Source of the DNA: Butyricimonas synergistica DSM 23225
GTDB taxonomy: Bacteria > Bacteroidota > Bacteroidia > Bacteroidales > Marinifilaceae
Direction: 5' to 3'
DNA: 64,000 nt
Assembly: GCF_000379665.1 (NCBI RefSeq)
Contig: NZ_KB903372.1
Span: 822-64,821 of the forward strand
Part shown: positions 1 to 64,000 of the stretch, one piece after another
Layout of the letters: each line of letters opens with the position of its first letter
How positions within the stretch are numbered: the stretch's first letter is position 1
Made by a program: the position numbers and the translations under genes
The notes under the pieces: generated by a model
The model's database searches: none
What the model saw: only the letters and a program-made list of their open reading frames with translations
Told to the model about the DNA's origin: nothing

Positions 1-182
1 CGAAATTCCTCGTGTTGTTTTCCCTTGAACAACTTCTCGTATTTCGATTCTACTTTTTTAGCGGTAGAGTCTTGTTGTTCAGTTTTTGCTTTCTTCTTTT
101 TCTTCTTACCCCAGGCGTACAAGGGTTCCGTACACGGGAGCAAGAATAGTGATACAAGTAACAATACTAATCCTTTTTTCAT
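1..182 (-). CDS. Zinc-dependent metalloprotease, N-terminus only (cut by window edge)
   Basis: An open frame of 60 codons starts at an ATG at 182 and runs off the left edge. It begins with a lysine-led signal peptide (MKKGLVLLLVSLFLLPC), followed by a lysine-rich stretch and then YEKLFKGKQHEEF. A Lys-rich linker followed by a Y-E-K-x-F-K-G-K-x-H motif is, as I recall it, how the DUF5118/DUF5117/DUF4953 metalloproteases of Bacteroidota begin after their signal peptide. Two other members of that family are encoded at 27529-32327 behind another SusC/SusD set, which supports the call. It is the last gene of locus A visible here, 63 bases after the Mx1-like lipoprotein. The catalytic part lies outside the window, so activity cannot be judged. 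Confidence 0.6.
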   Translation of the reverse strand, partial: MKKGLVLLLVSLFLLPCTEPLYAWGKKKKKKAKTEQQDSTAKKVESKYEKLFKGKQHEEF

Positions 183-245
183 ACAACAGATTTCTAAATG
201 TTAATCAATAATCTATATTTTATCGTTCTAAAATAAAAACGCACC

Positions 246-1145
246 TCACTTATTACCAATCGCTTGTAAATCTATGTTATACTCATTTTTAAAATAAGCA
301 ATCAATATCGCATACTTTTCACGAATCAACCCGTGAACATCTTTATTCGGATGCAGAATTCCTTTCATGGTAGGTTTATCTTCATAAGCATCCGGCTCCG
401 CCCTCAAATAATCATACGAATATTGCACTACCGCAGCGATATATTCCTTCCAGTCATATTCAGCATCTACCTGTCCTTCTTTCAAAAAACCTTGTTCATA
501 CATACTATATCCATCCACATATCCCCCATAAGTAGATACTTTCGTAAATTCCTCTGAGATTCCTATCATTTTCCGATCCAACAAACGTTCCAAAAAAGCC
601 GTGTTTACATCATTTTTAAATGATGTTTTGGCAGCCTTCGAGAATGCCTCAACCTCCTGGCATCCCCAATTCACGGCAAGATTATCAAATCCGGAATAAA
701 CATTCAATTGCTCGGTACTAACAGGCCATACCTTTACAGAACTACACAGTAACAACTTCATAGGCATACAGCGTTGTAACATCGTATCCGCATAAAATTG
801 GAAGAACAAATCTTCGACAAGAGCTAATTGTTTGCCGACATACGCTTCTTCTGCCGGGACCACTGTAATATTTCCCGAATAGGTATTCGTGTTTGAATTC
901 AAAACAGCTTCATCCCAATCCGTCCCGTTAAAATACACATCTTTCGGTTCAAACTTATACAATATATAAAAACCACATCGATCAAACCATTCTACAATAT
1001 TCTGGTCATAATCATGCGCCCCTTGAGGAAGGGTATATTTAAATTCCGGTTCACTTGTCGGTACAATAGGGTCTTCATCATAACATCCCAGCCAAAGCAC
1101 AACGCTCAATAATACAAATATCAATCTATATCTCATAACATTCAT
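246..1145 (-). CDS. Mx1-like surface lipoprotein without HExxH (SusD-associated)
   Basis: A 299-residue lipoprotein with its lipid-attachment Cys at residue 21 (lipobox LWLGC). It sits directly behind SusD, where Bacteroidota often encode a substrate-import-associated zinc metallohydrolase lipoprotein (Peptidase_Mx1 type). The C-terminal pattern (REKYAILIAYFKNEYNIDL) fits the end of that family. Where the family normally has a HEFxHxxxH-like zinc site, this protein reads FLERLLDRK (residues 184-192), so the histidines are missing. It is probably a binding or structural component of the import complex and not an enzyme. Similar HExxH-less proteins lie at 32440 and 45067. Family assignment is from remembered patterns, not a search. 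Confidence 0.65.
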   Translation of the reverse strand: MNVMRYRLIFVLLSVVLWLGCYDEDPIVPTSEPEFKYTLPQGAHDYDQNIVEWFDRCGFYILYKFEPKDVYFNGTDWDEAVLNSNTNTYSGNITVVPAEEAYVGKQLALVEDLFFQFYADTMLQRCMPMKLLLCSSVKVWPVSTEQLNVYSGFDNLAVNWGCQEVEAFSKAAKTSFKNDVNTAFLERLLDRKMIGISEEFTKVSTYGGYVDGYSMYEQGFLKEGQVDAEYDWKEYIAAVVQYSYDYLRAEPDAYEDKPTMKGILHPNKDVHGLIREKYAILIAYFKNEYNIDLQAIGNK

Positions 1146-1161
1146 ATTTTAATATTCAACA

Positions 1162-2643
1162 TCAAGGATTTTGTTCCAATTCCCGATTATACTCCAAAAC
1201 TTGCTGGGGAATCGGCAAAACATAACGGGGAGAATTCGCTTGCAACGTAAATTTCTGTTCCTCTCCCAGATTTAAGAAATAAATATGCTCTAATTCCGGC
1301 ATCCCATACCGACGTAAATCAAACCAACGATGATTCCCCTCACCACATAATTCCCGACGGCGCTCTTCTTTATAAAAATTCAACAAAGCCTCCCCATCCT
1401 TATCCACAGGAATATAAGTAGTGGTCCGAGTATCATAACGATGTTCTCTCAGGAAATTCAAATCAGACAAAGCTTTTTCTCTAAACTCCTCGTTATCCGA
1501 AACAATATATTTATGAATATAAGCTTCAGCCCTATTCAAATACATTTCTGCGGTACGAATACCTAGACAACCGTCATTTCTATCTTTACAAACAATATCC
1601 GGGACACGTTTAAAAGACATCGAAATAAAGTCAAAAGAATTGTAGTCCGTGTAATTTGTAAAATAAGTATTATACCGCAAGTCCAACACCTTACCGGCAG
1701 GAGAAACTTCATACAACCTCAATAAATCATCAGAAGCACTGTATGGACTTGCCGCCAAAGCACGCATATTAGCATAACCGTTTTCCGCCCGATACCAGAT
1801 AACCTCATCAAGCGTATTTTTATTATACACGCCCTCGGAAGAAGTATTATCATCAGGATTCCTAAACATGGCAAGCGTGAGTAAATTTGGTTTTACTTTC
1901 AACACCTCATCAGCATATTTCAAAGCATTATCCCAATCTTCCATGTAAAGGTACATTCTGGACAAGATCGCTTTAGCCGCGATATGATTCATTCTATGCA
2001 AGCTCTTGGCAAAATCATTTTCCTCCAACAAACGATTCCCTTCCAACAAATCCTGTTCAATCTGGCGATAAACCGTAGCAACACTCTCCCGGGGAAACAA
2101 TTCTTCCGTAACATCCATGTGTAATTTTAAAGGTACACCCAAATTTTTCTCGGGATCTCCGGCATTGTACGGTTGCCCGAAAAAATTCACGAGCATCAAA
2201 TAATAGAACCCTCTTAAAGTAAGCGCCTCTCCTCGCAGATTCTCCCGTCTAGTGTCATCCCCCCGAACTTTATCCAAATAATCCAAAACCACATTACATC
2301 CTTTAATCTTCCGGTAAGGCAATTCCCAATAACTTACAATATTTCCGCCACCACCTTCATCAAACATATCTTTTTGCCAACCAAATTTCCAACGTTCTCT
2401 CTCAAGTTTCGTTTTATCATCCGGGTAGTAAATAGAAGCCCCCCGACACTGGATATCATCGGTAAAAATATCTGTAATACCCAAAAGATAATCCGTATAA
2501 AGTTCAGTATAAGCCTCTCCGTTCAACAATTGATCCATATCGTCTACCGTCGAAGGACGAATTTCGTCCTGACTCGATTCCTTCAGGAAGTCACTACATC
2601 CAAACAATCCCAAAGCAAACAGCAATATTATTATTCTTTTCAT
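1162..2643 (-). CDS. SusD/RagB-family outer membrane lipoprotein (locus A)
   Basis: A surface lipoprotein that caps the SusC barrel and captures substrate for import. The signal peptide ends in LFALGLFGC and the mature protein starts CSDFLKESSQ, a typical SusD beginning. TPR-like helices follow, and the C-terminal signature RRRELCGEGNHRWFDLRRYG is diagnostic of RagB/SusD. I start it at the ATG at 2643 because the codon before it is TTG. It lies 18 bases after the SusC stop and 16 bases before the Mx1-like lipoprotein, so the three are almost certainly co-transcribed. The ligand cannot be read from sequence; the neighbouring metalloprotease suggests peptide material (inference). Confidence 0.92.
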   Translation of the reverse strand: MKRIIILLFALGLFGCSDFLKESSQDEIRPSTVDDMDQLLNGEAYTELYTDYLLGITDIFTDDIQCRGASIYYPDDKTKLERERWKFGWQKDMFDEGGGGNIVSYWELPYRKIKGCNVVLDYLDKVRGDDTRRENLRGEALTLRGFYYLMLVNFFGQPYNAGDPEKNLGVPLKLHMDVTEELFPRESVATVYRQIEQDLLEGNRLLEENDFAKSLHRMNHIAAKAILSRMYLYMEDWDNALKYADEVLKVKPNLLTLAMFRNPDDNTSSEGVYNKNTLDEVIWYRAENGYANMRALAASPYSASDDLLRLYEVSPAGKVLDLRYNTYFTNYTDYNSFDFISMSFKRVPDIVCKDRNDGCLGIRTAEMYLNRAEAYIHKYIVSDNEEFREKALSDLNFLREHRYDTRTTTYIPVDKDGEALLNFYKEERRRELCGEGNHRWFDLRRYGMPELEHIYFLNLGEEQKFTLQANSPRYVLPIPQQVLEYNRELEQNP

Positions 2644-2661
2644 CAATCTCTAATTTACTTG

Positions 2662-5600
2662 TTAAAAACTCACGTTCACACTCAAGGAATAATTCCTTGA
2701 TAAAGGTTGATTACCACTTGCTACTTCCGGATCCCGTCCTTGAAAATCTTTACTTACAATCTGGAAAGGATTGCTAACCGTAAATGACACACTCACATCC
2801 TGTGCGTAACGAGAAATCAATCTCTGGGGTATATTGTAAGAAAGAGTAATATTATTACATCTCAAGTACCAGGCATCCACCACCCTGACATCAGAATAAG
2901 GATAAGCTTCATAAGGATAAAAAGATTTCCAATTCTGATAAAAAGGATAAGATGCCAAATTCGTCGTCGGGTGAGGCAATGAAGGAATGTTCGTGTGAGC
3001 CTCATCACCAGGCTCTCGCCAACGTTTTACCATTTCCGTGGACATATTTAAATATTCACTCGGAATCCGTCCCCTGGAATTCATTTCTTTGAAAGGAGAA
3101 GCCAAAAATTTTTGATTCCCCGTGCTCAAATAGAAATTGGCTGTCAATGTCAACGTTTTATACCGGAATGAGGTATTCAAACCCGCGGTAAAATCTGGAT
3201 CTAACTTTCCCGCATAAACCATATACCGGGTTGCATCTTCCCAGGCTGCCTCCGAATCACTTCCCGAAAGGTCAAATTCAGGAGCCCCGTTTTCAGGGTT
3301 CAACCCGGAGAAACGGAATGCCCAAAAACTAGACATGGCATACCCTTCCTTGTTCAATTCTCCCGACACAGCCTCTTTCCAATCTCCCGTAGGCTCCAAA
3401 GAACTCTTCAATTTATTGTACACTTGGGAAGTATTCATCCCCAACGACCAAACAAAATCCTTTGTCCGTACAGGCACCACGCTAACACTTAAATCCCAAC
3501 CGGAATTTGTCATATTCCCGCCATTAATAACCATAGAAGATACCCCGTTAGCATACGGCACCTTACGCTCCGTGATCATATCTACCGTACGTTTGTAGTA
3601 ATACTCGAACGTTCCGTTTATCTTGCTCTTGAACAAACTAAAATCAATACCCAAGTTCAAGCTTTTATTCTTTTCCCATTTCAAATGAGGAGCAGGCAAA
3701 CTTTTAATACTTAACTTCAAATCATCGCTACCGCTTAATTCATCCACGGGTACAAATTTCGCAATCAGCTCCGGTCCCACATTCTCCGCAACATTTCCTT
3801 GAAAACCATAAGATGCCCGAATACTTACATCATTCAATATATCCTGATTTTCCAACCAGTGCTCCCGGGAAACATTCCAACGCACACCCACGGACCAAAC
3901 GGGTTGGTATCTGGCACTTTTATCCTGCCCAAAACGATTGGAGGCATCCACACGAATACTTGCATTCACCGCGTAACGCTCGTCAAACATATAACTCATA
4001 TTGCCATAAAAAGACAAGTAATTCGCTGTCCGGTCCGTGATCGAGGGACTCGTTCTCACCAGTTTATTCTTTTCCCCCTTCTCGCCTATCGTGATCGGCA
4101 CCTGGGCAAACGACTTGCCCCGGTCAGGCATATAACCGTAATTCTTTTGAGTATAACCGTCATACTTGTTACTTCGGGATTCTTGTCCCAGCATAACACT
4201 AACAGCATGCTTCCCGAAATTATTAATATATTCCAATTGATTACGCCAAGTATAATTGTCATTCCTACTCTCAACGACATTTAATAATCCTCCCACGGGT
4301 AAAGGCGAATTTTTGTACTGAATATCCTCGGAACCGTAAGCTCCAAATTCATACTCTCTTATTGCAGTAATATAATTAGATTCTTCCGTGTACCATGATT
4401 CACCTAGAGAAGAAGAATGATTATATCCCAAGGTAGAAGACAGTGTCAACCCGCCAACAATATTCCAACGTACACTTAGATTACTATTCACACTACTTGT
4501 TGTATTTTCATTGCCGCTATTATTCAGTTCATGGACAATATTATACAAGTAATTATTTTCCCCTTTCGGGTAAAAATACAGACTTCCATCCTCGTTATAA
4601 CAAGGAATAGCCCGATTGGTGGTACTTGCGTACGTATAAGGATCAACACTCGCAAAACCGGTTGTTTTCACCACACTACCAGCTAACCCGGCATTCAATG
4701 TCACACGATTCCATAAAGTTGAAGTAACATTAAAACTTCCATTGTACTGTTCCAGTCCATTCCCCTTAGCCGTATTTTCACTTCGATTAATACCCAAGGA
4801 TGCCCGGTAAGTAGATTTTTCATTTCCTCCCGAGATACTAATATTGTGGCTATGGCTAAACGGAGTCCTGAACAAAATATCAAACCAATCCGTGTTCATC
4901 GCTTCAAGTTTCTTGGCTTGCGTGTTAAATTCGTCATAACTAATCTCTCGTCTTTTATAAGCCAATGCCAAAGCCATATACCCAATCGGATCCTCCAGCT
5001 CCACGATACATCCCCGTTCATACGCCTCCCGGGAAACACCAACACGTTGCTGTGAATTCATCAATTCCATGTTCTTGTAGCTCATTTTCGCGCTCATCGA
5101 GAAATTTCCGCTATAATTCACGGACATTCTACCCCGTTCTCCTTTTTTCGTCGTGATTACAATCACCCCGTTAGCAGCCTTCACCCCATAGATTGCGGTT
5201 GACGAAGCATCTTTCAAAACGACGATATTATCAATATCGCTAGGATTCAACCAAGCAATAGCCCCTCCCACGAAATTCTTAATCATATCCATATTATCGT
5301 CACCGATATCCGTTAATTGTGCCGCATTAAAAGGTAACGGGTCTTCCTGAATAATCCCGTCCACAACCCATACCGGTTCCGGGTTTCCTAACAAAGTCGA
5401 AGTTCCACGCACTCTCACCTTTTGGCGGGTACCCGTCAAACCGCTTTGGTTAATCACCATCATCCCCGGCAATTTACCTTGTAATGCTTGTTCTAACGTT
5501 TGTGTCCCGTTTACCACCAGGTCACTCCCCTTTATACTACTGGTCGAACCCGTCATCCCCCGTTTCTTCACCGCCTGATAACCTGTAACCACAACCTCTT

Positions 5601-6225
5601 CCACTTGTTGCACATCCTCACTCATCACCACATCTATCGTATCCCGCCCCACGTATTTCACCTCCACGGTTTTCATTCCAAGGAAAGAAAAAATCAATAC
5701 AGAACTATCTTTAGGAATTCCTATTTCATAGAATCCATTAACATTTGTAGTAGTCCCGACAGTAGTCCCTTTCAAACGAATAGCCACTCCCGACAAGGGT
5801 TGATTCTCCTTGTCCTTCACCACTCCTTTAACATACGCGAGCACCTTCTTGTCTTTTTTCTGCTCTTCTTTCAATACAATAATAAACTTTCCCTCAATCC
5901 TATACGACAGACCGTTTACTTTCAACGTTTTGTCTAAAAGATCTTTTAAATCAATCTCCCCGAAATCAGCTCGAACCACTGTTTGCAAATCTACAACGCC
6001 ATTATTATACATAGCCACAAAACCAATTTGGGAACGGATCTCCTGAAATAATTTATCATACGTGATTTTTTTGAAATTCATCTGCATTTTGTTTTGGCTT
6101 AATCCCGAAGAATAACCACCCAGTACAAAAAGCAACTGCATGACCGTAATCATCATTATGGTCAAAAAAGTTCTACCCGTTCGTTTTTTTACAAAAACGA
6201 AAGTTCTCCAACATTGTTTTTCCAT
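2662..6225 (-). CDS. SusC/RagA-family TonB-dependent transporter with STN domain (locus A)
   Basis: A 1187-residue outer membrane transporter that imports a substrate using TonB energy. After the signal sequence comes an STN domain (about residues 45-120), the part that contacts an anti-sigma factor. A carboxypeptidase-like beta-sandwich follows (about 130-215, with GTTVGTTTNVNGFYEI), then the plug with SusC signatures (EEVVVTGYQ, VWVVDGIIQ, LKDASSTAIYGVKAANGVI) and the barrel ending in the usual aromatic (VNVSF). The STN domain plus the upstream sigma/FecR pair mark it as a signalling transporter. The plug region (DDNMDMIKNFVGGAIAWLNP) differs most from the other three copies in the window. 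Confidence 0.95.
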   Translation of the reverse strand: MEKQCWRTFVFVKKRTGRTFLTIMMITVMQLLFVLGGYSSGLSQNKMQMNFKKITYDKLFQEIRSQIGFVAMYNNGVVDLQTVVRADFGEIDLKDLLDKTLKVNGLSYRIEGKFIIVLKEEQKKDKKVLAYVKGVVKDKENQPLSGVAIRLKGTTVGTTTNVNGFYEIGIPKDSSVLIFSFLGMKTVEVKYVGRDTIDVVMSEDVQQVEEVVVTGYQAVKKRGMTGSTSSIKGSDLVVNGTQTLEQALQGKLPGMMVINQSGLTGTRQKVRVRGTSTLLGNPEPVWVVDGIIQEDPLPFNAAQLTDIGDDNMDMIKNFVGGAIAWLNPSDIDNIVVLKDASSTAIYGVKAANGVIVITTKKGERGRMSVNYSGNFSMSAKMSYKNMELMNSQQRVGVSREAYERGCIVELEDPIGYMALALAYKRREISYDEFNTQAKKLEAMNTDWFDILFRTPFSHSHNISISGGNEKSTYRASLGINRSENTAKGNGLEQYNGSFNVTSTLWNRVTLNAGLAGSVVKTTGFASVDPYTYASTTNRAIPCYNEDGSLYFYPKGENNYLYNIVHELNNSGNENTTSSVNSNLSVRWNIVGGLTLSSTLGYNHSSSLGESWYTEESNYITAIREYEFGAYGSEDIQYKNSPLPVGGLLNVVESRNDNYTWRNQLEYINNFGKHAVSVMLGQESRSNKYDGYTQKNYGYMPDRGKSFAQVPITIGEKGEKNKLVRTSPSITDRTANYLSFYGNMSYMFDERYAVNASIRVDASNRFGQDKSARYQPVWSVGVRWNVSREHWLENQDILNDVSIRASYGFQGNVAENVGPELIAKFVPVDELSGSDDLKLSIKSLPAPHLKWEKNKSLNLGIDFSLFKSKINGTFEYYYKRTVDMITERKVPYANGVSSMVINGGNMTNSGWDLSVSVVPVRTKDFVWSLGMNTSQVYNKLKSSLEPTGDWKEAVSGELNKEGYAMSSFWAFRFSGLNPENGAPEFDLSGSDSEAAWEDATRYMVYAGKLDPDFTAGLNTSFRYKTLTLTANFYLSTGNQKFLASPFKEMNSRGRIPSEYLNMSTEMVKRWREPGDEAHTNIPSLPHPTTNLASYPFYQNWKSFYPYEAYPYSDVRVVDAWYLRCNNITLSYNIPQRLISRYAQDVSVSFTVSNPFQIVSKDFQGRDPEVASGNQPLSRNYSLSVNVSF

Positions 6226-6252
6226 AAATTTTAATTTTCAATTAACACTTTC

Positions 6253-6283
6253 AAAAAACTCTAGCTATTACAAATAGACTAGA
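6253..6283 (-). promoter_or_regulatory. Terminator-like hairpin between fecR and susC (locus A)
   Basis: TCTAGCTATT at 6260-6269 pairs with AATAG-A-CTAGA ending at 6283, giving about ten base pairs with one bulged A. On the transcribed minus strand it is followed by six U (plus-strand A at 6253-6258). It lies in the 72-base gap between the FecR stop and the SusC start. It could be a partial terminator or attenuator that sets regulator and transporter levels differently. Confidence 0.5.
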
Positions 6284-6297
6284 TTGTTTTCACTACA

Positions 6298-7497
6298 CTA
6301 CAAACTCAACTTTTTATCTAGATAAACCATTTTGTTTTCCATCCTACATTTCACATTCGACGTCATCTCTATAAAATCCAGCATGAATTTTAAAGATTGG
6401 GCACGTTCGACAGCCCCGGTAAAACGAATTGCACGAATAGCTTCATCCGTGAAAGAAAACTCCACGTCATACCAACGCGTTAGCTGTTTTACCAACTGTT
6501 CCAATGGCATATTCACGAAATCAAACATCCCGGATTTCCAGGAAACGATCAAATTCACGGGCACTTGTTGTTTCATCAACGATTTCCCTTCTATATCCCA
6601 AACCGCCTGCCAACCGGGGCTCAACATTTCCCGTCCCGTCGCCGCATTTACTTGCACCTTCCCGGTTTCCAAGGTTACGACTGAAACATTTTCGTCCCGA
6701 TAAGCCATTACGTTAAATGATGTCCCAAGAACCTTCATATCTAAATCTTTTGCATGAACAATAAACGGACAAGCCTCATTCTTCGCCACTTCGAAATATC
6801 CCTCTCCCACGATCTCCACCTCCCGGGTTGCCCCCGTGAAACGCACCGGATATTTTAACTCGGTTTCCGAATTCAGCCAAACTTTAGTTCCGTCCGACAA
6901 AGTCAAAATATATTCACCTCCCCGGGGAACGATCAACGTATTATACTCAACTGCTTCCCCGAAAACTCTCCCCGACAAAGAATCCTCTTTCGCCATATAG
7001 CACAATCCCGCTCCCACGCTATGCTCAACACTTACCCTGTCCATTTTTAATACAAAAGAAGAATCCTTGTGAATAACCATCCTCTTCCCGTTATCCAAAA
7101 GCAAGGTTATATCGGAATGCCCGCCCAATATCTGAGATGCCCCGTTTTTTTCAATATACTCTTGTTTTTCCGGGAACCAAAACATGGTTGAAAACAATAA
7201 CAAGCAGGCAGCAACCGCTCCACTCCAGAGATACAATCTTTGAGATATTCTCCTTCCTCGTTTTTCCCGCATGGGCAAACGAGATAATATTTTTTCTTCT
7301 GCCCGGGTTAAATTTATACGATTATATTTTTCCGCGTAACTCACGCGATAAAGTAACCGGAATAATTGTTTCAAACGCTTCTCGTTGGCAGGCTCCTCTT
7401 TCAACCATGCAGCAATATCTTCTTCTTGCCTTGAAGAAAATTTCCCACCCCAAAATTCCAAGAGGCTCCGGTATATTTCATCGTATTTCTTTTTCAT
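6298..7497 (-). CDS. FecR-family anti-sigma factor (locus A)
   Basis: A 399-residue inner membrane anti-sigma protein. The cytoplasmic part (about 1-87) binds the sigma factor, one transmembrane segment spans about 88-107, and the periplasmic part holds the FecR domain (motifs VPRGGEYILTLSDGTKVWLN and EGYFEVAKN, then KVLGTSFNV) and a C-terminal DUF4974 domain (RWYDVEFSF, IRFTGAVER). It is encoded between its sigma factor and the STN-bearing SusC it should sense. In this family, substrate-loaded SusC signals to FecR and frees the sigma factor. Confidence 0.93.
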   Translation of the reverse strand: MKKKYDEIYRSLLEFWGGKFSSRQEEDIAAWLKEEPANEKRLKQLFRLLYRVSYAEKYNRINLTRAEEKILSRLPMREKRGRRISQRLYLWSGAVAACLLLFSTMFWFPEKQEYIEKNGASQILGGHSDITLLLDNGKRMVIHKDSSFVLKMDRVSVEHSVGAGLCYMAKEDSLSGRVFGEAVEYNTLIVPRGGEYILTLSDGTKVWLNSETELKYPVRFTGATREVEIVGEGYFEVAKNEACPFIVHAKDLDMKVLGTSFNVMAYRDENVSVVTLETGKVQVNAATGREMLSPGWQAVWDIEGKSLMKQQVPVNLIVSWKSGMFDFVNMPLEQLVKQLTRWYDVEFSFTDEAIRAIRFTGAVERAQSLKFMLDFIEMTSNVKCRMENKMVYLDKKLSL

Positions 7498-7566
7498 CTG
7501 TTCTTACGGACTTTTATCCATTAAACAGATATTTCAAAAAAAAGGGTGACTCAAATACGACTTTTT

Positions 7567-8145
7567 TTAATCAAACGAAAAATTTCCAAGTAAAAAAAGG
7601 AACACGAGAAGATCTTTTCGATCTCCCAAATCGTCGCGTAACTGTTTCATTCCCTTCCTTAGTGAAGTTTTGACTGTATTAATTGAAATTCCAAATCGCT
7701 CTGCAGTTTCCGCGTAAGAATAATTTTCACAAACCACGCTATAAACGATTTCTCTCATACGCTGGGGTAATTTATTCAATGCCTCGCGTACCAGTTGAAC
7801 TGTTCTCTCGTCCAATCTCTCGGCTTCATGAAAAGCGATATCTAAATGGGAAGGAGATATTCTTTCCGTCTGAATGCCACGGTGTTCTAGTATATTAAAA
7901 CAAGCATTTCGGCTTATCGTGAACAAATAGGTTGACAAAGCTTTCGCGTGTATCCCATCAAACAGACGATTTTCCCAAAGCTTGATAAACTGCTCCTGCA
8001 CGATATCCTCGGATTCAGACAAATTATGCATAAATCCGTCAACAAAAAGAACTAAAGAACGGTAATAACGTCGCAGTAAAAACTTCATACCGTCCCGTTC
8101 CCCGGACTTTAGCATTCTCAATATGTCTGCATCATCATGTATCAC
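7567..8145 (-). CDS. FecI-type ECF sigma factor (locus A)
   Basis: An ECF sigma-70 factor with region 2 (FMHNLSESEDIVQEQFIKLWE) and region 4 (LPQRMREIVYSVV, then the helix-turn-helix YAETAERFGISINTVKTSL). The open frame extends up to an ATG at 8232, but the first 29 residues are not sigma-like. I favour the GTG at 8145, giving IHDDADILRMLKSGE, the usual beginning; the start is uncertain. The C-terminus is a short hydrophobic tail (LLVFLFLLGNF), as in the other three sigma factors here. It should transcribe the susCD genes downstream under FecR control. Confidence 0.88.
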   Translation of the reverse strand: MIHDDADILRMLKSGERDGMKFLLRRYYRSLVLFVDGFMHNLSESEDIVQEQFIKLWENRLFDGIHAKALSTYLFTISRNACFNILEHRGIQTERISPSHLDIAFHEAERLDERTVQLVREALNKLPQRMREIVYSVVCENYSYAETAERFGISINTVKTSLRKGMKQLRDDLGDRKDLLVFLFLLGNFSFD

Positions 8146-8237
8146 GTATCCCCTTTTTAGTGATGAAACAAAAATAATAATATTCCTTGTAAGTTCAAAA
8201 ACCTTCTCTTGTATACGTGCACAAACCTCCACCAGTT

Positions 8238-8270
8238 AAAAAAAAGACCCCGTCGAATCCGACAGGGGTC
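8238..8270 (-). terminator. Rho-independent terminator after the OmpA-family gene
   Basis: On the minus strand a GC-rich hairpin (GACCCC...GGGGTC arms, 8246-8270) is followed by eight T (plus-strand A at 8238-8245). It lies 24 bases after the stop of the OmpA-family gene and separates it from the sigma gene of locus A on the same strand. Confidence 0.85.
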
Positions 8271-8293
8271 CCTCTTTAAAATCACACAGTATC

Positions 8294-9400
8294 TTATTTG
8301 ATAATCTCAACAAGAACGCAACGATTCCATTCATCTTTGTCATAACGGGAACTAACACCTTTATGATCCTTAACAACGCGCTGCTTGCTTATTCCATATT
8401 TGTTGATAAACATATCCGCAACGGCATTTACTCGTTTTTCAGAGATAATCATATTTGCTTTCTGCGTTCCGCGTTTATCAGCGTAACCGGTTAAACGAAT
8501 ACGCACATCAGGATTCTCTTTCAGGAATTGTGCTAAATTATAAATACCCACTTCTTGGGTTGCATCAATCTTATAGCTATTGAATGCGAAATTTATAGTA
8601 GTCGGCAGAGCCTTGTATTCGACATCGGTCTTAGTCGTCGGAACTTCTTGTTTTACAATTTTCACAACAGTATCCGGAGCTCTTCTCAACAACTCTTGGA
8701 TCTGGGCTTCTTGTGCTTTTGTCAAAGTTTGAAGCTCTGCATATTGCTTGTGGCTAACAGCTTTCTTGAAAGAACGGTTTTTGAATCTATAGGTAACACC
8801 CACGCTCAACCCCATGATACCGTCATTGGGAAAACCACCGCGAGTCACAAGATCGTCATCCAAAATCATTCCGGAATATTCCAAATTCAAGTCAAAGCGT
8901 TCACACAAACGGAAACGAGCCTGAACACCGGCATTAATCGTGAAAGATTGGTCACTGCCAATAAACGCTCCCCCGATCCCGGCGAAAGGAACCAAATCAA
9001 AACAACGTTTCTCGTTATAACGTCCGAAAAAATTCAGCAACCCGAACATGAAATCTCCATGAACAGCTCCATAATGTTTATGCAACATGGTATTCCCGTT
9101 ATTCTGGAATCCGTGTAACGCACCTCCCTGACCTTGTACTCTCACTCCCCACCACGGTGCGAACCATTTACCGACAGACAATGCCGGCATAAAAGTCAAT
9201 CTATCCCCGAATTTAGCATCAGTAGAACCTTCCGCGTAAAGAGCTTGGGCACCAAAATTCAAAGAAACAAACCAATTATCCCAAAAATTATTGGTTTCAA
9301 AAGATGTTTTGTAACCAGGTAAGTTTTTTTCTTGGCTAGATTGTGCAAAAGTTGAAATGCACAACACCAACATGCATACAAACAATAAATTCTTTTTCAT
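8294..9400 (-). CDS. OmpA-family outer membrane protein
   Basis: A 368-residue outer membrane protein starting at the ATG at 9400, which gives a clean signal peptide (MKKNLLFVCMLVLCISTFAQ); an upstream in-frame ATG at 9448 would add an unlikely leader. Residues about 35-215 look like an eight-stranded barrel (FVSLNFGAQALYAEG, GVSVGVTYRF-type strands). The C-terminal OmpA domain has FAFNSYKID and LTGYADKRGTQKANMIIS with the Asp/Arg pair that binds peptidoglycan. It anchors the outer membrane to the cell wall. It is a single-gene unit with its own terminator, between the fimbrial operon and locus A. Confidence 0.9.
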   Translation of the reverse strand: MKKNLLFVCMLVLCISTFAQSSQEKNLPGYKTSFETNNFWDNWFVSLNFGAQALYAEGSTDAKFGDRLTFMPALSVGKWFAPWWGVRVQGQGGALHGFQNNGNTMLHKHYGAVHGDFMFGLLNFFGRYNEKRCFDLVPFAGIGGAFIGSDQSFTINAGVQARFRLCERFDLNLEYSGMILDDDLVTRGGFPNDGIMGLSVGVTYRFKNRSFKKAVSHKQYAELQTLTKAQEAQIQELLRRAPDTVVKIVKQEVPTTKTDVEYKALPTTINFAFNSYKIDATQEVGIYNLAQFLKENPDVRIRLTGYADKRGTQKANMIISEKRVNAVADMFINKYGISKQRVVKDHKGVSSRYDKDEWNRCVLVEIIK

Positions 9401-9748
9401 TTTCAAAATAATTAAAATGTTTATTCGTGTAACAATCCTCATATACAAAATTGAAAAAACATCGCAAAATTAATAAAATTCACGCACAACACAACAAACA
9501 AATAAACATACCTTTGAAAGGCACCTTTAGTTAACTGAGCGTTTTGTAAGTTACAAAACACTCAATTGGGAATTTACACCCATGAGCTTTCATTTTGCCA
9601 TAAACACACCCCAAAGTCTGTCCATAAAGTCACATACATCACAAAATTACGCGCAATTACACTGATAATCACCAATTTGTACATTGCTTGACTTTATAGA
9701 AATTAGGAATTAAAAGGCGTGTTTTGATACACTTCCCCGCATAATTAT
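9401..9748. other. Intergenic region with an imperfect palindrome
   Basis: No gene is visible. A 29-base imperfect palindrome lies at 9536-9564 (TGAG-c-GTTTTGTAA / TTACAAAAC-a-CTCA), and CCTTTGAAAGG at 9511-9521 is a small perfect one. Neither has a T-tract on the minus strand, so they are weak terminator candidates for the fimbrial operon that ends at 9749. A TAATTTTG box on the minus strand (9465-9472) may belong to the OmpA-gene promoter, but its upstream element is poor. Confidence 0.4.
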
Positions 9749-12736
9749 TTAATTATCTTCCACGCAACGGATAAAACAAGCGTCACTGCCACCAGAACTT
9801 AAATTATTACCTGAACTTATTTCATGGAAATCAAATGTATAATAATTTATATCCCAACCACAAATATTCTCACTAGAAGTTTTACCATACTGTTTTTCAA
9901 GCCAATAAATCGCTCCCTGCCGACGATACAAATCATAAAATAGAGGACGGAGTGCCAATAAATCCGCGCCATCGGGATATGCCGCAGTTCTATTGGCATA
10001 CCGAAGCATACCATTTTCTGCAAATCTTCGACGCCCGTATCCGGACGCTCCTATAGGGAAGAATACGTGCTTACCATTCGTCTTGTTATACACGAAACAT
10101 CCTCTCATCCCATAACCGCTTTCAACGCCGGAACCGCCTTTCCCCGAGCGGTATTCATAAACGTCCTGAATACTTGTATGTGTCGAATTATCATTGGTGC
10201 CATCTCCATAAAGCACACCAAAACCTTGTTCAACACTAGAAGTGGTAAAAAGAAGATTATAATCATTGTAATTCGCAACTCTTACGTTAGCACCAAGATT
10301 TACTTTCCACGAAGGATTTTCCGTATTTTGAGAGGCTATGCCATCCCACGCGAGAGGTGCCGCACCTACAATATTCAAAGTCCCGGGAGCCACGAAATCC
10401 CCCGGTTTGACATTATTCCATGGAACTTTGCGATGTACTTGGCTGGAAGCTGCTATCGGTTGCTCCAAATTGCCATAACGAAACAACGACCCCTCGTCAA
10501 GCGGAGTATCAACTTCTTTACCCGCGGCAAGCAAATTACGGTTATGCCATTTCGCACCTCCGTCCACGAGTTGCACCGGACCATCTCCCTGCGTCACGAA
10601 AATCAAGTGCTGGCAAGTGTAATCATGATAATCTACACGAATAACCGTTTGACGCACCTCCCCCTCTGGTATCTTGCCTTTGAATTTCACGTCAAATTCG
10701 ATAAAACTTCCCGTCTTCCCTTCTGCATTTTCAAGCGTAATGAAATCATCCCCCCGAAAAGGGACTCCATCCACCTCCGAGGGGATATAAGCCCGCCAAC
10801 GCCCTTCGGAAGGGAAGGCTTCAAAATTGACTGCCTCTTCCTTCGGCAATCTCATCAATTTTACATGAAAAGAACTCGTGTTCCCTGCACTTCGGTAAAT
10901 GCCCTTGGGATTAACGACACGACGCACCTGGAAAATTTTTGCCGTGTCTTTTAATGTTCGCTCTCTCCCGTCATCAAATTTTATTTTCACGGTAAATTCC
11001 ACCTGTGCCTGACGCTGATAGGCGACATAGGGATTGTTACCGGTATAGGCAGAACTGACAATCATCTGCTTCGCCCGCGTGTACAAGGGAATCGTTATGT
11101 TTACGGTTTTATTTACTTTATCAGTGGTTATGGTGTAAGTTCCATCATTCTCCGAATGCGTCCCATCCGTTGTCGAGTAATCCCTTGTCCCCCTTTTTGT
11201 TTCTTCATAGTACGCCTTATTACTCGTAATTGTTATTATACCATCCCCTTTTTCATTTCCATTTGACAATATTTTAGCCGTAGTCTTGCGAAGCGAAAGG
11301 AAACCATGCCAAGGGGCATTGTTTGCGTCAGTAGGTGTCACCGCGTAATCATATTGCTTGGCATAGTCAAGCGTCGAGGCTCCCTCCGGCGCCCAATTAT
11401 TGAATATGATTCTCGCACCCAAAGAGTCAAGTTGCCCCCCTCCGGTATTTATTTTTATAGGAAAATCCAAAGAGCGGTTATAAAGATAAGAAATGTAATA
11501 AACCGGCGGAACCTCTATTCCCGGTTTTTCCTCTTTATACTCGATATGCCAATCCGCATCATTGGCAAAATTTTTCAACACCAGCGTGAGTTTGTAGTGA
11601 TAATTTCGTTCGGCATTATAATCGGTCGCGACATCCTTGCCGAGCATGAAACGGTATTTTATAGGACCGCTACCCACCTTTTGGGGATTAATGGACACGT
11701 AATAAGCGTCCACCTCGATATACGTGCCGAAAGGCATGTCATCTTTCAGGCTATAACTATCGTCCCCGGGAAAACCGGGGCGGTCCAATGCACCATTCCC
11801 ATCGGCATCTTGCCGTTTATCTTTTCCCTCTCCTTGCATATTTTCAAAAAAGAACAAAGCGTTGGACCCTTCCTTGTGTTCACCATATTCAGGCTTACCG
11901 GTCGATAATCGCACGGGATAATATTCATTAAATGCCGGCACATCCTCTCCCTCGTAATAACGTATGATTTCTCCATCAATAAGATTCGCCACGTCCTTTA
12001 TTTTATTCGTGTCCCCCAAGAAACAAGTCCTGGGTATGTCTTTAATCCGAACCGATTTCAAGTAAACGAAAACCCCTTCTTCCAACCCGGAAGCATCGTA
12101 CGCCACCGTCACTTTCGATGCCGCACGCCGCACCCATGCGTGCAATTTTGTCGTGTTTTTGTTGATCAACACCGTTTCTTCCGCAACAAGCGCCTTTTTA
12201 TCTGCCAATCCATCATTATCTACCACAAAGTGACCGAACATTTGGCTATTCTTTGCCACATCATCAGCGATCCAAGTTAAAGTGATTCCTTTCAATCCCT
12301 CCACGGTTTGAATGGCCTCTCCATAAGAAGCAAGGTCCAAATTGGCAACCGCGTAAATATAATACCTCCCCTGCGGAACAGTCAATGTAAAAGAAGCACG
12401 GGAAGTTGCCGATTCGGCATAGGGCCCCCCGGATGTAAGGCCATCCCTGTCAACGGATGTCGTCGGCTTGAAATTTTCAATCTCGTATTTCTCGACCAAG
12501 TTTCCCCCCTCCGTGTATAACAACACCCACAAACTCTGAATATCTTTTATCGCGTCCCCGGCACTTCTGCTCGCCCCGTTCAACGCAGGAACCAGCGGTT
12601 TGAACTCCACGGTTGCGGTTACAGTACTTGTAGCCCCGGGAGTAAAATCATCATCTCCTCCCAGCGGTTCATCCTCGCAAGCGGCGAAGCAAATGAACAG
12701 CACATACAAAAGACTATATAGTATATCCCGTTTCAT
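9749..12736 (-). CDS. DUF4906-type fimbrial tip protein with FISUMP/C-lectin-like C-terminus
   Basis: A 995-residue lipoprotein (lipobox CFAACEDEP) and last gene of the fimbrial operon. Residues about 30-400 resemble fimbrillin-type repeats (RAASKVTVAYDASG, then HYKLTLVLKNFANDADWHIEY). The middle fits the DUF4906 region of Bacteroidota fimbrial tip adhesins. The last 250 residues (NRNLLAAGKE, RGCFVYN, MLRYANRTAAYP and the ending DACFIRCVEDN) resemble FISUMP / C-type-lectin-like domains, which often close with an xVRCVxD motif. It probably sits at the fimbrial tip and contacts a ligand (inference). The length suits a tip adhesin. Confidence 0.72.
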   Translation of the reverse strand: MKRDILYSLLYVLFICFAACEDEPLGGDDDFTPGATSTVTATVEFKPLVPALNGASRSAGDAIKDIQSLWVLLYTEGGNLVEKYEIENFKPTTSVDRDGLTSGGPYAESATSRASFTLTVPQGRYYIYAVANLDLASYGEAIQTVEGLKGITLTWIADDVAKNSQMFGHFVVDNDGLADKKALVAEETVLINKNTTKLHAWVRRAASKVTVAYDASGLEEGVFVYLKSVRIKDIPRTCFLGDTNKIKDVANLIDGEIIRYYEGEDVPAFNEYYPVRLSTGKPEYGEHKEGSNALFFFENMQGEGKDKRQDADGNGALDRPGFPGDDSYSLKDDMPFGTYIEVDAYYVSINPQKVGSGPIKYRFMLGKDVATDYNAERNYHYKLTLVLKNFANDADWHIEYKEEKPGIEVPPVYYISYLYNRSLDFPIKINTGGGQLDSLGARIIFNNWAPEGASTLDYAKQYDYAVTPTDANNAPWHGFLSLRKTTAKILSNGNEKGDGIITITSNKAYYEETKRGTRDYSTTDGTHSENDGTYTITTDKVNKTVNITIPLYTRAKQMIVSSAYTGNNPYVAYQRQAQVEFTVKIKFDDGRERTLKDTAKIFQVRRVVNPKGIYRSAGNTSSFHVKLMRLPKEEAVNFEAFPSEGRWRAYIPSEVDGVPFRGDDFITLENAEGKTGSFIEFDVKFKGKIPEGEVRQTVIRVDYHDYTCQHLIFVTQGDGPVQLVDGGAKWHNRNLLAAGKEVDTPLDEGSLFRYGNLEQPIAASSQVHRKVPWNNVKPGDFVAPGTLNIVGAAPLAWDGIASQNTENPSWKVNLGANVRVANYNDYNLLFTTSSVEQGFGVLYGDGTNDNSTHTSIQDVYEYRSGKGGSGVESGYGMRGCFVYNKTNGKHVFFPIGASGYGRRRFAENGMLRYANRTAAYPDGADLLALRPLFYDLYRRQGAIYWLEKQYGKTSSENICGWDINYYTFDFHEISSGNNLSSGGSDACFIRCVEDN

Positions 12737-12754
12737 ATTTTCAACGATTCTCTG

Positions 12755-13840
12755 TTATAACCCAAAATCCGGTTTAAGCTCTTTTTCCCGGTAAGGCTCC
12801 ACATCAACCACCCACTCTAATTCAAATTTATCATCATTCTTTATCGTGATATTCACCACGACATGCGTGTTCCTCGGAAGCCCGTGAGGCAGGTTTCCGA
12901 GTTTTCTTTCCCAAGAAACCCCATTCACCGTGATACCCACGAGATACTCCCCGTCGGGTTTTCCCTCCAGTAAATAAATAGGTTCTAATTCCTTAAATCC
13001 ATTATTGGCGGGCAATATAACATCCACCCCCTCATGCTTGTAATCATACACCCCGGAAAACGGCGGCACATTGTAACTCTTTATCGCTAAAACCGAATAA
13101 TTGTCCCCCTCCTCCCCAATCGTCTCTTCTTCGTATTTAGCGTTTCGCGGCAAGTAATACTCCTTGTTCGCCATATTTTTAATCACCAAACCCGTCAATT
13201 CCCTCATGGTAGAAGTCTCGTTCGTTATCCGGAACGTGAATTTCACGGCAGCTCTTGTCACGAAAAGCTGGCACTCGTTATTCTCCTGGCGAGACACGTA
13301 CACCTGGTGGCGTTCGTTCATGGGCAAAGCTCCCGACAATTGTCCCGAAGGCGTTTCCACCCGGACCGTCAGATTGGAAATTACCTCCGCGGGGAATGTT
13401 TCCCCGACCATTATACCATCAAGGAAATCAGATAGGGCAAGCGTCTCGTTGCTATCTCCCTGACTCACCTGAATACTCTCGTTATCCTCGTTCACGAAAA
13501 GATAAATCTGTTTCCATTCCCCGCTAACCACCTTAAATTTTCCAGACACAACGCTCATCACGGCAGAAGAAGAAAAATTTATAAAGTCGTTTATCTCGAC
13601 CACGCCATTCTCCCGCACCACGATCACCCGCAATTTTTGCATCATCTCGTCCTCATTCTTGGGTTTCGCATCCTCCACTACCCCGCGGGCTATGGGACGT
13701 GCCACGTCGGACAACGCCACGTTGATATTGAGGTTCACCAGAACCTCTCCCTCGGCATTTTCCCCGGTATCCCGGCTACATCCCCCGGACAACAAGAACG
13801 CCATCAATCCAAATATGAGATAACACGCAACCTGTTTCAT
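12755..13840 (-). CDS. Fimbrillin-like accessory subunit lipoprotein
   Basis: A 361-residue lipoprotein with lipobox LLSGGC. Its pattern (VNLNINVALSDVARPIARG, QKLRVIVVRENGVVEIND, VTRAAVKFTFRITNET) matches minor subunits of Bacteroidales type V fimbriae, which polymerise by donor-strand exchange after lipoprotein cleavage. The closing strand FELEWVVDVEPYREKELKP would be the donor or capping strand. It overlaps the upstream gene by four bases (start 13840, previous stop at 13837), so translation is likely coupled. Order in the operon places it between the anchor subunit and the tip protein. Exact subunit identity (FimC/D/E-like or Mfa3-like) cannot be fixed by eye. Confidence 0.7.
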   Translation of the reverse strand: MKQVACYLIFGLMAFLLSGGCSRDTGENAEGEVLVNLNINVALSDVARPIARGVVEDAKPKNEDEMMQKLRVIVVRENGVVEINDFINFSSSAVMSVVSGKFKVVSGEWKQIYLFVNEDNESIQVSQGDSNETLALSDFLDGIMVGETFPAEVISNLTVRVETPSGQLSGALPMNERHQVYVSRQENNECQLFVTRAAVKFTFRITNETSTMRELTGLVIKNMANKEYYLPRNAKYEEETIGEEGDNYSVLAIKSYNVPPFSGVYDYKHEGVDVILPANNGFKELEPIYLLEGKPDGEYLVGITVNGVSWERKLGNLPHGLPRNTHVVVNITIKNDDKFELEWVVDVEPYREKELKPDFGL

Positions 13841-14847
13841 TTTTGAATGTCATTGACTCTAACCGTCCAATCATTAATCTTTATCGTCGTTTTCAACCAC
13901 CGGTAATCCGTGTCAAGCAAAAAAAGCATCGACCACTCGCTCTGCCGGTCCAAAAACTCCTGTTTATCCATATCCTTGTAAAATTCACTCCTGAACGCCA
14001 GCAAATAATTGTTCAACGGAATGTTCAGCACCTCCCCCGCATCCTCCTTCCGGCGAATCACGAGCTTCGGGCTATTCTTCAGCATCAACCGCGAAGTTGA
14101 AAACTCCGCGTATGCCATGACCACCTCCTTGTCGTTCCCCATCATTCCCGCTGACACTTGCCCCCTCGCCCAAGGCGTGTAGGCCACCTCCCCGTTCGGG
14201 ATCACATCGTTATCACTAGCGAACAAGGTGTTGTCATCCGTGATCTCGAAATCAAAATCCTTGTCATCCACCGGGTCGCCGTTCATCTGTTGCAACATGA
14301 TCCGGATATTATTCGTGTTCTTCATCATCTCCACCACGCCCTCTTGATACAAGTCCGCCGTGGCAAGCGTGAGTTGTCCCCAGTACATGTCGTGCAATTT
14401 CTTCCGATCGGGGTTCGTCAGGCAATCCTCGTCCATTCTTACCCGGGCATCGCCATACTTGCTTCCCGGTGCCGGAGGTCGTACCATGAAAAAAGAACTT
14501 TCCCCGCAAGCCATTCCCCCGTAAGCCACGAAACGGTAATTTCCCGGCTTCAATTCCAACGTCATCCGGTAACTTTCGTCCCGCAATTCCGGTCCCATCA
14601 CCACGCGGGTATCCACGTAATTGCCTTCCTCGTCATATATATAAAGTGTCAAGCAATCCACCTTCTTGGGGAATGCGTTGGCAAACTCCATGTTGTAGTC
14701 GTAGATAAAACGAAGCGACACCCCGTGAGCGCATGGATCGAGATCTTCATATATTTTCTCGCACGAGGAGAAGGCAAAGCTCATCGACGCGGCACAAAGT
14801 GCCGCACCGATGATTCTTGAAACTATATTTCGTTTTCTACTTTGCAT
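13837..14847 (-). CDS. FimB/Mfa2-family fimbrial anchor subunit
   Basis: A 336-residue lipoprotein whose mature start (CEKIYEDLDPC) and following GVSLRFIYDYNMEFANAF are hallmarks of the FimB/Mfa2 family, which anchors the fimbria to the outer membrane and limits its length. The C-terminal strand LKTTIKINDWTVRVNDI resembles that of the major subunit encoded just upstream. It starts eight bases after the major subunit stop and overlaps the next gene. The N-terminus has a somewhat long charged lead (MQSRKRNIVSRI) before the hydrophobic segment. Confidence 0.85.
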   Translation of the reverse strand: MQSRKRNIVSRIIGAALCAASMSFAFSSCEKIYEDLDPCAHGVSLRFIYDYNMEFANAFPKKVDCLTLYIYDEEGNYVDTRVVMGPELRDESYRMTLELKPGNYRFVAYGGMACGESSFFMVRPPAPGSKYGDARVRMDEDCLTNPDRKKLHDMYWGQLTLATADLYQEGVVEMMKNTNNIRIMLQQMNGDPVDDKDFDFEITDDNTLFASDNDVIPNGEVAYTPWARGQVSAGMMGNDKEVVMAYAEFSTSRLMLKNSPKLVIRRKEDAGEVLNIPLNNYLLAFRSEFYKDMDKQEFLDRQSEWSMLFLLDTDYRWLKTTIKINDWTVRVNDIQK

Positions 14848-14855
14848 GTTGATTC

Positions 14856-16814
14856 TTAAAATTCGATATTATTTATACGGACCGTCCAAGGCAATACCTC
14901 CACGGAAACCGTCAGGTAAACATCGCTTTTTTCGTCCGGGTCATCCGGATCTATTGGGTCCGGATCGTTGTCAGAAATGCGCGGATGGCCTAAACGGTCA
15001 ATTTTCGTGACAGCAAGTTTGTACACGTTGTTACGCACCACGCCGAACTCCATCGGGCCCATGCTCCCGTTTTCCCCGTTATCATTGTGACGGTTCCAGT
15101 AGTAATAATAGCAATAATACCCGACAGGATCACTACCTTCTTTACTAGACTGGTAAATCGTAAATCTGGAACCGACAGCAGCCGTTCTAAAACTTTCCCA
15201 ATAAGTCGTGTTAGAAGCGTTTGTTTGCCATTGACTCCACAAGTAATCAGGGCTCTTAGGGTCAGTACTATACACGGCAGCCACAGCAGGAGTATCGCCC
15301 TCAGCCGCTTTCTCTACACAAATTTTGTCCGCATTCTCAGGATTCCCGAATACCGCGGTGTAAAATTCACGACTGGCATTTTCATCCAAAGCAGCAGCAC
15401 GTACCTCTTTCCAAGTCACGTAAATATTCGTCAAATAGGTATAAAGGATCGGGTCCTGCATCGGATTTCCCGTGAGATCTGTACGTTTCAGAAGTTTCAC
15501 TAAAGAATTAGTCTCGTCCGCACCGTCGGGTGCAATCATCTGACCTTTAAAAACAACCCCGGTAGTAATTCCTTGTTTTTGATTAGAAGTTTCCCCGGGA
15601 ATTGTATTTTCCGCCACGTAACGCCAAATTTTATATTCTTTTGAACCATAATTGTCACTAGTAGCACCTTCACCCAACACCTTACTAATATCATGCGAAT
15701 CCCACTGCCCGCGAGCGGTCTGGTCAATTGTCCACGACATACCCTCCTCGTGGCCTAAGCAATAATCAAAATACGTTCCAAAACCACTGGCAATACCCGT
15801 ATTTTTCTCCGCGGCATCCGTGTCTACCACGTAATTTGATGGAGTTTCCACACCACAAATATTCCAGCCGTCCTTCAATCCATTCGCGGACACACGGCGC
15901 AAGTAGTAGAAATTTTTGCTCATGTTCACCAATGCCATTTTTTGCAACTGGATTTGCATGAGAGGTGCATTATTTTTCATCACAACATCGTATGTATTGT
16001 TCTTTCCGCTCCCGTCCTTGAAATCAAAACGAGCTACAGAACGTTCTACTTGAATTGCACCGTTATTGACAACCTCTTTATCGGTACCGTAATTATTGGG
16101 ACCAGACAAATTGAACGCGTTATTCTCTGTCGTGTAATCATTCCAATCTGCTAATGTCTTGGGTAATTTCTTTTTTGCCAATACGGCATTCGACATCAAG
16201 AACTTTTTATCAGTAGTAGCAGCATCAAACTCCGTTCTGCCAGCAATCCCATCTCTCCATGCAGTAGTTCCCACAGTTGCATCGTCAATCAATTTTTTTA
16301 AAGCCGTCGTAGGATTACAGAACACATAAACGTGTATCTCATCCTTTCCTGTTGTCAAATTGCCATTCGCATCCGTATTAGCAGCCTCGTAATAAGCGGC
16401 GATTGATGTCTTCGTGATCCTTTTCGTCGTGCTGAAAGAGGTCGAAGACAAATTCGTCATGTTTTCTGGCGTTTCCGTGATGCTGTGGGCAATCAATTCG
16501 TCACTCGTCGTTGCCAACACGAGCAAAACCTCGCTCACCGTGTTCTCTTTCTCCTGCCCCACCTCTGTGCCACTCGTACTGGTTCCATAATCCCCATTTT
16601 CCGGTGTATTTGTTTCACTGCGAGCCCCCACTCCCCCGGCAGGAAGCTGTACCGATACATTCATGTAAACGGCATCTTTAGAGCCATTCAGATTCTCGTC
16701 AGAATCGTCGCCTGTAAGAGTGTCATTGCTACACCCGGCGAGCAACCCCATCACGAGAATGCTCGCGAAATAATTCCACATTCTTTTCATCTCTTTTTTA
16801 TTTAAATTGGTCAT
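14856..16814 (-). CDS. Mfa1-like major fimbrial subunit
   Basis: A 652-residue lipoprotein precursor (VMGLLAGCSND) with the fimbrillin pattern: ALKKLIDD helical part, QVERSVARFDFKDG, then LQKMALVNMSKNFYYLRRV, and a C-terminal strand VEVLPWTVRINNIEF for donor-strand exchange. A proline/aspartate-rich linker (NDPDPIDPDDPDEKSD) precedes that last strand. It is larger than P. gingivalis Mfa1 and should be the shaft subunit. The start at 16814 forms an ATGA overlap with the stop of the gene before it, so I keep it even though a shorter start (MKRMWNYF) would also give a signal peptide. Confidence 0.82.
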   Translation of the reverse strand: MTNLNKKEMKRMWNYFASILVMGLLAGCSNDTLTGDDSDENLNGSKDAVYMNVSVQLPAGGVGARSETNTPENGDYGTSTSGTEVGQEKENTVSEVLLVLATTSDELIAHSITETPENMTNLSSTSFSTTKRITKTSIAAYYEAANTDANGNLTTGKDEIHVYVFCNPTTALKKLIDDATVGTTAWRDGIAGRTEFDAATTDKKFLMSNAVLAKKKLPKTLADWNDYTTENNAFNLSGPNNYGTDKEVVNNGAIQVERSVARFDFKDGSGKNNTYDVVMKNNAPLMQIQLQKMALVNMSKNFYYLRRVSANGLKDGWNICGVETPSNYVVDTDAAEKNTGIASGFGTYFDYCLGHEEGMSWTIDQTARGQWDSHDISKVLGEGATSDNYGSKEYKIWRYVAENTIPGETSNQKQGITTGVVFKGQMIAPDGADETNSLVKLLKRTDLTGNPMQDPILYTYLTNIYVTWKEVRAAALDENASREFYTAVFGNPENADKICVEKAAEGDTPAVAAVYSTDPKSPDYLWSQWQTNASNTTYWESFRTAAVGSRFTIYQSSKEGSDPVGYYCYYYYWNRHNDNGENGSMGPMEFGVVRNNVYKLAVTKIDRLGHPRISDNDPDPIDPDDPDEKSDVYLTVSVEVLPWTVRINNIEF

Positions 16815-18229
16815 TCTATTTGGTCATTTTTCACTTCTTTCACTTGACGCAAAGCATCTTCCGCCTCGGTGATCCCCCCTTGGGCAGCCTCGGCGAAAAA
16901 CCTCATTGCCGAATCGTAATCTTTCGATAGACCTGCGTAAACCCCTCGGGCATAAACGGCTTCCACGCAATCACCCGCCTTGCCCAGGTAACGGGCAGCT
17001 CCTTTCAAGTCGCCTTTCGCCATGGCGGCATTGGCAGCGTTCAGGTTGGCGACCTCGTCCCCCGGGAACATCCGTACCGCAATCTCGAACGCCTCGTTGT
17101 ACTCGTCGCTACCCGGTTCCAAATCTTTCGCCGCTATATATAATTCACGTAAACTCAATTTCTGTGGCTGGGTTTTCATGATCCGCCGGATCTCTTCCGC
17201 GTCCGTGTAAGTGCGTACCACGTATCTCACCACGTAATCCGAGTGCCGAAGTCCCGGGTACACGTTCTTCAACAGGAACTGGTAATCCTCCGGGTAAGTC
17301 GATTTTATCATCTTTTCCTTGGCATCCGGTTCCAAATCGGCACGGATAAGCCCCAGAATATCATCTCGATTCCTCAAATTAGTACTGTCCACGTAAGCCT
17401 CCAAACCCGCCCAATCTTCCGGCTCGTAAGAGGTAAGAATCACGCTATCGGGGAAATGATACAACTCCCGCACGTAAGTTTTCAACGTTGCCGTTCTCCC
17501 CTTCGCCAGGCGAGTGTTATTGGCATACGTACCCTCCGGAGAGGCATATCCTTTGATACTCAATGCCGTGATACGCACATCCGGATCCTCCCGCACCACG
17601 TCAATCGTCTGTCGTATCTTCCGCAACTCTGTCGGATTCTTCCGGTAATCCTCGTGTATCTCCGTGCGATTCACCGGGAAATCGATATAAGCGGAACCTT
17701 TCACTTCACGCGTCTTCACCATCTCCACCTCCGGCGGCAGATACACGAACACCGGAGTGTAAACTTTCGGCTCCATCCGCAACAGCGGCACCCGACGGTC
17801 CTCCCCCTCGCCCCGACAACCGCAAGCTCTCTCGTCTATTGCCAAGGTAGCCTTCGACATCCACACCTCGAAAGGAAGCGAAGCACGATAACGAATCACA
17901 TTCGCCTGTCCCGCCCGTTCCAATACATCCCCGTCCGACACGGGCGTGTTACGCAAGTGATAGAAATAGCGGTTCCGTCCCGCCACGATCATAAAGGGCA
18001 ACTGCACGCTATCCGATTCGCCTTTCAATACCGGGACAAAAAGCAATTCCCGGTTCGTGGCAATATTCAAAGCGGACACGTCCACGTCCATTGAAACGAA
18101 CAAGGCATTCTCCCCACGCACCACGTCGAGATTCCTTACCACTACCTGCCCGTCGGCAAGTTCCTGCCCGCTCACGTTTGCCATGAACAACATCAGCAAG
18201 CCTAAACACCATATCTTTCTCATAGCCAT
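16811..18229 (-). CDS. DUF3868 / OmpA-like fimbrial assembly-associated protein
   Basis: A 472-residue exported protein (signal peptide through FMANVSGQ). Residues about 20-160 fit DUF3868 (VVVRNLDVVRGENALFVSMDVD). A central OmpA-like segment follows (SAYIDFPVNRTEIHEDYRKN, IKGYASPEGTYANNTRLAKGR), and the C-terminus is TPR-like (ANLNAANAAMAKGDLKGAARYLGKAG). Such proteins are encoded next to DUF3575 proteins ahead of Bacteroidales fimbrial genes, as here. The frame also extends to a TTG at 18250 overlapping the DUF3575 gene; I prefer the ATG at 18229, just after that gene's stop. Role: probably outer membrane/cell wall support for fimbrial assembly (inference). Confidence 0.8.
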   Translation of the reverse strand: MAMRKIWCLGLLMLFMANVSGQELADGQVVVRNLDVVRGENALFVSMDVDVSALNIATNRELLFVPVLKGESDSVQLPFMIVAGRNRYFYHLRNTPVSDGDVLERAGQANVIRYRASLPFEVWMSKATLAIDERACGCRGEGEDRRVPLLRMEPKVYTPVFVYLPPEVEMVKTREVKGSAYIDFPVNRTEIHEDYRKNPTELRKIRQTIDVVREDPDVRITALSIKGYASPEGTYANNTRLAKGRTATLKTYVRELYHFPDSVILTSYEPEDWAGLEAYVDSTNLRNRDDILGLIRADLEPDAKEKMIKSTYPEDYQFLLKNVYPGLRHSDYVVRYVVRTYTDAEEIRRIMKTQPQKLSLRELYIAAKDLEPGSDEYNEAFEIAVRMFPGDEVANLNAANAAMAKGDLKGAARYLGKAGDCVEAVYARGVYAGLSKDYDSAMRFFAEAAQGGITEAEDALRQVKEVKNDQIE

Positions 18230-18233
18230 CTTT

Positions 18234-18827
18234 TTAAAACAAATAAACAAAATTCAACGCCGCTTTCGTCGGTCCCACGTAATGATGCGACCGCCCTTTT
18301 GCCAACCTTGTCCCGCACTCGGCACAAGGATACACGTCGTAACGAGTATAAATGTACCCCACGCCGATTTCTGCCTCGAAATTCCAGTGCTTGGAAAGCA
18401 CCCACGAGTGACCGTAAGCCACTCCCGCTCCGACAAACCACCCTTGGTAACGGCGATCCGTCAACTTGGAGAAATCCGTTCCCCAAAAAGAAATACTATT
18501 CTTCAAGTTACCGACATTATACTTCCCGCCCAATACATGTACACCTAAAAAATGTCCCGCAAAACAGTCACAAAACCAATAACGAGCCTCCGGCTGCAGC
18601 ATCCAATGCTTCCACTTGTGATCGCCCGATATAGTCCACCCGTTATAATTGCTCGAGAGATCAAACGTCCATCTCGGCGCCAAACGAAACTCTATGCCGG
18701 CGTTAATTGTTGCCGTTGCATCATATAACAAGTTGCTCTTCACTGCCATTTTTTGACATTTTGCTCCCGTGCTGAAAAAAAGTCCCAAAAGCAAAAACAT
18801 ACAAAGCTTTAAACTCATTTTTCCCAT
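18234..18827 (-). CDS. DUF3575 outer membrane protein, first gene of fimbrial operon
   Basis: A 197-residue exported protein beginning at the ATG at 18827 (MGKMSLKLCMFLLL); the frame's upstream TTG at 18833 is unlikely. Alternating aromatic strands such as SNLLYDATATINAGIEFRLA, QPEARYWFCDCFAGHFLGVH and FEAEIGVGYIYTRYDVYPC are typical of DUF3575, an eight-stranded barrel family found at the head of Bacteroidales fimbrial operons. It keeps the usual Cys pair in YPCAECG. Its leader RNA would be about 220 bases if the promoter at 19054-19084 is used. Confidence 0.82.
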   Translation of the reverse strand: MGKMSLKLCMFLLLGLFFSTGAKCQKMAVKSNLLYDATATINAGIEFRLAPRWTFDLSSNYNGWTISGDHKWKHWMLQPEARYWFCDCFAGHFLGVHVLGGKYNVGNLKNSISFWGTDFSKLTDRRYQGWFVGAGVAYGHSWVLSKHWNFEAEIGVGYIYTRYDVYPCAECGTRLAKGRSHHYVGPTKAALNFVYLF

Positions 18828-19053
18828 ATCCAAGATTCATCGTAATTATACACCTATGCAAATCTCACTACAAAACATAATAAACAAAGCCTCGGTCTGC
18901 TTTATAAATAAACGCCATTTCATACTATACCACTCTAACACTTGTTCCTCAATACACTATCAATTCAAAACACTTCATATCTATACTAAACATCTATTGC
19001 ACAAATAAATGAAGCTATTAAACAAAATCGCTTTAATCGTTCGTTTAATGATA

Positions 19054-19084
19054 CAAAGATAATGGGGTAAAATTACAATACAAA
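19054..19084 (-). promoter_or_regulatory. Bacteroides-type promoter for the fimbrial operon
   Basis: On the minus strand TTTG (19084-19081), 19 bases, then TATCTTTG (19061-19054) matches the Bacteroides consensus TTTG-N19-21-TAnnTTTG exactly. Transcription should begin near 19047, giving a leader of about 220 bases before the DUF3575 start. Confidence 0.8.
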
Positions 19085-19333
19085 ATTTTCGCGTAATAAT
19101 TTGGTGCATATGTATATATGATTATATTTAATTATCAAACAATTCGTTTTTTAACCCCCTTTTTTTTAATCGCTTTAAACGAAGGTTTCAAGATATAAAA
19201 CGCATAAATTTAATTTTGTACATTTTACCAAAATATCACCAATACAGATATATTTTTGACAACAAAAATCTTTGCATCAACCACTCATAATAAATCAAAA
19301 AAATAAGTACATACGAAAATCATCCTACTTATT

Positions 19334-19365
19334 TTTGACGATCGTACCGGATTTAAATATTTTTG
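19334..19365 (+). promoter_or_regulatory. Bacteroides-type promoter for the DUF5131 gene
   Basis: TTTG at 19334-19337, a 20-base spacer and TATTTTTG at 19358-19365 match the Bacteroides consensus. The predicted start of transcription is near 19372, about 27 bases before the ATG at 19399. Confidence 0.75.
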
Positions 19366-19398
19366 TAACCAGTAAAACGATACCTAAAACCGTGACAA

Positions 19399-20148
19399 AT
19401 GAGCAAGAACGCTATCGAATCGAAATCCCAAATGTGGAACCCGTGGCACGGTTGCCACAAACTAAGCGCGGGCTGCAAGCATTGTTACGTGTACCGGGGC
19501 GATTCCAAACGAGGTATCAACAGCAGCATTGTTTCCAAAACTCAAAATTTTGACCTGCCCGTCCAAAAAAAGCGAAACGGTGAGTATAAAATCCCACCGG
19601 AAACATTAGTTTACACGTGCTTCACATCCGACTTCTTTCTCGAAGATGCCGACGAATGGCGTGCCGAGGCATGGGACATGATACGTACCCGGGATGATTT
19701 AAATTTCATGATCATAACCAAACGCATCGACCGTTTGCAAATATTCCTCCCCGATGACTGGGGCGACGGGTACGATCACGTCACGATCTGTTGCACGGTC
19801 GAGAATCAGGATAGAGCGGATTACCGCCTACCAATCTACCAAGCCGCCCCGATAAAACACAAAATCATCATCTGCGAACCCATCTTGGAACGAATCGACC
19901 TGACTCCATACAATATTGACTCGTGGATCGAACAAGTTGTTGCCGGCGGGGAGTCTGGCAACGAAGCCCGCCCCTGCGATTTCGATTGGATAATGGAACT
20001 ACATGATGTATGCGTGGAACAAAATATTTCGTTTTGGTTCAAGCAAACCGGAGCCAAATTCATAAAAAACGGGAAATTATATCCCATCAACTACCGCCAA
20101 CAACATTCCCAAGCTCGAAAAGCGGGGATTAACTTCGATGCGGAATAA
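19399..20148 (+). CDS. DUF5131 (phage Gp37/Gp68-like) protein with Cys motif
   Basis: A 249-residue cytoplasmic protein. Near the N-terminus WNPWHGCHKLSAGCKHCY carries a CX6CX2C motif typical of the phage Gp37/Gp68 family, likely to hold an iron-sulfur cluster. Conserved blocks follow: TCFTSDFFLEDADEWRAEAW, MIITKRIDRL, CTVENQDRADYRLP, EPILERIDL, VVAGGESGNEARPCDFDW and FWFKQTGAKF. The biochemical role is not established to my knowledge. It is a stand-alone gene with its own promoter; no phage genes surround it, so the phage name should not be over-read. Start chosen at the ATG that places the Cys motif near residue 20. Confidence 0.85.
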   Translation: MSKNAIESKSQMWNPWHGCHKLSAGCKHCYVYRGDSKRGINSSIVSKTQNFDLPVQKKRNGEYKIPPETLVYTCFTSDFFLEDADEWRAEAWDMIRTRDDLNFMIITKRIDRLQIFLPDDWGDGYDHVTICCTVENQDRADYRLPIYQAAPIKHKIIICEPILERIDLTPYNIDSWIEQVVAGGESGNEARPCDFDWIMELHDVCVEQNISFWFKQTGAKFIKNGKLYPINYRQQHSQARKAGINFDAE

Positions 20149-20517
20149 ACAAGAGCATCTCCCATACAAAATTCAATATCATCGAAAAACCGAAGGTCGA
20201 TTTCAGCTTCCGTCTAGCACAGCAACAAGTCTACCTTTTTGCAATATACAACTCCCCCCCATTTCGAACTATTTGCTCAGCCCGGCACCGGAATATTTCC
20301 AGTGTTCGTATTGCTCACGTGTTTCTATTTCAGATAAAACAAATCTTTGTTCGCTTGACAAATCGTAAAACAAGAACAGGCAAAATCGTAAATCAAGCCT
20401 TTTGACAAGGGTAAAAATGTAAAATAGAACAAAAAGATAAAAAAGAACTATCCCGTGCCATTTTAGAAAAATAAATCTTCCACCACGTCTATTTTTCTGA
20501 GTATTTTTGGAAATGTT
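20149..20517. other. Intergenic region, possible gene remnant on minus strand
   Basis: No intact gene is seen in these 369 bases. On the minus strand a frame ending at a stop near 20267 reads SSEQRFVLSEIETREQYEHW and then KYSGAGLSK. It looks like a real protein C-terminus but has no start or recognisable upstream domain, so it may be a decayed gene. A TATTTTTG box at 20502-20509 lies only nine bases before the AraC-type start, and its -33 element is not recognisable. Confidence 0.3.
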
Positions 20518-21672
20518 ATGATGACAGTGGTCGAATATATTTGTTTTATTTATTTTTTAATACCCGTTTTCTCCGCAATCACTTGCGGATTTTTAATGAT
20601 TTTGTCGTGTCGCGATAGCCAATCCCAAGGCGAAATACACGTCAAACGTGTCATGTCGTGGTATTTCCTGTCGGCATCCATATCATGGTTCTGCATATTT
20701 GCATACCTTCATCTTTCCGAGATATTTATCTATATAAACTCCTTTTGTTACCTGACCTTTCTGCTCATTCAAGTACTCTTCTACCATCTCTTTTACATTC
20801 TGACCCGGATCGACGAACAGGATCGGTTTTCCTCCTGCCATTACGTCCTGCCCGTGGTCATGAGTTGTATCTTGTTGATTTGGTCATTTTTCATCCCTCT
20901 CGATGTTCAATTAGCGATAGTCAAGGGGAAAGGAGCCTCCCTCCCACCCGGGTATGAATCTTACGCCCGATTCTTCCTCTCGAAACCTCTCGCACGTTTA
21001 CTTTTTGGAATAGTCTATGCCACATTAACCTTCATCAGGTTACGGAAATACCACAAAATGATGCATCTTCAGGTAAATTCACGTTCAAAACTCCATGCAT
21101 CAATCACGATCATCATCGGGTTGACGTTATCCTCACTTCTATGTTCATTTATCGGGAGCTGTTTTTCCCGGGAAACAGCACTTCACTCCCCTGTCATGCT
21201 ATTCGCAGTTACCGTCATCATATGCCAGCATCTCGTTCTCACGTATTACGTCATTCAAAGGCAATCTCTCTTTTACACCATCATGCAAGGAAAAGGCGAG
21301 GGAAATCACGTTCACGCGAAGAACAAACAACATCACTCCCGCTCGAGCAAAATACCGGAGATACTGACTCAAAAAACGTTCGAAACCTATATCAAAAAGT
21401 ACAAACCGTATCTCGACCCGGATTTCAAGATCACCGATCTTGTCGAGGAGTTAGGAATCAACCGTACCTACATCTCACGTTTTATCAATGAAACTTACAA
21501 GGTCAATTTCAACCGGTACATCAACCGATGCAGGCTACTCGAACTGGAACGACTGGCAAAATTGCCTTCCAACTTGAAAATAAAACCTTACCGGTTAGCC
21601 TCCAAAGCGGGATTCAGGGACGGGAAACATTACCTCCGGGCACAGAAAAACGAACAAACACAACAAGAATGA
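20518..21672 (+). CDS. Membrane-anchored AraC-type regulator (first of tandem pair)
   Basis: A 384-residue protein with about six or seven hydrophobic segments in residues 1-265 (for example VVEYICFIYFLIPVFSAITC and a span near residues 110-125) and a C-terminal AraC-type DNA-binding domain. The first helix-turn-helix is clear (DPDFKITDLVEELGINRTYI, then SRFINETYKVNFNRYINRCR). The second (RLASKAGFRDGKHYLRAQKN) is shortened. Probably a membrane-bound transcription factor that senses a signal in or near the membrane. It overlaps the next, similar gene by ATGA, so both are made together. The target is unknown; the divergent fimbrial operon is nearby. Confidence 0.8.
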   Translation: MMTVVEYICFIYFLIPVFSAITCGFLMILSCRDSQSQGEIHVKRVMSWYFLSASISWFCIFAYLHLSEIFIYINSFCYLTFLLIQVLFYHLFYILTRIDEQDRFSSCHYVLPVVMSCILLIWSFFIPLDVQLAIVKGKGASLPPGYESYARFFLSKPLARLLFGIVYATLTFIRLRKYHKMMHLQVNSRSKLHASITIIIGLTLSSLLCSFIGSCFSRETALHSPVMLFAVTVIICQHLVLTYYVIQRQSLFYTIMQGKGEGNHVHAKNKQHHSRSSKIPEILTQKTFETYIKKYKPYLDPDFKITDLVEELGINRTYISRFINETYKVNFNRYINRCRLLELERLAKLPSNLKIKPYRLASKAGFRDGKHYLRAQKNEQTQQE

Positions 21673-22793
21673 AGGACTCTCATTACATATTACAATTAAC
21701 CGCCCTATCGGGTCCCATGTTCTCGGCATGGGTATGCTCGGCGTTATGCTTCATGCACTATTATCAAACTCGCCACACGCGCCAGGGAAGACTTTCCGGG
21801 CTATTGGGCTACACTTTCATTTTCGGAGCCCTCTGCTGGTACGGTGCCGTGCTGTACATCTCCAATTACAAATTATTCGTCTACTTCAACCCGTTTTTCT
21901 TCCTCATACTCATGCTGGATCAGGTTCTACTATACAAATTCGTTTACACGATAACCCACACGAAACAACGCCGGAGATTCAAGCGGATACATTACATCAT
22001 TCCTCTCGCGATCACGCTATTCATCGGGGTCTGGTCTGTCACGATCCCCTTTGAAATGAAATATCGGCTCGTGGCGAGCCGAGGAATCATCCACCCGGAA
22101 TACCCCGTATTTCCCCTATTCTTCTCCTCGTCGACCTTTGTATTTTGCATATACAACATACTCTACTCCATCTTGGCCTTCCGCCGGGCTAACGAGTATC
22201 GCCGGGAAGTAATCAACTACTCTGCCGACACAGAAAAGACATCCGTCAGATGGATCTATTCCCTCATTGCCCTAATTATCATCATCATTCCCATCCCCCT
22301 TGCCACCATTTTCTATCCCAGGAATATCGTGTTTGGCTCCCCGCTTATCATCTTGGGAACATTACCGGCACTTATCCAACACGGGCTACTCACCTACAAC
22401 CTCATCTCCGGGAATTACGTAATTATAGAACCCTCGACCGGAGAAGAATCAAAACCGATCATAACGGCAAAACTAGACCGCAAAAAATTTGAGAAATACA
22501 TCCGGGAGAAGAAACCGTATCTCGACCCGAAACTGAAAATCACGGATATGTGCCTCGACTTCGGCACCAACCGAAGCTATCTATCGGCTTTTATCAATCA
22601 AGAATACAGGATGAATTTCAGCCGGTACATCAATCGACTCCGGCTCGAAGAACTGCAACACCTGCGTATCAACCCCACTCACAAAAACGACAACACGATA
22701 GACCTCATCCTACACGCCGGGTTCAGCAGCTACCGCAGCTACGTCCGGGTGAAACAAACAGAAAATTCCCATACCATTCTGATAAGAGCATGA
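21669..22793 (+). CDS. Membrane-anchored AraC-type regulator (second of tandem pair)
   Basis: A 374-residue paralogue of the preceding gene. I start it at the ATG at 21669, which overlaps the previous TGA by four bases and places the first hydrophobic segment at the N-terminus; the frame is open to 21528 but that part only shadows the first gene. Hydrophobic segments fill residues 1-250, and the C-terminus has the AraC first helix-turn-helix (DPKLKITDMCLDFGTNRSYL, then SAFINQEYRMNFSRYINRLR) and a weak second one (LILHAGFSSYRSYVRVKQ). It ends one base before the end of the convergent S9 peptidase gene. The pair may work as a heterodimer (inference). Confidence 0.8.
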   Translation: MKDSHYILQLTALSGPMFSAWVCSALCFMHYYQTRHTRQGRLSGLLGYTFIFGALCWYGAVLYISNYKLFVYFNPFFFLILMLDQVLLYKFVYTITHTKQRRRFKRIHYIIPLAITLFIGVWSVTIPFEMKYRLVASRGIIHPEYPVFPLFFSSSTFVFCIYNILYSILAFRRANEYRREVINYSADTEKTSVRWIYSLIALIIIIIPIPLATIFYPRNIVFGSPLIILGTLPALIQHGLLTYNLISGNYVIIEPSTGEESKPIITAKLDRKKFEKYIREKKPYLDPKLKITDMCLDFGTNRSYLSAFINQEYRMNFSRYINRLRLEELQHLRINPTHKNDNTIDLILHAGFSSYRSYVRVKQTENSHTILIRA

Positions 22794-22794
22794 T

Positions 22795-25053
22795 TCACTC
22801 TTTTAACAAATATCTCACGAAATGCGACCACATCTTGCGATGATAGAATTCTTTCGCCGGTCCCATAAAACCGTGCTTCTGCCCCGGCAAAACGACCAAC
22901 TCGAAATCTTTCTTAGCGTTAATCAAGGCACTCGCCAGGCGCAACGTGTTCGCCGGATTCACGGTATCATCCGCATCTCCCGTGACCAACATCAGGTGTC
23001 CTTTCAGATTCTTCACCAGTTCCAGATTCGTCGGCACGTTAAATTCAAAACTCACGCTATCGCCCTTCCGGATCTCTTTTATCCCGTGATGAATCTCACT
23101 CCACCCATAATCAAAAATCGTGTTATCATGATTACCCGAGGAAGCAACTGCCGCCGTGTAGAAATCGGGATAAGTACAAATGGCGGCTACCGACATAGCC
23201 CCTCCCCCGGAATGCCCGTATATGCCTACCCGGGAACCATCAATAAACGGGTAACGGGTAATGAGTTGTTCCAATCCGTGTTTATTATCCGCCAAAGGAT
23301 AATCCCGCAAATTACCGTAACCGAAGGCATGATAATCCCGTCCCCGGTAGGGACTGCCTCCCCGGTTGCCAAAACAAACCACCACAAAGCCAAGTTGAGC
23401 CAGTTGGGACGCTCCCGACAATGAGGAAAATTCAAAATCAAGAGGTATATATTCCGTCCAGGGACCCGGATACACGTACGCGATAACGGGATACCGCCTC
23501 GTGGAATCGAAATCCATCGGTTTCCACATCACCCCGTACAAATCGGTTTGCTCATCCGCAGCCTTCACCGTGAAACACTCCGGCTCCCGCCATCCCTCCC
23601 GGTACAAGTCACTCAAATCGGGATCCTCCAACCGGAACAACAACTTCCCTTTGCAATCCCGCACCACGTTCACCGGAGCCTGATCCGGACGGGAATACGA
23701 ATCCACGAAATAACGTCCCGAGGGTGAAAACACCATTTTATGATTTCCTTCCTCGGGCGTCAATATCCTTACATCCCCCTTGCCGTCCAAATCTGCCCGG
23801 CACAACCGGGCATAATAAGGATTGCCGTCCTTCACTTGCCCGTGTCCCTCGAAATACAACATCCGCCTCACGGTATCGATCCTCACGATTCTACCGGAAG
23901 TCCACTCGCCCGAAGTCACCTGATTCTTCAAATTCCCCCGGCTGTCATACAAGTAATAATTTCCCCAACCGGAGCGTTCCGACCACCATAATATTTCCGA
24001 AGCATCATTCAAATAAGCGATAGAATACAATTCATCGTTCAAATACGGGTCGCTCCTTTCGTGAATGACCACACGCACCTCTCCCGTTTCCGTGTCAACC
24101 GCACATATTTCCAACTCCTCCCGGGTACGTTTCTTCCGCTGGATAAAAAGCTGGTCGGAACTCTTCCCCGCGTAAGACAACCACAACAATTGGTCTTTCC
24201 ATTTCTCCATTTTCACCCTTACCTGCTTCCCGGCGGTAACATCAAATACAGATGCTTCATACTGGGGCACATATTCGTCTCCCGCCAATGCGCATTTATA
24301 AGCCCGTACCGTAGGGCGTCTTCCCCATATCGAAATCAAAGGCAATTCCTCCACGTTACGCATATCCTCCCGAATCACGTACATCTTCTTGGAATCACCG
24401 AACCATTCCGCCCGGGTATCCTGCACGCCCATATCCCGGTCATTCCGCCCGTAGGAATAATAACGTTCCCCGTCTGTTGTCATTCGTGTTTCCACTGAAT
24501 CCTTCACCCGCATCACGTAAAGGTCATGTCGCTTCACGTATGCCACGTACGTGCTGTCCGGTGAATACTTACCGAACAAACGAGCCGGTTTCTTGGATAA
24601 AACCTTCGGGGAAGCCTGCTTCACCTCTTCGAGCCTATTCCCTCTCACATCATACCGAAATACCAGCCTCCCGAACTTAAAGGAAAACACCTTATCTCCC
24701 CGCTCGAAAACAAAATCACGCAACGCCAGCTTCCGGGCATCCACGTCAGTTCCGGTAAGCGAACTCAACTTGCGAGCCAGCACCTCCCGGTCAAAAAGCT
24801 CCCGCTTAACCTTCCTTTCGGGGTCCACGTAATAATAACGAATCCCGTCACCTGTCACGAAAGAATACCAGAACCGGTCGCTCCCGTTTATAAAATGAGG
24901 AGAAACTATCAACGTCCCCACCAGCTTCCCGAATTTCATATTCGTGAAGCGTTCCACCTGCTCGAAATTCGCTTTTTGCCCTTGCACCCCCAAAGTCAGC
25001 AACAACAAGGACAACAATATGTATCTTTTTCTCCTCATTTTACTCCAGTTCAT
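22795..25053 (-). CDS. S9-family dipeptidyl peptidase (DPP IV-like)
   Basis: A 752-residue exported serine peptidase (signal peptide ending near GVQGQ). Residues about 25-480 form the DPP IV-type beta-propeller (KYSPDSTYVAYVKRHDLYVM, MVFSPSGRYFVDSYSRPDQA). The C-terminal alpha/beta hydrolase has the catalytic Ser in GHSGGG (Ser615), Asp in GDADDTVNP and His in GQKHGF. It removes dipeptides, typically after proline, in the periplasm. It is the last gene of the locus F unit, overlapping the thioredoxin-like gene by four bases. Placed there, it would finish degradation of imported peptides (inference). Confidence 0.92.
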   Translation of the reverse strand: MNWSKMRRKRYILLSLLLLTLGVQGQKANFEQVERFTNMKFGKLVGTLIVSPHFINGSDRFWYSFVTGDGIRYYYVDPERKVKRELFDREVLARKLSSLTGTDVDARKLALRDFVFERGDKVFSFKFGRLVFRYDVRGNRLEEVKQASPKVLSKKPARLFGKYSPDSTYVAYVKRHDLYVMRVKDSVETRMTTDGERYYSYGRNDRDMGVQDTRAEWFGDSKKMYVIREDMRNVEELPLISIWGRRPTVRAYKCALAGDEYVPQYEASVFDVTAGKQVRVKMEKWKDQLLWLSYAGKSSDQLFIQRKKRTREELEICAVDTETGEVRVVIHERSDPYLNDELYSIAYLNDASEILWWSERSGWGNYYLYDSRGNLKNQVTSGEWTSGRIVRIDTVRRMLYFEGHGQVKDGNPYYARLCRADLDGKGDVRILTPEEGNHKMVFSPSGRYFVDSYSRPDQAPVNVVRDCKGKLLFRLEDPDLSDLYREGWREPECFTVKAADEQTDLYGVMWKPMDFDSTRRYPVIAYVYPGPWTEYIPLDFEFSSLSGASQLAQLGFVVVCFGNRGGSPYRGRDYHAFGYGNLRDYPLADNKHGLEQLITRYPFIDGSRVGIYGHSGGGAMSVAAICTYPDFYTAAVASSGNHDNTIFDYGWSEIHHGIKEIRKGDSVSFEFNVPTNLELVKNLKGHLMLVTGDADDTVNPANTLRLASALINAKKDFELVVLPGQKHGFMGPAKEFYHRKMWSHFVRYLLKE

Positions 25054-25592
25054 TTCTTTTCTTTCAACGCATTTTCTATCGCTTTCAACATCTTCTCAAA
25101 AGCCCCGGGCATATAGTCCGGTCCGTGATACACGATTTTTCCTTTTCGGTTCACCACGAAATAACGCGGTATGCCTTCCCCGAAAAACTGCGAAGCAATC
25201 TTCTTCCCCTCGTCCATTCCTATGGGAAACTTAAACCCGAAACGCTCTTTAAATTTCTTTACATCCTCTTCATCCTTATACTTCACCACGATCGGTATAA
25301 CCACCAAATCCTGCCCCTTGAAGCGTTCAAAAATCTCTTTATCAAACTTCTTCAGCCCCGCAATGCAGGGACCGCATTGCGTTCCCACGAAATCAATCAA
25401 CACCACCTTCCCTTTCAATTTTTTCATCTTCATGATCTTCCCGTCCGTCATCTTCACCTCGAACATCGGGACATCATGCCCGCTCCAAAGTTTAAAACCA
25501 TACTTCTCGGGATAAACATCTATTTGTGCATATGCAAAACTAATACTCCCGAACAACACGCTTAAAATCAAAATTAACTGTTTCATCATCAT
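25050..25592 (-). CDS. TlpA-like periplasmic thioredoxin
   Basis: A 180-residue exported thioredoxin-fold protein: signal peptide to about residue 22 (FAYAQ), active site VGTQCGPCIAGL with Cys73 and Cys76, and the cis-proline loop GIPRYFVVNRKG. The CGPC pair is that of classic thioredoxins and not the CPPC common in TlpA, so a reducing role is plausible. It overlaps the genes on both sides by four bases (ATGA), implying tight co-translation with the DsbD-alpha-like lipoprotein before it, which may be its redox partner, and the S9 peptidase after it. Three ATG codons stand in a row at the start. Confidence 0.88.
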   Translation of the reverse strand: MMMKQLILILSVLFGSISFAYAQIDVYPEKYGFKLWSGHDVPMFEVKMTDGKIMKMKKLKGKVVLIDFVGTQCGPCIAGLKKFDKEIFERFKGQDLVVIPIVVKYKDEEDVKKFKERFGFKFPIGMDEGKKIASQFFGEGIPRYFVVNRKGKIVYHGPDYMPGAFEKMLKAIENALKEKK

Positions 25593-27523
25593 TTATTTTT
25601 TATATCCATCAATAATTCTTCTGTCACAGGAGGTAAACAAATCGAATTGTTGCACGCTTGATAAGTCGTCGTACACGTGATACGTCCTCCTTGTCCTTCC
25701 ACGACAATCGGTTGTTTAAAAACGACCGTCCCTTCATAAATCCGCACCTTCTCGTCCGCCTCATACACCTTTCCCTCCGGGGCTATCAATCCGCCACGGG
25801 CACGGACACCCTCCGGATACCGGAACTCCACCTTCGTCAACACATAAGCTCCTGCTTCACCCGACACGGAATAAATATGGAATCCCGGTTCCATCTTAAA
25901 AGTAAGCATCAAGGTATCATTCGTACCTGCTAGGGCTACCGCCACGGGATTTTCCTGACATACTCCTCCCACGGAAGAAAGCAACGGCATTGCAACGCCA
26001 GCAGCCACCCCGCATTCTAAGAATTTATACCCGCATGACTCCGTGAACTGCAATTGACCCCGTACCCGGTTCAACCACTCTGTCCACTCCGCCACGGTCG
26101 CAAATTCCTTCAACGTGTAACGGCGCAGCAAACGCTCCCCCATCTCCCGCTCACGGGCATTTCCCTTCAGCAGCTCCACTCCTTTATCCAGCACCCGGAC
26201 ATCACCCACGGGGATCCCCAACTCTTTCAAATCCGTATCCACGGAGAAAGAAAAATCACCCTTGCCTCCATAAAAATAATCCATATTCTCTTCCAAAAAG
26301 TACCGGTATTCCTTCAAGTCCTTTATCCCGAACTTATTCGCCTCCCGCCTCATATACTTTTCTTCAAAAGCCTCCCGCTCCATCAACACCCTCGATTGAG
26401 GCCAAGCCTGTGCAATCAAATCCCCCGGCACATCCTTACGGGCGGCATTCAACTCGTCCACTTCCCGCTTCAACGCCATCAACTTCTCGTTATACTCTTT
26501 TGAATTCCGAAGGTAAGCATCATACGTTTTTTCATCGTACAAATCCAATTGCTTCCGCATCTTTTCCCGAGTCACCCAGCCGTTCATGTACTTACGGGCA
26601 ACCGGGACTTGTCCCCCGAATCGTTGAATATAGCATACGGCATTCACGAAAACCTTTTTTGCCGCCTCCGTCATATAATCCGGATCTGCCGCAAATCCCC
26701 ACATGAAGAAATTACCATGCCGCCCGATAGCTACGGCATCCCGAGCCTTATCACTCACGCCGCCCGTGATACGCTCCGCGTCAGGCGTATCCTCGAATCC
26801 ATCCCCGTGAGCCACCAACCCCTGCCGATACCTTTTTCTCTCTCCTTCACGGTATCCCTCGATTTGCACCCTCCACGTGTCCATCACGCCGGGAGTCGTC
26901 ACCCCCTCCACCCCGGACATGGCCGAAGAAGTCGTAAGCCTTCTCTCGTATTGCAAATCCACAGCTACCGGTTCATGGAATATCGGGTGAGTCGTATCCA
27001 AATCATAAGCATGAGCATCTAGGCAACGACAAAACCAGTTCAACTTCAACCCGATAGCAGCCCCCAGTATTCCGGCTTTATCCCCCACGAATAAAGTCGG
27101 TTTACTATAAGAATCCGAAAAATAGCGGGCTGAGAACAATTCTTTCGTATCCACGACATTGGCAGACCTCTTTCCCCCACTCTTTTCTCCCGGGACAATA
27201 GGTTCCGGCACGGCATCAAAAATAACCACGTCATAATCCGTTGTCATCTCCTCCCGGTAATCCCGGGCATCCACCGTCCCGACCTCTGTAAAATACGATT
27301 TCAATAGTTTTTCAAAAGAAGGCATACGTCCCCGCATATCCTCCTCGTAGCGGCACTCCGCAATACCCGCACCGTGAGCGAAATTCCTCGGCGGCAATTC
27401 CCTGCCCGGATCCGTCCCGACATACAGGACGCGGAGTTTCTGCTTATGGTCTGTATTCTGGTGGCACCCCTCGACCGCCAGAAATAACACAACAGACACC
27501 AAACATAAAACAATTCCTTTCAT
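25589..27523 (-). CDS. Lipoprotein: GATase/ThuA-like domain + DsbD-alpha-like domain
   Basis: A 644-residue predicted lipoprotein (Cys near residue 20, VEGCHQ). The frame can start at a GTG (27526), but the ATG at 27523 is preferred. Residues about 30-310 resemble a class I glutamine-amidotransferase/ThuA fold (LRVLYVGTDPGRELPPRNF, YDVVIFDAVPEPI, AIGRHGNFFMWGFAADPDYM). A helical middle with many charged residues follows (about 320-500). The last 110 residues resemble the alpha domain of DsbD, ending TYQACNNSICLPPVTEE with Cys624 and Cys629. DsbD-alpha passes electrons to periplasmic thiol proteins, and here the next gene is a thioredoxin. I do not know this domain combination from described proteins. 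Substrate unknown. Confidence 0.6.
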   Translation of the reverse strand: MKGIVLCLVSVVLFLAVEGCHQNTDHKQKLRVLYVGTDPGRELPPRNFAHGAGIAECRYEEDMRGRMPSFEKLLKSYFTEVGTVDARDYREEMTTDYDVVIFDAVPEPIVPGEKSGGKRSANVVDTKELFSARYFSDSYSKPTLFVGDKAGILGAAIGLKLNWFCRCLDAHAYDLDTTHPIFHEPVAVDLQYERRLTTSSAMSGVEGVTTPGVMDTWRVQIEGYREGERKRYRQGLVAHGDGFEDTPDAERITGGVSDKARDAVAIGRHGNFFMWGFAADPDYMTEAAKKVFVNAVCYIQRFGGQVPVARKYMNGWVTREKMRKQLDLYDEKTYDAYLRNSKEYNEKLMALKREVDELNAARKDVPGDLIAQAWPQSRVLMEREAFEEKYMRREANKFGIKDLKEYRYFLEENMDYFYGGKGDFSFSVDTDLKELGIPVGDVRVLDKGVELLKGNAREREMGERLLRRYTLKEFATVAEWTEWLNRVRGQLQFTESCGYKFLECGVAAGVAMPLLSSVGGVCQENPVAVALAGTNDTLMLTFKMEPGFHIYSVSGEAGAYVLTKVEFRYPEGVRARGGLIAPEGKVYEADEKVRIYEGTVVFKQPIVVEGQGGRITCTTTYQACNNSICLPPVTEELLMDIKNK

Positions 27524-27528
27524 CACGG

Positions 27529-29859
27529 TTATTTTTTAAGCTTAGCAGCCAGACTTCTAAAGTATGCCCCTTCTCCGGCATCCGGGTGTGATTTTCCTAA
27601 TTGTTCCAATTTTTCCTTCATCTCTCGGGTATGCATTACCATCACCATACTATATTCATCGGATTTCGGCTTTCCCTGCACCTCCCTCATACCCTCGACC
27701 ATGCCTTTCACGTAAGAATATTGCATATTTTTCCGATGAACGCTTGTCACTCCCGAAACCTTATAATCATTAAAAATCATCCTGTCAAGATCAGCGAAGA
27801 ACTCCTTCACCGTGTAAGCGTCCTTCCCATCAGCAGCTTCCCCCCGGAACAATATCTCGATACTCTCCTCACCCAATTTCTCTTTCAGCCACGAATCAGC
27901 AAATCGTCTTAACATCTCCCCGGCGGTCAACCAACCATTTTTCACGCTAAGCTCACTATCATACCACGTTGGAACACCTGCAAACAAGTAACGATTCAAA
28001 AACTCCATCGCCTCCTTTTGTTCCTTGCGGGATACATAAGACACAGGGCGTTCGTCACTCCCTTTCATCACGGGAGCGGTATACCGCCCGCCGATCAATC
28101 CTCCGACATTCTTCAAATAATCATTATACAAGGAATGTACCTGGCTATACATACCCTTCAACTCTTCCCACGACTCCCCGTCTGTTTTAGCTGTAATCTC
28201 TTCTAACCTCGGGTACATCCTCTCCAAATTTTTCATTCCCAATTCGACCACAACAACACGATCCTTCCCCAAATCGCCCCGGGTCCCCAGGGGATCTGCC
28301 TTGTCATATCCTCTATACCGCAAAACTTTAGCATTCCTTACAGATTGACACAACTGATCCAACACCTTCTTGTCCTGCTCCGGGTCAGGCGTAGCGGAAT
28401 ATTGCTTATACCCCCACGTAATAGCCCAACGGTCATAGGAACCGACACGGGGAATCAAATCCTTCACATTCACCCCGTCACCCGGCTGCACGGCATAATT
28501 AAAAGGCAATTCGTCCGTCACGGAAACGGTATAACCATTCTCTGCAAGCCATTTCGGATCTCTCATCTGTTTTGCCGTAAAAGCCATACTGGCGGCATAA
28601 TTGGGAAGTAATCCAAAAACTTTCGCCACCTCCGAAGACACCCTATAACGCAATATATCCATCGCCAAAGCTTCGCAAGCCCGATCATTCACGATTCGCT
28701 CGTCAACCATCCCGCATTGCAACAGATAATTTGCCATTTCACTTTGTATAAAATAGTACGATATATTCAAACGGCATTTCAGGATTTCACCCGTTCTCGG
28801 ATGCGCTAAAATTGAAGAACTCACGCCTCCGTTAGTGGGTGAACAAGTCACAACAGCATCAGCTAAAGCCAAATCGACCGTTTGATCCGCATCCTTCACC
28901 TGCAAGGCATTCTTAAACCCCGCCTGTTCAAAAGCCGCTTGCCACGCTAAAATACCTTCCCGTATTGCCAGACGGAAACGTTCCGGCACCTCCGGAGAGA
29001 TATAAAACACGAGTGGTTTCTCCGGTTCCACCAGCTGATTGCGCTCCACGAGAGCCTGATCTTCCGGGGCTACAGAAAAATTCCATTTATATATCAACGA
29101 TATTTTTTCCACTCCCTGCGGATTCTTCCCGTAATCCAAGTAACTCAACGTCCGGTACCCTACCCTCGGATCCGCGTAACGCACAGCCATCGACTTCTCC
29201 GGCAATACCCGGATAATACACGCCATCTCGATCGGGGTTATTCCCTCTCTCCCCGGCACGCCCATGAATCCCGGCTTTGAAAACGAGTGTACTCGCACGA
29301 CAGAAAACTTCATTCCGTCCTCCAACTTCTCCACTCCCGTGATCTCGCATTTAGCAGCATCCATCGCACCTCTCTCGGCGTTACCAAACCATTCTGCGCT
29401 TGTCTTTACCAATGTCGTGACATCAATAATCGGACTTTTCCCATCCGCCCCGTATGCCACGATATTATACAAAAAATCTACTGGTTCCAGCACCCGTTCC
29501 GACATCAGTTTATACATCCCCGAAGTCGTATCGGACACCCGTTCCCCCAGTATGCCTTTCGACAAAGACACCCGATATCCCGGCTCCACGTTAAACACGG
29601 CGACCCCCACTCCTTCCGTCAAAGTATAAGATAACCCCGTGCCGCGTACCACACATCCAGATAAAAACATCTCCCGTCCCAGCATCTTAACGGGAATCTC
29701 CAGATAGTACTTATCCCCCGTCTGGTAAACAGGCAAAATTCCATCCGTTTTCTCTACCCCCGCTTTATTAAAAGCCGTAAACGCCATCGGTTCTTTTCCT
29801 TGTGCGAAAACGCCAACCGACAATACTAACAATACAATACTTATCAAATATCTTTTCAT
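27529..29859 (-). CDS. Metalloprotease-family protein lacking zinc ligands (DUF5117/DUF4953 type)
   Basis: A 776-residue exported protein homologous along its length to its 812-residue neighbour. Start chosen at the ATG at 29859, not the TTG at 29865. Where the neighbour has HEVGHALGLRH, this one has SEVAKVFGLLP (residues 409-419): all three zinc histidines are replaced (Ser409, Lys413, Pro419), though the Glu (410) and Gly (416) remain. The later Met-turn-like segment is also changed (VSVTDELPFNY against ASIMDYARFNY). The fold seems intact and the frame is open, so this looks like a maintained pseudoenzyme and not decay. It may regulate or scaffold the active partner, or bind peptide. Confidence 0.85.
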   Translation of the reverse strand: MKRYLISIVLLVLSVGVFAQGKEPMAFTAFNKAGVEKTDGILPVYQTGDKYYLEIPVKMLGREMFLSGCVVRGTGLSYTLTEGVGVAVFNVEPGYRVSLSKGILGERVSDTTSGMYKLMSERVLEPVDFLYNIVAYGADGKSPIIDVTTLVKTSAEWFGNAERGAMDAAKCEITGVEKLEDGMKFSVVRVHSFSKPGFMGVPGREGITPIEMACIIRVLPEKSMAVRYADPRVGYRTLSYLDYGKNPQGVEKISLIYKWNFSVAPEDQALVERNQLVEPEKPLVFYISPEVPERFRLAIREGILAWQAAFEQAGFKNALQVKDADQTVDLALADAVVTCSPTNGGVSSSILAHPRTGEILKCRLNISYYFIQSEMANYLLQCGMVDERIVNDRACEALAMDILRYRVSSEVAKVFGLLPNYAASMAFTAKQMRDPKWLAENGYTVSVTDELPFNYAVQPGDGVNVKDLIPRVGSYDRWAITWGYKQYSATPDPEQDKKVLDQLCQSVRNAKVLRYRGYDKADPLGTRGDLGKDRVVVVELGMKNLERMYPRLEEITAKTDGESWEELKGMYSQVHSLYNDYLKNVGGLIGGRYTAPVMKGSDERPVSYVSRKEQKEAMEFLNRYLFAGVPTWYDSELSVKNGWLTAGEMLRRFADSWLKEKLGEESIEILFRGEAADGKDAYTVKEFFADLDRMIFNDYKVSGVTSVHRKNMQYSYVKGMVEGMREVQGKPKSDEYSMVMVMHTREMKEKLEQLGKSHPDAGEGAYFRSLAAKLKK

Positions 29860-29888
29860 AACCAATCACTTAATCGTAAATCATAAAT

Positions 29889-32327
29889 CTAAAATTCAAC
29901 AAGGCTCTCCCAGTAAGCTTTCATCAAATAATCCTTACTCTTTCCCGCCGCTTTTCGGGCATCCACCTTCACTCTCTCCTGCTGTTCAAAAATCAAAGAA
30001 GTAATAGCCGGATAATCCACGAAAGTACGCTCCATAACCTTCCCCAAATTTTTCAGATACATACGTTGCAACTCCCTACGACAGGGATCCACGGGTTTAT
30101 TATTCAGCGCTTCCGTGAAAATCATCCCGTACAAATCATCCATATACTCCCGCAAACGATAAGTATCAGCCGCTTTCCCTTCATCATCAGAAATATTCAG
30201 GAAAGCCCCGACCAGTTTCTCGCACATCATCCCGTACAACATTCGCATGACCCTCACCTTGTTCATTTTAGCAACATCCGTCAACCGATCCTCGAACAAC
30301 CATTCCGGGGCATGAAAAAAATGCTTGTCCAGAAAAGCCAAAGCCTCTTTCTGTTGCTCCCTGCTGACGGGAACCACCAATCCGCTTCCTTCCGAACGCA
30401 ATTTATCATACGTGAAACGTCCCCCGACATTATTCACCACATGAGTGATATATTTCAGATACTGGTCACACAATCCCTTGTACATCTCCGCCTGTACCGA
30501 ACCGAAAGTATCATCGCCATTCGTCCAAGCCTCCATGTTCTTAGCGATCCGCTTTAAATTCTCGATCCCCAATTCATTTGCTTTCATATTATTATCTCCC
30601 AAATCCTCACTTTGCATACGAGGATCACTAGGATTGTATTCGGTACCGAAAACCCGCCGGTCATTCTCGTTTCTCTGCCGGGTCGTCCACGCCTGCAAAT
30701 ACTCCTGCTCCTCCCGCTCGTCCTTCATATCCGGAAAATACCGGTATCCCCACTCGATGGCAAACAGATCATATTCCCCCATCCGCGGCACCATATCATC
30801 TAAAGCAATCCCGTCCCCCGGTTGTGCCGCGTAATTAAATCGGGCATAATCCATAATCGATGCCGTATGCCCGTGTGCTTTCACGTAGTCTTTATCCCGA
30901 ATCTGCTCGATCGTGTACGTCGTACTGCTGTAAAAATTATGACGCAAACCTAAGGCATGACCCACTTCATGAGAAACAAGGTATCTCGCCAGTCTTCCCA
31001 TCACCTCCTCCGGGAAAGGGAAACAATGAACCCGCTCGTCGACGGCACCCGCTTGTGCGAAATACCATTTTTGCAACAATTCCTGCACGCAATGGAACAC
31101 GGAAATACGGGCACTCAAAATCTCTCCCGTCCTCGGGTCATTTGCTTGCAACCCGAGCGCATTTCCTATCGGGGATAACTTGTAAGAAATCACCGAATGA
31201 CGGGCGTCTTCCGGCAGAAAATTCGGGTCTTCTTCTGGACGGGGCATACGTTTCGCCATGATCGCATTCTTGAATCCCGCCCGCTCGAATGCTTTTTCCC
31301 AATCCTTCACCCCGGCAATCAGCTGTGGGATCATAAATTCAGGAATATCATAATCAATATAAAAAACGATCGGTTTCCGGGGCTCCACCAATTCACCTCG
31401 CTTATATTTCTCCATATCTTCCGGACGGGGTTCTATCCTCCAGCGACAAGCGTACGAAGCCTCTTTCGTACTCAATAGATTCCCGTACTCCGTCCCCTTT
31501 ACCGCAAAATATCCGACCCGCTTGTCCTCGTATCTCGGTCGCATTTTTTCTTCTGGCAACAAACGCAATGACACCGCCAACTCCCACACAGTCGGATTCT
31601 GCTTCACGTCATTTTTTGATTTACTAAAAGACGACAACTGCGGTGCGGCACCCGCCCCGTAACACTTGATCATCCGAAAAATCACGTTATCCAGAAACAC
31701 GCTGCACCCCGCAATACTCGCCCTATCCGCCTGGTATCCTCCTAATCCTAGAGTTGACTTCATATCTTTCATTGAAAATACGTTATTATCCGTCATCAAA
31801 GCATCGGTCATGTCGATCAACACACTCTCCTTGCCTCTCGCCTTCACGTCGAACTCCATCGTAACCGACCTTTTCTCCACCGCACGCCTCAAGCGATAAA
31901 TTTCGCTCGTCGTGTCCTTCATCCATCTACCCCCTTCCGGTTCCACCAAACACACTTTACTCTCACCCTCCTGCACGAAACGAATCAAGCGACTTGACAA
32001 CGGGTCTCCCGCATACCCCAGCAACTGGGTAGAAGCCCTCTCGTTCTGTGCCGACCCCTTCGCCAACACCTGCATCGCCAGAATATCCCGCCCGAGCAAC
32101 GCTCTCGGGATCTCCACGAAATACCGCCCTTCCTGCACGTGCACGTTAAACATCCCCTTGTAACTCCGTGCGGTAGGTTTCACGAACTTTTCAATAGCAA
32201 CCGCATCTTTCGTTTCCGGCAAAGAAGCCTCTTGCTTTTTCTGCTGCTTCATTTGCCCGGAACCCTCCGCCATACATACGCCCAAACAGCATACGCTCAA
32301 CCCGATTATCCTCAAAATTTTTTTCAT
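29889..32327 (-). CDS. Zinc-dependent metalloprotease (DUF5118-DUF5117-DUF4953), intact site
   Basis: An 812-residue exported metalloprotease. After the signal peptide, a short DUF5118 segment (PTARSYKGMFNVHVQEGRYF) leads into DUF5117 (about 100-320) and the DUF4953 catalytic domain. The zinc site HEVGHALGLRH occupies residues 453-463, a metzincin-type HExxHxxGxxH, followed by ASIMDYARFNY as a Met-turn-like segment. It likely cleaves proteins at the cell surface or in the periplasm. It follows the Mx1-like lipoprotein after a 112-base gap that contains a strong hairpin and precedes its inactive paralogue by 29 bases. A third family member begins at the left edge of the window. Confidence 0.9.
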   Translation of the reverse strand: MKKILRIIGLSVCCLGVCMAEGSGQMKQQKKQEASLPETKDAVAIEKFVKPTARSYKGMFNVHVQEGRYFVEIPRALLGRDILAMQVLAKGSAQNERASTQLLGYAGDPLSSRLIRFVQEGESKVCLVEPEGGRWMKDTTSEIYRLRRAVEKRSVTMEFDVKARGKESVLIDMTDALMTDNNVFSMKDMKSTLGLGGYQADRASIAGCSVFLDNVIFRMIKCYGAGAAPQLSSFSKSKNDVKQNPTVWELAVSLRLLPEEKMRPRYEDKRVGYFAVKGTEYGNLLSTKEASYACRWRIEPRPEDMEKYKRGELVEPRKPIVFYIDYDIPEFMIPQLIAGVKDWEKAFERAGFKNAIMAKRMPRPEEDPNFLPEDARHSVISYKLSPIGNALGLQANDPRTGEILSARISVFHCVQELLQKWYFAQAGAVDERVHCFPFPEEVMGRLARYLVSHEVGHALGLRHNFYSSTTYTIEQIRDKDYVKAHGHTASIMDYARFNYAAQPGDGIALDDMVPRMGEYDLFAIEWGYRYFPDMKDEREEQEYLQAWTTRQRNENDRRVFGTEYNPSDPRMQSEDLGDNNMKANELGIENLKRIAKNMEAWTNGDDTFGSVQAEMYKGLCDQYLKYITHVVNNVGGRFTYDKLRSEGSGLVVPVSREQQKEALAFLDKHFFHAPEWLFEDRLTDVAKMNKVRVMRMLYGMMCEKLVGAFLNISDDEGKAADTYRLREYMDDLYGMIFTEALNNKPVDPCRRELQRMYLKNLGKVMERTFVDYPAITSLIFEQQERVKVDARKAAGKSKDYLMKAYWESLVEF

Positions 32328-32401
32328 ACTATACGTGATTTAGATACAACAAACTCCCTAAGCACCGGAAATCCCGGTACTCCCAAACAAAACATACAAG
32401 C

Positions 32402-32429
32402 AGGGAGCCGAAAAGCCTCTCGGCTCCCT
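32402..32429 (-). terminator. Strong intra-operon hairpin (attenuator or partial terminator)
   Basis: AGGGAGCCGA (32402-32411) and TCGGCTCCCT (32420-32429) form a perfect ten-base-pair stem with an eight-base loop. On the minus strand it is followed by a T-rich but interrupted tract (GCTTGTATGTTTTGTTT). It lies between the Mx1-like lipoprotein gene and the two metalloprotease genes, and may lower or protect expression of the distal half of the operon. Confidence 0.7.
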
Positions 32430-32439
32430 ATACAAACAA

Positions 32440-33414
32440 CTATTTTATATCGTACTTATTTTTAAAATCGAAAAGTATACTTTTCATTACCAAATATTTA
32501 TCGACACATTTGTGGTAACTTCCGTATTTCGCACGGAACTCGGCTTCCGTGTAGGCATATACCGCCGCAATATACATGGTTACATCCACTTCTTTTGTGG
32601 GCGTATTTTTATATAGCAATTGCATCGCATTGGAACGAGTCGGTCCGGTAAGTTTCCAATCCAAAAAGCCCAATTCTTTCGGATCTACATGATACAAAGG
32701 CTGAGAAATTCCTGTCTGTGTATTAAAATAATATCCTGCTCCATAAAAAGATGCTGTCGCCGTATCAGTTAGCGCATAAAAATCTTCCAATTCGTCAGGG
32801 AACAAATTGGTAATCTCTCCCGCCAGATTCGTCCCCAAGATCATTCCTGCCCAATAAGATTTTTCATCGGCACTCATATCCAAGATGTCAGCCAATTTAC
32901 CCACGGTAATACCAAACATACTCTTGTATGCGTAATCAGGTCGGTAATTAGGAGCCCGTCCTGCTGTTGCACTCCAACCGTACGTGGTTGTAGAAAGCGT
33001 GTCAACCAACAAAAAAGCATAAGGTCGATACACACCCTTTTGGGGTAAATTAGGAATCACCTTCTCTCTCATCACACGAGTAGCCTCCACCATAGCGTTC
33101 GTATCGGCAGACAAAGCAATAGCCGTAGCATAATGGGACGCAACGTTATATCCAGTAGCAAAAATTTCATAATAATAACGCGGGTTGCCATATGCGTCAA
33201 CCCCTTGTTCCACTTTCGCAATCGTATCGTTTACATAAATCGGAACACCCGTTTCCTGGTATATCTGATACGCCAACTCGTTGAAACGTCCCGTTTTATT
33301 CTGGATCGCGAACAAATCCACATCCTTACCCGAGGGATTCAGGTCATCCTCACTCTGGCAGCCTGCCAAAAAGAATGATAACAAAATTCCATATATAAAT
33401 AAAAATCTTTTCAT
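32440..33414 (-). CDS. Mx1-like surface lipoprotein without HExxH (locus F)
   Basis: A 324-residue lipoprotein (lipobox FLAGC, Cys19) directly behind SusD. Its layout matches the lipoproteins at 246-1145 and 45067-45969: an N-terminal YQIYQETGVPIYVND-type segment, a helical middle, and a C-terminal pattern DKYLVMKSILFDFKNKYDIK like that of Mx1-type proteins. At the place of the zinc site it reads YWAGMILGTNLAGE (about residues 187-200), so no HExxH is present anywhere. Probably a third, non-catalytic component of the SusCD import complex. Family assignment is tentative. Confidence 0.65.
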   Translation of the reverse strand: MKRFLFIYGILLSFFLAGCQSEDDLNPSGKDVDLFAIQNKTGRFNELAYQIYQETGVPIYVNDTIAKVEQGVDAYGNPRYYYEIFATGYNVASHYATAIALSADTNAMVEATRVMREKVIPNLPQKGVYRPYAFLLVDTLSTTTYGWSATAGRAPNYRPDYAYKSMFGITVGKLADILDMSADEKSYWAGMILGTNLAGEITNLFPDELEDFYALTDTATASFYGAGYYFNTQTGISQPLYHVDPKELGFLDWKLTGPTRSNAMQLLYKNTPTKEVDVTMYIAAVYAYTEAEFRAKYGSYHKCVDKYLVMKSILFDFKNKYDIK

Positions 33415-33447
33415 CTCTCAATTTCTATTAGATTAAAATACTCCGAA

Positions 33448-35040
33448 CTACAATAATGGAATCGGTCTGTCCGGACGCTCTTCATTATCCACCATATTCC
33501 CCTTGTTAAAGTCTATCTCGTACGTCGGGATCGGCATAACCCAAGCAGCATCCTCTCCATACGCTTTCAAGACCACATTATCCATCAACACGCCTTCCCC
33601 GACAGCGGGACCGTATAATTTATGAGTAATCTCCTTAGCCTCCGGATACTTCATGCAAACAGCATAACGGCGCAAATCAAACCAACGATGACTCTCGAAA
33701 CACAATTCTCTCCGGCGCTCTTCCCGAATAAAATCCACCAACTCTTTCCCGCTCAACCCGGTCACCACACTCGGGATCTTACCATCCTGAAAACGATTCA
33801 CAAGTATTGTTTTTAATGTTTCAACGGCATCCGCCCGATCCAGCATGGCTTCCGCCTCCGCTTTATTTAGATATGCTTCAACGGTACGAATAACGAAACT
33901 ATCGAACACTTTAATATCCTTTGCAAAAGAGCTGTTTTTACGGGAAAAACGGTAAGATTTATTTTTAACAGCAGGAGTAAAATAACAGGTATCGCGCAAA
34001 TCCCGAAGCTGCCCCGGCTCGTTGTACTTATGAAACAAAGCCCATAACTCGTCCGACACCCGATAGCGTCCCGCATCGCTATTATCATTCGTCAGCAAAT
34101 TCATCGCATTCGTCCCTTGCGTGAATAAAACTTCAGGCGAATCCGCGGAGTTTATATAATTCGCTTTTGTATATGCCGAAGTTGAAGTTTCTGCTATATT
34201 CGTCGCATCAAAATCATTCAAATCCCACAAGGGACATCCCAAAGCGATCGCTCTCTCACTCTCGACTAGAGCTAACTCCCACTCACCCATGTACAAGTAC
34301 ACCCGGCTCAACAAGATACGAGCAGCCGTACTGTTCACGCGATAAATGGTAGATTGCTGTATACCTTCTAAATGCAGACTCGCATTCTTCAAATCTTTCA
34401 CGATCTGCTCGTACACATCTGCCACCTTATCCCGGCTGAAATACTTAGACTCTATTTTCTCAGTCACGTTCAGGGGTACACCCAAATCATCGTTCGCCGT
34501 AGCCTTCACGTAAGGCTTCGCGTACATATTCACCAATAAATAATAACACGCTCCCCGCAAGAACTCTGCTTCACCTTGCACCCGGTTCCGGGTTTCTTCC
34601 GGATCATCTGAAAATTCTTTCACCTGAGCTATAATGACATTCAAATAGCCTATATGCTCGTAAAGCTTTTTCCAGGTCGGATCATCAAAAGGATTCCCTT
34701 TCTCATCCTGAAAAGGAGTCTGCTGCCAGGCATAAAAAGGACGCAGCCCATACAATGCCGATCCCGTACCGAACATCCCGAACCCGAACTCTTCCAAATC
34801 ATCATCCATAACCTGCAACCAAGGGTAATAAAGCGTGGCATTCTTAAGAGATGCTAAACCGAACCTTGAAGATTTACTCTCCGATTTGAAATAACCGTTG
34901 CCGATCAACACCTCATCCAAATCCTTACACGAATGCGCGTAAGTCAACTCCTTGGAATATTCTTTCAGGAAATCTCCACAGGCACTTAAAAACAAGCACC
35001 CCGTAACTACTAAAAATAAATTTAATATCTTCATCTTCAT
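33448..35040 (-). CDS. SusD/RagB-family outer membrane lipoprotein (locus F)
   Basis: A 530-residue surface lipoprotein. The frame is open far upstream into the susC gene (to 35154), but the ATG at 35040 gives a proper signal peptide and lipobox (LFLSACGDFL) and lies five bases after the SusC stop. SusD signatures include the early ELTYAHSCKDLDEVLIGNGY, the helical VQGEAEFLRGACYYLLVNMY and the C-terminal RRRELCFESHRWFDLRRYAV. It partners the SusC encoded before it. The early segment is close to that of the partial SusD at 63642, so loci F and I probably take related substrates (inference). Confidence 0.92.
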   Translation of the reverse strand: MKMKILNLFLVVTGCLFLSACGDFLKEYSKELTYAHSCKDLDEVLIGNGYFKSESKSSRFGLASLKNATLYYPWLQVMDDDLEEFGFGMFGTGSALYGLRPFYAWQQTPFQDEKGNPFDDPTWKKLYEHIGYLNVIIAQVKEFSDDPEETRNRVQGEAEFLRGACYYLLVNMYAKPYVKATANDDLGVPLNVTEKIESKYFSRDKVADVYEQIVKDLKNASLHLEGIQQSTIYRVNSTAARILLSRVYLYMGEWELALVESERAIALGCPLWDLNDFDATNIAETSTSAYTKANYINSADSPEVLFTQGTNAMNLLTNDNSDAGRYRVSDELWALFHKYNEPGQLRDLRDTCYFTPAVKNKSYRFSRKNSSFAKDIKVFDSFVIRTVEAYLNKAEAEAMLDRADAVETLKTILVNRFQDGKIPSVVTGLSGKELVDFIREERRRELCFESHRWFDLRRYAVCMKYPEAKEITHKLYGPAVGEGVLMDNVVLKAYGEDAAWVMPIPTYEIDFNKGNMVDNEERPDRPIPLL

Positions 35041-35045
35041 AACTA

Positions 35046-38000
35046 TTAGAAAGTAAGATTCAATTGAAAAGAATATTGCGGGCGGATAGACAGATTCACC
35101 AAATCCGAAGTCCCGGACTGTGACGGGTCTTGTCCTTTCAGTTTTTTGCTGCAAAACGTGTACAAATTAGTACCCGTCACGCTCACGTAGGCGGACTTCA
35201 GCAACAACCTGTGACACAATCGTTCGGGGATATTATACCGCAACGATACATTCTGCACCCGCAAATAATCACCGGAAACAACACGCAAATCCGAATTATC
35301 ATACATCTTCCATATATTCTCCGCAAACTTATTCACGCTCAATTTCTGAAACCACTCACCATTATTAACCGTTTTGCTATACTCATCGGCATTAAGGAAT
35401 CCAGGTATGGTTGTATTCCGCTCGTCCCCGGGTGATCTCCAACGGTTCACAAACTCCCTCCGCATATTCGTCTCCGGTCCGGGGGCTAAAGAATTCGTGT
35501 TTCCATACATCTTCATCAACCGGATTTTCGCTCCGATACTGTAAGCCAGATTCACACTTAACCCGAGATTCCGCCAACCGAAATAATTTCGGATACCTCC
35601 TTGCAAGAAAGGTTCGCGACAACCGGAACGAGTCAACACCCGCGAATAGACCTCCTCTTGGGTCATCCCCTCGAACACGTCTCTGGCATTCATTTCCTGC
35701 CCATCCACCATGACCGTTTCCTCTGTCCCGTAAAACATAGGGCGGCCGTCTGTCGAGCTCAACCCCTTGAACCGGTAAGAATAAAATGTATTCACGGGAC
35801 GTCCCGCAATTTGTACCGATCCGTCCAGATAATTCTTGTAATCGATCTCATCCTGCAACACCTTATCTTTCGACTTCAATTTATCAATCAACTGATTAAA
35901 CACCGAACCGAAATTAGGATCAAAACGCCAGACAAAACCACGGGATGTCCCGTTCACGGAAGCAATCGTATTAATCGGCACGAAATTCAACGTCAACTCG
36001 TATCCTTGATTCGTCAACGTCCCCTTGTTCACCGTGTACTTTCCGACTCCATTCACGAATGAAACCGTCTTGCTCATAAAGGCATCCGAAGTATGCCGGT
36101 AATAATACCCGACCGAACCGTTCAGCTTGTTATTGAAAAAAGAGAACTCGACATCAAGATTAAACGTGGAGGTTTTCTCCCACTTCAAATCCGGGTTAGG
36201 ATACTGCTTTATCGTTGAATAATACTCGTTAAAATACTCGTTCGTGGTTCCTTTTTGAATCACCAGCTTCGGGGAATCCTGTGCAGACATATTCCCCTGC
36301 CACCCGTACGACAGTTTCAATGCCAAAGTATTTACCCAATTCGAGTTTTTCAGGACGTTCTCGTGCAAGTTCCACCGTCCGGATACCGACCAGATGGGCA
36401 ACAACCGCTCGTTGCTGGCATCCCCGAATTTATTGGAACCATCGATACGCATATTGGCATTCAGAATATAAGAATCCTTGTAACTATACGATGCCGTCAG
36501 GATCAAACCGACCTTCCGCGTCAGATTGTCTTTCAACGTTCCGCGGGCATCGTCCGACTCCATCCACGTGTAATACTTCGGATAACGCAGCTTCTTGAAA
36601 GTGGTCGTCCCGATATTCACCAATTCAATCGGTATTTTATCGAAAAACAATCCCCGGTCCGGGATATACCCCCGGTGCACGATTCTCGATCCCCCGTATT
36701 TAGCGGAACTCACTTCCCCAATCGCGGATGCCGTGATCTGATGCTCGTCATTTTTATCCAGAAAACGAGTAAACGTCAATTGTCCCCGCAGATTGTAATT
36801 CTCGTTCTTCGTGTTGTCCAAACGTAACTCCCCGCCAGTCACCAATTCCGTCTGATCTTCATTAATTCCTCCTGTTATCAAAGAGAATTTCCGCAATCTG
36901 GCAGCATACCACGTATCTGCCCCAAAATAGGTTTCCTTATCCGTGTGAGAAGTATTATATGAAAATTGTACATCAGCTTTCAAAGAGGGCAGAATCCGGT
37001 ATCCCAAAGCCATGGTCAGATTCAACTGATCCGTTTCGATACGGTCATAGGTATTATCCCGTTCATTGATAATACTAAACGGTTGGTCATAATTCTTACT
37101 ATCATTTCCCTCGTGACGCTGGTAGAACCACAAGTCTCCCGCCTCGTCATAAGCCCGCACCGTCCGGCTCGTGTTATACGCGTAACCCATCAGGTTCACC
37201 TCCGAAGGCGTGTATTCCTTCTTCTGCATATTCCCGCTCATCGAAAATTGCATGGTGAACTTGTCATAATTCACGTTAATCTTCGCCATACCCGTGTAGC
37301 GATCGTTACTCTCTTTCCGGATATTGCCGTTCTCGTTACTATATCCTATTGAAGTATAATACCTGATATGATCCGTACCCCCGGAAAGACTCAAAGAATG
37401 ATTGTGTGAAAAACTATTTTGCAATAAAATCCCGAACCAATCCGTGTTACAGGTTTCCATATCAGCCACCCGCCGGGTAAACTCGTCGTGATCGATCACC
37501 CCATTGTAAAGATCTTGGGCTGCCGCTTCATAACCGACCCAACTATTTAAACTTCCGATCTTCAATCGCCTGTCGATAAGCTCTCGGGACACATCGATCC
37601 GTTCCATCGAATTCATCACGTTCACCGCCTTATCCGTGTAATGCGGACGACGGCGATACGTGCCACTCACCGAATAAGAAACCGAGGGAGCCCCAATCTT
37701 TCCCTTTTTCGTCGTGATCACGATCACCCCGTTAGAAGCCTGCGGTCCGTAAATAGCCGTGGCAGAAGCATCCTTCAACACGTCGATCTGGTCGATATCG
37801 TCCGGGTTCAAACCCGAGATAGCGTTACCCAACAAATTCACGAAATCAAGATCGTTAATCTGCGCGGGATCGACATTCACCGGATCGGTCAAAATCACCC
37901 CGTCCAACACCCACAACGGTGCGGTGGAACCCAAAATCGTTGTCGTACCCCGAATTTTCAACTTCGGGGCAGCACCCACCTGACCGGAATTCTGCATGAA

Positions 38001-38777
38001 AATCATCCCCGGAACGTTCCCTTCCAACATCTGGTCAATCGTGCTCACGCCCGCTTGCATAATATCATCCATCTTCAACGAGGTCACCGAACTCGTCAAA
38101 TGCCTTTTATCCACGTTATAATACCCCGTCGAGATCACGTTTACCTCGTTCAGCTCCGTGGCATCCTCTTCCAGTTTCACGTCCATCGGTTCAGTTCCCT
38201 TCACCGGAACCTCCAAACGCTTCATCCCGATAAACGAAAACACCAGTACCGTGTTATCCCCTTCCGAGGCAAGAAATTTGAAATTACCGTTCACGTCGGT
38301 TGCTGTACCCACGGTAGTACCCTTCAGCAATACAGCGACTCCCGGAAGAGGTTCGCCAAACTTATCCGTCACTTTTCCCGACAGCAACACTTTTTTCGCC
38401 TCGAACTTCTCCGGGACTTTCTTTTTGATCACGATCGACCCCATCTCGAACTTGTACTCGAAAGGCGTACCCGCGAACAATTTCGTCAAGGCGGAATCCA
38501 CCGTCACATCCTTCACCTTTAGCGTCACGCTCTTCATCTCCTTCAATTGATCCGCATTATACACGAAATTCAATTTCGTCTGTTCCTTGATTCGTTTAAA
38601 CACGACCTGCACGTCAACACCCGTCACGTCGATCGTCACTTTCTGGTTCTGTGCCGAGGCTACAAAAGGTAACCCGAACAACATCACCGCCATGAATCCC
38701 CACCTGCCTAACAGTAGTTTTCCCTTTTCAAAGCATAAAAAACCCGAAAAAGCAAACGACTTTCTGATTTTTTTCAT
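35046..38777 (-). CDS. SusC/RagA-family TonB-dependent transporter with STN domain (locus F)
   Basis: A 1243-residue signalling transporter: signal peptide to about residue 42 (VASAQ), STN domain about 45-120 (VTIDVTGVDVQVVFKRIKEQ), carboxypeptidase-like domain about 130-215, plug with WVLDGVILTDP and LKDASATAIYGPQASNGVI, then the barrel ending QLNLTF. The plug segment DFVNLLGNAISGLNPDD and the tail CSKKLKGQDP are nearly the same in the locus I transporter, so the two are close paralogues. It heads the structural part of a long unit that ends in peptidases and thiol-redox proteins. Confidence 0.95.
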   Translation of the reverse strand: MKKIRKSFAFSGFLCFEKGKLLLGRWGFMAVMLFGLPFVASAQNQKVTIDVTGVDVQVVFKRIKEQTKLNFVYNADQLKEMKSVTLKVKDVTVDSALTKLFAGTPFEYKFEMGSIVIKKKVPEKFEAKKVLLSGKVTDKFGEPLPGVAVLLKGTTVGTATDVNGNFKFLASEGDNTVLVFSFIGMKRLEVPVKGTEPMDVKLEEDATELNEVNVISTGYYNVDKRHLTSSVTSLKMDDIMQAGVSTIDQMLEGNVPGMIFMQNSGQVGAAPKLKIRGTTTILGSTAPLWVLDGVILTDPVNVDPAQINDLDFVNLLGNAISGLNPDDIDQIDVLKDASATAIYGPQASNGVIVITTKKGKIGAPSVSYSVSGTYRRRPHYTDKAVNVMNSMERIDVSRELIDRRLKIGSLNSWVGYEAAAQDLYNGVIDHDEFTRRVADMETCNTDWFGILLQNSFSHNHSLSLSGGTDHIRYYTSIGYSNENGNIRKESNDRYTGMAKINVNYDKFTMQFSMSGNMQKKEYTPSEVNLMGYAYNTSRTVRAYDEAGDLWFYQRHEGNDSKNYDQPFSIINERDNTYDRIETDQLNLTMALGYRILPSLKADVQFSYNTSHTDKETYFGADTWYAARLRKFSLITGGINEDQTELVTGGELRLDNTKNENYNLRGQLTFTRFLDKNDEHQITASAIGEVSSAKYGGSRIVHRGYIPDRGLFFDKIPIELVNIGTTTFKKLRYPKYYTWMESDDARGTLKDNLTRKVGLILTASYSYKDSYILNANMRIDGSNKFGDASNERLLPIWSVSGRWNLHENVLKNSNWVNTLALKLSYGWQGNMSAQDSPKLVIQKGTTNEYFNEYYSTIKQYPNPDLKWEKTSTFNLDVEFSFFNNKLNGSVGYYYRHTSDAFMSKTVSFVNGVGKYTVNKGTLTNQGYELTLNFVPINTIASVNGTSRGFVWRFDPNFGSVFNQLIDKLKSKDKVLQDEIDYKNYLDGSVQIAGRPVNTFYSYRFKGLSSTDGRPMFYGTEETVMVDGQEMNARDVFEGMTQEEVYSRVLTRSGCREPFLQGGIRNYFGWRNLGLSVNLAYSIGAKIRLMKMYGNTNSLAPGPETNMRREFVNRWRSPGDERNTTIPGFLNADEYSKTVNNGEWFQKLSVNKFAENIWKMYDNSDLRVVSGDYLRVQNVSLRYNIPERLCHRLLLKSAYVSVTGTNLYTFCSKKLKGQDPSQSGTSDLVNLSIRPQYSFQLNLTF

Positions 38778-38830
38778 AGATTTGTTGATTAATATTAAAC
38801 ATTATGGATGTACACACAACATCCGTTATC

Positions 38831-38862
38831 AAACCGTAAGCCGCGTCAACAGCTTACGGTTT
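38831..38862 (-). promoter_or_regulatory. Hairpin between fecR and susC (locus F)
   Basis: AAACCGTAAGC (38831-38841) and GCTTACGGTTT (38852-38862) form a perfect eleven-base-pair stem with a ten-base loop. It starts immediately at the FecR stop codon. The T-tract after it on the minus strand is poor (TTTGAT), so processing or attenuation is as likely as termination. Confidence 0.6.
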
Positions 38863-40031
38863 TATTTTGAATCACTTACCGTGACCACGTTACCCTTTAG
38901 ATTAAAACACACGGTGGCGGTTTCCCCTATCAAATGAAGAACATCCGCCACGTCAGTAAATCGAGCGGTCACGCCCGTAAATCGTTTTCCCTTCACGCTG
39001 TCATTCACGTAAAAGACCTGCAAGTCATACCAGCGGCACAAACGATTCATGATCTCCTCTATCGCCTCGTTCTCGAACACGAATTCCCCATTCTTCCATG
39101 CCGTGTAATAATACGTGTCCACGTCCCGTACCGCCACGTCCTGCCGCTCCGCATCGAACTCCGCCATCTGCTCCGGCTTCAACATCGTTTCCGCCCCCGT
39201 CGATTTCACGCGAATCCCCACTCGTCCCTCCACCAGCGTGGTTTGCACCCGTCCGGCGTGGTGCGTGTTCACGTTAAACGACGTCCCGTACACCTTGATC
39301 TCCATATCGTCCACGACCACAAAAAAAGGACGCTCGGCATCTTTCTCCACCTCGAAATAAGCCTCCCCCGACAAGAACACCATCCGCCGGTCTTTCCCGA
39401 AAGCCACCGGGTAGCGAATCTCCGTGTCGGAATTCAACCACACCCGTGTACCGTCCGACAAGGTCAACGCATACTCCCCGGCACGGGGAACCGTCATTTT
39501 ATTGTACACCAACTCCTCCGACTCCCGCTTCTCGTACACCAGCGACTTCTGTTCCGCCTTCGCCAAAGTCCCCTCGATACCGGTTTCCACGATACGAGCC
39601 GTGTCCAGGAAATACGTCCGCCCGTCGTTCAATTCCAGCACGACACGCCCGCTACCGGGCTGCACCCTCTCGGCAACAACCACTTTCTCCGCCCCCCGGT
39701 TCATATTCATCCACATACCAACGGCAATCGCCAACGGCAACATCACCGCCGCCGCGTACCAAACGAATCGTATCTGTTTCCGCCGCATCCGTTTATCCTT
39801 CATCTCCCGGGCTTTCCGCATCATCTCGGTCTTCCGTGCCGACAACACACGCCGTTCCAACCCTATCGCCGGATCTGTCACTCCCCCTCGTGCAGCACGT
39901 TCGTAAAAATCCCGATGCCGCACGGATCCCTCCAACCACGTTTCCAGCTTCTCCCGCTCCGTCCCGGTCAACTCTCCCCAAAAACTCTTCGAGATGATTT
40001 CCCAATCTATATGTTTGCCTGTATCTTTCAT
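38862..40031 (-). CDS. FecR-family anti-sigma factor (locus F)
   Basis: A 389-residue inner membrane anti-sigma factor; the ATG at 40031 is preferred to a GTG just before it. Order: cytoplasmic sigma-binding part 1-87, transmembrane segment about 88-108, FecR domain (VPRAGEYALTLSDGTRVWLN, SGEAYFEVEKDAERPF, VYGTSFNVN), and C-terminal DUF4974 domain (LCRWYDLQVFYVNDSVKGKR). It lies between its sigma gene and the STN-type SusC. A long antisense open frame covers it, but these conserved motifs identify the real strand. Confidence 0.93.
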   Translation of the reverse strand: MKDTGKHIDWEIISKSFWGELTGTEREKLETWLEGSVRHRDFYERAARGGVTDPAIGLERRVLSARKTEMMRKAREMKDKRMRRKQIRFVWYAAAVMLPLAIAVGMWMNMNRGAEKVVVAERVQPGSGRVVLELNDGRTYFLDTARIVETGIEGTLAKAEQKSLVYEKRESEELVYNKMTVPRAGEYALTLSDGTRVWLNSDTEIRYPVAFGKDRRMVFLSGEAYFEVEKDAERPFFVVVDDMEIKVYGTSFNVNTHHAGRVQTTLVEGRVGIRVKSTGAETMLKPEQMAEFDAERQDVAVRDVDTYYYTAWKNGEFVFENEAIEEIMNRLCRWYDLQVFYVNDSVKGKRFTGVTARFTDVADVLHLIGETATVCFNLKGNVVTVSDSK

Positions 40032-40135
40032 CACATTTCTGATTGATTACACTATAAAGACAAACTCCCCCTCCAAAATGTTTACATGAAATTCATTTTT
40101 TTTGAAAAAAATCGTATTCTCGAATAAATACGACC

Positions 40136-40720
40136 TCAGTGCTCCATGAACAACCGCCCCAAAGCGCACAGCACCACCACGTAGTCATAATTGGCAAAAG
40201 CCTCCCGCAGCCGTTCCATCCCGCGGTGCAATTGTGCCTTCACGGTATTCTCGTTCATACCGAGCCGTTCGGCAATCTCGCTATACTTGTACCCCTCCCC
40301 GAAACGCAGCATACACACCTCCCGGCAACGTTCCGGCAATTCCTCCATCACCTGCCTGATCTTCGCCAGCAACTCCTCGTCCTCCACCATATCCACGTTC
40401 TGCGACTCAATATAAGCCTCGGCATATTTCCGGTTATTCCGGTCTTCAATTTGCAGGCTCTTCAAATAATTCAGACACCCGTTGCGCACGGAAGTGAAAA
40501 GATAATGCCGAATAGACCCCCTCAACACCAACTGCTCGGCATTCTCCCATATACGCAGAAAAACATCCTGCACGATATCATGTGCCCGATCAGAGTCATA
40601 GATATACTTCTCTGCGAAAAGATATAACTTCTCGTAATACAAATCAAAAAGCGTGGCAAGCGCCGCTTCTTTCCGATGTCTTATACCCTCGACAAGATTG
40701 TCATACTCCACATCATCCAT
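40136..40720 (-). CDS. FecI-type ECF sigma factor (locus F)
   Basis: A 194-residue ECF sigma factor with region 2 (YIYDSDRAHDIVQDVFLRIW) and region 4 (LPERCREVCMLRFGEGYKYS, then EIAERLGMNENTVKAQLHRG). It ends with a hydrophobic tail (YDYVVVLCALGRLFMEH). It has its own promoter at 40743-40772, placed after a terminator, so its expression is separate from the RNA element upstream. It should direct transcription of the ten-gene locus F when FecR is relieved. Confidence 0.93.
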   Translation of the reverse strand: MDDVEYDNLVEGIRHRKEAALATLFDLYYEKLYLFAEKYIYDSDRAHDIVQDVFLRIWENAEQLVLRGSIRHYLFTSVRNGCLNYLKSLQIEDRNNRKYAEAYIESQNVDMVEDEELLAKIRQVMEELPERCREVCMLRFGEGYKYSEIAERLGMNENTVKAQLHRGMERLREAFANYDYVVVLCALGRLFMEH

Positions 40721-40742
40721 ACATCAGGAGATTATCCATCTG

Positions 40743-40772
40743 CAAAGATAATGATTCACGCGTAAAATCAAA
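40743..40772 (-). promoter_or_regulatory. Bacteroides-type promoter for the locus F sigma gene
   Basis: On the minus strand TTTG (40772-40769), an 18-base spacer and TATCTTTG (40750-40743) give a good Bacteroides promoter. Predicted start near 40736, about 16 bases before the ATG. The spacing is the same as in the locus I sigma promoter at 57950-57979. Confidence 0.7.
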
Positions 40773-40791
40773 GCAAAAATCAGATCGGTAC

Positions 40792-40825
40792 AAAAAAAGA
40801 GGGGGAAGTGTCCATATCTTCCCCC
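40792..40825 (-). terminator. Rho-independent terminator upstream of locus F sigma gene
   Basis: On the minus strand GGGGGAAG / CTTCCCCC (arms 40818-40825 and 40801-40808) with a nine-base loop is followed by CT and seven T (plus-strand A at 40792-40798). It closes any transcript arriving from the RNA element at 40945-41147 before the sigma gene promoter. Confidence 0.8.
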
Positions 40826-40944
40826 CGCCGCCGTCTTGAATTGGTTTGGTTGCATTTGGCGGTCGCTGTCTTGCTTGTACAACACCACTCGTACATCACA
40901 GACAATCAGATCAAAAAACTATCATTACTAAATATTTTTGAGCA

Positions 40945-41147
40945 TAAAAAAACGCACCCAATCTTAGCCGACACCTCCCACCGCTGGAAACGAAAGAGGA
41001 TGTAGAACTAAGACGGGTGCGTAAATTTTTATATATACGCACTCCGTCCCCAAAAGATCACCCTTTCGTTTCCAGCGGTGGAGATGATCTTTGGTTTTAG
41101 TACATTTAAAGGTTCTAAACTCTACCGAGCGAAATCTCCATCGCTCG
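40945..41147 (-). ncRNA. Putative structured RNA of about 200 nt, unknown family
   Basis: No open frame is present, but the segment is full of long complementary tracts. CCACCGCTGGAAACGAAAG at 40978-40996 is perfectly complementary to 41063-41081 (19 bases). A nested hairpin lies at 41013-41047 (11 pairs, one bulged A). AAAGATCA/TGATCTTT pair at 41053-41060 and 41085-41092. CGAGCGA/TCGCTCG at 41126-41132 and 41141-41147 enclose a loop whose ATCTCCA is complementary to TGGAGAT at 41079-41085, a possible kissing contact. On the minus strand a final stem (ACGCACCC/GGGTGCGT plus TCTTAG/CTAAGA, 40952-41022) is followed by seven U: a terminator that excludes the nested hairpin. I do not recognise the family. 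Confidence 0.6.
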
Positions 41148-41152
41148 TGTGA

Positions 41153-41160
41153 CAAAGGTA
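41153..41160 (-). promoter_or_regulatory. Candidate -7 box for the structured RNA
   Basis: TACCTTTG on the minus strand (41160-41153) matches the TAnnTTTG box of Bacteroides promoters and lies six bases before the first hairpin. The upstream -33 element is imperfect (TTGT around 41181-41184), so this is a moderate match only. Confidence 0.45.
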
Positions 41161-41554
41161 TAAATAATTTCCAAAAAAGTACAACATGCCTCTAAATACT
41201 TTAAATATCGAACATTTTCTGACATTTGTTCCCCTGATTTCCCCGATAAACCGGGATCCTACACTGTTAAGCAATTAAAAGGCGACAATTAGCAGACAAA
41301 TAGGCGACATTGCCCCTCTCTTCGCCTACTCCTCCGTCAACGACAGAACTTCTCGGAGTATTTTCATCGAAGTGCACACGAGTGAAAAAGTCCCTAAAAC
41401 AAACGAGAAATTCTCGGATATAAAACTTCTCGTTTTCCCCAGATCAAATAATACAACATTTGTCACACCCCTCCCGCCAATAAATAATCTTCTTCCACGA
41501 AAGAAGTTGCACAAAAAGTCTCATTTATCATAGAGAACGATGGCATATCAAAAG
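41161..41554. other. Non-coding stretch after the ABC-2/M1-like gene
   Basis: In these 394 AT-rich bases I see no credible gene, tRNA or strong terminator. Small frames inside it lack any family resemblance. It separates the end of the ABC-2/M1-like gene (41555) from the structured RNA. Confidence 0.4.
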
Positions 41555-44500
41555 TTATTTTTTCACCCACTTCACGGCATCGGCAACAATGATCTGTTTT
41601 CTCGGAGGAATTTCCCAGCCCTTCTCTACATACTTGGGATCCGTCTCAAACGTACAACCCCGGTCATCCAAAACAACCGTTGCTTTCATTCCCGCCGGGA
41701 AATAATATTTCCCGAGAGAAATCCAACCTTCCATTCTCTCGCTCAGATCAACCACGACTTCCTTACTTTCTTCCCCGTAACTTACCGTGTAGTACAACTC
41801 TGCACCTTTCCCGTAGTTCTCCGTGATTCCGGTATTATCTATCGGAATATGATAAAAGAATACCTCGTACTCTCCTTCTTCTGGTAATATTTGATTCCAT
41901 TCCGCCTTAAGCCGCCCATTACCTGCTAATTTGGCAAAAGCATTGCGTAAAATTCCACCATAAAGCTCTGCCATGATTACCTCTCTCCACCGATTCTCCT
42001 CTAGCAACGAGATGCCTTTAAACACAATTTCATCTTTCTTGAAAAAATCAGCCAATTTTCGACGCCCCCCGACAGAATCAATCAAATGGAAACCCTCATC
42101 CGTGTTATCCACAATATACTCTCCTTCTTTCGGGAAAAACTCTCCCGGATCAATATCTGTAACGCCGATAGAAAGATCCCGTGCAACTGGACTTTCCCTA
42201 AATCTATAATCAGTCGGGTTGAAATGAAAATCGGCAGGTGCATTGTATGACAATCCCGTTGTGATCAAATGCTGGGTTGCAAATGGCTCTATCTCTTTGA
42301 CTTCCTTGCATTCACCCGGACGAATCAAAAAACTTTTCACGCTTAGCCCTTTATCCGAATAAAATCCATCTTGCCCGATCAAAGATATAACACCATCCAC
42401 GGAAGAAGGATTATATACTTTAAAACTCACCTTCAAGTGCGGAGCATAGACATCATCCTCCGCTCTCTCGTACCGAATATCCTTTAGTATCAACGAGGAC
42501 ATTCCCCGGCTATCGTACCACTCGTCAAATATCGGTCCAAGATCGACACCGGACAATTCCTCAAATCCTGATCGAAACACCTCGAAATCACAAGTACGCC
42601 CTCTCGCTTGCCTGTAAAAATCTTCCATGAATCTATATAGCACAGTCCAGTCCACATACAAAGCAATTTTACCCTGCAATTGTATCAATTTCGCGGTAAG
42701 GTATCGCATTGAAACCCTTGCCAGGCTCGAATCTTCCAATGATTTTTTCGGACTATGCTTATCAAAATATTCCACCATCTCCAAATGGCTATCATCGCTA
42801 AATTCATAATCAAAACGACTATTTAACCGCATAAGAGATTCCATTACAACATTAATAGCAAGATAGACCGTAGAGGATACATAATTCGAAAACTCCCCGG
42901 CTTGTTTGGATACGTCAAACAAGCCCCCGCTCAATCCCCCGAAAAAAGAACTCGTGATATGAGGCTCCCGACGCATCTCAATCACTTGATTGTCCATATG
43001 AACGATGTTAGAAGAATAATATAATTTCTGATGAGTTATAGAAAGAAACTGAGATTCAGTCCCTCGTTCCGGGATAAAAATCATTTCCGGCTGCGAATAA
43101 CTGGAACCCGCTACCCACCAGCGGGAATGCGTGGTAAAAGACACGGGTATTTCCACGAAAGCTAAACGCTCAAAAGGATATTTCCGACGGATATGTGCTT
43201 CTTCCACCCACCTCTTTGTCCGAATCAGTTGCACCTCCTTTGCCTCGTCGCCCTCTACCTTCTCCCAATCATCGTATTCCTTTATCAAATACTCGCTCTC
43301 CGGGAAATAATAAATCTCGAACTCCACGCTATCAATCGTCATTGAACATCGCAAGTAATTTCCAATCGCGAGCGAGAGTCCCGTGTGACGTTGCGCCGGA
43401 GTGTGTGAAATCCGATCTCCCTCCCGAACAGCCTTTCCCTGCGAAATCACGGTTTGCCCCCCGGCATTGTGCACGTTCAACCTGCAATCTATAAAATGTA
43501 CTTCCCGAACGAAAGCGATTTCCAGGTTCAAAGGAGGCACCGTCACAGGATACCATAAACATTCAGGATGAAGGAACGTGAACTCCGGCGAACAATACGC
43601 CAATTGCCGCCCTGTCCGAAGTATTTTTCCCATCGAACTTTTCGTCTGATAAAAATCACTGGATGGAATATCAAGATAACAAACCCGATCATCAATCTCG
43701 CCTTCGTACTCCACAAATAATCGTACGCTATCTCCCGCTACCAAGGGATACTTCACCTTTAGCACCTGACCATCCCGTTCCGAAGCGACGGCTTCCCCTT
43801 CCACATCCAATCGTTTCACACGTAAACCCGGATTCAAGAAAAACAACAAAGTTTCCAAATCTTGCCCCGTGCCGTTTTTCAACATCAAACGACTCGTTGC
43901 ACGGTATCCGTCAGGTAAAACAAAATAATCGATATGATGCTCCGAAACCGTCGCATGAAGTTCTTTTGCATGGCGAGCGTATAATGCCCGATACTTCTCT
44001 CTTGTGCTTTCCGACTCCGTAAATATCCGTGAGAATCCAGCCATCAACAACAATCCTATCAAACAAGAGCATATTCCTCCCCATACACAAGCACGACCGG
44101 GTCGCCTCGCGTTGGGCAAACGAGGCATACTCCACACCGATAAACAAATCAACCCAATACCTATCAACAAATATCCCATCCTGTGCGGCAGATATTCCGC
44201 CAAGCCCACGTGTCCCACATATCCAGAAAACACGTTTGGAATTACACGTCCCCAAGGATCAAACACCCCGTGTCCGATCTCCGACAAGAAGAAATAGGTC
44301 AACAACAGATACCCCAGCAGCAGAAGCAACGCCAAAAAATGAATCTTCACCACTCGCATCGCGAACAAGGACAATCCCAAAACAAATACTAACGTGGGTA
44401 ATGTCAATGTCAAAAGATAGAAAACATTAATCCACAAACTCAACGCCCCTTGATAAAACAACGCTTGAAAAAGAGCGGCAATCAACAACACGACCACGTT

Positions 44501-44851
44501 CAGTACCAATATCAATCTAACGATTGCCCCAACATATCCCATTGTCCGTTCCCCGTTTCCTGCCGGATAAACATCAATAACTTCCATCGCATCACGCTTT
44601 TCCCATGCACGGACAAAACTATACACGACAAAGACTACAATCAATGCCTGTAACAGATTAAAATAATAGGATACCATATAAGGTATTGAAGAATCAAGCG
44701 CAACATCTGCCCACAAGTGATAAATCAGTTTAGGAAACAACAAATAAATCGTAATTCCAACAGCAATAAACACGAAAATCCGCCACAATATACCCCGACT
44801 AATCATTCGGGACTCGTAGCGGGCAATATTCCTGATCTCTCGAAAACCCAT
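41555..44851 (-). CDS. ABC-2-type permease fused to M1-like and golvesin-like domains
   Basis: A 1098-residue membrane protein. Residues 1-275 hold about seven hydrophobic segments in an ABC-2 permease pattern (IARYESRMISRGILWRIFVF at the start). A large extracytoplasmic part resembles the M1 aminopeptidase half of Bacteroidota permease-peptidase fusions (beta domain from about 300, then PEMIFIPERGTESQFLSITH and FEELSGVDLGPIFDEWYDSR). I find no HExxH, so peptidase activity is doubtful, though I am unsure whether the whole subfamily lacks it. The last 100 residues (WISLGKYYFPAGMKATVVLD, VADAVKWVKK) resemble a golvesin/Xly carbohydrate-binding-like domain. No ATPase subunit is encoded nearby. 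It lies 215 bases downstream of locus G on the same strand. Confidence 0.7.
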   Translation of the reverse strand: MGFREIRNIARYESRMISRGILWRIFVFIAVGITIYLLFPKLIYHLWADVALDSSIPYMVSYYFNLLQALIVVFVVYSFVRAWEKRDAMEVIDVYPAGNGERTMGYVGAIVRLILVLNVVVLLIAALFQALFYQGALSLWINVFYLLTLTLPTLVFVLGLSLFAMRVVKIHFLALLLLLGYLLLTYFFLSEIGHGVFDPWGRVIPNVFSGYVGHVGLAEYLPHRMGYLLIGIGLICLSVWSMPRLPNARRPGRACVWGGICSCLIGLLLMAGFSRIFTESESTREKYRALYARHAKELHATVSEHHIDYFVLPDGYRATSRLMLKNGTGQDLETLLFFLNPGLRVKRLDVEGEAVASERDGQVLKVKYPLVAGDSVRLFVEYEGEIDDRVCYLDIPSSDFYQTKSSMGKILRTGRQLAYCSPEFTFLHPECLWYPVTVPPLNLEIAFVREVHFIDCRLNVHNAGGQTVISQGKAVREGDRISHTPAQRHTGLSLAIGNYLRCSMTIDSVEFEIYYFPESEYLIKEYDDWEKVEGDEAKEVQLIRTKRWVEEAHIRRKYPFERLAFVEIPVSFTTHSRWWVAGSSYSQPEMIFIPERGTESQFLSITHQKLYYSSNIVHMDNQVIEMRREPHITSSFFGGLSGGLFDVSKQAGEFSNYVSSTVYLAINVVMESLMRLNSRFDYEFSDDSHLEMVEYFDKHSPKKSLEDSSLARVSMRYLTAKLIQLQGKIALYVDWTVLYRFMEDFYRQARGRTCDFEVFRSGFEELSGVDLGPIFDEWYDSRGMSSLILKDIRYERAEDDVYAPHLKVSFKVYNPSSVDGVISLIGQDGFYSDKGLSVKSFLIRPGECKEVKEIEPFATQHLITTGLSYNAPADFHFNPTDYRFRESPVARDLSIGVTDIDPGEFFPKEGEYIVDNTDEGFHLIDSVGGRRKLADFFKKDEIVFKGISLLEENRWREVIMAELYGGILRNAFAKLAGNGRLKAEWNQILPEEGEYEVFFYHIPIDNTGITENYGKGAELYYTVSYGEESKEVVVDLSERMEGWISLGKYYFPAGMKATVVLDDRGCTFETDPKYVEKGWEIPPRKQIIVADAVKWVKK

Positions 44852-45016
44852 ATTATTTCATTTTAAATGACACACACGTGTAATGTGCCCCTTTCGGGGT
44901 TAGAAATTCCCAACAATGAATAGAATACTTGAATCTTCATTTAGTACTATCCCTTTCCCTAAATTATTCCCGAAAAAACAGTCCTTGTTCCGACATTTCA
45001 TTTTACAAACAACAAA

Positions 45017-45039
45017 GGAGGAAGCAATATGCCTCCTCC
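45017..45039 (-). terminator. Probable terminator of locus G
   Basis: GGAGGA (45017-45022) pairs with TCCTCC (45034-45039), with an inner GC pair and an AATAT loop. On the minus strand a T-rich tract follows (TTTGTTGTTTG). It lies 28 bases after the stop of the Mx1-like lipoprotein. Confidence 0.6.
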
Positions 45040-45066
45040 TCCGGATAAAATACAACAAACCCAATT

Positions 45067-45969
45067 TCAATTCAACTTAGAAATATCAAAACCACCACAC
45101 TTCTTCATTGCTCCTTGCAAAATTTCATATTTCTTTTTCATCAATGGGTATTCCTCTAATAATGCTTCCCGCTCTTCCATTGTCGTACCAAACACGAATT
45201 CCAACCATTGCGAAATATCAATGCTTTTATTGGGTGCTTGAATCCACCATCCTCCCCACACCGGGTCATCATCAAAACTCGTGTTACCCGGATCATAAGA
45301 GATAAATCCCATTTCATGCCAATCCACATCATCCGGGGTATAAACCACATCCCAGTCCCAATCGCTCTGCCCGTAGAATTTTTTACTCACCTCGTAAAAA
45401 TCATCCGGAACAACAAAAACATTTTTGATAGCAGACAAATAATCATTCCAAAACTTAGCATTCACCTCTCCCCGTATTTTCCGAACATCACTATCCGTGT
45501 AACCACTCATCTCCGAACGTATTCCGGCAATAGCAACAAAGTTTGTACTTGCAAATCCATGGTAAGAAGGAATCTGCTCCTCCATACCCAAAAAGAGAAT
45601 CGAATCTGCCATAATAATAGAATAAGGGAAATAATCTTTTTTAAAACCATCCGGATAAATATCGATAAAAACATCTTTCACCATATCCAACCCCTTCTCT
45701 AGCAAAACTGCCTCTTGCGTGGGAGCTACAATCCGAATATTATTCCTCTTCCTAAAATTATACCGGTAATCCTCTACTTCCGGGTCTTTTATAATAATCG
45801 TTTGATAATCCCGATAAAACTGATAGATATAATGCTGCACCGGGTCGGAAGGATCATCTTCCAAATTATACCACCCATCCTCCACCTTAGCATGAATATC
45901 ATCTTCCGTTGAACACGCGTTAAAACCGAAGAGCAACACGCATATAATCATTAATCTTACTTGTTTCAT
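45067..45969 (-). CDS. Mx1-like surface lipoprotein without HExxH (locus G)
   Basis: A 300-residue lipoprotein (GFNACSTED, Cys19) behind SusD. It shares the plan of the lipoproteins at 246 and 32440: VQHYIYQFYRDYQTIIIKDP near the start and MKKKYEILQGAMKKCGGFDI at the end. The segment where a zinc site would fall reads KFWNDYLSAIKNVFVVPDDF, with no HExxH. The FVVPDDFYEVS stretch fits what follows the zinc helix in Mx1-type proteins. Probably a non-catalytic partner of SusC/SusD. It is the last gene of locus G, before a terminator. Confidence 0.65.
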   Translation of the reverse strand: MKQVRLMIICVLLFGFNACSTEDDIHAKVEDGWYNLEDDPSDPVQHYIYQFYRDYQTIIIKDPEVEDYRYNFRKRNNIRIVAPTQEAVLLEKGLDMVKDVFIDIYPDGFKKDYFPYSIIMADSILFLGMEEQIPSYHGFASTNFVAIAGIRSEMSGYTDSDVRKIRGEVNAKFWNDYLSAIKNVFVVPDDFYEVSKKFYGQSDWDWDVVYTPDDVDWHEMGFISYDPGNTSFDDDPVWGGWWIQAPNKSIDISQWLEFVFGTTMEEREALLEEYPLMKKKYEILQGAMKKCGGFDISKLN

Positions 45970-45991
45970 AACTTCCAGTTTTTTAATTCAT

Positions 45992-47422
45992 TTACTTATC
46001 TCGCCGCGGACGGTTAATATTCTCTATTGGCAAATTCATCTCCCGTTCTTTTTGTGGTATTGGTAAAGTATACGCCGGATCATCCTGTTGCAACACATAC
46101 TCGATATAATTACTCGGGTTCTCGGCAGAAGAGAAACGATGTTTTAACTGAGGGCGATCCCACCGCCGCAAATCAAACCATCGGAACCCCTCGAAACAGA
46201 ACTCCATCCGTCGTTCATCCTTCACTAAAGCAAGTGCATCTTCCGCCGTTGTCGCCGTAACTTCATGATTCTCGGGGATTCGTTTCTCCCGAAGTGCATT
46301 CACTTCCCGAAGCGCATCTGTCGTCATACCTTTTGCCGCGTAAGCCTCTGCCCGGTTCAAATACACTTCTGCCAAACGAAAAGCATGGGGATATAAACCT
46401 TCTGACGTGGTACCATAGTATTTCATTGGCTTCTTTCCTGCATTAGCAAAAAACAACGTAGAAGTCTTCCGTATATCATTCGCGGCATACAACTTCATCA
46501 AATCCGTTGAAGGAATAAAAGATGCCCGTTGCGAAGAAGAATATTGGAAAACAGCTGAAATATTCGACGGCACCTCTCCGTAAGAAAATAAAATTTCATT
46601 ATTTCCAATATTCAAAAAACGAGGAATACTATATGGCTCCGTCATATCAAACAAACTTGCTTCCGAAGACAACAACACGGAATCCGCATAAACAATCGCC
46701 CTATCATAATCCTTCCGAAAAAGCGCTATCCGGGAAGCCAACAAATAAGAAGTCGCCAAATTAGGACGAAAAATCGTTTTTTCAACCCTTGATGATTTGA
46801 AAGATGCTATTGAAGACTTTATATCCGCTTCCATCAAATCATATACCTCCTTTATAGAAGAACGAGGCAATAATTTATCTTCTATATCAATGGCGTGATT
46901 TATCGGAACACAAAAATCTTTTGCAGCCTGCTCTTCATTAATATACGGCTTCCCGTATAAATTAGCCAGCATAAAATAAGACCAAGCCCGCAAGAAATAA
47001 GCCTCACCCGCCAAATCCATTTTCTCCGCATACGTACCCTCCATATCACTCATATGATTTAGGATAATATTAGCGATCAGTATTCTATGATAAAATTCGC
47101 CCCAAGCCCTATCCTCCGATAAAGAATTATCCATTTGAATCTCCGGGTACTCCTGCCAAGTATAATAAGACCAATATTTACGAGAATCGACACTCGTCTC
47201 GTAAGGTCTTTTCGTGTTTATTATCTCCTCGGCATCATCCGTCATAACATCCAAATACTCACAAAGAACGATTTTATTATTTAAACCTTCTCCATACAAG
47301 AACTCTTTGTAGCTCTGTACAGTCTTAGGAATCATCAAATCTTGAGAATTTTCTTCTAGGAAATCGCTACACGCTCCCAGCAACATCCCCATCACGATAA
47401 TATATATATACTGTATTCTCAT
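45992..47422 (-). CDS. SusD/RagB-family outer membrane lipoprotein (locus G)
   Basis: A 476-residue surface lipoprotein with signal peptide and lipobox (MLLGACSDFLEENSQD). I start it at the ATG at 47422; a GTG directly before it is in frame. SusD signatures: LAGEAYFLRAWSYFMLANLY in the helical part and DERRMEFCFEGFRWFDLRRW near the end. It is the shortest SusD here. It follows SusC by 11 bases and precedes the Mx1-like lipoprotein by 22, so all three should share a transcript. Confidence 0.92.
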   Translation of the reverse strand: MRIQYIYIIVMGMLLGACSDFLEENSQDLMIPKTVQSYKEFLYGEGLNNKIVLCEYLDVMTDDAEEIINTKRPYETSVDSRKYWSYYTWQEYPEIQMDNSLSEDRAWGEFYHRILIANIILNHMSDMEGTYAEKMDLAGEAYFLRAWSYFMLANLYGKPYINEEQAAKDFCVPINHAIDIEDKLLPRSSIKEVYDLMEADIKSSIASFKSSRVEKTIFRPNLATSYLLASRIALFRKDYDRAIVYADSVLLSSEASLFDMTEPYSIPRFLNIGNNEILFSYGEVPSNISAVFQYSSSQRASFIPSTDLMKLYAANDIRKTSTLFFANAGKKPMKYYGTTSEGLYPHAFRLAEVYLNRAEAYAAKGMTTDALREVNALREKRIPENHEVTATTAEDALALVKDERRMEFCFEGFRWFDLRRWDRPQLKHRFSSAENPSNYIEYVLQQDDPAYTLPIPQKEREMNLPIENINRPRRDK

Positions 47423-47433
47423 CACGAATAAAT

Positions 47434-50400
47434 TTAGAATGAAACATTTAACCTCAATGAATATCCCCTTTGTGGTGGAACTGTACCGGAGCCCATCGTC
47501 ACCTGTTCCGGATCGCGCCCCTTCAGGTCTTTACTTTTAACCACGAAAGGATTGCTCACGTCAAAACTCAGGCTGGCAGCCGAAAGATAAAACTTGCGTA
47601 ACCATTCCGAGGATATATCATAACGAAGACTCAAAGACCGACAACGAAGGAAATCTCCCGACACAACTCTCAAATCACTCTTGTTATACATATCCCAACG
47701 ATTGTTAGCTATCGGGAATTTTCTCTCGTACGTGGTAAATGTCATAGCATTATCCGACAAGGCAGGAATAACCGTCTTATCACCCGGTTCACGCCAACGA
47801 TGTACAAACTCACTGGACATATTCTGTTGCGGGAACGGCAATGCCTGTCCCGACTCATAGTAAAGATTGTTCAAACGAACTTTATTTCCCAAGGCAAAAG
47901 AAAAATTAGCGTTCATCGTCAACCGCTTAAATCTCACGTTAGTCGAGAAACCTCCAGACAACGTCGGTTCACGCCGTCCCGCATACACGAATGCAGCATC
48001 AAAAGCTTCCTCCTGGGTGGTAATAATCACTTCCCCGTCCTCATTCTTCTCCGATTCGCCATAGAATGTTGGCAACCCCTCATCATTCAATCCTTTGAAA
48101 CGATAAGCATAAAAACTATTAATTGACCTTCCGTTACTCACCAAAGTTCCATTCACGTAATCACTCCACGTCACGGACAACTCCTCTCCAGCATTCTTCA
48201 CCTTGTTATAATTCTTTGCGGTATTGAACGAAATGCCCCAGTTCCAATCCTTTCCCCGGACAGGATTCAGATTCACACTTAACTCCCATCCTTTATTATC
48301 CACATCACCATCATTTATTGCCACGTAATTCGCTCCTGTCGATGGAGCCAACGTTTTTTGTACAACTTGATCTTTACCGATCTTCTTATACACTTCGATC
48401 GTACCGGATAACCAAGAACGGAAAAAAGAAAAATCGATACCCAAATTATACGATTCCGTTTTTTCCCACTTCAAATTATTATTCGGCAACTTGTACAAAG
48501 TAGATTGATACTCTTTAGCAATGCCATCATAAGTCCCCAATTTAACAATCAGATTCGGCGTCTGATCCGGATGCACATTCCCCTGTATCCCGTAAGATGC
48601 ACGTACAGCCAATTCATCCATCCACTCCGCTGACTTCAGGAATTTTTCATTGTGTAAATTCCACTTGCCCGAAGCCGACCACACCGGAAGGAATCGTACA
48701 CTTTTATCCTGCCCGAACTTATTGGAACCATCCACCCGAATATTAAAATTCGCGATATAACGATCAGAGTAAGAATAAGTAAATGTTCCATACCAAGATA
48801 CAATATTCGTCAGATTATCCGTGATTACATTCGGCGTATTCGTCACCATCTCTGCATATCCCTTCCATATCGCCAAATCTATATTTACAAACTTCTTTCC
48901 CCGTTCCGGCAAATATCCCCATTGTGTCGACTTTAATGCATCATACTTTGAAGATGAAATCTCACTCCCGACCATGGCAGAAACCTGATGATTCCCCCAA
49001 GCCTCGTGATAAGCAAAACTATTACGTATCGTGTAACGCATATTTCTCGTGTCTTCCTTTATCAATTCACCACCCATCGGGATCTTACATTTTGCAGCAA
49101 AATCATCACCTACTTGCGTGGGGAGAGGCGTACCATAAGGCGTTCCCCTTTGTTGAGAAATATAGAAAGACTTCTCGCTCGCCCAATACGTCTGGTAATT
49201 ATTATTGGTCGTCAACCCGATGATAGAACTAAACTTCAAACCGGGAATAATATTCCAATCAATAGAAACATCAAACCTCAAAGCTTGATTTTTCACCGTC
49301 GAGCCACTTTCCTTCAACTCGTTCAAAACATTAAAAGGAATATTCTCTGAAATACCGAATGCATTATCGTAATAAAACAACTCGCCATCCTTGTCATACA
49401 CGGGTATCGCCCTTGATGTCTGTGCGGCATATTGATAAACATCGATAGAATTATGCGGTCGCTTCGTGTTCGTCAATGCCCCGCTCATATTCATCCCGAC
49501 CTTAAAATTAGGCGTAAAACGGGTATTCACCTTTACCAATGCGTTAAAACGATCTAAATCCTCTTTTTTATTCACACCTTGGTCATTCGCGTAACCGACA
49601 GAAAAATAATAATCCGTGTTATCCGATGCTCCGGACACGGCTACCGAATGCTGGTGACTGATAGAAGCGCGAAATAACAAATCATACCAATCCGTATTCA
49701 ATTCCTTCAAATCCTTCACTTTATAACGGAACTCATCATACGAGAGTACACCATTCCACAAATCCATCAAAGCACCCTCGTACCCCATGTTTGTCGGTTG
49801 ATACGAGGAAAATTGTAATCCTTTTTTATGCATCTCTTCCGACAACTCGATCCGTTCCTCCGAATCCATCAAACGCATCACCTTATAGGAAGGAGGCGTC
49901 ATCACCGAAATTCCGGCAGCATAATTAATCCTGGGCTTTCCGGACTTTCCTCTCTTCGTGGTCACCACGATCACACCATTTGCCGCCTTCACCCCGTAAA
50001 TAGCAGTGGCACTAGCATCTTTCAAAATATCAACCCGTTCGATATCATTCGGGTTCAAACTGGAAATGGCATTCCCTATCAAATTCACTCGATCCATACT
50101 ATTCAACTCCTCCGTGGAAAGTTGCACCGGCTCATCCAAAATTATCCCATCCACCACCCACACGGGTTCCCGGTTCCCGGTGATAGAAGACGAACCCCGA
50201 ATCCTGATTTTCGGAGCAGCCCCCGGGGTTGATGTTTGATTCAAAACAGCCACCCCTGCCAAACGCCCTTGTAACATCTGATCAATAGAAATAGCACTTC
50301 CCCCGACCAAATCTTCTCCTTTAATTGATACAATAGAACTGGATAATTTCCGTTTATCAATCTGCTGGTAACCGGTCACCACCACTTCATCCATCTGTTC

Positions 50401-51021
50401 CACCGACTCCTTCAACACAACTTTCATAAACGAAGTATCCGCCTGCACCTCTTTACTTTCCATCCCTACAAAAGAAAATACCAAAATAATATCTCTATCG
50501 GCAGGTACATCCAATTTAAAGTTTCCCTCCACATCAGTTACGGTACCCATACCCGTACCTTTAATCACGATACTGACTCCCGGTAATTTTAATCCATCTT
50601 CGTCGATGACCACACCATGCACCTTTTTCTTGGGAGTCTTGTCATCCATTGCCGTTTTCGGACGAGCCGCAACCAACACGTACCCTTCCGTCACCTCAAA
50701 TCGATAAGGCAGATGTTCGAATATTTTTTCCAACGCCTCTTCCAGTGATACCTGATCCAGTTCTACACTAACCCGTTGCCGAACATCGACCTCCTGGCTA
50801 TTATACATGAAATAAAAACCGGTCTGAGCCTTAATTTCCCGAAACACTTCCTTCAAAGTCTGATCCGAAAATTTGGCACTCACCACTTGTTGCGCCACAC
50901 TCTCCGCGGAAAGGTGCAAAACAAAAATAAACATCAATAAGCACGTTAACCTCATAATCTTCATGAATTTATTTGCACATTTTCCCCGTGCAAATTCATA
51001 CCACTTACTTCTTTTTTTCAT
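47434..51021 (-). CDS. SusC/RagA-family TonB-dependent transporter with STN domain (locus G)
   Basis: A 1195-residue signalling transporter: signal sequence (VLHLSAESVAQQ), STN domain about 45-120 (VSAKFSDQTLKEVFREIKAQ), carboxypeptidase-like domain, plug with EEQ/MDEVVVTGYQQIDKRK, VWVVDGIILDEP and LKDASATAIYGVKAANGVIV, and a barrel ending LRLNVSF. The plug motif NAISSLNPNDIERVDILKDA is near those of loci F and I. A sigma/FecR pair upstream completes the circuit. No peptidase with an intact site is encoded in this locus. Confidence 0.95.
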   Translation of the reverse strand: MKKRSKWYEFARGKCANKFMKIMRLTCLLMFIFVLHLSAESVAQQVVSAKFSDQTLKEVFREIKAQTGFYFMYNSQEVDVRQRVSVELDQVSLEEALEKIFEHLPYRFEVTEGYVLVAARPKTAMDDKTPKKKVHGVVIDEDGLKLPGVSIVIKGTGMGTVTDVEGNFKLDVPADRDIILVFSFVGMESKEVQADTSFMKVVLKESVEQMDEVVVTGYQQIDKRKLSSSIVSIKGEDLVGGSAISIDQMLQGRLAGVAVLNQTSTPGAAPKIRIRGSSSITGNREPVWVVDGIILDEPVQLSTEELNSMDRVNLIGNAISSLNPNDIERVDILKDASATAIYGVKAANGVIVVTTKRGKSGKPRINYAAGISVMTPPSYKVMRLMDSEERIELSEEMHKKGLQFSSYQPTNMGYEGALMDLWNGVLSYDEFRYKVKDLKELNTDWYDLLFRASISHQHSVAVSGASDNTDYYFSVGYANDQGVNKKEDLDRFNALVKVNTRFTPNFKVGMNMSGALTNTKRPHNSIDVYQYAAQTSRAIPVYDKDGELFYYDNAFGISENIPFNVLNELKESGSTVKNQALRFDVSIDWNIIPGLKFSSIIGLTTNNNYQTYWASEKSFYISQQRGTPYGTPLPTQVGDDFAAKCKIPMGGELIKEDTRNMRYTIRNSFAYHEAWGNHQVSAMVGSEISSSKYDALKSTQWGYLPERGKKFVNIDLAIWKGYAEMVTNTPNVITDNLTNIVSWYGTFTYSYSDRYIANFNIRVDGSNKFGQDKSVRFLPVWSASGKWNLHNEKFLKSAEWMDELAVRASYGIQGNVHPDQTPNLIVKLGTYDGIAKEYQSTLYKLPNNNLKWEKTESYNLGIDFSFFRSWLSGTIEVYKKIGKDQVVQKTLAPSTGANYVAINDGDVDNKGWELSVNLNPVRGKDWNWGISFNTAKNYNKVKNAGEELSVTWSDYVNGTLVSNGRSINSFYAYRFKGLNDEGLPTFYGESEKNEDGEVIITTQEEAFDAAFVYAGRREPTLSGGFSTNVRFKRLTMNANFSFALGNKVRLNNLYYESGQALPFPQQNMSSEFVHRWREPGDKTVIPALSDNAMTFTTYERKFPIANNRWDMYNKSDLRVVSGDFLRCRSLSLRYDISSEWLRKFYLSAASLSFDVSNPFVVKSKDLKGRDPEQVTMGSGTVPPQRGYSLRLNVSF

Positions 51022-51048
51022 AATTTTGTTTTTTACATTAAAATCAAT

Positions 51049-51101
51049 TCCTGTTTAGCCGACAGGAGTTTTCAGAGAGGGATGCGGAAACATTCCTCTC
51101 T
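51049..51101 (-). promoter_or_regulatory. Two tandem hairpins between fecR and susC (locus G)
   Basis: AGAGAGGgATG (51074-51084) pairs with CATtCCTCTCT (51091-51101), eleven pairs including one G-T. TCCTGT (51049-51054) pairs with ACAGGA (51062-51067). Both lie in the 82-base gap between the FecR stop and the SusC start, read on the minus strand, and neither has a U-tract. Locus I has the same two-hairpin arrangement. Confidence 0.5.
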
Positions 51102-51103
51102 TT

Positions 51104-52252
51104 CTATTTTTTAGATATCACAATTACATCCCCTTTTGTTTCAAAATACACGCCCGAAAGTTTTTCAATCATCTTTAAAACAATATCCAACGAACGGTGG
51201 CGATCGGCAGCTCCCGTGAACATTATATCCTGCAACACCGGGTCTGTATAGACAAACGTCACATCATACCAACGTCCCAATTGCTCCGTGATCTGCCGCA
51301 AAGTCATATTTTCAAATTCAAATATTCCCGAAATCCATGCTATACACATATTGGCATCGACTTTCTTCACATGTATACCATTTATCCCGGATAAGGACTG
51401 TTCTCCCGGAACTAACGTTAAAGAATCCCTGCCGGCAGTTACTTGAACGCTCCCGTCAACCAAAGTCGTCACTACATCCCTCTGCCCGGCATAAGCCATG
51501 ATATTAAATTTAGTCCCGAACACCGTGATTCGGGAATCCCCACACGCCACCCGGAAAGGATGAACCTCATCCCTTGCAACTTCAAAATATGCCTCGCCCT
51601 TCAATCGCACATCCCTGGAACTCCCGACCATTGAAACGGGATAAGTCAATTCCGAGTCCGAATTAAGCCAAATTCTTGTTCCGTCCGACAAACACAAATA
51701 ATATTCTCCCCCTCGAGGCACTCGTATCGTATTGAACACCGTTTCAACCTCCCCGCCTGCCACTAAATAACGAATACCCCCTTCTTCTCCTTTTTCTATA
51801 ACCACTCCATTCACCTCGGTCAACGACATCACCGAATCCGCCGATAAAGGAATAGTCCTTCCATCCGATAATTGCAACACAGCCTTTGACGAACCGGGTT
51901 CAACAATATTTGGCACATTATCCCCACCAAAATATTTATACCCCGTGTATGAAAATACGGACACCAATAACAAAAACGAAGCCACATAGGGGAAATAACG
52001 CGTAAAACGACTTTTTCTTCCCATCCCTACATATCTTATTCTCCGGGTCAATCGGCTCCAAGCCCTACACTCATCCATTGCATCATAAAACCCCACGCGC
52101 CTCGCTAACCTATACCGCTCTAAATAAGTAGTAAAAAGCACTCGATGCCGTTCGCTCTCCTTTAGCCACAGATCCAATTCCGTGGCATCCGATGCTGTCA
52201 ACTCATCTCTACAATATAAAATAACAAACTCGATAATTCTTTTTTCATCCAT
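51104..52252 (-). CDS. FecR-family anti-sigma factor (locus G)
   Basis: A 382-residue inner membrane anti-sigma factor starting at the ATG at 52252 (MDEKRIIEFVILYCRDELTA), the usual FecR beginning; an upstream ATG at 52291 would add thirteen non-conserved residues. The cytoplasmic part is followed by a transmembrane segment about 86-105, the FecR domain (VPRGGEYYLCLSDGTRIWLN, KGEAYFEVARDEVHPF, VFGTKFNIMA) and DUF4974 (LGRWYDVTFVYTDPVLQD, IMFTGAADRHRSL). It pairs with the sigma factor encoded 75 bases upstream. Confidence 0.92.
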   Translation of the reverse strand: MDEKRIIEFVILYCRDELTASDATELDLWLKESERHRVLFTTYLERYRLARRVGFYDAMDECRAWSRLTRRIRYVGMGRKSRFTRYFPYVASFLLLVSVFSYTGYKYFGGDNVPNIVEPGSSKAVLQLSDGRTIPLSADSVMSLTEVNGVVIEKGEEGGIRYLVAGGEVETVFNTIRVPRGGEYYLCLSDGTRIWLNSDSELTYPVSMVGSSRDVRLKGEAYFEVARDEVHPFRVACGDSRITVFGTKFNIMAYAGQRDVVTTLVDGSVQVTAGRDSLTLVPGEQSLSGINGIHVKKVDANMCIAWISGIFEFENMTLRQITEQLGRWYDVTFVYTDPVLQDIMFTGAADRHRSLDIVLKMIEKLSGVYFETKGDVIVISKK

Positions 52253-52327
52253 AAAATGCCATCTTTTACTACCTAAAGCCCAAAGAGGCAAAAATGGGTG
52301 AACGAAAAAGCAAAAAAATAAATAATT

Positions 52328-52879
52328 TTACCGCAGCATTACCAAAACAATGATATGCAACGAACTACGCAACTGCTTCATTGCCCTGGCAAGGTGAGTT
52401 TTCACCGTATTTACGGATAAGCCAAGCAACTCTGCCGCCTCTTTATATTTCATATCCTTCAATACAATCGCTTCAAACACTTTCCGACTCTGTTCCGGCA
52501 GCTTCTCGATCTCCGCGTACAACCTTTCCCGTTCCTCCTCCATCTCGACGGAAGTATATTTATCTTCAAGCAAATCCTCATAATTCTCGATACCATCAAA
52601 ATGATACCTCCTTCTGCTTTTTATCAATTTGATACAATTATGCTGCACGGAAGAAAACAAATAAGCACGCAAAGACCCCTGGAACTCCGTTTTTCCCCGT
52701 CGTTCCCAAAACTTCACGAAAAGTTCCTGAATCAAATCCTCTGCCTCTTCATAGGAATCTATAAAATTCAAGGCAAACACACACAAAGGCTTATAATACA
52801 AAACGAATAATCCCTCTAACCCGGCTTCATCACCTTGATTAATTTTCACTAATATTTCCTTTTCGTCCAGGATTGCCAT
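52328..52879 (-). CDS. FecI-type ECF sigma factor (locus G)
   Basis: A 183-residue ECF sigma factor with region 2 (FIDSYEEAEDLIQELFVKFW) and region 4 (LPEQSRKVFEAIVLKDMKYK, then EAAELLGLSVNTVKTHLARA). It ends in a hydrophobic tail (LHIIVLVMLR). A TATTTTTG box on the minus strand at 52919-52912 may be its promoter, with a weak upstream element. It should drive the locus G import genes. Confidence 0.93.
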   Translation of the reverse strand: MAILDEKEILVKINQGDEAGLEGLFVLYYKPLCVFALNFIDSYEEAEDLIQELFVKFWERRGKTEFQGSLRAYLFSSVQHNCIKLIKSRRRYHFDGIENYEDLLEDKYTSVEMEEERERLYAEIEKLPEQSRKVFEAIVLKDMKYKEAAELLGLSVNTVKTHLARAMKQLRSSLHIIVLVMLR

Positions 52880-52982
52880 ACACTAATAGATTCTATACAA
52901 CCGCCAAAAAACAAAAATAGACAAAATAGTTTTACCTAACAAGAAGAACACGGAATTAGCCTCAACTGATTTCAACCAAAAC

Positions 52983-53013
52983 AAAAAAAGAGTGCATCCC
53001 GTAAGATGCACCC
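52983..53013 (-). terminator. Rho-independent terminator after the CysQ-M18 gene
   Basis: On the minus strand GTGCATC (53011-53005) pairs with GATGCAC (52998-52992) around a short loop and is followed by seven T (plus-strand A at 52983-52989). It lies 22 bases after the stop at 53035 and isolates locus G from the upstream gene. Confidence 0.85.
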
Positions 53014-53034
53014 TTTCTATCAATAACAACAATC

Positions 53035-55224
53035 TTAAATATTATAAAACGTAGTGAAAGCTTTAATCACGTAAGCGTTATCCATCACCCCGCCCGTTTC
53101 GCGAACGGAATGCATCGCCCACATCGGGTTGCCGATATCCACCCCCCGCATCTCCATCTGGGAAAGCAAAATATTTCCCAAGGTTGAACCGCCAGCCATA
53201 TCCGAATGGTTGACAAACTTCTGGCACGGGACACCCGCCATTTTACAGATCGTTTCAAACACGGCAGCGGAATCGCCGTCCGTAACATATTTTTGGTTCG
53301 CATTGAACTTAATCACCGGACCGCCATTCATCACCGGATGATTCGTCGGGTCATGCTTCTCCACGTAATTCGGGTGCAAAGCGTGAGCCATATCCGCCGA
53401 AATCATAAAGGAATTATGAATAGCCCGGTACAAATCCTCCGGTTTGCCACCCAGCCCGAACACGATACGCTCCACAATTGTACGCAAGATCGGAGAACCG
53501 GCACCTTGTTTTGTTCCGCTTCCCACCTCCTCGTTATCGAAAATAGCAAGCACTTTCGTTTTCCGGCACTTCTCCGATTTCACGAATGCCTTCAACCCGG
53601 CAAATGCCATAGCCAAATCATCCAATTTCCCGGTAGAAATAAACTCCTCGTTCACCCCGAGCAGGCAACCTTTCTCGAACTCGTACAAGGTCAGGTCGAA
53701 ATCAAGAATATCCTCCTTGTTCACGCCCATTTCCTCGGCAATCAAATTCAACAAGAAATCATCCTTCTCGAAAGTCTCGTTGATCATAGCGATCACCGGC
53801 AACATATCCTTTTGCTTGCTTAACGGATTCCCCTGATCGTTCACGGCACGGTTAAAATGAATCGCGATATGTGGAATTACCATCAACGGGCGTTTGAAAT
53901 TCACGAATTGCGTAGCGGGCTTCAACGGGTTCAAACTCTTTAGCATCACGCGTCCTGCCATAGACAAGGGACGGTCGAACCACGTGTACATGATGGGACC
54001 GCCATACACCTCCGTGTTCAACTTCAGATACTGTCCGGCGACAGGCATCTCCGCATTCGGCTTGATCCGGAATGTCGGCGAATCACTATGGGCACAAATA
54101 ATCTTGAACCCGTCTTCAGCGATTTCCCCGCTTCCGATCTCGAAAGCGAAAAGCGAAGAGTGATTCTTCGTCACGAAATACTTGCCCCCTTTTTCAATTT
54201 GCCAGGCTTCCCCGGAAAACAGTTGTTTGAAACCATGATCCAACAACTCTTTCTTGGCATTCGCCACGGCATGAAAGTTCGTCGGACTCTCGTGTATAAA
54301 CTCAATCAGTTCTTTTGCTAATTGTTTTTCCATTATATCTTGATTTATTACTTCATTTCTTTGTGCCCCAAGATAATCATTTTTTACCTCAATCTCGGCA
54401 TCACAACCCAAAAAAGTACGATTCCCCCGTTTAATTTCCTCGTGTATCCGCTTACTGAACATGATAAAAGGCGGGCTCAATATATTTTCCTTGTTGTACA
54501 CAACCTCTCTCCCGGTTTCCATGTTCACGACAAGCCCCCCGGTAGCTTCCACCAATGCCTGACCTGAAGCCACATCCCATTCCGAGCATTTCCCGAACTT
54601 CGGGCAAATATCCACCTTCCCCTCCGCCACCAAACAATGCTTTGAAGAAGCCCCCAGCGGCATTAACTCCACATCGTACCCCGCCTCTTTCAAGTGATCG
54701 ATATATTGCATCTCACCTTCTGTCAGATGGAAACGGCTCACGGCAACCCTCAATCGAGGCGGTACTTCCATGGATGACAACAACTTGCTCTTCTGCTCTT
54801 TTCGTACGACCCCTCGTTCCCCATCCGCGAAAGCCCACAATATCTCTTCATCACAAATATTATTGATCATTCCGAACACGGGATGCCCATCCTCCACCAA
54901 AGCGATATTGATACAAAAACGCCCGTTCCGAAAAATAAACTCCTTCGTTCCATCCAGCGGGTCGACAAGCCACACGTACTTCCATCCTTTGCGCTCCTCG
55001 TAAGAAGGCAATGACGCTTCCTCACTAATCACGGGGATATCCGGGTAAAGCTTTTTCAGCCCCTGCACAATGTATTCACTCGATGCCTTATCCGCTTCCG
55101 TGACCGGAGTCATGTCACTTTTCGTCTCGACCTGAAAATTTCTTTTTTTATATATCTCCATCACTAAAAATCCCGCTCCACGAATAATATCCTGAATATC
55201 TGATACTTTTACCCAATCAATCAT
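53035..55224 (-). CDS. CysQ-like phosphatase fused to M18 aminopeptidase
   Basis: A 729-codon continuous frame from the ATG at 55224 (MIDWVKVSD). The first 265 or so residues are a CysQ-type 3'(2'),5'-bisphosphate nucleotidase: PVTEADKASSEYIV, ISEEAS, VDPLDGTKEF and CSEWDVASGQA hold the metal and phosphate ligands. A linker of about 30 residues follows, then a complete 432-residue M18 aminopeptidase from an internal ATG at 54333: AHSDSPTFRIKP, GKLDDLAMAF, DNEEVGSGTKQGAGS, SADMAHALHPNY. The linker has no domain character and looks like a former spacer between two genes, so the M18 part may also be made alone. I do not know this fusion from described proteins; a lost stop or a sequencing error should be excluded. 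Confidence 0.8.
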   Translation of the reverse strand: MIDWVKVSDIQDIIRGAGFLVMEIYKKRNFQVETKSDMTPVTEADKASSEYIVQGLKKLYPDIPVISEEASLPSYEERKGWKYVWLVDPLDGTKEFIFRNGRFCINIALVEDGHPVFGMINNICDEEILWAFADGERGVVRKEQKSKLLSSMEVPPRLRVAVSRFHLTEGEMQYIDHLKEAGYDVELMPLGASSKHCLVAEGKVDICPKFGKCSEWDVASGQALVEATGGLVVNMETGREVVYNKENILSPPFIMFSKRIHEEIKRGNRTFLGCDAEIEVKNDYLGAQRNEVINQDIMEKQLAKELIEFIHESPTNFHAVANAKKELLDHGFKQLFSGEAWQIEKGGKYFVTKNHSSLFAFEIGSGEIAEDGFKIICAHSDSPTFRIKPNAEMPVAGQYLKLNTEVYGGPIMYTWFDRPLSMAGRVMLKSLNPLKPATQFVNFKRPLMVIPHIAIHFNRAVNDQGNPLSKQKDMLPVIAMINETFEKDDFLLNLIAEEMGVNKEDILDFDLTLYEFEKGCLLGVNEEFISTGKLDDLAMAFAGLKAFVKSEKCRKTKVLAIFDNEEVGSGTKQGAGSPILRTIVERIVFGLGGKPEDLYRAIHNSFMISADMAHALHPNYVEKHDPTNHPVMNGGPVIKFNANQKYVTDGDSAAVFETICKMAGVPCQKFVNHSDMAGGSTLGNILLSQMEMRGVDIGNPMWAMHSVRETGGVMDNAYVIKAFTTFYNI

Positions 55225-55648
55225 ATTAATTTTTATACTTAAATCTATTTGATAAACATACGAATAATATTCGTTCGATGTACCATCCAATAACAACTAA
55301 TTAACAATTAATGAATAGTATTCACATGACACAAAAATACATGACATTATCATACAACACGTTACACTAAAAACGATCTTATAACACGCCATTTAGTTCC
55401 AAACAAAACGGAAATCATTAACCTACATTAACCCTAAAAACAGCTTTTATTAACACTAAACATTCGTCAGATTCAAGAATAGCCTCTATCTTTGCACCGT
55501 CTTTAAGAGATTGAAGATTTTTCATAAGTTTGTATGGTTTAGGTTAGTAGTTAGTAATGTAATCTTAAGAGTCGACATTCCCCGTCGGCTCTTTTGTATT
55601 TACAGCCGCAAGGTAAGAATAAATTACGAGAAACAAAAATTAACAATC
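55225..55648. other. Divergent intergenic region between cysQ-M18 and folB
   Basis: No gene is visible in 424 bases. On the plus strand TATCTTTG at 55487-55494 is a good -7 box for folB, with a start expected near 55501 and so a leader of about 150 bases. On the minus strand TATTTTTG (55339-55332) is a possible box for the CysQ-M18 gene. The folB frame is open upstream to 55511, but that part lacks family resemblance. Confidence 0.5.
55567..55600 (+). promoter_or_regulatory. Terminator-like hairpin in the folB leader
   Basis: AAGAGTCGAC (55567-55576) pairs with GTCGGCTCTT (55584-55593), ten pairs with one G-T, around ATTCCCC, followed by TTTTGTATTT. It lies between the predicted folB promoter and the ATG at 55649, so it could stop the leader early (attenuation) or end a separate small RNA of about 95 bases. 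Confidence 0.55.
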
Positions 55649-56002
55649 ATGGAAGGAATCATCGAAATTGAAGGAATGGAATTTTTCGCGTACCACGGAT
55701 GCTATGAAACCGAACGAATCGTGGGAAACAAATTCATGGTATACGCCCGCATCCAAACGGATTGCAACAAAGCCGCCCAAAGCGACGACATCAACGACGC
55801 CCTCAGTTACCTGACCGCGTACGAAATCATCGCCCGGGAAATGATGATCAAATCACACTTACTGGAACACGTGGCACAAAGAATGATCGACGCCCTTTAC
55901 CAGGCATTCCCTCAAATCACGCACGTAACTATAAAAGTATCAAAGCTCAATCCTCCCCTAGGTGGTAAGATTGCGGCAACGAGTGTTACTTTATCAAAAT
56001 AA
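55649..56002 (+). CDS. folB: Dihydroneopterin aldolase
   Basis: A 117-residue cytoplasmic enzyme of folate synthesis that splits dihydroneopterin to 6-hydroxymethyl-dihydropterin and glycolaldehyde. The start at 55649 gives MEGIIEIEGMEFFAYHGCYE, the standard FolB beginning with the conserved Tyr/His-Gly and Glu. SHLLEHVAQRMID lies in the middle, and the catalytic Lys sits in SKLNPPLGG. Length matches the family (about 120). It stands alone, followed by tRNA-Cys with its own promoter. Confidence 0.92.
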   Translation: MEGIIEIEGMEFFAYHGCYETERIVGNKFMVYARIQTDCNKAAQSDDINDALSYLTAYEIIAREMMIKSHLLEHVAQRMIDALYQAFPQITHVTIKVSKLNPPLGGKIAATSVTLSK

Positions 56003-56015
56003 ATTACAGCAAGGT

Positions 56016-56047
56016 ATTGTAAAATTCAAAACTTCACCTTATCTTTG
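56016..56047 (+). promoter_or_regulatory. Promoter for tRNA-Cys
   Basis: ATTG at 56016-56019, a 20-base spacer and TATCTTTG at 56040-56047 fit the Bacteroides promoter form. Transcription should start near 56054, about 13 bases before the tRNA. Confidence 0.65.
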
Positions 56048-56066
56048 CACTGCAAAATCGCAACAG

Positions 56067-56137
56067 GGTCGGTTGGCCGAGCGGTTAGGCAGCGGTCTGC
56101 AAAACCGCGTACAGCAGTTCAAATCTGCTACCGACCT
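56067..56137 (+). tRNA. tRNA-Cys (anticodon GCA)
   Basis: A full cloverleaf: acceptor stem GGTCGGT/ACCGACC, anticodon stem GCGGT/ACCGC with loop CTGCAAA (anticodon GCA), and T-arm AGCAG-TTCAAAT-CTGCT. The discriminator base is T (56137), as expected for bacterial tRNA-Cys. The CCA end is not encoded. Confidence 0.95.
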
Positions 56138-56141
56138 CAGA

Positions 56142-56176
56142 AAATCAGTCACTTTGAAAGTGGCTGATTTTTGTTT
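56142..56176 (+). terminator. Terminator after tRNA-Cys
   Basis: AATCAGTCACTTT pairs with AAAGTGGCTGATT (one G-T) around a very short loop, followed by TTTGTTTT. It begins five bases after the tRNA. Confidence 0.8.
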
Positions 56177-56290
56177 TCTCTAAAATTATCCTTCCAATCC
56201 TACCTACTCGGGGATGTTTTAGTTTAAAAACCGAACCAAACCCATCCGTTTTTCGTTTATTCCTACACGAACAATCTAACAAAAGGAATC

Positions 56291-56440
56291 ATGAAAAGAA
56301 GAAAAAACAACGTGTGGACAATTGTAGGAATCATCATTGCCATCGTATTACTGATCTATTGGCTGCTCGCGGCAACCGTACTGGAAGAAGATGAAAATGT
56401 CGTCCCCATACTGGACGGAACAGAGCAGGTGATCCCGTAG
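56291..56440 (+). CDS. Small single-span membrane protein, 49 residues
   Basis: A short frame, MKRRKNNVWTIVGIIIAI at the start, then one hydrophobic helix (about residues 9-29) and an acidic tail (EEDENVVPILDGTEQ). A purine-rich AAAAGGAATC stands just before the ATG, which is a good ribosome site for this group. The positive N-terminus and acidic C-terminus predict a cytoplasm-in, periplasm-out helix. Function unknown and no family recognised. It ends 21 bases before the convergent DoxX gene. Confidence 0.6.
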   Translation: MKRRKNNVWTIVGIIIAIVLLIYWLLAATVLEEDENVVPILDGTEQVIP

Positions 56441-56461
56441 GAACACCTGCCTGCCATATAT

Positions 56462-56899
56462 CTATTTCGGAATACTCGTGTTTATCTTTTTCAGAAGGAT
56501 CGAATCCAAAGAAATCTTCCCCGCCCCGGTAAAAAACAAGAAAATATAGACACCCAGGTACAACAAGGGTAACTCCTTCACCTGGAACGGATCGCTACCA
56601 TGCACGACAAGTAGTACCACCAGCATCGAGAAGATTAACGGGATAGTCGCCAGACGGGTAAATGCCCCGACAATCAGGAATATAGAACACCCCACCTCGG
56701 CGCAGATAATCATCACCAGGGAAAGCGTACCGCCCAACCCGATCGGATCAGGGAACGTCGAGGACAATTCCGAAAACGAAGTCAACTTGGCAAGCCCATG
56801 AGTCAACATGGTAATACCCACTAACACACGCAAAAAAAGCAAGCCCAAACTCAAAAACCTTTGGTTGGGAGATATAACCGACGAAATCACTTTTTTCAT
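56462..56899 (-). CDS. DoxX-family membrane protein
   Basis: A 145-residue protein with four hydrophobic helices. Family marks include the early LLFLRVLVGITMLTHGLAKL and FSELSSTFPDPIGLGGTLSL, followed by EVGCSIFLIVGAFTRLATIP. DoxX proteins are small inner membrane proteins linked to redox or quinone-related processes, with the exact role unclear. It is a single gene, divergent from lysO and convergent with the 49-residue protein. Confidence 0.85.
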   Translation of the reverse strand: MKKVISSVISPNQRFLSLGLLFLRVLVGITMLTHGLAKLTSFSELSSTFPDPIGLGGTLSLVMIICAEVGCSIFLIVGAFTRLATIPLIFSMLVVLLVVHGSDPFQVKELPLLYLGVYIFLFFTGAGKISLDSILLKKINTSIPK

Positions 56900-57034
56900 A
56901 ACAACATTTTTAAAGATTAAAACTGTAATTAATAACGAACACTCTTTTAAGAATGTTTCAATTTCTACACGTCTATTGTAAAGATAGTGTTTTAAAAAAT
57001 AAATCGTAGCTTCGCGGGAAATAATTATCGAGCT

Positions 57035-57304
57035 ATGGGTATTGTTATCGGTTTAATGGTCGGCGGGATCATTCTGGGATACCTCTTCCGGGAGAGGAAT
57101 TTGAAGATTATACACAAATTAATTAACTACGCTATATTCTTATTACTTTTCCTACTGGGAATAACCGTCGGCGCCAACGGGGATATCATGAACAACCTGG
57201 ATACCATCGGTTATGACGCCTTGTTCATCACTCTTGCCGCCGTCACCGGAAGCGTTCTTTGCGCGTGGGGAGTATATCGTTTTTTCTTCGCAACCTCCAA
57301 ATAA
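57035..57304 (+). CDS. lysO: LysO-family exporter, N-terminal part
   Basis: An 89-residue membrane protein with three helices (MGIVIGLMVGGIILGYLFRE, then LLLFLLGITVGANGDIM). It matches the N-terminal third of LysO (DUF340), an inner membrane lysine exporter that is one protein of about 300 residues in E. coli. Here a single TAA ends the frame, and nine bases later the C-terminal part starts in the same frame. The pair probably assembles as two subunits; I believe split LysO genes are common in Bacteroidota. Confidence 0.8.
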   Translation: MGIVIGLMVGGIILGYLFRERNLKIIHKLINYAIFLLLFLLGITVGANGDIMNNLDTIGYDALFITLAAVTGSVLCAWGVYRFFFATSK

Positions 57305-57313
57305 CATTCCTCC

Positions 57314-57916
57314 ATGAAAGGTAGCATCATCATCGTTTCGTTCTTCATCGCCGGGGTATTACTAGGTCGCTTCGTCGACATCCCCGCCATATTAACAGCA
57401 GAAGCCCCCACGCTCTATGTCCTGTATATACTCATGTTTCTTGTCGGCATCAGCATCGGGAGCGACAAAAAAGCCCTGCAAGCCCTGAAACAACAAAACT
57501 TGAAAATCGTACTCGTTCCCCTGGCAACCGTCATCGGCACGCTCATCGGCTCCGCCCTAATCAGTTTCGCCCTAAGCGGCAGAAGCATCACGGATTGCCT
57601 TGCCGTGGGATCAGGTTTCGGCTACTACTCCCTTTCCTCCATATTCATTACCCAGTACAAGGGAGCCGAATTGGGCACTATCGCCCTCGTCTCGAACATC
57701 ATGCGGGAACTACTCGCCCTACTTGCCGCCCCCCTCCTTGTCCGCTATTTCGGGAAATTAGCCCCCATCTCCGTGGGAGGCGCCACAACTGCCGACACCA
57801 CATTACCCATCATCACCAAATTCTGTGGCAAAGAATTCGTGGTTATCTCCATAGTCCACGGCATCACCGTCGACCTGAGCGTCCCCTTCCTGGTAACCTT
57901 TTTCTGCACGATATAA
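57314..57916 (+). CDS. lysO: LysO-family exporter, C-terminal part
   Basis: A 200-residue membrane protein with six or so helices carrying the core LysO motifs: VGSGFGYYSLSSIFITQ, ALVSNIMRELLALLAAPLL, GGATTADTTLPIITKFCG and SIVHGITVDLSVPFL. Together with the 89-residue protein before it, this covers the full LysO length. Predicted to export lysine or a related basic amino acid across the inner membrane. No lysine riboswitch was seen upstream of the pair. Confidence 0.85.
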   Translation: MKGSIIIVSFFIAGVLLGRFVDIPAILTAEAPTLYVLYILMFLVGISIGSDKKALQALKQQNLKIVLVPLATVIGTLIGSALISFALSGRSITDCLAVGSGFGYYSLSSIFITQYKGAELGTIALVSNIMRELLALLAAPLLVRYFGKLAPISVGGATTADTTLPIITKFCGKEFVVISIVHGITVDLSVPFLVTFFCTI

Positions 57917-57949
57917 AAACACCATCACGTTAAATTTAAAAGACAAAAG

Positions 57950-57979
57950 TTTGTAAGATAATTTTATTCTTTATATTTG
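57950..57979 (+). promoter_or_regulatory. Bacteroides-type promoter for the locus I sigma gene
   Basis: TTTG (57950-57953), 18 bases and TATATTTG (57972-57979). The expected transcription start is near 57986, about 13 bases before the ATG at 57999. The geometry equals that of the locus F sigma promoter. Confidence 0.7.
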
Positions 57980-57998
57980 TAAAACTTAAACACGTGCT

Positions 57999-58559
57999 AT
58001 GGGACAGGCGGAAACCATATTATCTCTATTTAAACAAAATGAAGAAGAGGCTTTCAAGCTGCTTTTTGATACTTATCATGATACATTGTTGCTGTTCGCC
58101 AATCAAATGATCGATGATCCGGAAGCGGCAAAAGATGTCGTTCAAAATTGTTTTGTCGACTTTTGGGTACACCGCCGTTTTGCTAATCTTCCAAACGGAT
58201 TAGAACAATACATTTTCCAATCCGTGAAACACGCTACCCTCAACCATCTGCGGGGAGAAAAAAGAAGGAGAAAATACTATATTGCCGCCGAGAAAAACGA
58301 ACGAGAAAATTTGAATGCCAGTGAAATCGAATGGAACGACGAAGTTTTATACAAGGCGCTTAATGAACTGCCGGAAGAACGAAGAAAAATATTCCTCATG
58401 ATCTGCCTGGAGGGCATGAAATACCAAGAAGTAGCGGAAAAACTACACATAAGCATCAACACCGTCAAAAAACAAATGGGACGTTCCTTCAAATTCCTGC
58501 GGGAAAAATTACAAAAAAACATCTTTATCACGCTATTCCAGCTTTGGACAAAATGCTAG
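57999..58559 (+). CDS. FecI-type ECF sigma factor (locus I)
   Basis: A 186-residue ECF sigma factor: region 2 (QMIDDPEAAKDVVQNCFVDF) and region 4 (LPEERRKIFLMICLEGMKYQ, then EVAEKLHISINTVKKQMGRS). It ends in a hydrophobic tail (KNIFITLFQLWTKC). It is the first gene of the only SusCD locus in the window on the plus strand, with FecR 78 bases downstream. Confidence 0.93.
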   Translation: MGQAETILSLFKQNEEEAFKLLFDTYHDTLLLFANQMIDDPEAAKDVVQNCFVDFWVHRRFANLPNGLEQYIFQSVKHATLNHLRGEKRRRKYYIAAEKNERENLNASEIEWNDEVLYKALNELPEERRKIFLMICLEGMKYQEVAEKLHISINTVKKQMGRSFKFLREKLQKNIFITLFQLWTKC

Positions 58560-58637
58560 AAAAAAAATAAAAAAAATAATCTTTCCCTGTCACACAAAAT
58601 CAAAGTACCGGTGCTATCTCCATAAAAAGCACTAAAT

Positions 58638-59840
58638 ATGGAAAATCAAAATAACGAGCACACGGATCCTTGGGATATGACAGAAAACATCTATGAAATA
58701 TTAGCCAACGACCTGTCCGGGGAACCGTTATCAACCGAAGAAGCCCGATTATTCGAGGCATGGAAACAAGCCCATCCGGCAAATCAAGCGATATACCGGC
58801 AATTCCGTTCGCTCATGGAGAGGAACTCAGGCATCCTGCGGGGTACCGATCGAAAAATCCTTTTTGAACGAATACAACAAAAAATCAAAAAACAAGAAAC
58901 AAAACGACAAAAACAAAAACATCTCGCTTGGTTATCCGCGGCAGCAAGTATCCTCATCATACTGGGAATGTTCTACTATTTCAGTGACAACCGCCACCCC
59001 GAAATAAAAACTCCCGCACCCGTTGCCCAACAAATAAAACCGGGAGAATCCAAAGCCCTGTTGCAACTAGCCACGGGAGAAGTTATACCACTAAACGCCC
59101 GTCAACGGGAATACATCATGGTTGACAGCTCCCTCGAGATCAAAAACAAAGCCCACACCTTGATCTACGACACGAAGGACCCCGCAACCAAGGACATCAC
59201 GTACAACACCCTCTCCGTCCCCCTGGGAGCCGAATACAAAGTGATCCTGTCCGACGGGACAAAAGTACACCTGAACTCCGGATCGGGACTCCATTATCCC
59301 ACCGGCTTCACGGGAGAAAACAGAGAAGTATGTCTTATCGGGGAAGCCTACTTCGAGGTTGCCAAAGATTCTCTTCATCCTTTCATCGTGAAAACGGGAC
59401 AGATGTCCATCCGCGTACTGGGAACCTCATTCAACGTGAAAGCCTACCCGGCACAGGAACAGACGGCAGCCACGCTGGAGGAAGGAAAAATACAAGTCAC
59501 CTGCCAGGGCAAAAACTATAATATCACCCCCGGCAGCCAAATCACCTACAACACGACAGATCAAAAAATCGAAATAAAAGAAGTAGACACGGAACTCTAC
59601 ACGTCATGGAAATCAGGGTACTACAAATTCGAACAAATGTCCTTGCAAGAGATCATGTCCACGCTGGCATTATGGTATGATTTGAATATATTCTACCAGA
59701 ACCCGGAAACAAAAAATATTCTCTTCACCGGTCGCCTGAAAAGATACGAGAATGTAGAAAACCTCTTGAAAAAATTTGAACAAACCAATGAAGTCGAATT
59801 CATTATTAAAGAAAGGAGTGTAACGATAAAGAAGAAATAA
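58638..59840 (+). CDS. FecR-family anti-sigma factor (locus I)
   Basis: A 400-residue inner membrane anti-sigma factor: cytoplasmic part to residue 96, transmembrane segment 97-115, FecR domain (VPLGAEYKVILSDGTKVHLN, IGEAYFEVAKDSLHPF, VLGTSFNVKA) and DUF4974 (LALWYDLNIFYQNPETKN, ILFTGRLKRYENV). The usual RGGEY is LGAEY here. It pairs with the sigma factor before it and the STN-type SusC after it. Confidence 0.93.
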   Translation: MENQNNEHTDPWDMTENIYEILANDLSGEPLSTEEARLFEAWKQAHPANQAIYRQFRSLMERNSGILRGTDRKILFERIQQKIKKQETKRQKQKHLAWLSAAASILIILGMFYYFSDNRHPEIKTPAPVAQQIKPGESKALLQLATGEVIPLNARQREYIMVDSSLEIKNKAHTLIYDTKDPATKDITYNTLSVPLGAEYKVILSDGTKVHLNSGSGLHYPTGFTGENREVCLIGEAYFEVAKDSLHPFIVKTGQMSIRVLGTSFNVKAYPAQEQTAATLEEGKIQVTCQGKNYNITPGSQITYNTTDQKIEIKEVDTELYTSWKSGYYKFEQMSLQEIMSTLALWYDLNIFYQNPETKNILFTGRLKRYENVENLLKKFEQTNEVEFIIKERSVTIKKK

Positions 59841-59844
59841 AAAA

Positions 59845-59913
59845 ATTGGGAATCCGTCAATTCCCAATCTCCAAGTTAAATTACACTTATAGCCTTGCAA
59901 GTAATAGGTGTAA
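59845..59913 (+). promoter_or_regulatory. Two tandem hairpins between fecR and susC (locus I)
   Basis: ATTGGGAAT (59845-59853) pairs perfectly with ATTCCCAAT (59860-59868) around CCGTCA. TTACACTTAT (59881-59890) pairs with ATAGGTGTAA (59904-59913), one G-T. Both lie in the 100-base gap after the FecR stop. Neither has a following U-tract, so they are more likely stability or processing elements than terminators. Confidence 0.55.
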
Positions 59914-59940
59914 CATGTATAACTATTCAACTACAAATTT

Positions 59941-62900
59941 ATGGAAAAAAAACGAATGGGAACGAAAACCATACCTTGGATTTCGTTGCGTAAAATGTTA
60001 ATCTTTATGAAATTCGCATGGATCATTTTATGTTGTACATTTATGACAGTACAAGCAAACGTCTTCTCTCAACGAGCGGTAATCAACGCGAATATGCAGA
60101 ATGTATCCTTGACCGCCGTATTCAAAGAACTCGGGAAACAGGCAAAATGTGATTTTTTGTACAATCACAACCTCATCAAAAGCAAGGGTACAGTCAACCT
60201 CGTTGCCAAAAACAAAGAACTCAAACAGATACTGGACGAACTCCTACCCGGATTCGGTCTGGAATACCAGTGGGATGATAACGTGGTAATCATTCGCGAA
60301 AAACCCACCGAACCGGAAGGTAAGAAAGAAATCCGCATCGTGGGAAAAGTAACGGATCAGCAAAAGCAGCCTCTGGCAGGCGTGACTGTTCGCCTGAAAT
60401 CCGGTCAAATGGGCACCTCTACCGACATCAACGGGTGGTATCAGATCGTACTTCCGAAACTGGATTCTATCACCCTAGTCTACTCCTTCATCGGAATGGA
60501 AACCCGGGAAATCAAATACACGGGCAAAGACACCATAAACGTAGTGATGAAAGAATCATCGGCAATGCTGGACGAAGTCATCGTGAACACCGGTTACCAG
60601 CAAATCGACCTTCGCAAGACCACCAGTGCCATACAATCCATCAAAGCCTCGGACATCGTTGTCGCTGGATTGCAATCCATCGACCAGATGCTGGAAGGCT
60701 ACATTCCCGGCATGACCTTCATGCAAAACTCCGGTCAGATCGGGGCTACCCCCCGCATCCGCATTCGGGGAACGTCCACCGTGCTCGGTTCCCAGGAACC
60801 CGTGTGGGTCATCGACGGTATCGTACAGGAGAACCCCGTGGATGTCGATCCGGAACAGATCAATGACCTGGACTTCGTCAATTTGGTCGGCAATGCCATA
60901 TCCGGGCTCAACCCGGAAGACATCGAACAAATCGACGTATTGAAAGACGCCTCGGCAACCGCACTTTACGGGGCACGTGCCGCCAACGGGGTAATCGTAA
61001 TCACGACCAAAAAAGGCAAACCCGGACCGCCCACCATCTCGTACTCCTTATCGGGAAGCTTCATGCGCCGCCCGCACTACGGGGACAACAGCGTGAATAT
61101 GATGAACTCCCGCGAGAGAATCGCTTATTCCCGGGAACTCATCGAAAAGAGGGCTCCTTTCGGGGATTTGCAGACTTGGATGGGATACGAGAAACCCCTC
61201 CGGGACTATTGGGAAAACAAAATATCCTTCGAGGAAATGCAGAAAGAAGTCGGGTACTACGAGTCCGTGAACACAGACTGGTTTGACCTGCTCATGCGCA
61301 ACTCCTTCACGCACAAACATACACTAAGCATTTCCGGGGGAAGTAGCAGTCTGAGATACTACGCCTCTGTCGGTTTCAGCGACGCCAGCGGAAGCATAAA
61401 AGGCGAAAACAACAAAAGCTACACGGCAAACATCAACCTGACGGCAAACTACAACAAATTCACCTTCCGCATGGGAATCACCGCTGACGCCAGTAAACGG
61501 AAATACACACCGGGGGACGTCGGCGTCACCACGTACGCTTACAACACCACACGGGCACTCCCCGTCTACAACGAGAATGACGAATTATGGTACTACCAGC
61601 GTTACACGTCAAACAACCAACCCGTCGACTTCAATATCCTCGAGGACGTCGCCAACACCTCACAGGACATCCGGGCAACGGGCATGACCATCCGGGCAAC
61701 GGTAGACTACAAAATCCTCGATCCGTTGAAAGCCTCTGTCACCGGTTCGTACTCCACGGCAAACACCACCCAGGAAACCTGGCACGGCGAGAAATCATTC
61801 TACGCCAAATCCCTGCAAATCCAAAATGTACTGCCATTCGGGGGAGAACTCATTTACCAGAATTCCGAAAAATACTCCTACGTCGTACGGGCACAACTGG
61901 ATTTCAATAAATTCATCGACTCCGAACAAATTCACCTGATCTCCGCTTCCGCCGGGGGAGAAATATCTTCCACCCAATACTACGGGCTCAATCAAACCTA
62001 CCGGGGCTACCTGCGGGAAAGGGGTAAAAAGATGGCAGAAATCACCGATTGGAGCCAATACGAAGATTTCATGAAATGGAGAGGCAAGACCTCGGCAGCA
62101 ATGGGCGAATGGGCAGATAAACTGACCAACGTCGCTTCCTTCTACGGCACAATCTCTTATAGCTACAAAAATATGTATTCCCTGAATACCAACATCCGGA
62201 TAGACGCCTCCAACCGTTTCGGTTCGCGGGCAAACGAGAAACTGGCACCCATCTGGTCGGTATCCGGACGCTGGAACATCAAAGAAAGTATCCTGTCAAA
62301 AGCCAATTGGATCAATACCCTAGACTTAAGAGCTTCTTTCGGCTACCAGGGAAATATGCTGGACAACGCCTCGGCAAAACTCGTGATCCGCAAAGAAGGC
62401 ATACAAGACACATGGAAAGAATACTACTCTACCGTGCAAAACTACCCGAACCCGGATCTGAAATGGGAAAAGACAGCTTCCTACAACGCCTCGCTCGACT
62501 TCTCCTTCTTCAAAAATTTTCTCCGGGGCTCCGTGTCCTATTTTTACAAGAGGACACAAGATGCCTTCTTGACGAAAAACGTATCCAAAATCAACGGGCT
62601 GAACACTTGGACAGTAAACCAGGGAGTCATCACCAACCAAGGAATCGAAGTATCCATGAACTTCACCCCCATAGACACCCGGAGCGTCAACATCAACGGG
62701 TTCCGCTGGACGTTCAACCCCAACATCGGGCAAGTCATCAACCAACTGGTAAACCGGCGGTCACGCAAGGACAGATCCTTTGAACAAACCGTCACTTACG
62801 ATATGTACCTCAATGGCTCGGCAGACATCGCCGGTCGCCCGCTCAACTCCTTCTTCTCGTACCAATACATCGGGCTGGAGCCAGGAAACGGGTTGCCCAT

Positions 62901-63630
62901 ATTCTTCGGTTCCGACCAAACCACTTACATCGACGGCAAAAAAACCGACCTCATGGAAAGATACAACAAAATGAGCGACCGCCAAGACGTGTGGCAGGAA
63001 GTCATGGTCTACTCCGGAAGCCGGGTACCCGACATCCAGGGAGGCATCCAGAACACGTTTGCCTGGCGACGTTTCACCATGGCTATCAACGTGGCTTACA
63101 GCTTCGGTGCTAAAATACGCTTGTTAAAAATGTATTCCAACGTATCTTCCAACTATGGCACGATCGCTCCCCGACCGACTGAAAATGTACGCCGGGAATT
63201 TCTGAAACGCTGGCAAGTCCCCGGCGACGAACTACGCACGGACATCCCGGGAGTCGTTTCCGGACCCGAATTCGTGAACACGCTTCACGACAAAGTATGG
63301 TGGAACAACTACAACGCCAAAAACGAAGCGGGAGTTTCTTACAGCTTTGCGTCAGACTTGTGGCAAATGTACGACAACTCGGATCTGAGAGTCGTGAACG
63401 GCAATTACGTCAAAATCCAGTCACTGTCATTACGCTACAACCTATCCGACAACCTGTGTAACAAACTGAGTTTAAAATCCTGTTACGTGAGCTTCTCGGC
63501 GACCAACCTGCATACCTTCTGCAGCAAAAAACTCAAGGGGCAAGATCCCGCTACACAAAATGGTTCGGCACCGCAAATCAATATGTCCTTGCGCCCGACC
63601 TATTCTTTCAACCTGAATATTTCATTTTAA
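59941..63630 (+). CDS. SusC/RagA-family TonB-dependent transporter with STN domain (locus I)
   Basis: A 1229-residue signalling transporter. A longish N-terminus (signal helix about 20-40, ending VQANVFSQ) is followed by the STN domain (NMQNVSLTAVFKELGKQAKC), a carboxypeptidase-like domain (GQMGTSTDINGWYQI), a plug with VWVIDGIVQENP and LKDASATALYGARAANGVIV, and a barrel ending FNLNISF. The plug (DFVNLVGNAISGLNPED) and tail (FCSKKLKGQDP) closely match the locus F transporter. It is followed 11 bases later by its SusD partner. Confidence 0.95.
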   Translation: MEKKRMGTKTIPWISLRKMLIFMKFAWIILCCTFMTVQANVFSQRAVINANMQNVSLTAVFKELGKQAKCDFLYNHNLIKSKGTVNLVAKNKELKQILDELLPGFGLEYQWDDNVVIIREKPTEPEGKKEIRIVGKVTDQQKQPLAGVTVRLKSGQMGTSTDINGWYQIVLPKLDSITLVYSFIGMETREIKYTGKDTINVVMKESSAMLDEVIVNTGYQQIDLRKTTSAIQSIKASDIVVAGLQSIDQMLEGYIPGMTFMQNSGQIGATPRIRIRGTSTVLGSQEPVWVIDGIVQENPVDVDPEQINDLDFVNLVGNAISGLNPEDIEQIDVLKDASATALYGARAANGVIVITTKKGKPGPPTISYSLSGSFMRRPHYGDNSVNMMNSRERIAYSRELIEKRAPFGDLQTWMGYEKPLRDYWENKISFEEMQKEVGYYESVNTDWFDLLMRNSFTHKHTLSISGGSSSLRYYASVGFSDASGSIKGENNKSYTANINLTANYNKFTFRMGITADASKRKYTPGDVGVTTYAYNTTRALPVYNENDELWYYQRYTSNNQPVDFNILEDVANTSQDIRATGMTIRATVDYKILDPLKASVTGSYSTANTTQETWHGEKSFYAKSLQIQNVLPFGGELIYQNSEKYSYVVRAQLDFNKFIDSEQIHLISASAGGEISSTQYYGLNQTYRGYLRERGKKMAEITDWSQYEDFMKWRGKTSAAMGEWADKLTNVASFYGTISYSYKNMYSLNTNIRIDASNRFGSRANEKLAPIWSVSGRWNIKESILSKANWINTLDLRASFGYQGNMLDNASAKLVIRKEGIQDTWKEYYSTVQNYPNPDLKWEKTASYNASLDFSFFKNFLRGSVSYFYKRTQDAFLTKNVSKINGLNTWTVNQGVITNQGIEVSMNFTPIDTRSVNINGFRWTFNPNIGQVINQLVNRRSRKDRSFEQTVTYDMYLNGSADIAGRPLNSFFSYQYIGLEPGNGLPIFFGSDQTTYIDGKKTDLMERYNKMSDRQDVWQEVMVYSGSRVPDIQGGIQNTFAWRRFTMAINVAYSFGAKIRLLKMYSNVSSNYGTIAPRPTENVRREFLKRWQVPGDELRTDIPGVVSGPEFVNTLHDKVWWNNYNAKNEAGVSYSFASDLWQMYDNSDLRVVNGNYVKIQSLSLRYNLSDNLCNKLSLKSCYVSFSATNLHTFCSKKLKGQDPATQNGSAPQINMSLRPTYSFNLNISF

Positions 63631-63641
63631 ATAAACGATCT

Positions 63642-64000
63642 ATGAAAACAGGAATACTTTACATATCGGTCATCATCGTGCTGGCACTAACCTCCTGCCA
63701 CGATTTTCTTACCAAATACCCGAAAGACACCGTGTACCCCACCAGCACCGACGACTTCAATGAACTCCTCATCGGTGACGGCTACCTCTCCGGTCCTACC
63801 AGATGGGACATCGGCAAATGGCTCAATCTCATGGACGACGACGTGGAATACACCCGCACCGTGACTGCCGTCATGAGTTCCATGCAACAGTACCTGAAAT
63901 TCTACAACTGGGAAGCGAACCCGGACTCTGAGGACACGTGGAGCGACCTGTATAAACACATCTTGTGCCTGAACACCATCCTCAGTGAAATCGATGACTT
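63642..64000 (+). CDS. SusD/RagB-family lipoprotein, N-terminus only (cut by window edge)
   Basis: The frame starts at the ATG at 63642 and is open to the end of the window (119 codons). The signal peptide and lipobox (VIIVLALTSCHDFL) and the following TKYPKDTVYPTSTDDFNELL with IGDGYL are typical of SusD. It partners the SusC ending 11 bases earlier. By analogy with loci A, F and G, an Mx1-like lipoprotein and perhaps peptidases should follow outside the window. Confidence 0.9.
   Translation, partial: MKTGILYISVIIVLALTSCHDFLTKYPKDTVYPTSTDDFNELLIGDGYLSGPTRWDIGKWLNLMDDDVEYTRTVTAVMSSMQQYLKFYNWEANPDSEDTWSDLYKHILCLNTILSEIDD

Follow-up and report, generated by a model that had tools for sequence, protein, structure and literature searches.

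In phage P4, the CI immunity RNA is derived from a leader, pairs with leader sequences and promotes termination. According to PMC5320573, the C4 RNAs of phages P1 and P7 carry variable loops that set specificity within a conserved structure and provide superinfection immunity; they are about 77 nt long, processed by RNase P, composed of three stem-loops and directed against mRNAs, with one loop lying partly over ribosome-binding sites. In PMC4825925, a short terminated isoform of IsrK, from prophage Gifsy-1, is described as acting in trans on a read-through isoform, and IsrK switches on translation leading to AntQ. For pIP501, PMC4981023 describes the antisense RNAIII, which is made from its own convergent promoter and pairs with the repR leader to cause premature termination and thereby copy number control. 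We looked at an RNA of about 205 nt in Butyricimonas synergistica DSM 23225 that, in our best reading, works like the C4 and IsrK RNAs and like pIP501 attenuation without being a member of those families. Like C4, it is found in phages, through some of its relatives, and has a variable part, the proposed specificity region, within a conserved structure; unlike C4, it has its own terminator, carries its own complement and has no match to RF01695. The likeness to IsrK was set by description and not by sequence, and the present RNA differs from it in being a predicted termination switch with exchanged specificities, while it differs from pIP501 in having both complements in one transcript. With the P4 CI immunity RNA, it would have in common that a leader-derived RNA promotes termination, a likeness that is also one of description and not of sequence.

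The window, that is the whole stretch of 64,000 nt that was analysed, sits on contig 14 of the 4.77-Mb genome. The RNA lies on its minus strand at 40946..41150 (205 nt), with a 1,098-aa frame (41555-44851) on one side and a 194-aa frame (40136-40720), sigma factor-like by eye, on the other. Both ends, 41150 and 40946, are putative and were placed from a promoter box and a U-tract. The box, TACCTTTG (41153..41160, minus strand), is a -7 element of the form TAnnTTTG, which we take to be the Bacteroidota-type promoter box consensus, and it stands at the predicted 5' end where a first-pass annotation of this DNA had seen it. When ten related RNAs were compared with 5' ends chosen by ourselves, a TAnnTTTG box was found directly upstream of the start in nine, the window RNA included; the exception was L073, a second copy in the same genome, with TATCTTCG. 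The 203 nt of the minus strand between 40945 and 41147 have a folding energy of -89.9 kcal/mol, whereas their shuffled versions average -52.8 (z = -8.5; none of 200 was as good), and the opposite strand folds comparably (z = -8.3) because a long inverted repeat forces such symmetry. The strand was therefore assigned from the promoter box, the U-tract and covariation. As for the neighbouring 1,098-aa protein, it has 22 matches at E <= 1e-50 in its own genome, itself counted, and its best-scoring match in the other genomes of the genus is 35% identical.

The search for homologues in relatives yielded six members, the window RNA included. A DNA search of 59 genomes gave two matches (one full, one partial), both in genome G005; a longer DNA query on 56 family genomes gave one further match, in G001, and a degenerate pattern search gave one viral contig. 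We also used R1, a covariance model built from five sequences, which matches the window RNA at 184.1 bits, the window being one of those five, and which revealed L073 (109 bits). Class I comprises the window RNA, L075 (G005), L074 (G001) and L060 (the viral contig), and class II comprises L073 and L076 (G005). R1 matched three of the 56 family genomes, all from the window's genus, the own genome being one of them, and one of 393 order genomes, the own genome again, with at most six candidates scored per listed genome. Distant relatives may be missed, since both R1 genome scans had stricter filters and the order scan took few candidates per genome. A pattern that misses some members found one contig in a genome collection. 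Two additional viral pattern scans found nothing, R1 matched none of three viral loci showing the H1 pattern and only one of the 30 showing the H3 pattern, and DNA searches of phage and plasmid collections with window, L060 or L073 queries gave no match. In the sets searched, the RNA was thus confined to the window's own genus, sampled as the own genome and five others, and to one viral contig. The evidence base is these six close members and four distant ones described below, all named ones being Butyricimonas.

Gene surroundings differ among the six members. L074 lies in prophage sequence, with a tail-fibre-like gene and a peptidase upstream and an integrase and a tRNA downstream, and L075 has an integrase about 2 kb away. 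The L060 contig, from IMG/VR, matches the L074 prophage at 84% over 238 nt; three of its genes were tested and one had a PHROG match, of unknown function. About 1 kb from the class II RNA of L076, we noted a Bacteroidales small SRP RNA and two tRNA genes (7376-7660), a cluster that is a possible integration site. When the L073 locus was compared with five relatives in search of an empty site, these had argF in common and then diverged. Six members at different places, two of them beside or near an integrase, together with the long inverted repeat, are what a DNA-level palindromic or mobile element would also present, be it for recombination, for integration or as a repeat remnant, with transcription incidental. 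We find such an element improbable: two copies were found in the own genome (at most six candidates scored per genome), and the exclusive folds presented below covary with G-U allowed on one strand, the same strand that has the promoter box and the U-tract. An insertion-element repeat was rejected as well, the two family copies of the own genome, within the same limit on candidates, being at different loci.

The helices of the RNA are real, and every stem listed in the first-pass annotation was recovered on the minus strand. The 5' hairpin H1 (41126..41147, 7 bp between 41126-41132 and 41141-41147) keeps its pairing through sequence change, as seen by inspection, its arms being CGAGCGA/TCGCTCG in the window, AGGTGAA/TTCACCT in L074 and GAACGTG/CACGTTC in L076. 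It is followed by segment A (ATGTACT, 41099..41105), which pairs with segment B in fold B and with A' in fold A; over the six members, A·B is paired in 95.2% of cells and A·A' in 88.1%. The hairpin H2 (41053..41092), with its 8-pair stem 41085-41092/41053-41060, holds in its loop the variable, putative recognition sequence L2 (TCCACCGCTGGAAACGAAAG, 41063..41082), which is also the 5' arm of the helix P2. Between the window, L076 and L073, both sides of the H2 stem changed with pairing kept (A-T to G-C and C-G to T-A, by inspection), and H2 was left out of the tool count because its register is shifted by one base in L075, L074 and L060. The nested hairpin H3 (41010..41050), made of segments B and B', has both-side changes in 3 of 16 pairs and 94.8% of cells paired. 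Anti-L2 (40978..40996), the perfect complement of L2, starts 67 nt past the end of L2. Together they contain the perfect 19-nt inverted repeat 40978-40996/41063-41081, the longest of three in the 64-kb window when perfect repeats of at least 12 nt with arms 40-140 nt apart are counted, and 4 of the 10 counted pairs of P2 are altered on both sides. Finally, the terminal stem, or terminator T (40952..41022, with a B' side at 41022-41006 and an A' side at 40969-40952), has B' in common with H3. Both-side changes affect 5 of its 16 pairs, with 94.7% of cells paired (4 of 7 and 92.5% for the apical helix), and it leads into the seven U of the U-tract (40946..40952), the first of which is also paired in T. 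U-rich 3' ends of this kind occur in all six class I/II members and in three of class III; class IV has none.

The 7-nt kissing loop proposed earlier has its match in the window but is not conserved in relatives: by eye on the alignment, the loop-loop match is reduced to some 5 nt in L075 and some 4 nt in L074 and L060, with none in L076 and L073. Downstream of the U-tract, the interval 40827..40945 shows 90% identity with L075 across 111 columns of the alignment, holds no ORF conserved among class I and ends at T2, a second intrinsic-terminator-like hairpin on the minus strand (40792..40826, GGGGGAAG..CTTCCCCC, with T7 within two bases). A protein-coding reading of the RNA itself was discarded, as no frame is common to the six members when frames of at least 20 codons are compared; those inside the RNAs are a 63-aa TTG frame across the window RNA, one of 66 codons in L076 and one of 44 in each of L074 and L060.

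The segments can pair in two ways. In one, B pairs with B' (H3) and A with A'; in the other, A pairs with B and B' with A', which gives an intrinsic terminator. P2, the L2:anti-L2 helix, is predicted to co-occur with H3 and no terminator, and H2 with the terminator. In a MAFFT alignment of the six members, fold A (P2, H3 and A·A') was paired in 93.9% of cells with 7 pairs changed on both sides, and fold B (A·B and T) in 94.4% with 10 such pairs. For either fold, none of 500 shuffles matched the paired percentage, the doubly changed pairs or the covariation score, in a control that ignores relatedness and with helices picked from the same sequences; the further pair types of fold A were not above shuffles (397 of 500 as high). 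Pairing fell to 23-55% when partners were slid by one to three columns. At column 141, which belongs to the stretch common to H3 and T, L073 has T in place of C, and each of the two alternative partners, columns 105 and 192, carries a compensating change. The mutually exclusive stems announced by the first-pass annotation, and the compensatory changes in relatives by which they could be recognised, are therefore seen for both folds. Since both folds covary, the switch is a firm conclusion, and we regard it as very probable that this RNA alternates between two exclusive folds, so that terminator and antiterminator are mutually exclusive by computation, through covariation and energies.

To look at the predicted switching, we used ViennaRNA folding, which ignores pseudoknots and kinetics. 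In the minimum-energy fold, T was absent from all six class I/II members, and forcing it cost 2-18 kcal/mol. Masking L2 or anti-L2 raised the mean probability of T from 0.00 to 0.85-1.00 in each of the six, and for L074 and L060 H3 fell from 0.99 when free to 0.31 and 0.17. With a sliding 16-nt mask from which windows over the H3 and T arms were excluded, 5 to 9 of the 27-29 starts per member flipped the RNA to T, 40 in total, and 38 of these overlapped L2 or anti-L2, the exceptions being position 89 of L076 and position 93 of L060. When prefixes of four members were folded, L2 was in H2 before anti-L2 existed in the window RNA, L075 and L076, not in L073. The class III RNAs gave a mixed picture: L179 flipped with L2 masked (0.61-0.98) and not with anti-L2 masked (0.16), L181 gave 0.02-0.13 with L2 masked and 0.75 with anti-L2 masked, and L182 reached at most 0.34. 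Masking of the recognition loop therefore favours T in six of six class I/II members and, with L2 masked, in one of three class III members. The P2-containing cis fold has an energy advantage of 2-18 kcal/mol, so an RNA acting in trans would have to win kinetically.

We then compared the members region by region. Between the window and L075, identity is 92-96% in H1 and the part upstream of it and 90% in the 3' flank, with a core at 63%, whereas L075 and L074 have 87% identity in the core and 39-67% outside it; L074 and L060 are 99% identical in the core and 70-93% outside. In class III, L179 resembles its viral copies at 84-100% in the flanks and 61-62% in the RNA core (0.86-0.98 and 0.62 for L179 against L181), and the cores of the two viral copies, L181 and L182, are 99% identical. 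Near-identical loci with unlike cores, and unlike loci with a like core, indicate that the core was exchanged or changed on its own. This exchange is not universal, as the pairs L074/L060 and L181/L182 keep 99% identical cores. For nine RNAs, the L2:anti-L2 duplex was computed at -18.1 to -36.3 kcal/mol with the own partner against -1.7 to -16.4 kcal/mol with other types. By duplex energy, the six class I/II members fall into three specificity types, with -23 to -36 kcal/mol within the own type and -2.9 to -16.2 with the others.

Variable recognition loops are typical of target-specific small RNAs. A terminated small RNA that acts on host or phage mRNAs via L2 or anti-L2, locked by P2 until remodelled and constitutively terminated, would agree with this, with the own promoter box and terminator, and with the fact that class I has no conserved ORF between T and T2; we nevertheless hold it to be unlikely, because self-complementarity survives large sequence change, which target selection alone does not explain. 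Moreover, the 18-nt part of the window L2, with its own arms set aside, found three sites in the own genome, each with 3 mismatches, against nine for a reversed-pattern control, and no trans target of the window L2 beyond control level was retained there. Pairing of L2 or anti-L2 with the DUF6266 surroundings of L075 and L073 was not significant either (best rank 13 among 200 mononucleotide shuffles, in eight tests).

A peptide frame was found on the same strand after the class II to IV RNAs and not after those of class I. The 43-aa frames after the class II RNAs (L073 8050-8178 and L076 8443-8315) are 44% identical in amino acids, with a simulated chance of 0.0004; their differences by codon position are 20, 11 and 22, with 9 synonymous and 24 non-synonymous codons. 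A protein search of six genomes of the genus gave two related frames, L179 (8315-8449, E 0.0035) and L180 (7785-7913, E 0.0099), L172 and L173 being dropped for an internal stop and eight weaker matches left out. These peptides are 43-45 aa long and end in P[IV]C.N. No match was found in Pfam or PHROGs for class II, or in NCBIfam or PADLOC for classes II-IV, and the L179 peptide had no match in phages and only partial Azospirillum matches in plasmids, at E 0.2 or worse. In class I, the best of many weak peptide matches (E 0.069) was outside the interval after T. The L179 frame belongs to a G004 prophage that carries Rha and KilA-N genes, is also present on two viral contigs (98% and 87%) and starts right after the U-tract of a class III RNA that is laid out like class I/II, with H1, A·B, B·B', B'·A' and P2. 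Around it, the Rha and KilA-N genes and, just downstream of RNA and peptide, a gene for an NYN-domain protein were noted (3825-5271 and 8718-9530). The L180 frame, in the own genome, is 209 nt after a class IV RNA, with further hairpins between; this RNA has H2, P2, H3 and T, without the U-tract and without the 8-bp A·B helix. Classes III and IV, reached through the peptide family, are unrelated to class I/II in sequence and similar in layout. When every helix had to be unbroken and 8 bp or longer, the three-helix layout occurred in 8 of the 10 RNAs and in 39 of 2000 shuffles, in 7 and 4 respectively when A·B was added, and in 5 and 2 at 9 bp. These counts are not independent because L181/L182 and L074/L060 are near copies; the window RNA and L073 fail at 8 bp because their helices are bulged (H3 in the window).

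The four-segment terminator/antiterminator layout and the peptide ORF that follows in classes II, III and IV could likewise belong to a riboswitch-like leader, an attenuator of the peptide that senses a ligand, temperature or a protein and uses P2 and T as its expression platform. This we consider quite unlikely, since the core is the most variable part between the window and L075 and among L179, L181 and L182, the opposite of a ligand pocket, and since class I has no peptide ORF. The first-pass annotation had proposed an independent small RNA and not a leader. We regard that proposal as uncertain: no gene of the window is clearly tied to the RNA, but a small ORF follows in classes II-IV, and T itself belongs to the switch. 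The RNA is better described as a terminated transcript with a possible second role in attenuation.

DUF6266-like gene pairs adjoin the RNA in L075 (9974-11368) and L073 (5807-7551), with matches below Pfam's cut-off or none, and in L075 both genes are divergent from the RNA. In the window, a dufB remnant (41320..41374, plus strand) corresponds to the 3' end of a DUF6266-like gene, at 89% over 55 nt to L075 11299-11353 and, by tblastn, at 77% over 22 aa (E 3e-5); nothing else of the gene pair is present here. As L075 has the pair and the window keeps one gene end, the window locus most likely lost these genes, with a short direct repeat as the site of the loss. Each of the six genus genomes contains 10-27 DUF6266 matches, and DUF6266 genes were rejected as a constant partner of the RNA after 30 other DUF6266 regions of G000 and G005 gave one R1 match, at E 3.4. 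An extra 13-nt inverted repeat (GGTTTCAATACAA) was seen between the divergent DUF6266-like genes of L073 (6504-6593).

An Rfam scan of the window gave no match at gathering score except one tRNA, and at E <= 10 the region 40700-41400 gave five weak matches, the best being tsr31 with 22.6 bits against a cut-off of 50. No Rfam family thus reaches its threshold for this RNA, in line with the first-pass annotation, and the exclusion of tmRNA, RNase P and SRP RNA holds at the locus. The C4 antisense RNA (RF01695) was absent from the E <= 10 matches in this region and in L179 8050-8600, and none of nine loci matched it at gathering score. The earlier idea of a 6S RNA, or of another housekeeping RNA, drew on the length of about 200 nt and can be practically dismissed: no 6S covariance model, 6S-Flavo (RF01685) included, matched at E <= 10, and just 3 of the 56 family genomes have an R1 match. 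Our literature searches gave no title recognised as describing this RNA. PMC8040213 presents candidate structured RNAs of human microbiomes, some of them palindromic and in Bacteroidetes near phage domains, and these could overlap with the RNA described here.

Altogether, we favour a bistable self-antisense transcription attenuator of exchangeable specificity, carried by phages and accessory regions of Butyricimonas, and we put it forward tentatively, at somewhat less than an even chance. It is favoured by the covariation, the masking, the duplex energies, the mosaic cores, the layout and peptide of classes III and IV, and the prophage or phage context of L074, L060 and L179, and weakened by the small number of members, the more stable cis fold, the L073 prefix, the mixed class III results, the unexchanged cores of two pairs, class I without an ORF, the gaps of class IV and the bulged H3 of the window RNA. 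From the masked folding, the orthogonal L2/anti-L2 pairs and the repeated core exchange, we infer that like RNAs drive the switch in trans; transcription and function of the RNA are likewise deduced from its sequence. In this attenuator, a terminated RNA, from the same or a related element, would pair with L2 of a new transcript before its anti-L2 emerges, and this capture of L2 would force termination at T. As copies of the same specificity accumulate, expression beyond the terminator would fall, and such copy-dependent termination could serve as dosage control or as immunity against like elements, while L2/anti-L2 pairs that diversify or recombine would escape cross-recognition. In classes II-IV, control would fall on the gene of the 43-45 aa peptide; since no peptide follows the window RNA, the window copy may be an orphan or only a terminated small RNA. 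A more doubtful extension is a phage-borne self/non-self system in which L2 would be the key and anti-L2 the lock, swapped as a cassette, like copies silencing each other and unlike copies ignoring each other; it would go with a constant promoter, flanks and peptide, and with a switch type kept across classes unrelated in sequence.

If the attenuator reading is true, masking of L2 would alter termination at one site, and a cognate RNA, not a non-cognate one, would do so in trans. The specificity region would then be exchanged as a cassette between near-identical elements, and phages of Bacteroidota would gain a system of RNA-based specificity, similar in kind to plasmid incompatibility or to C4-type immunity.
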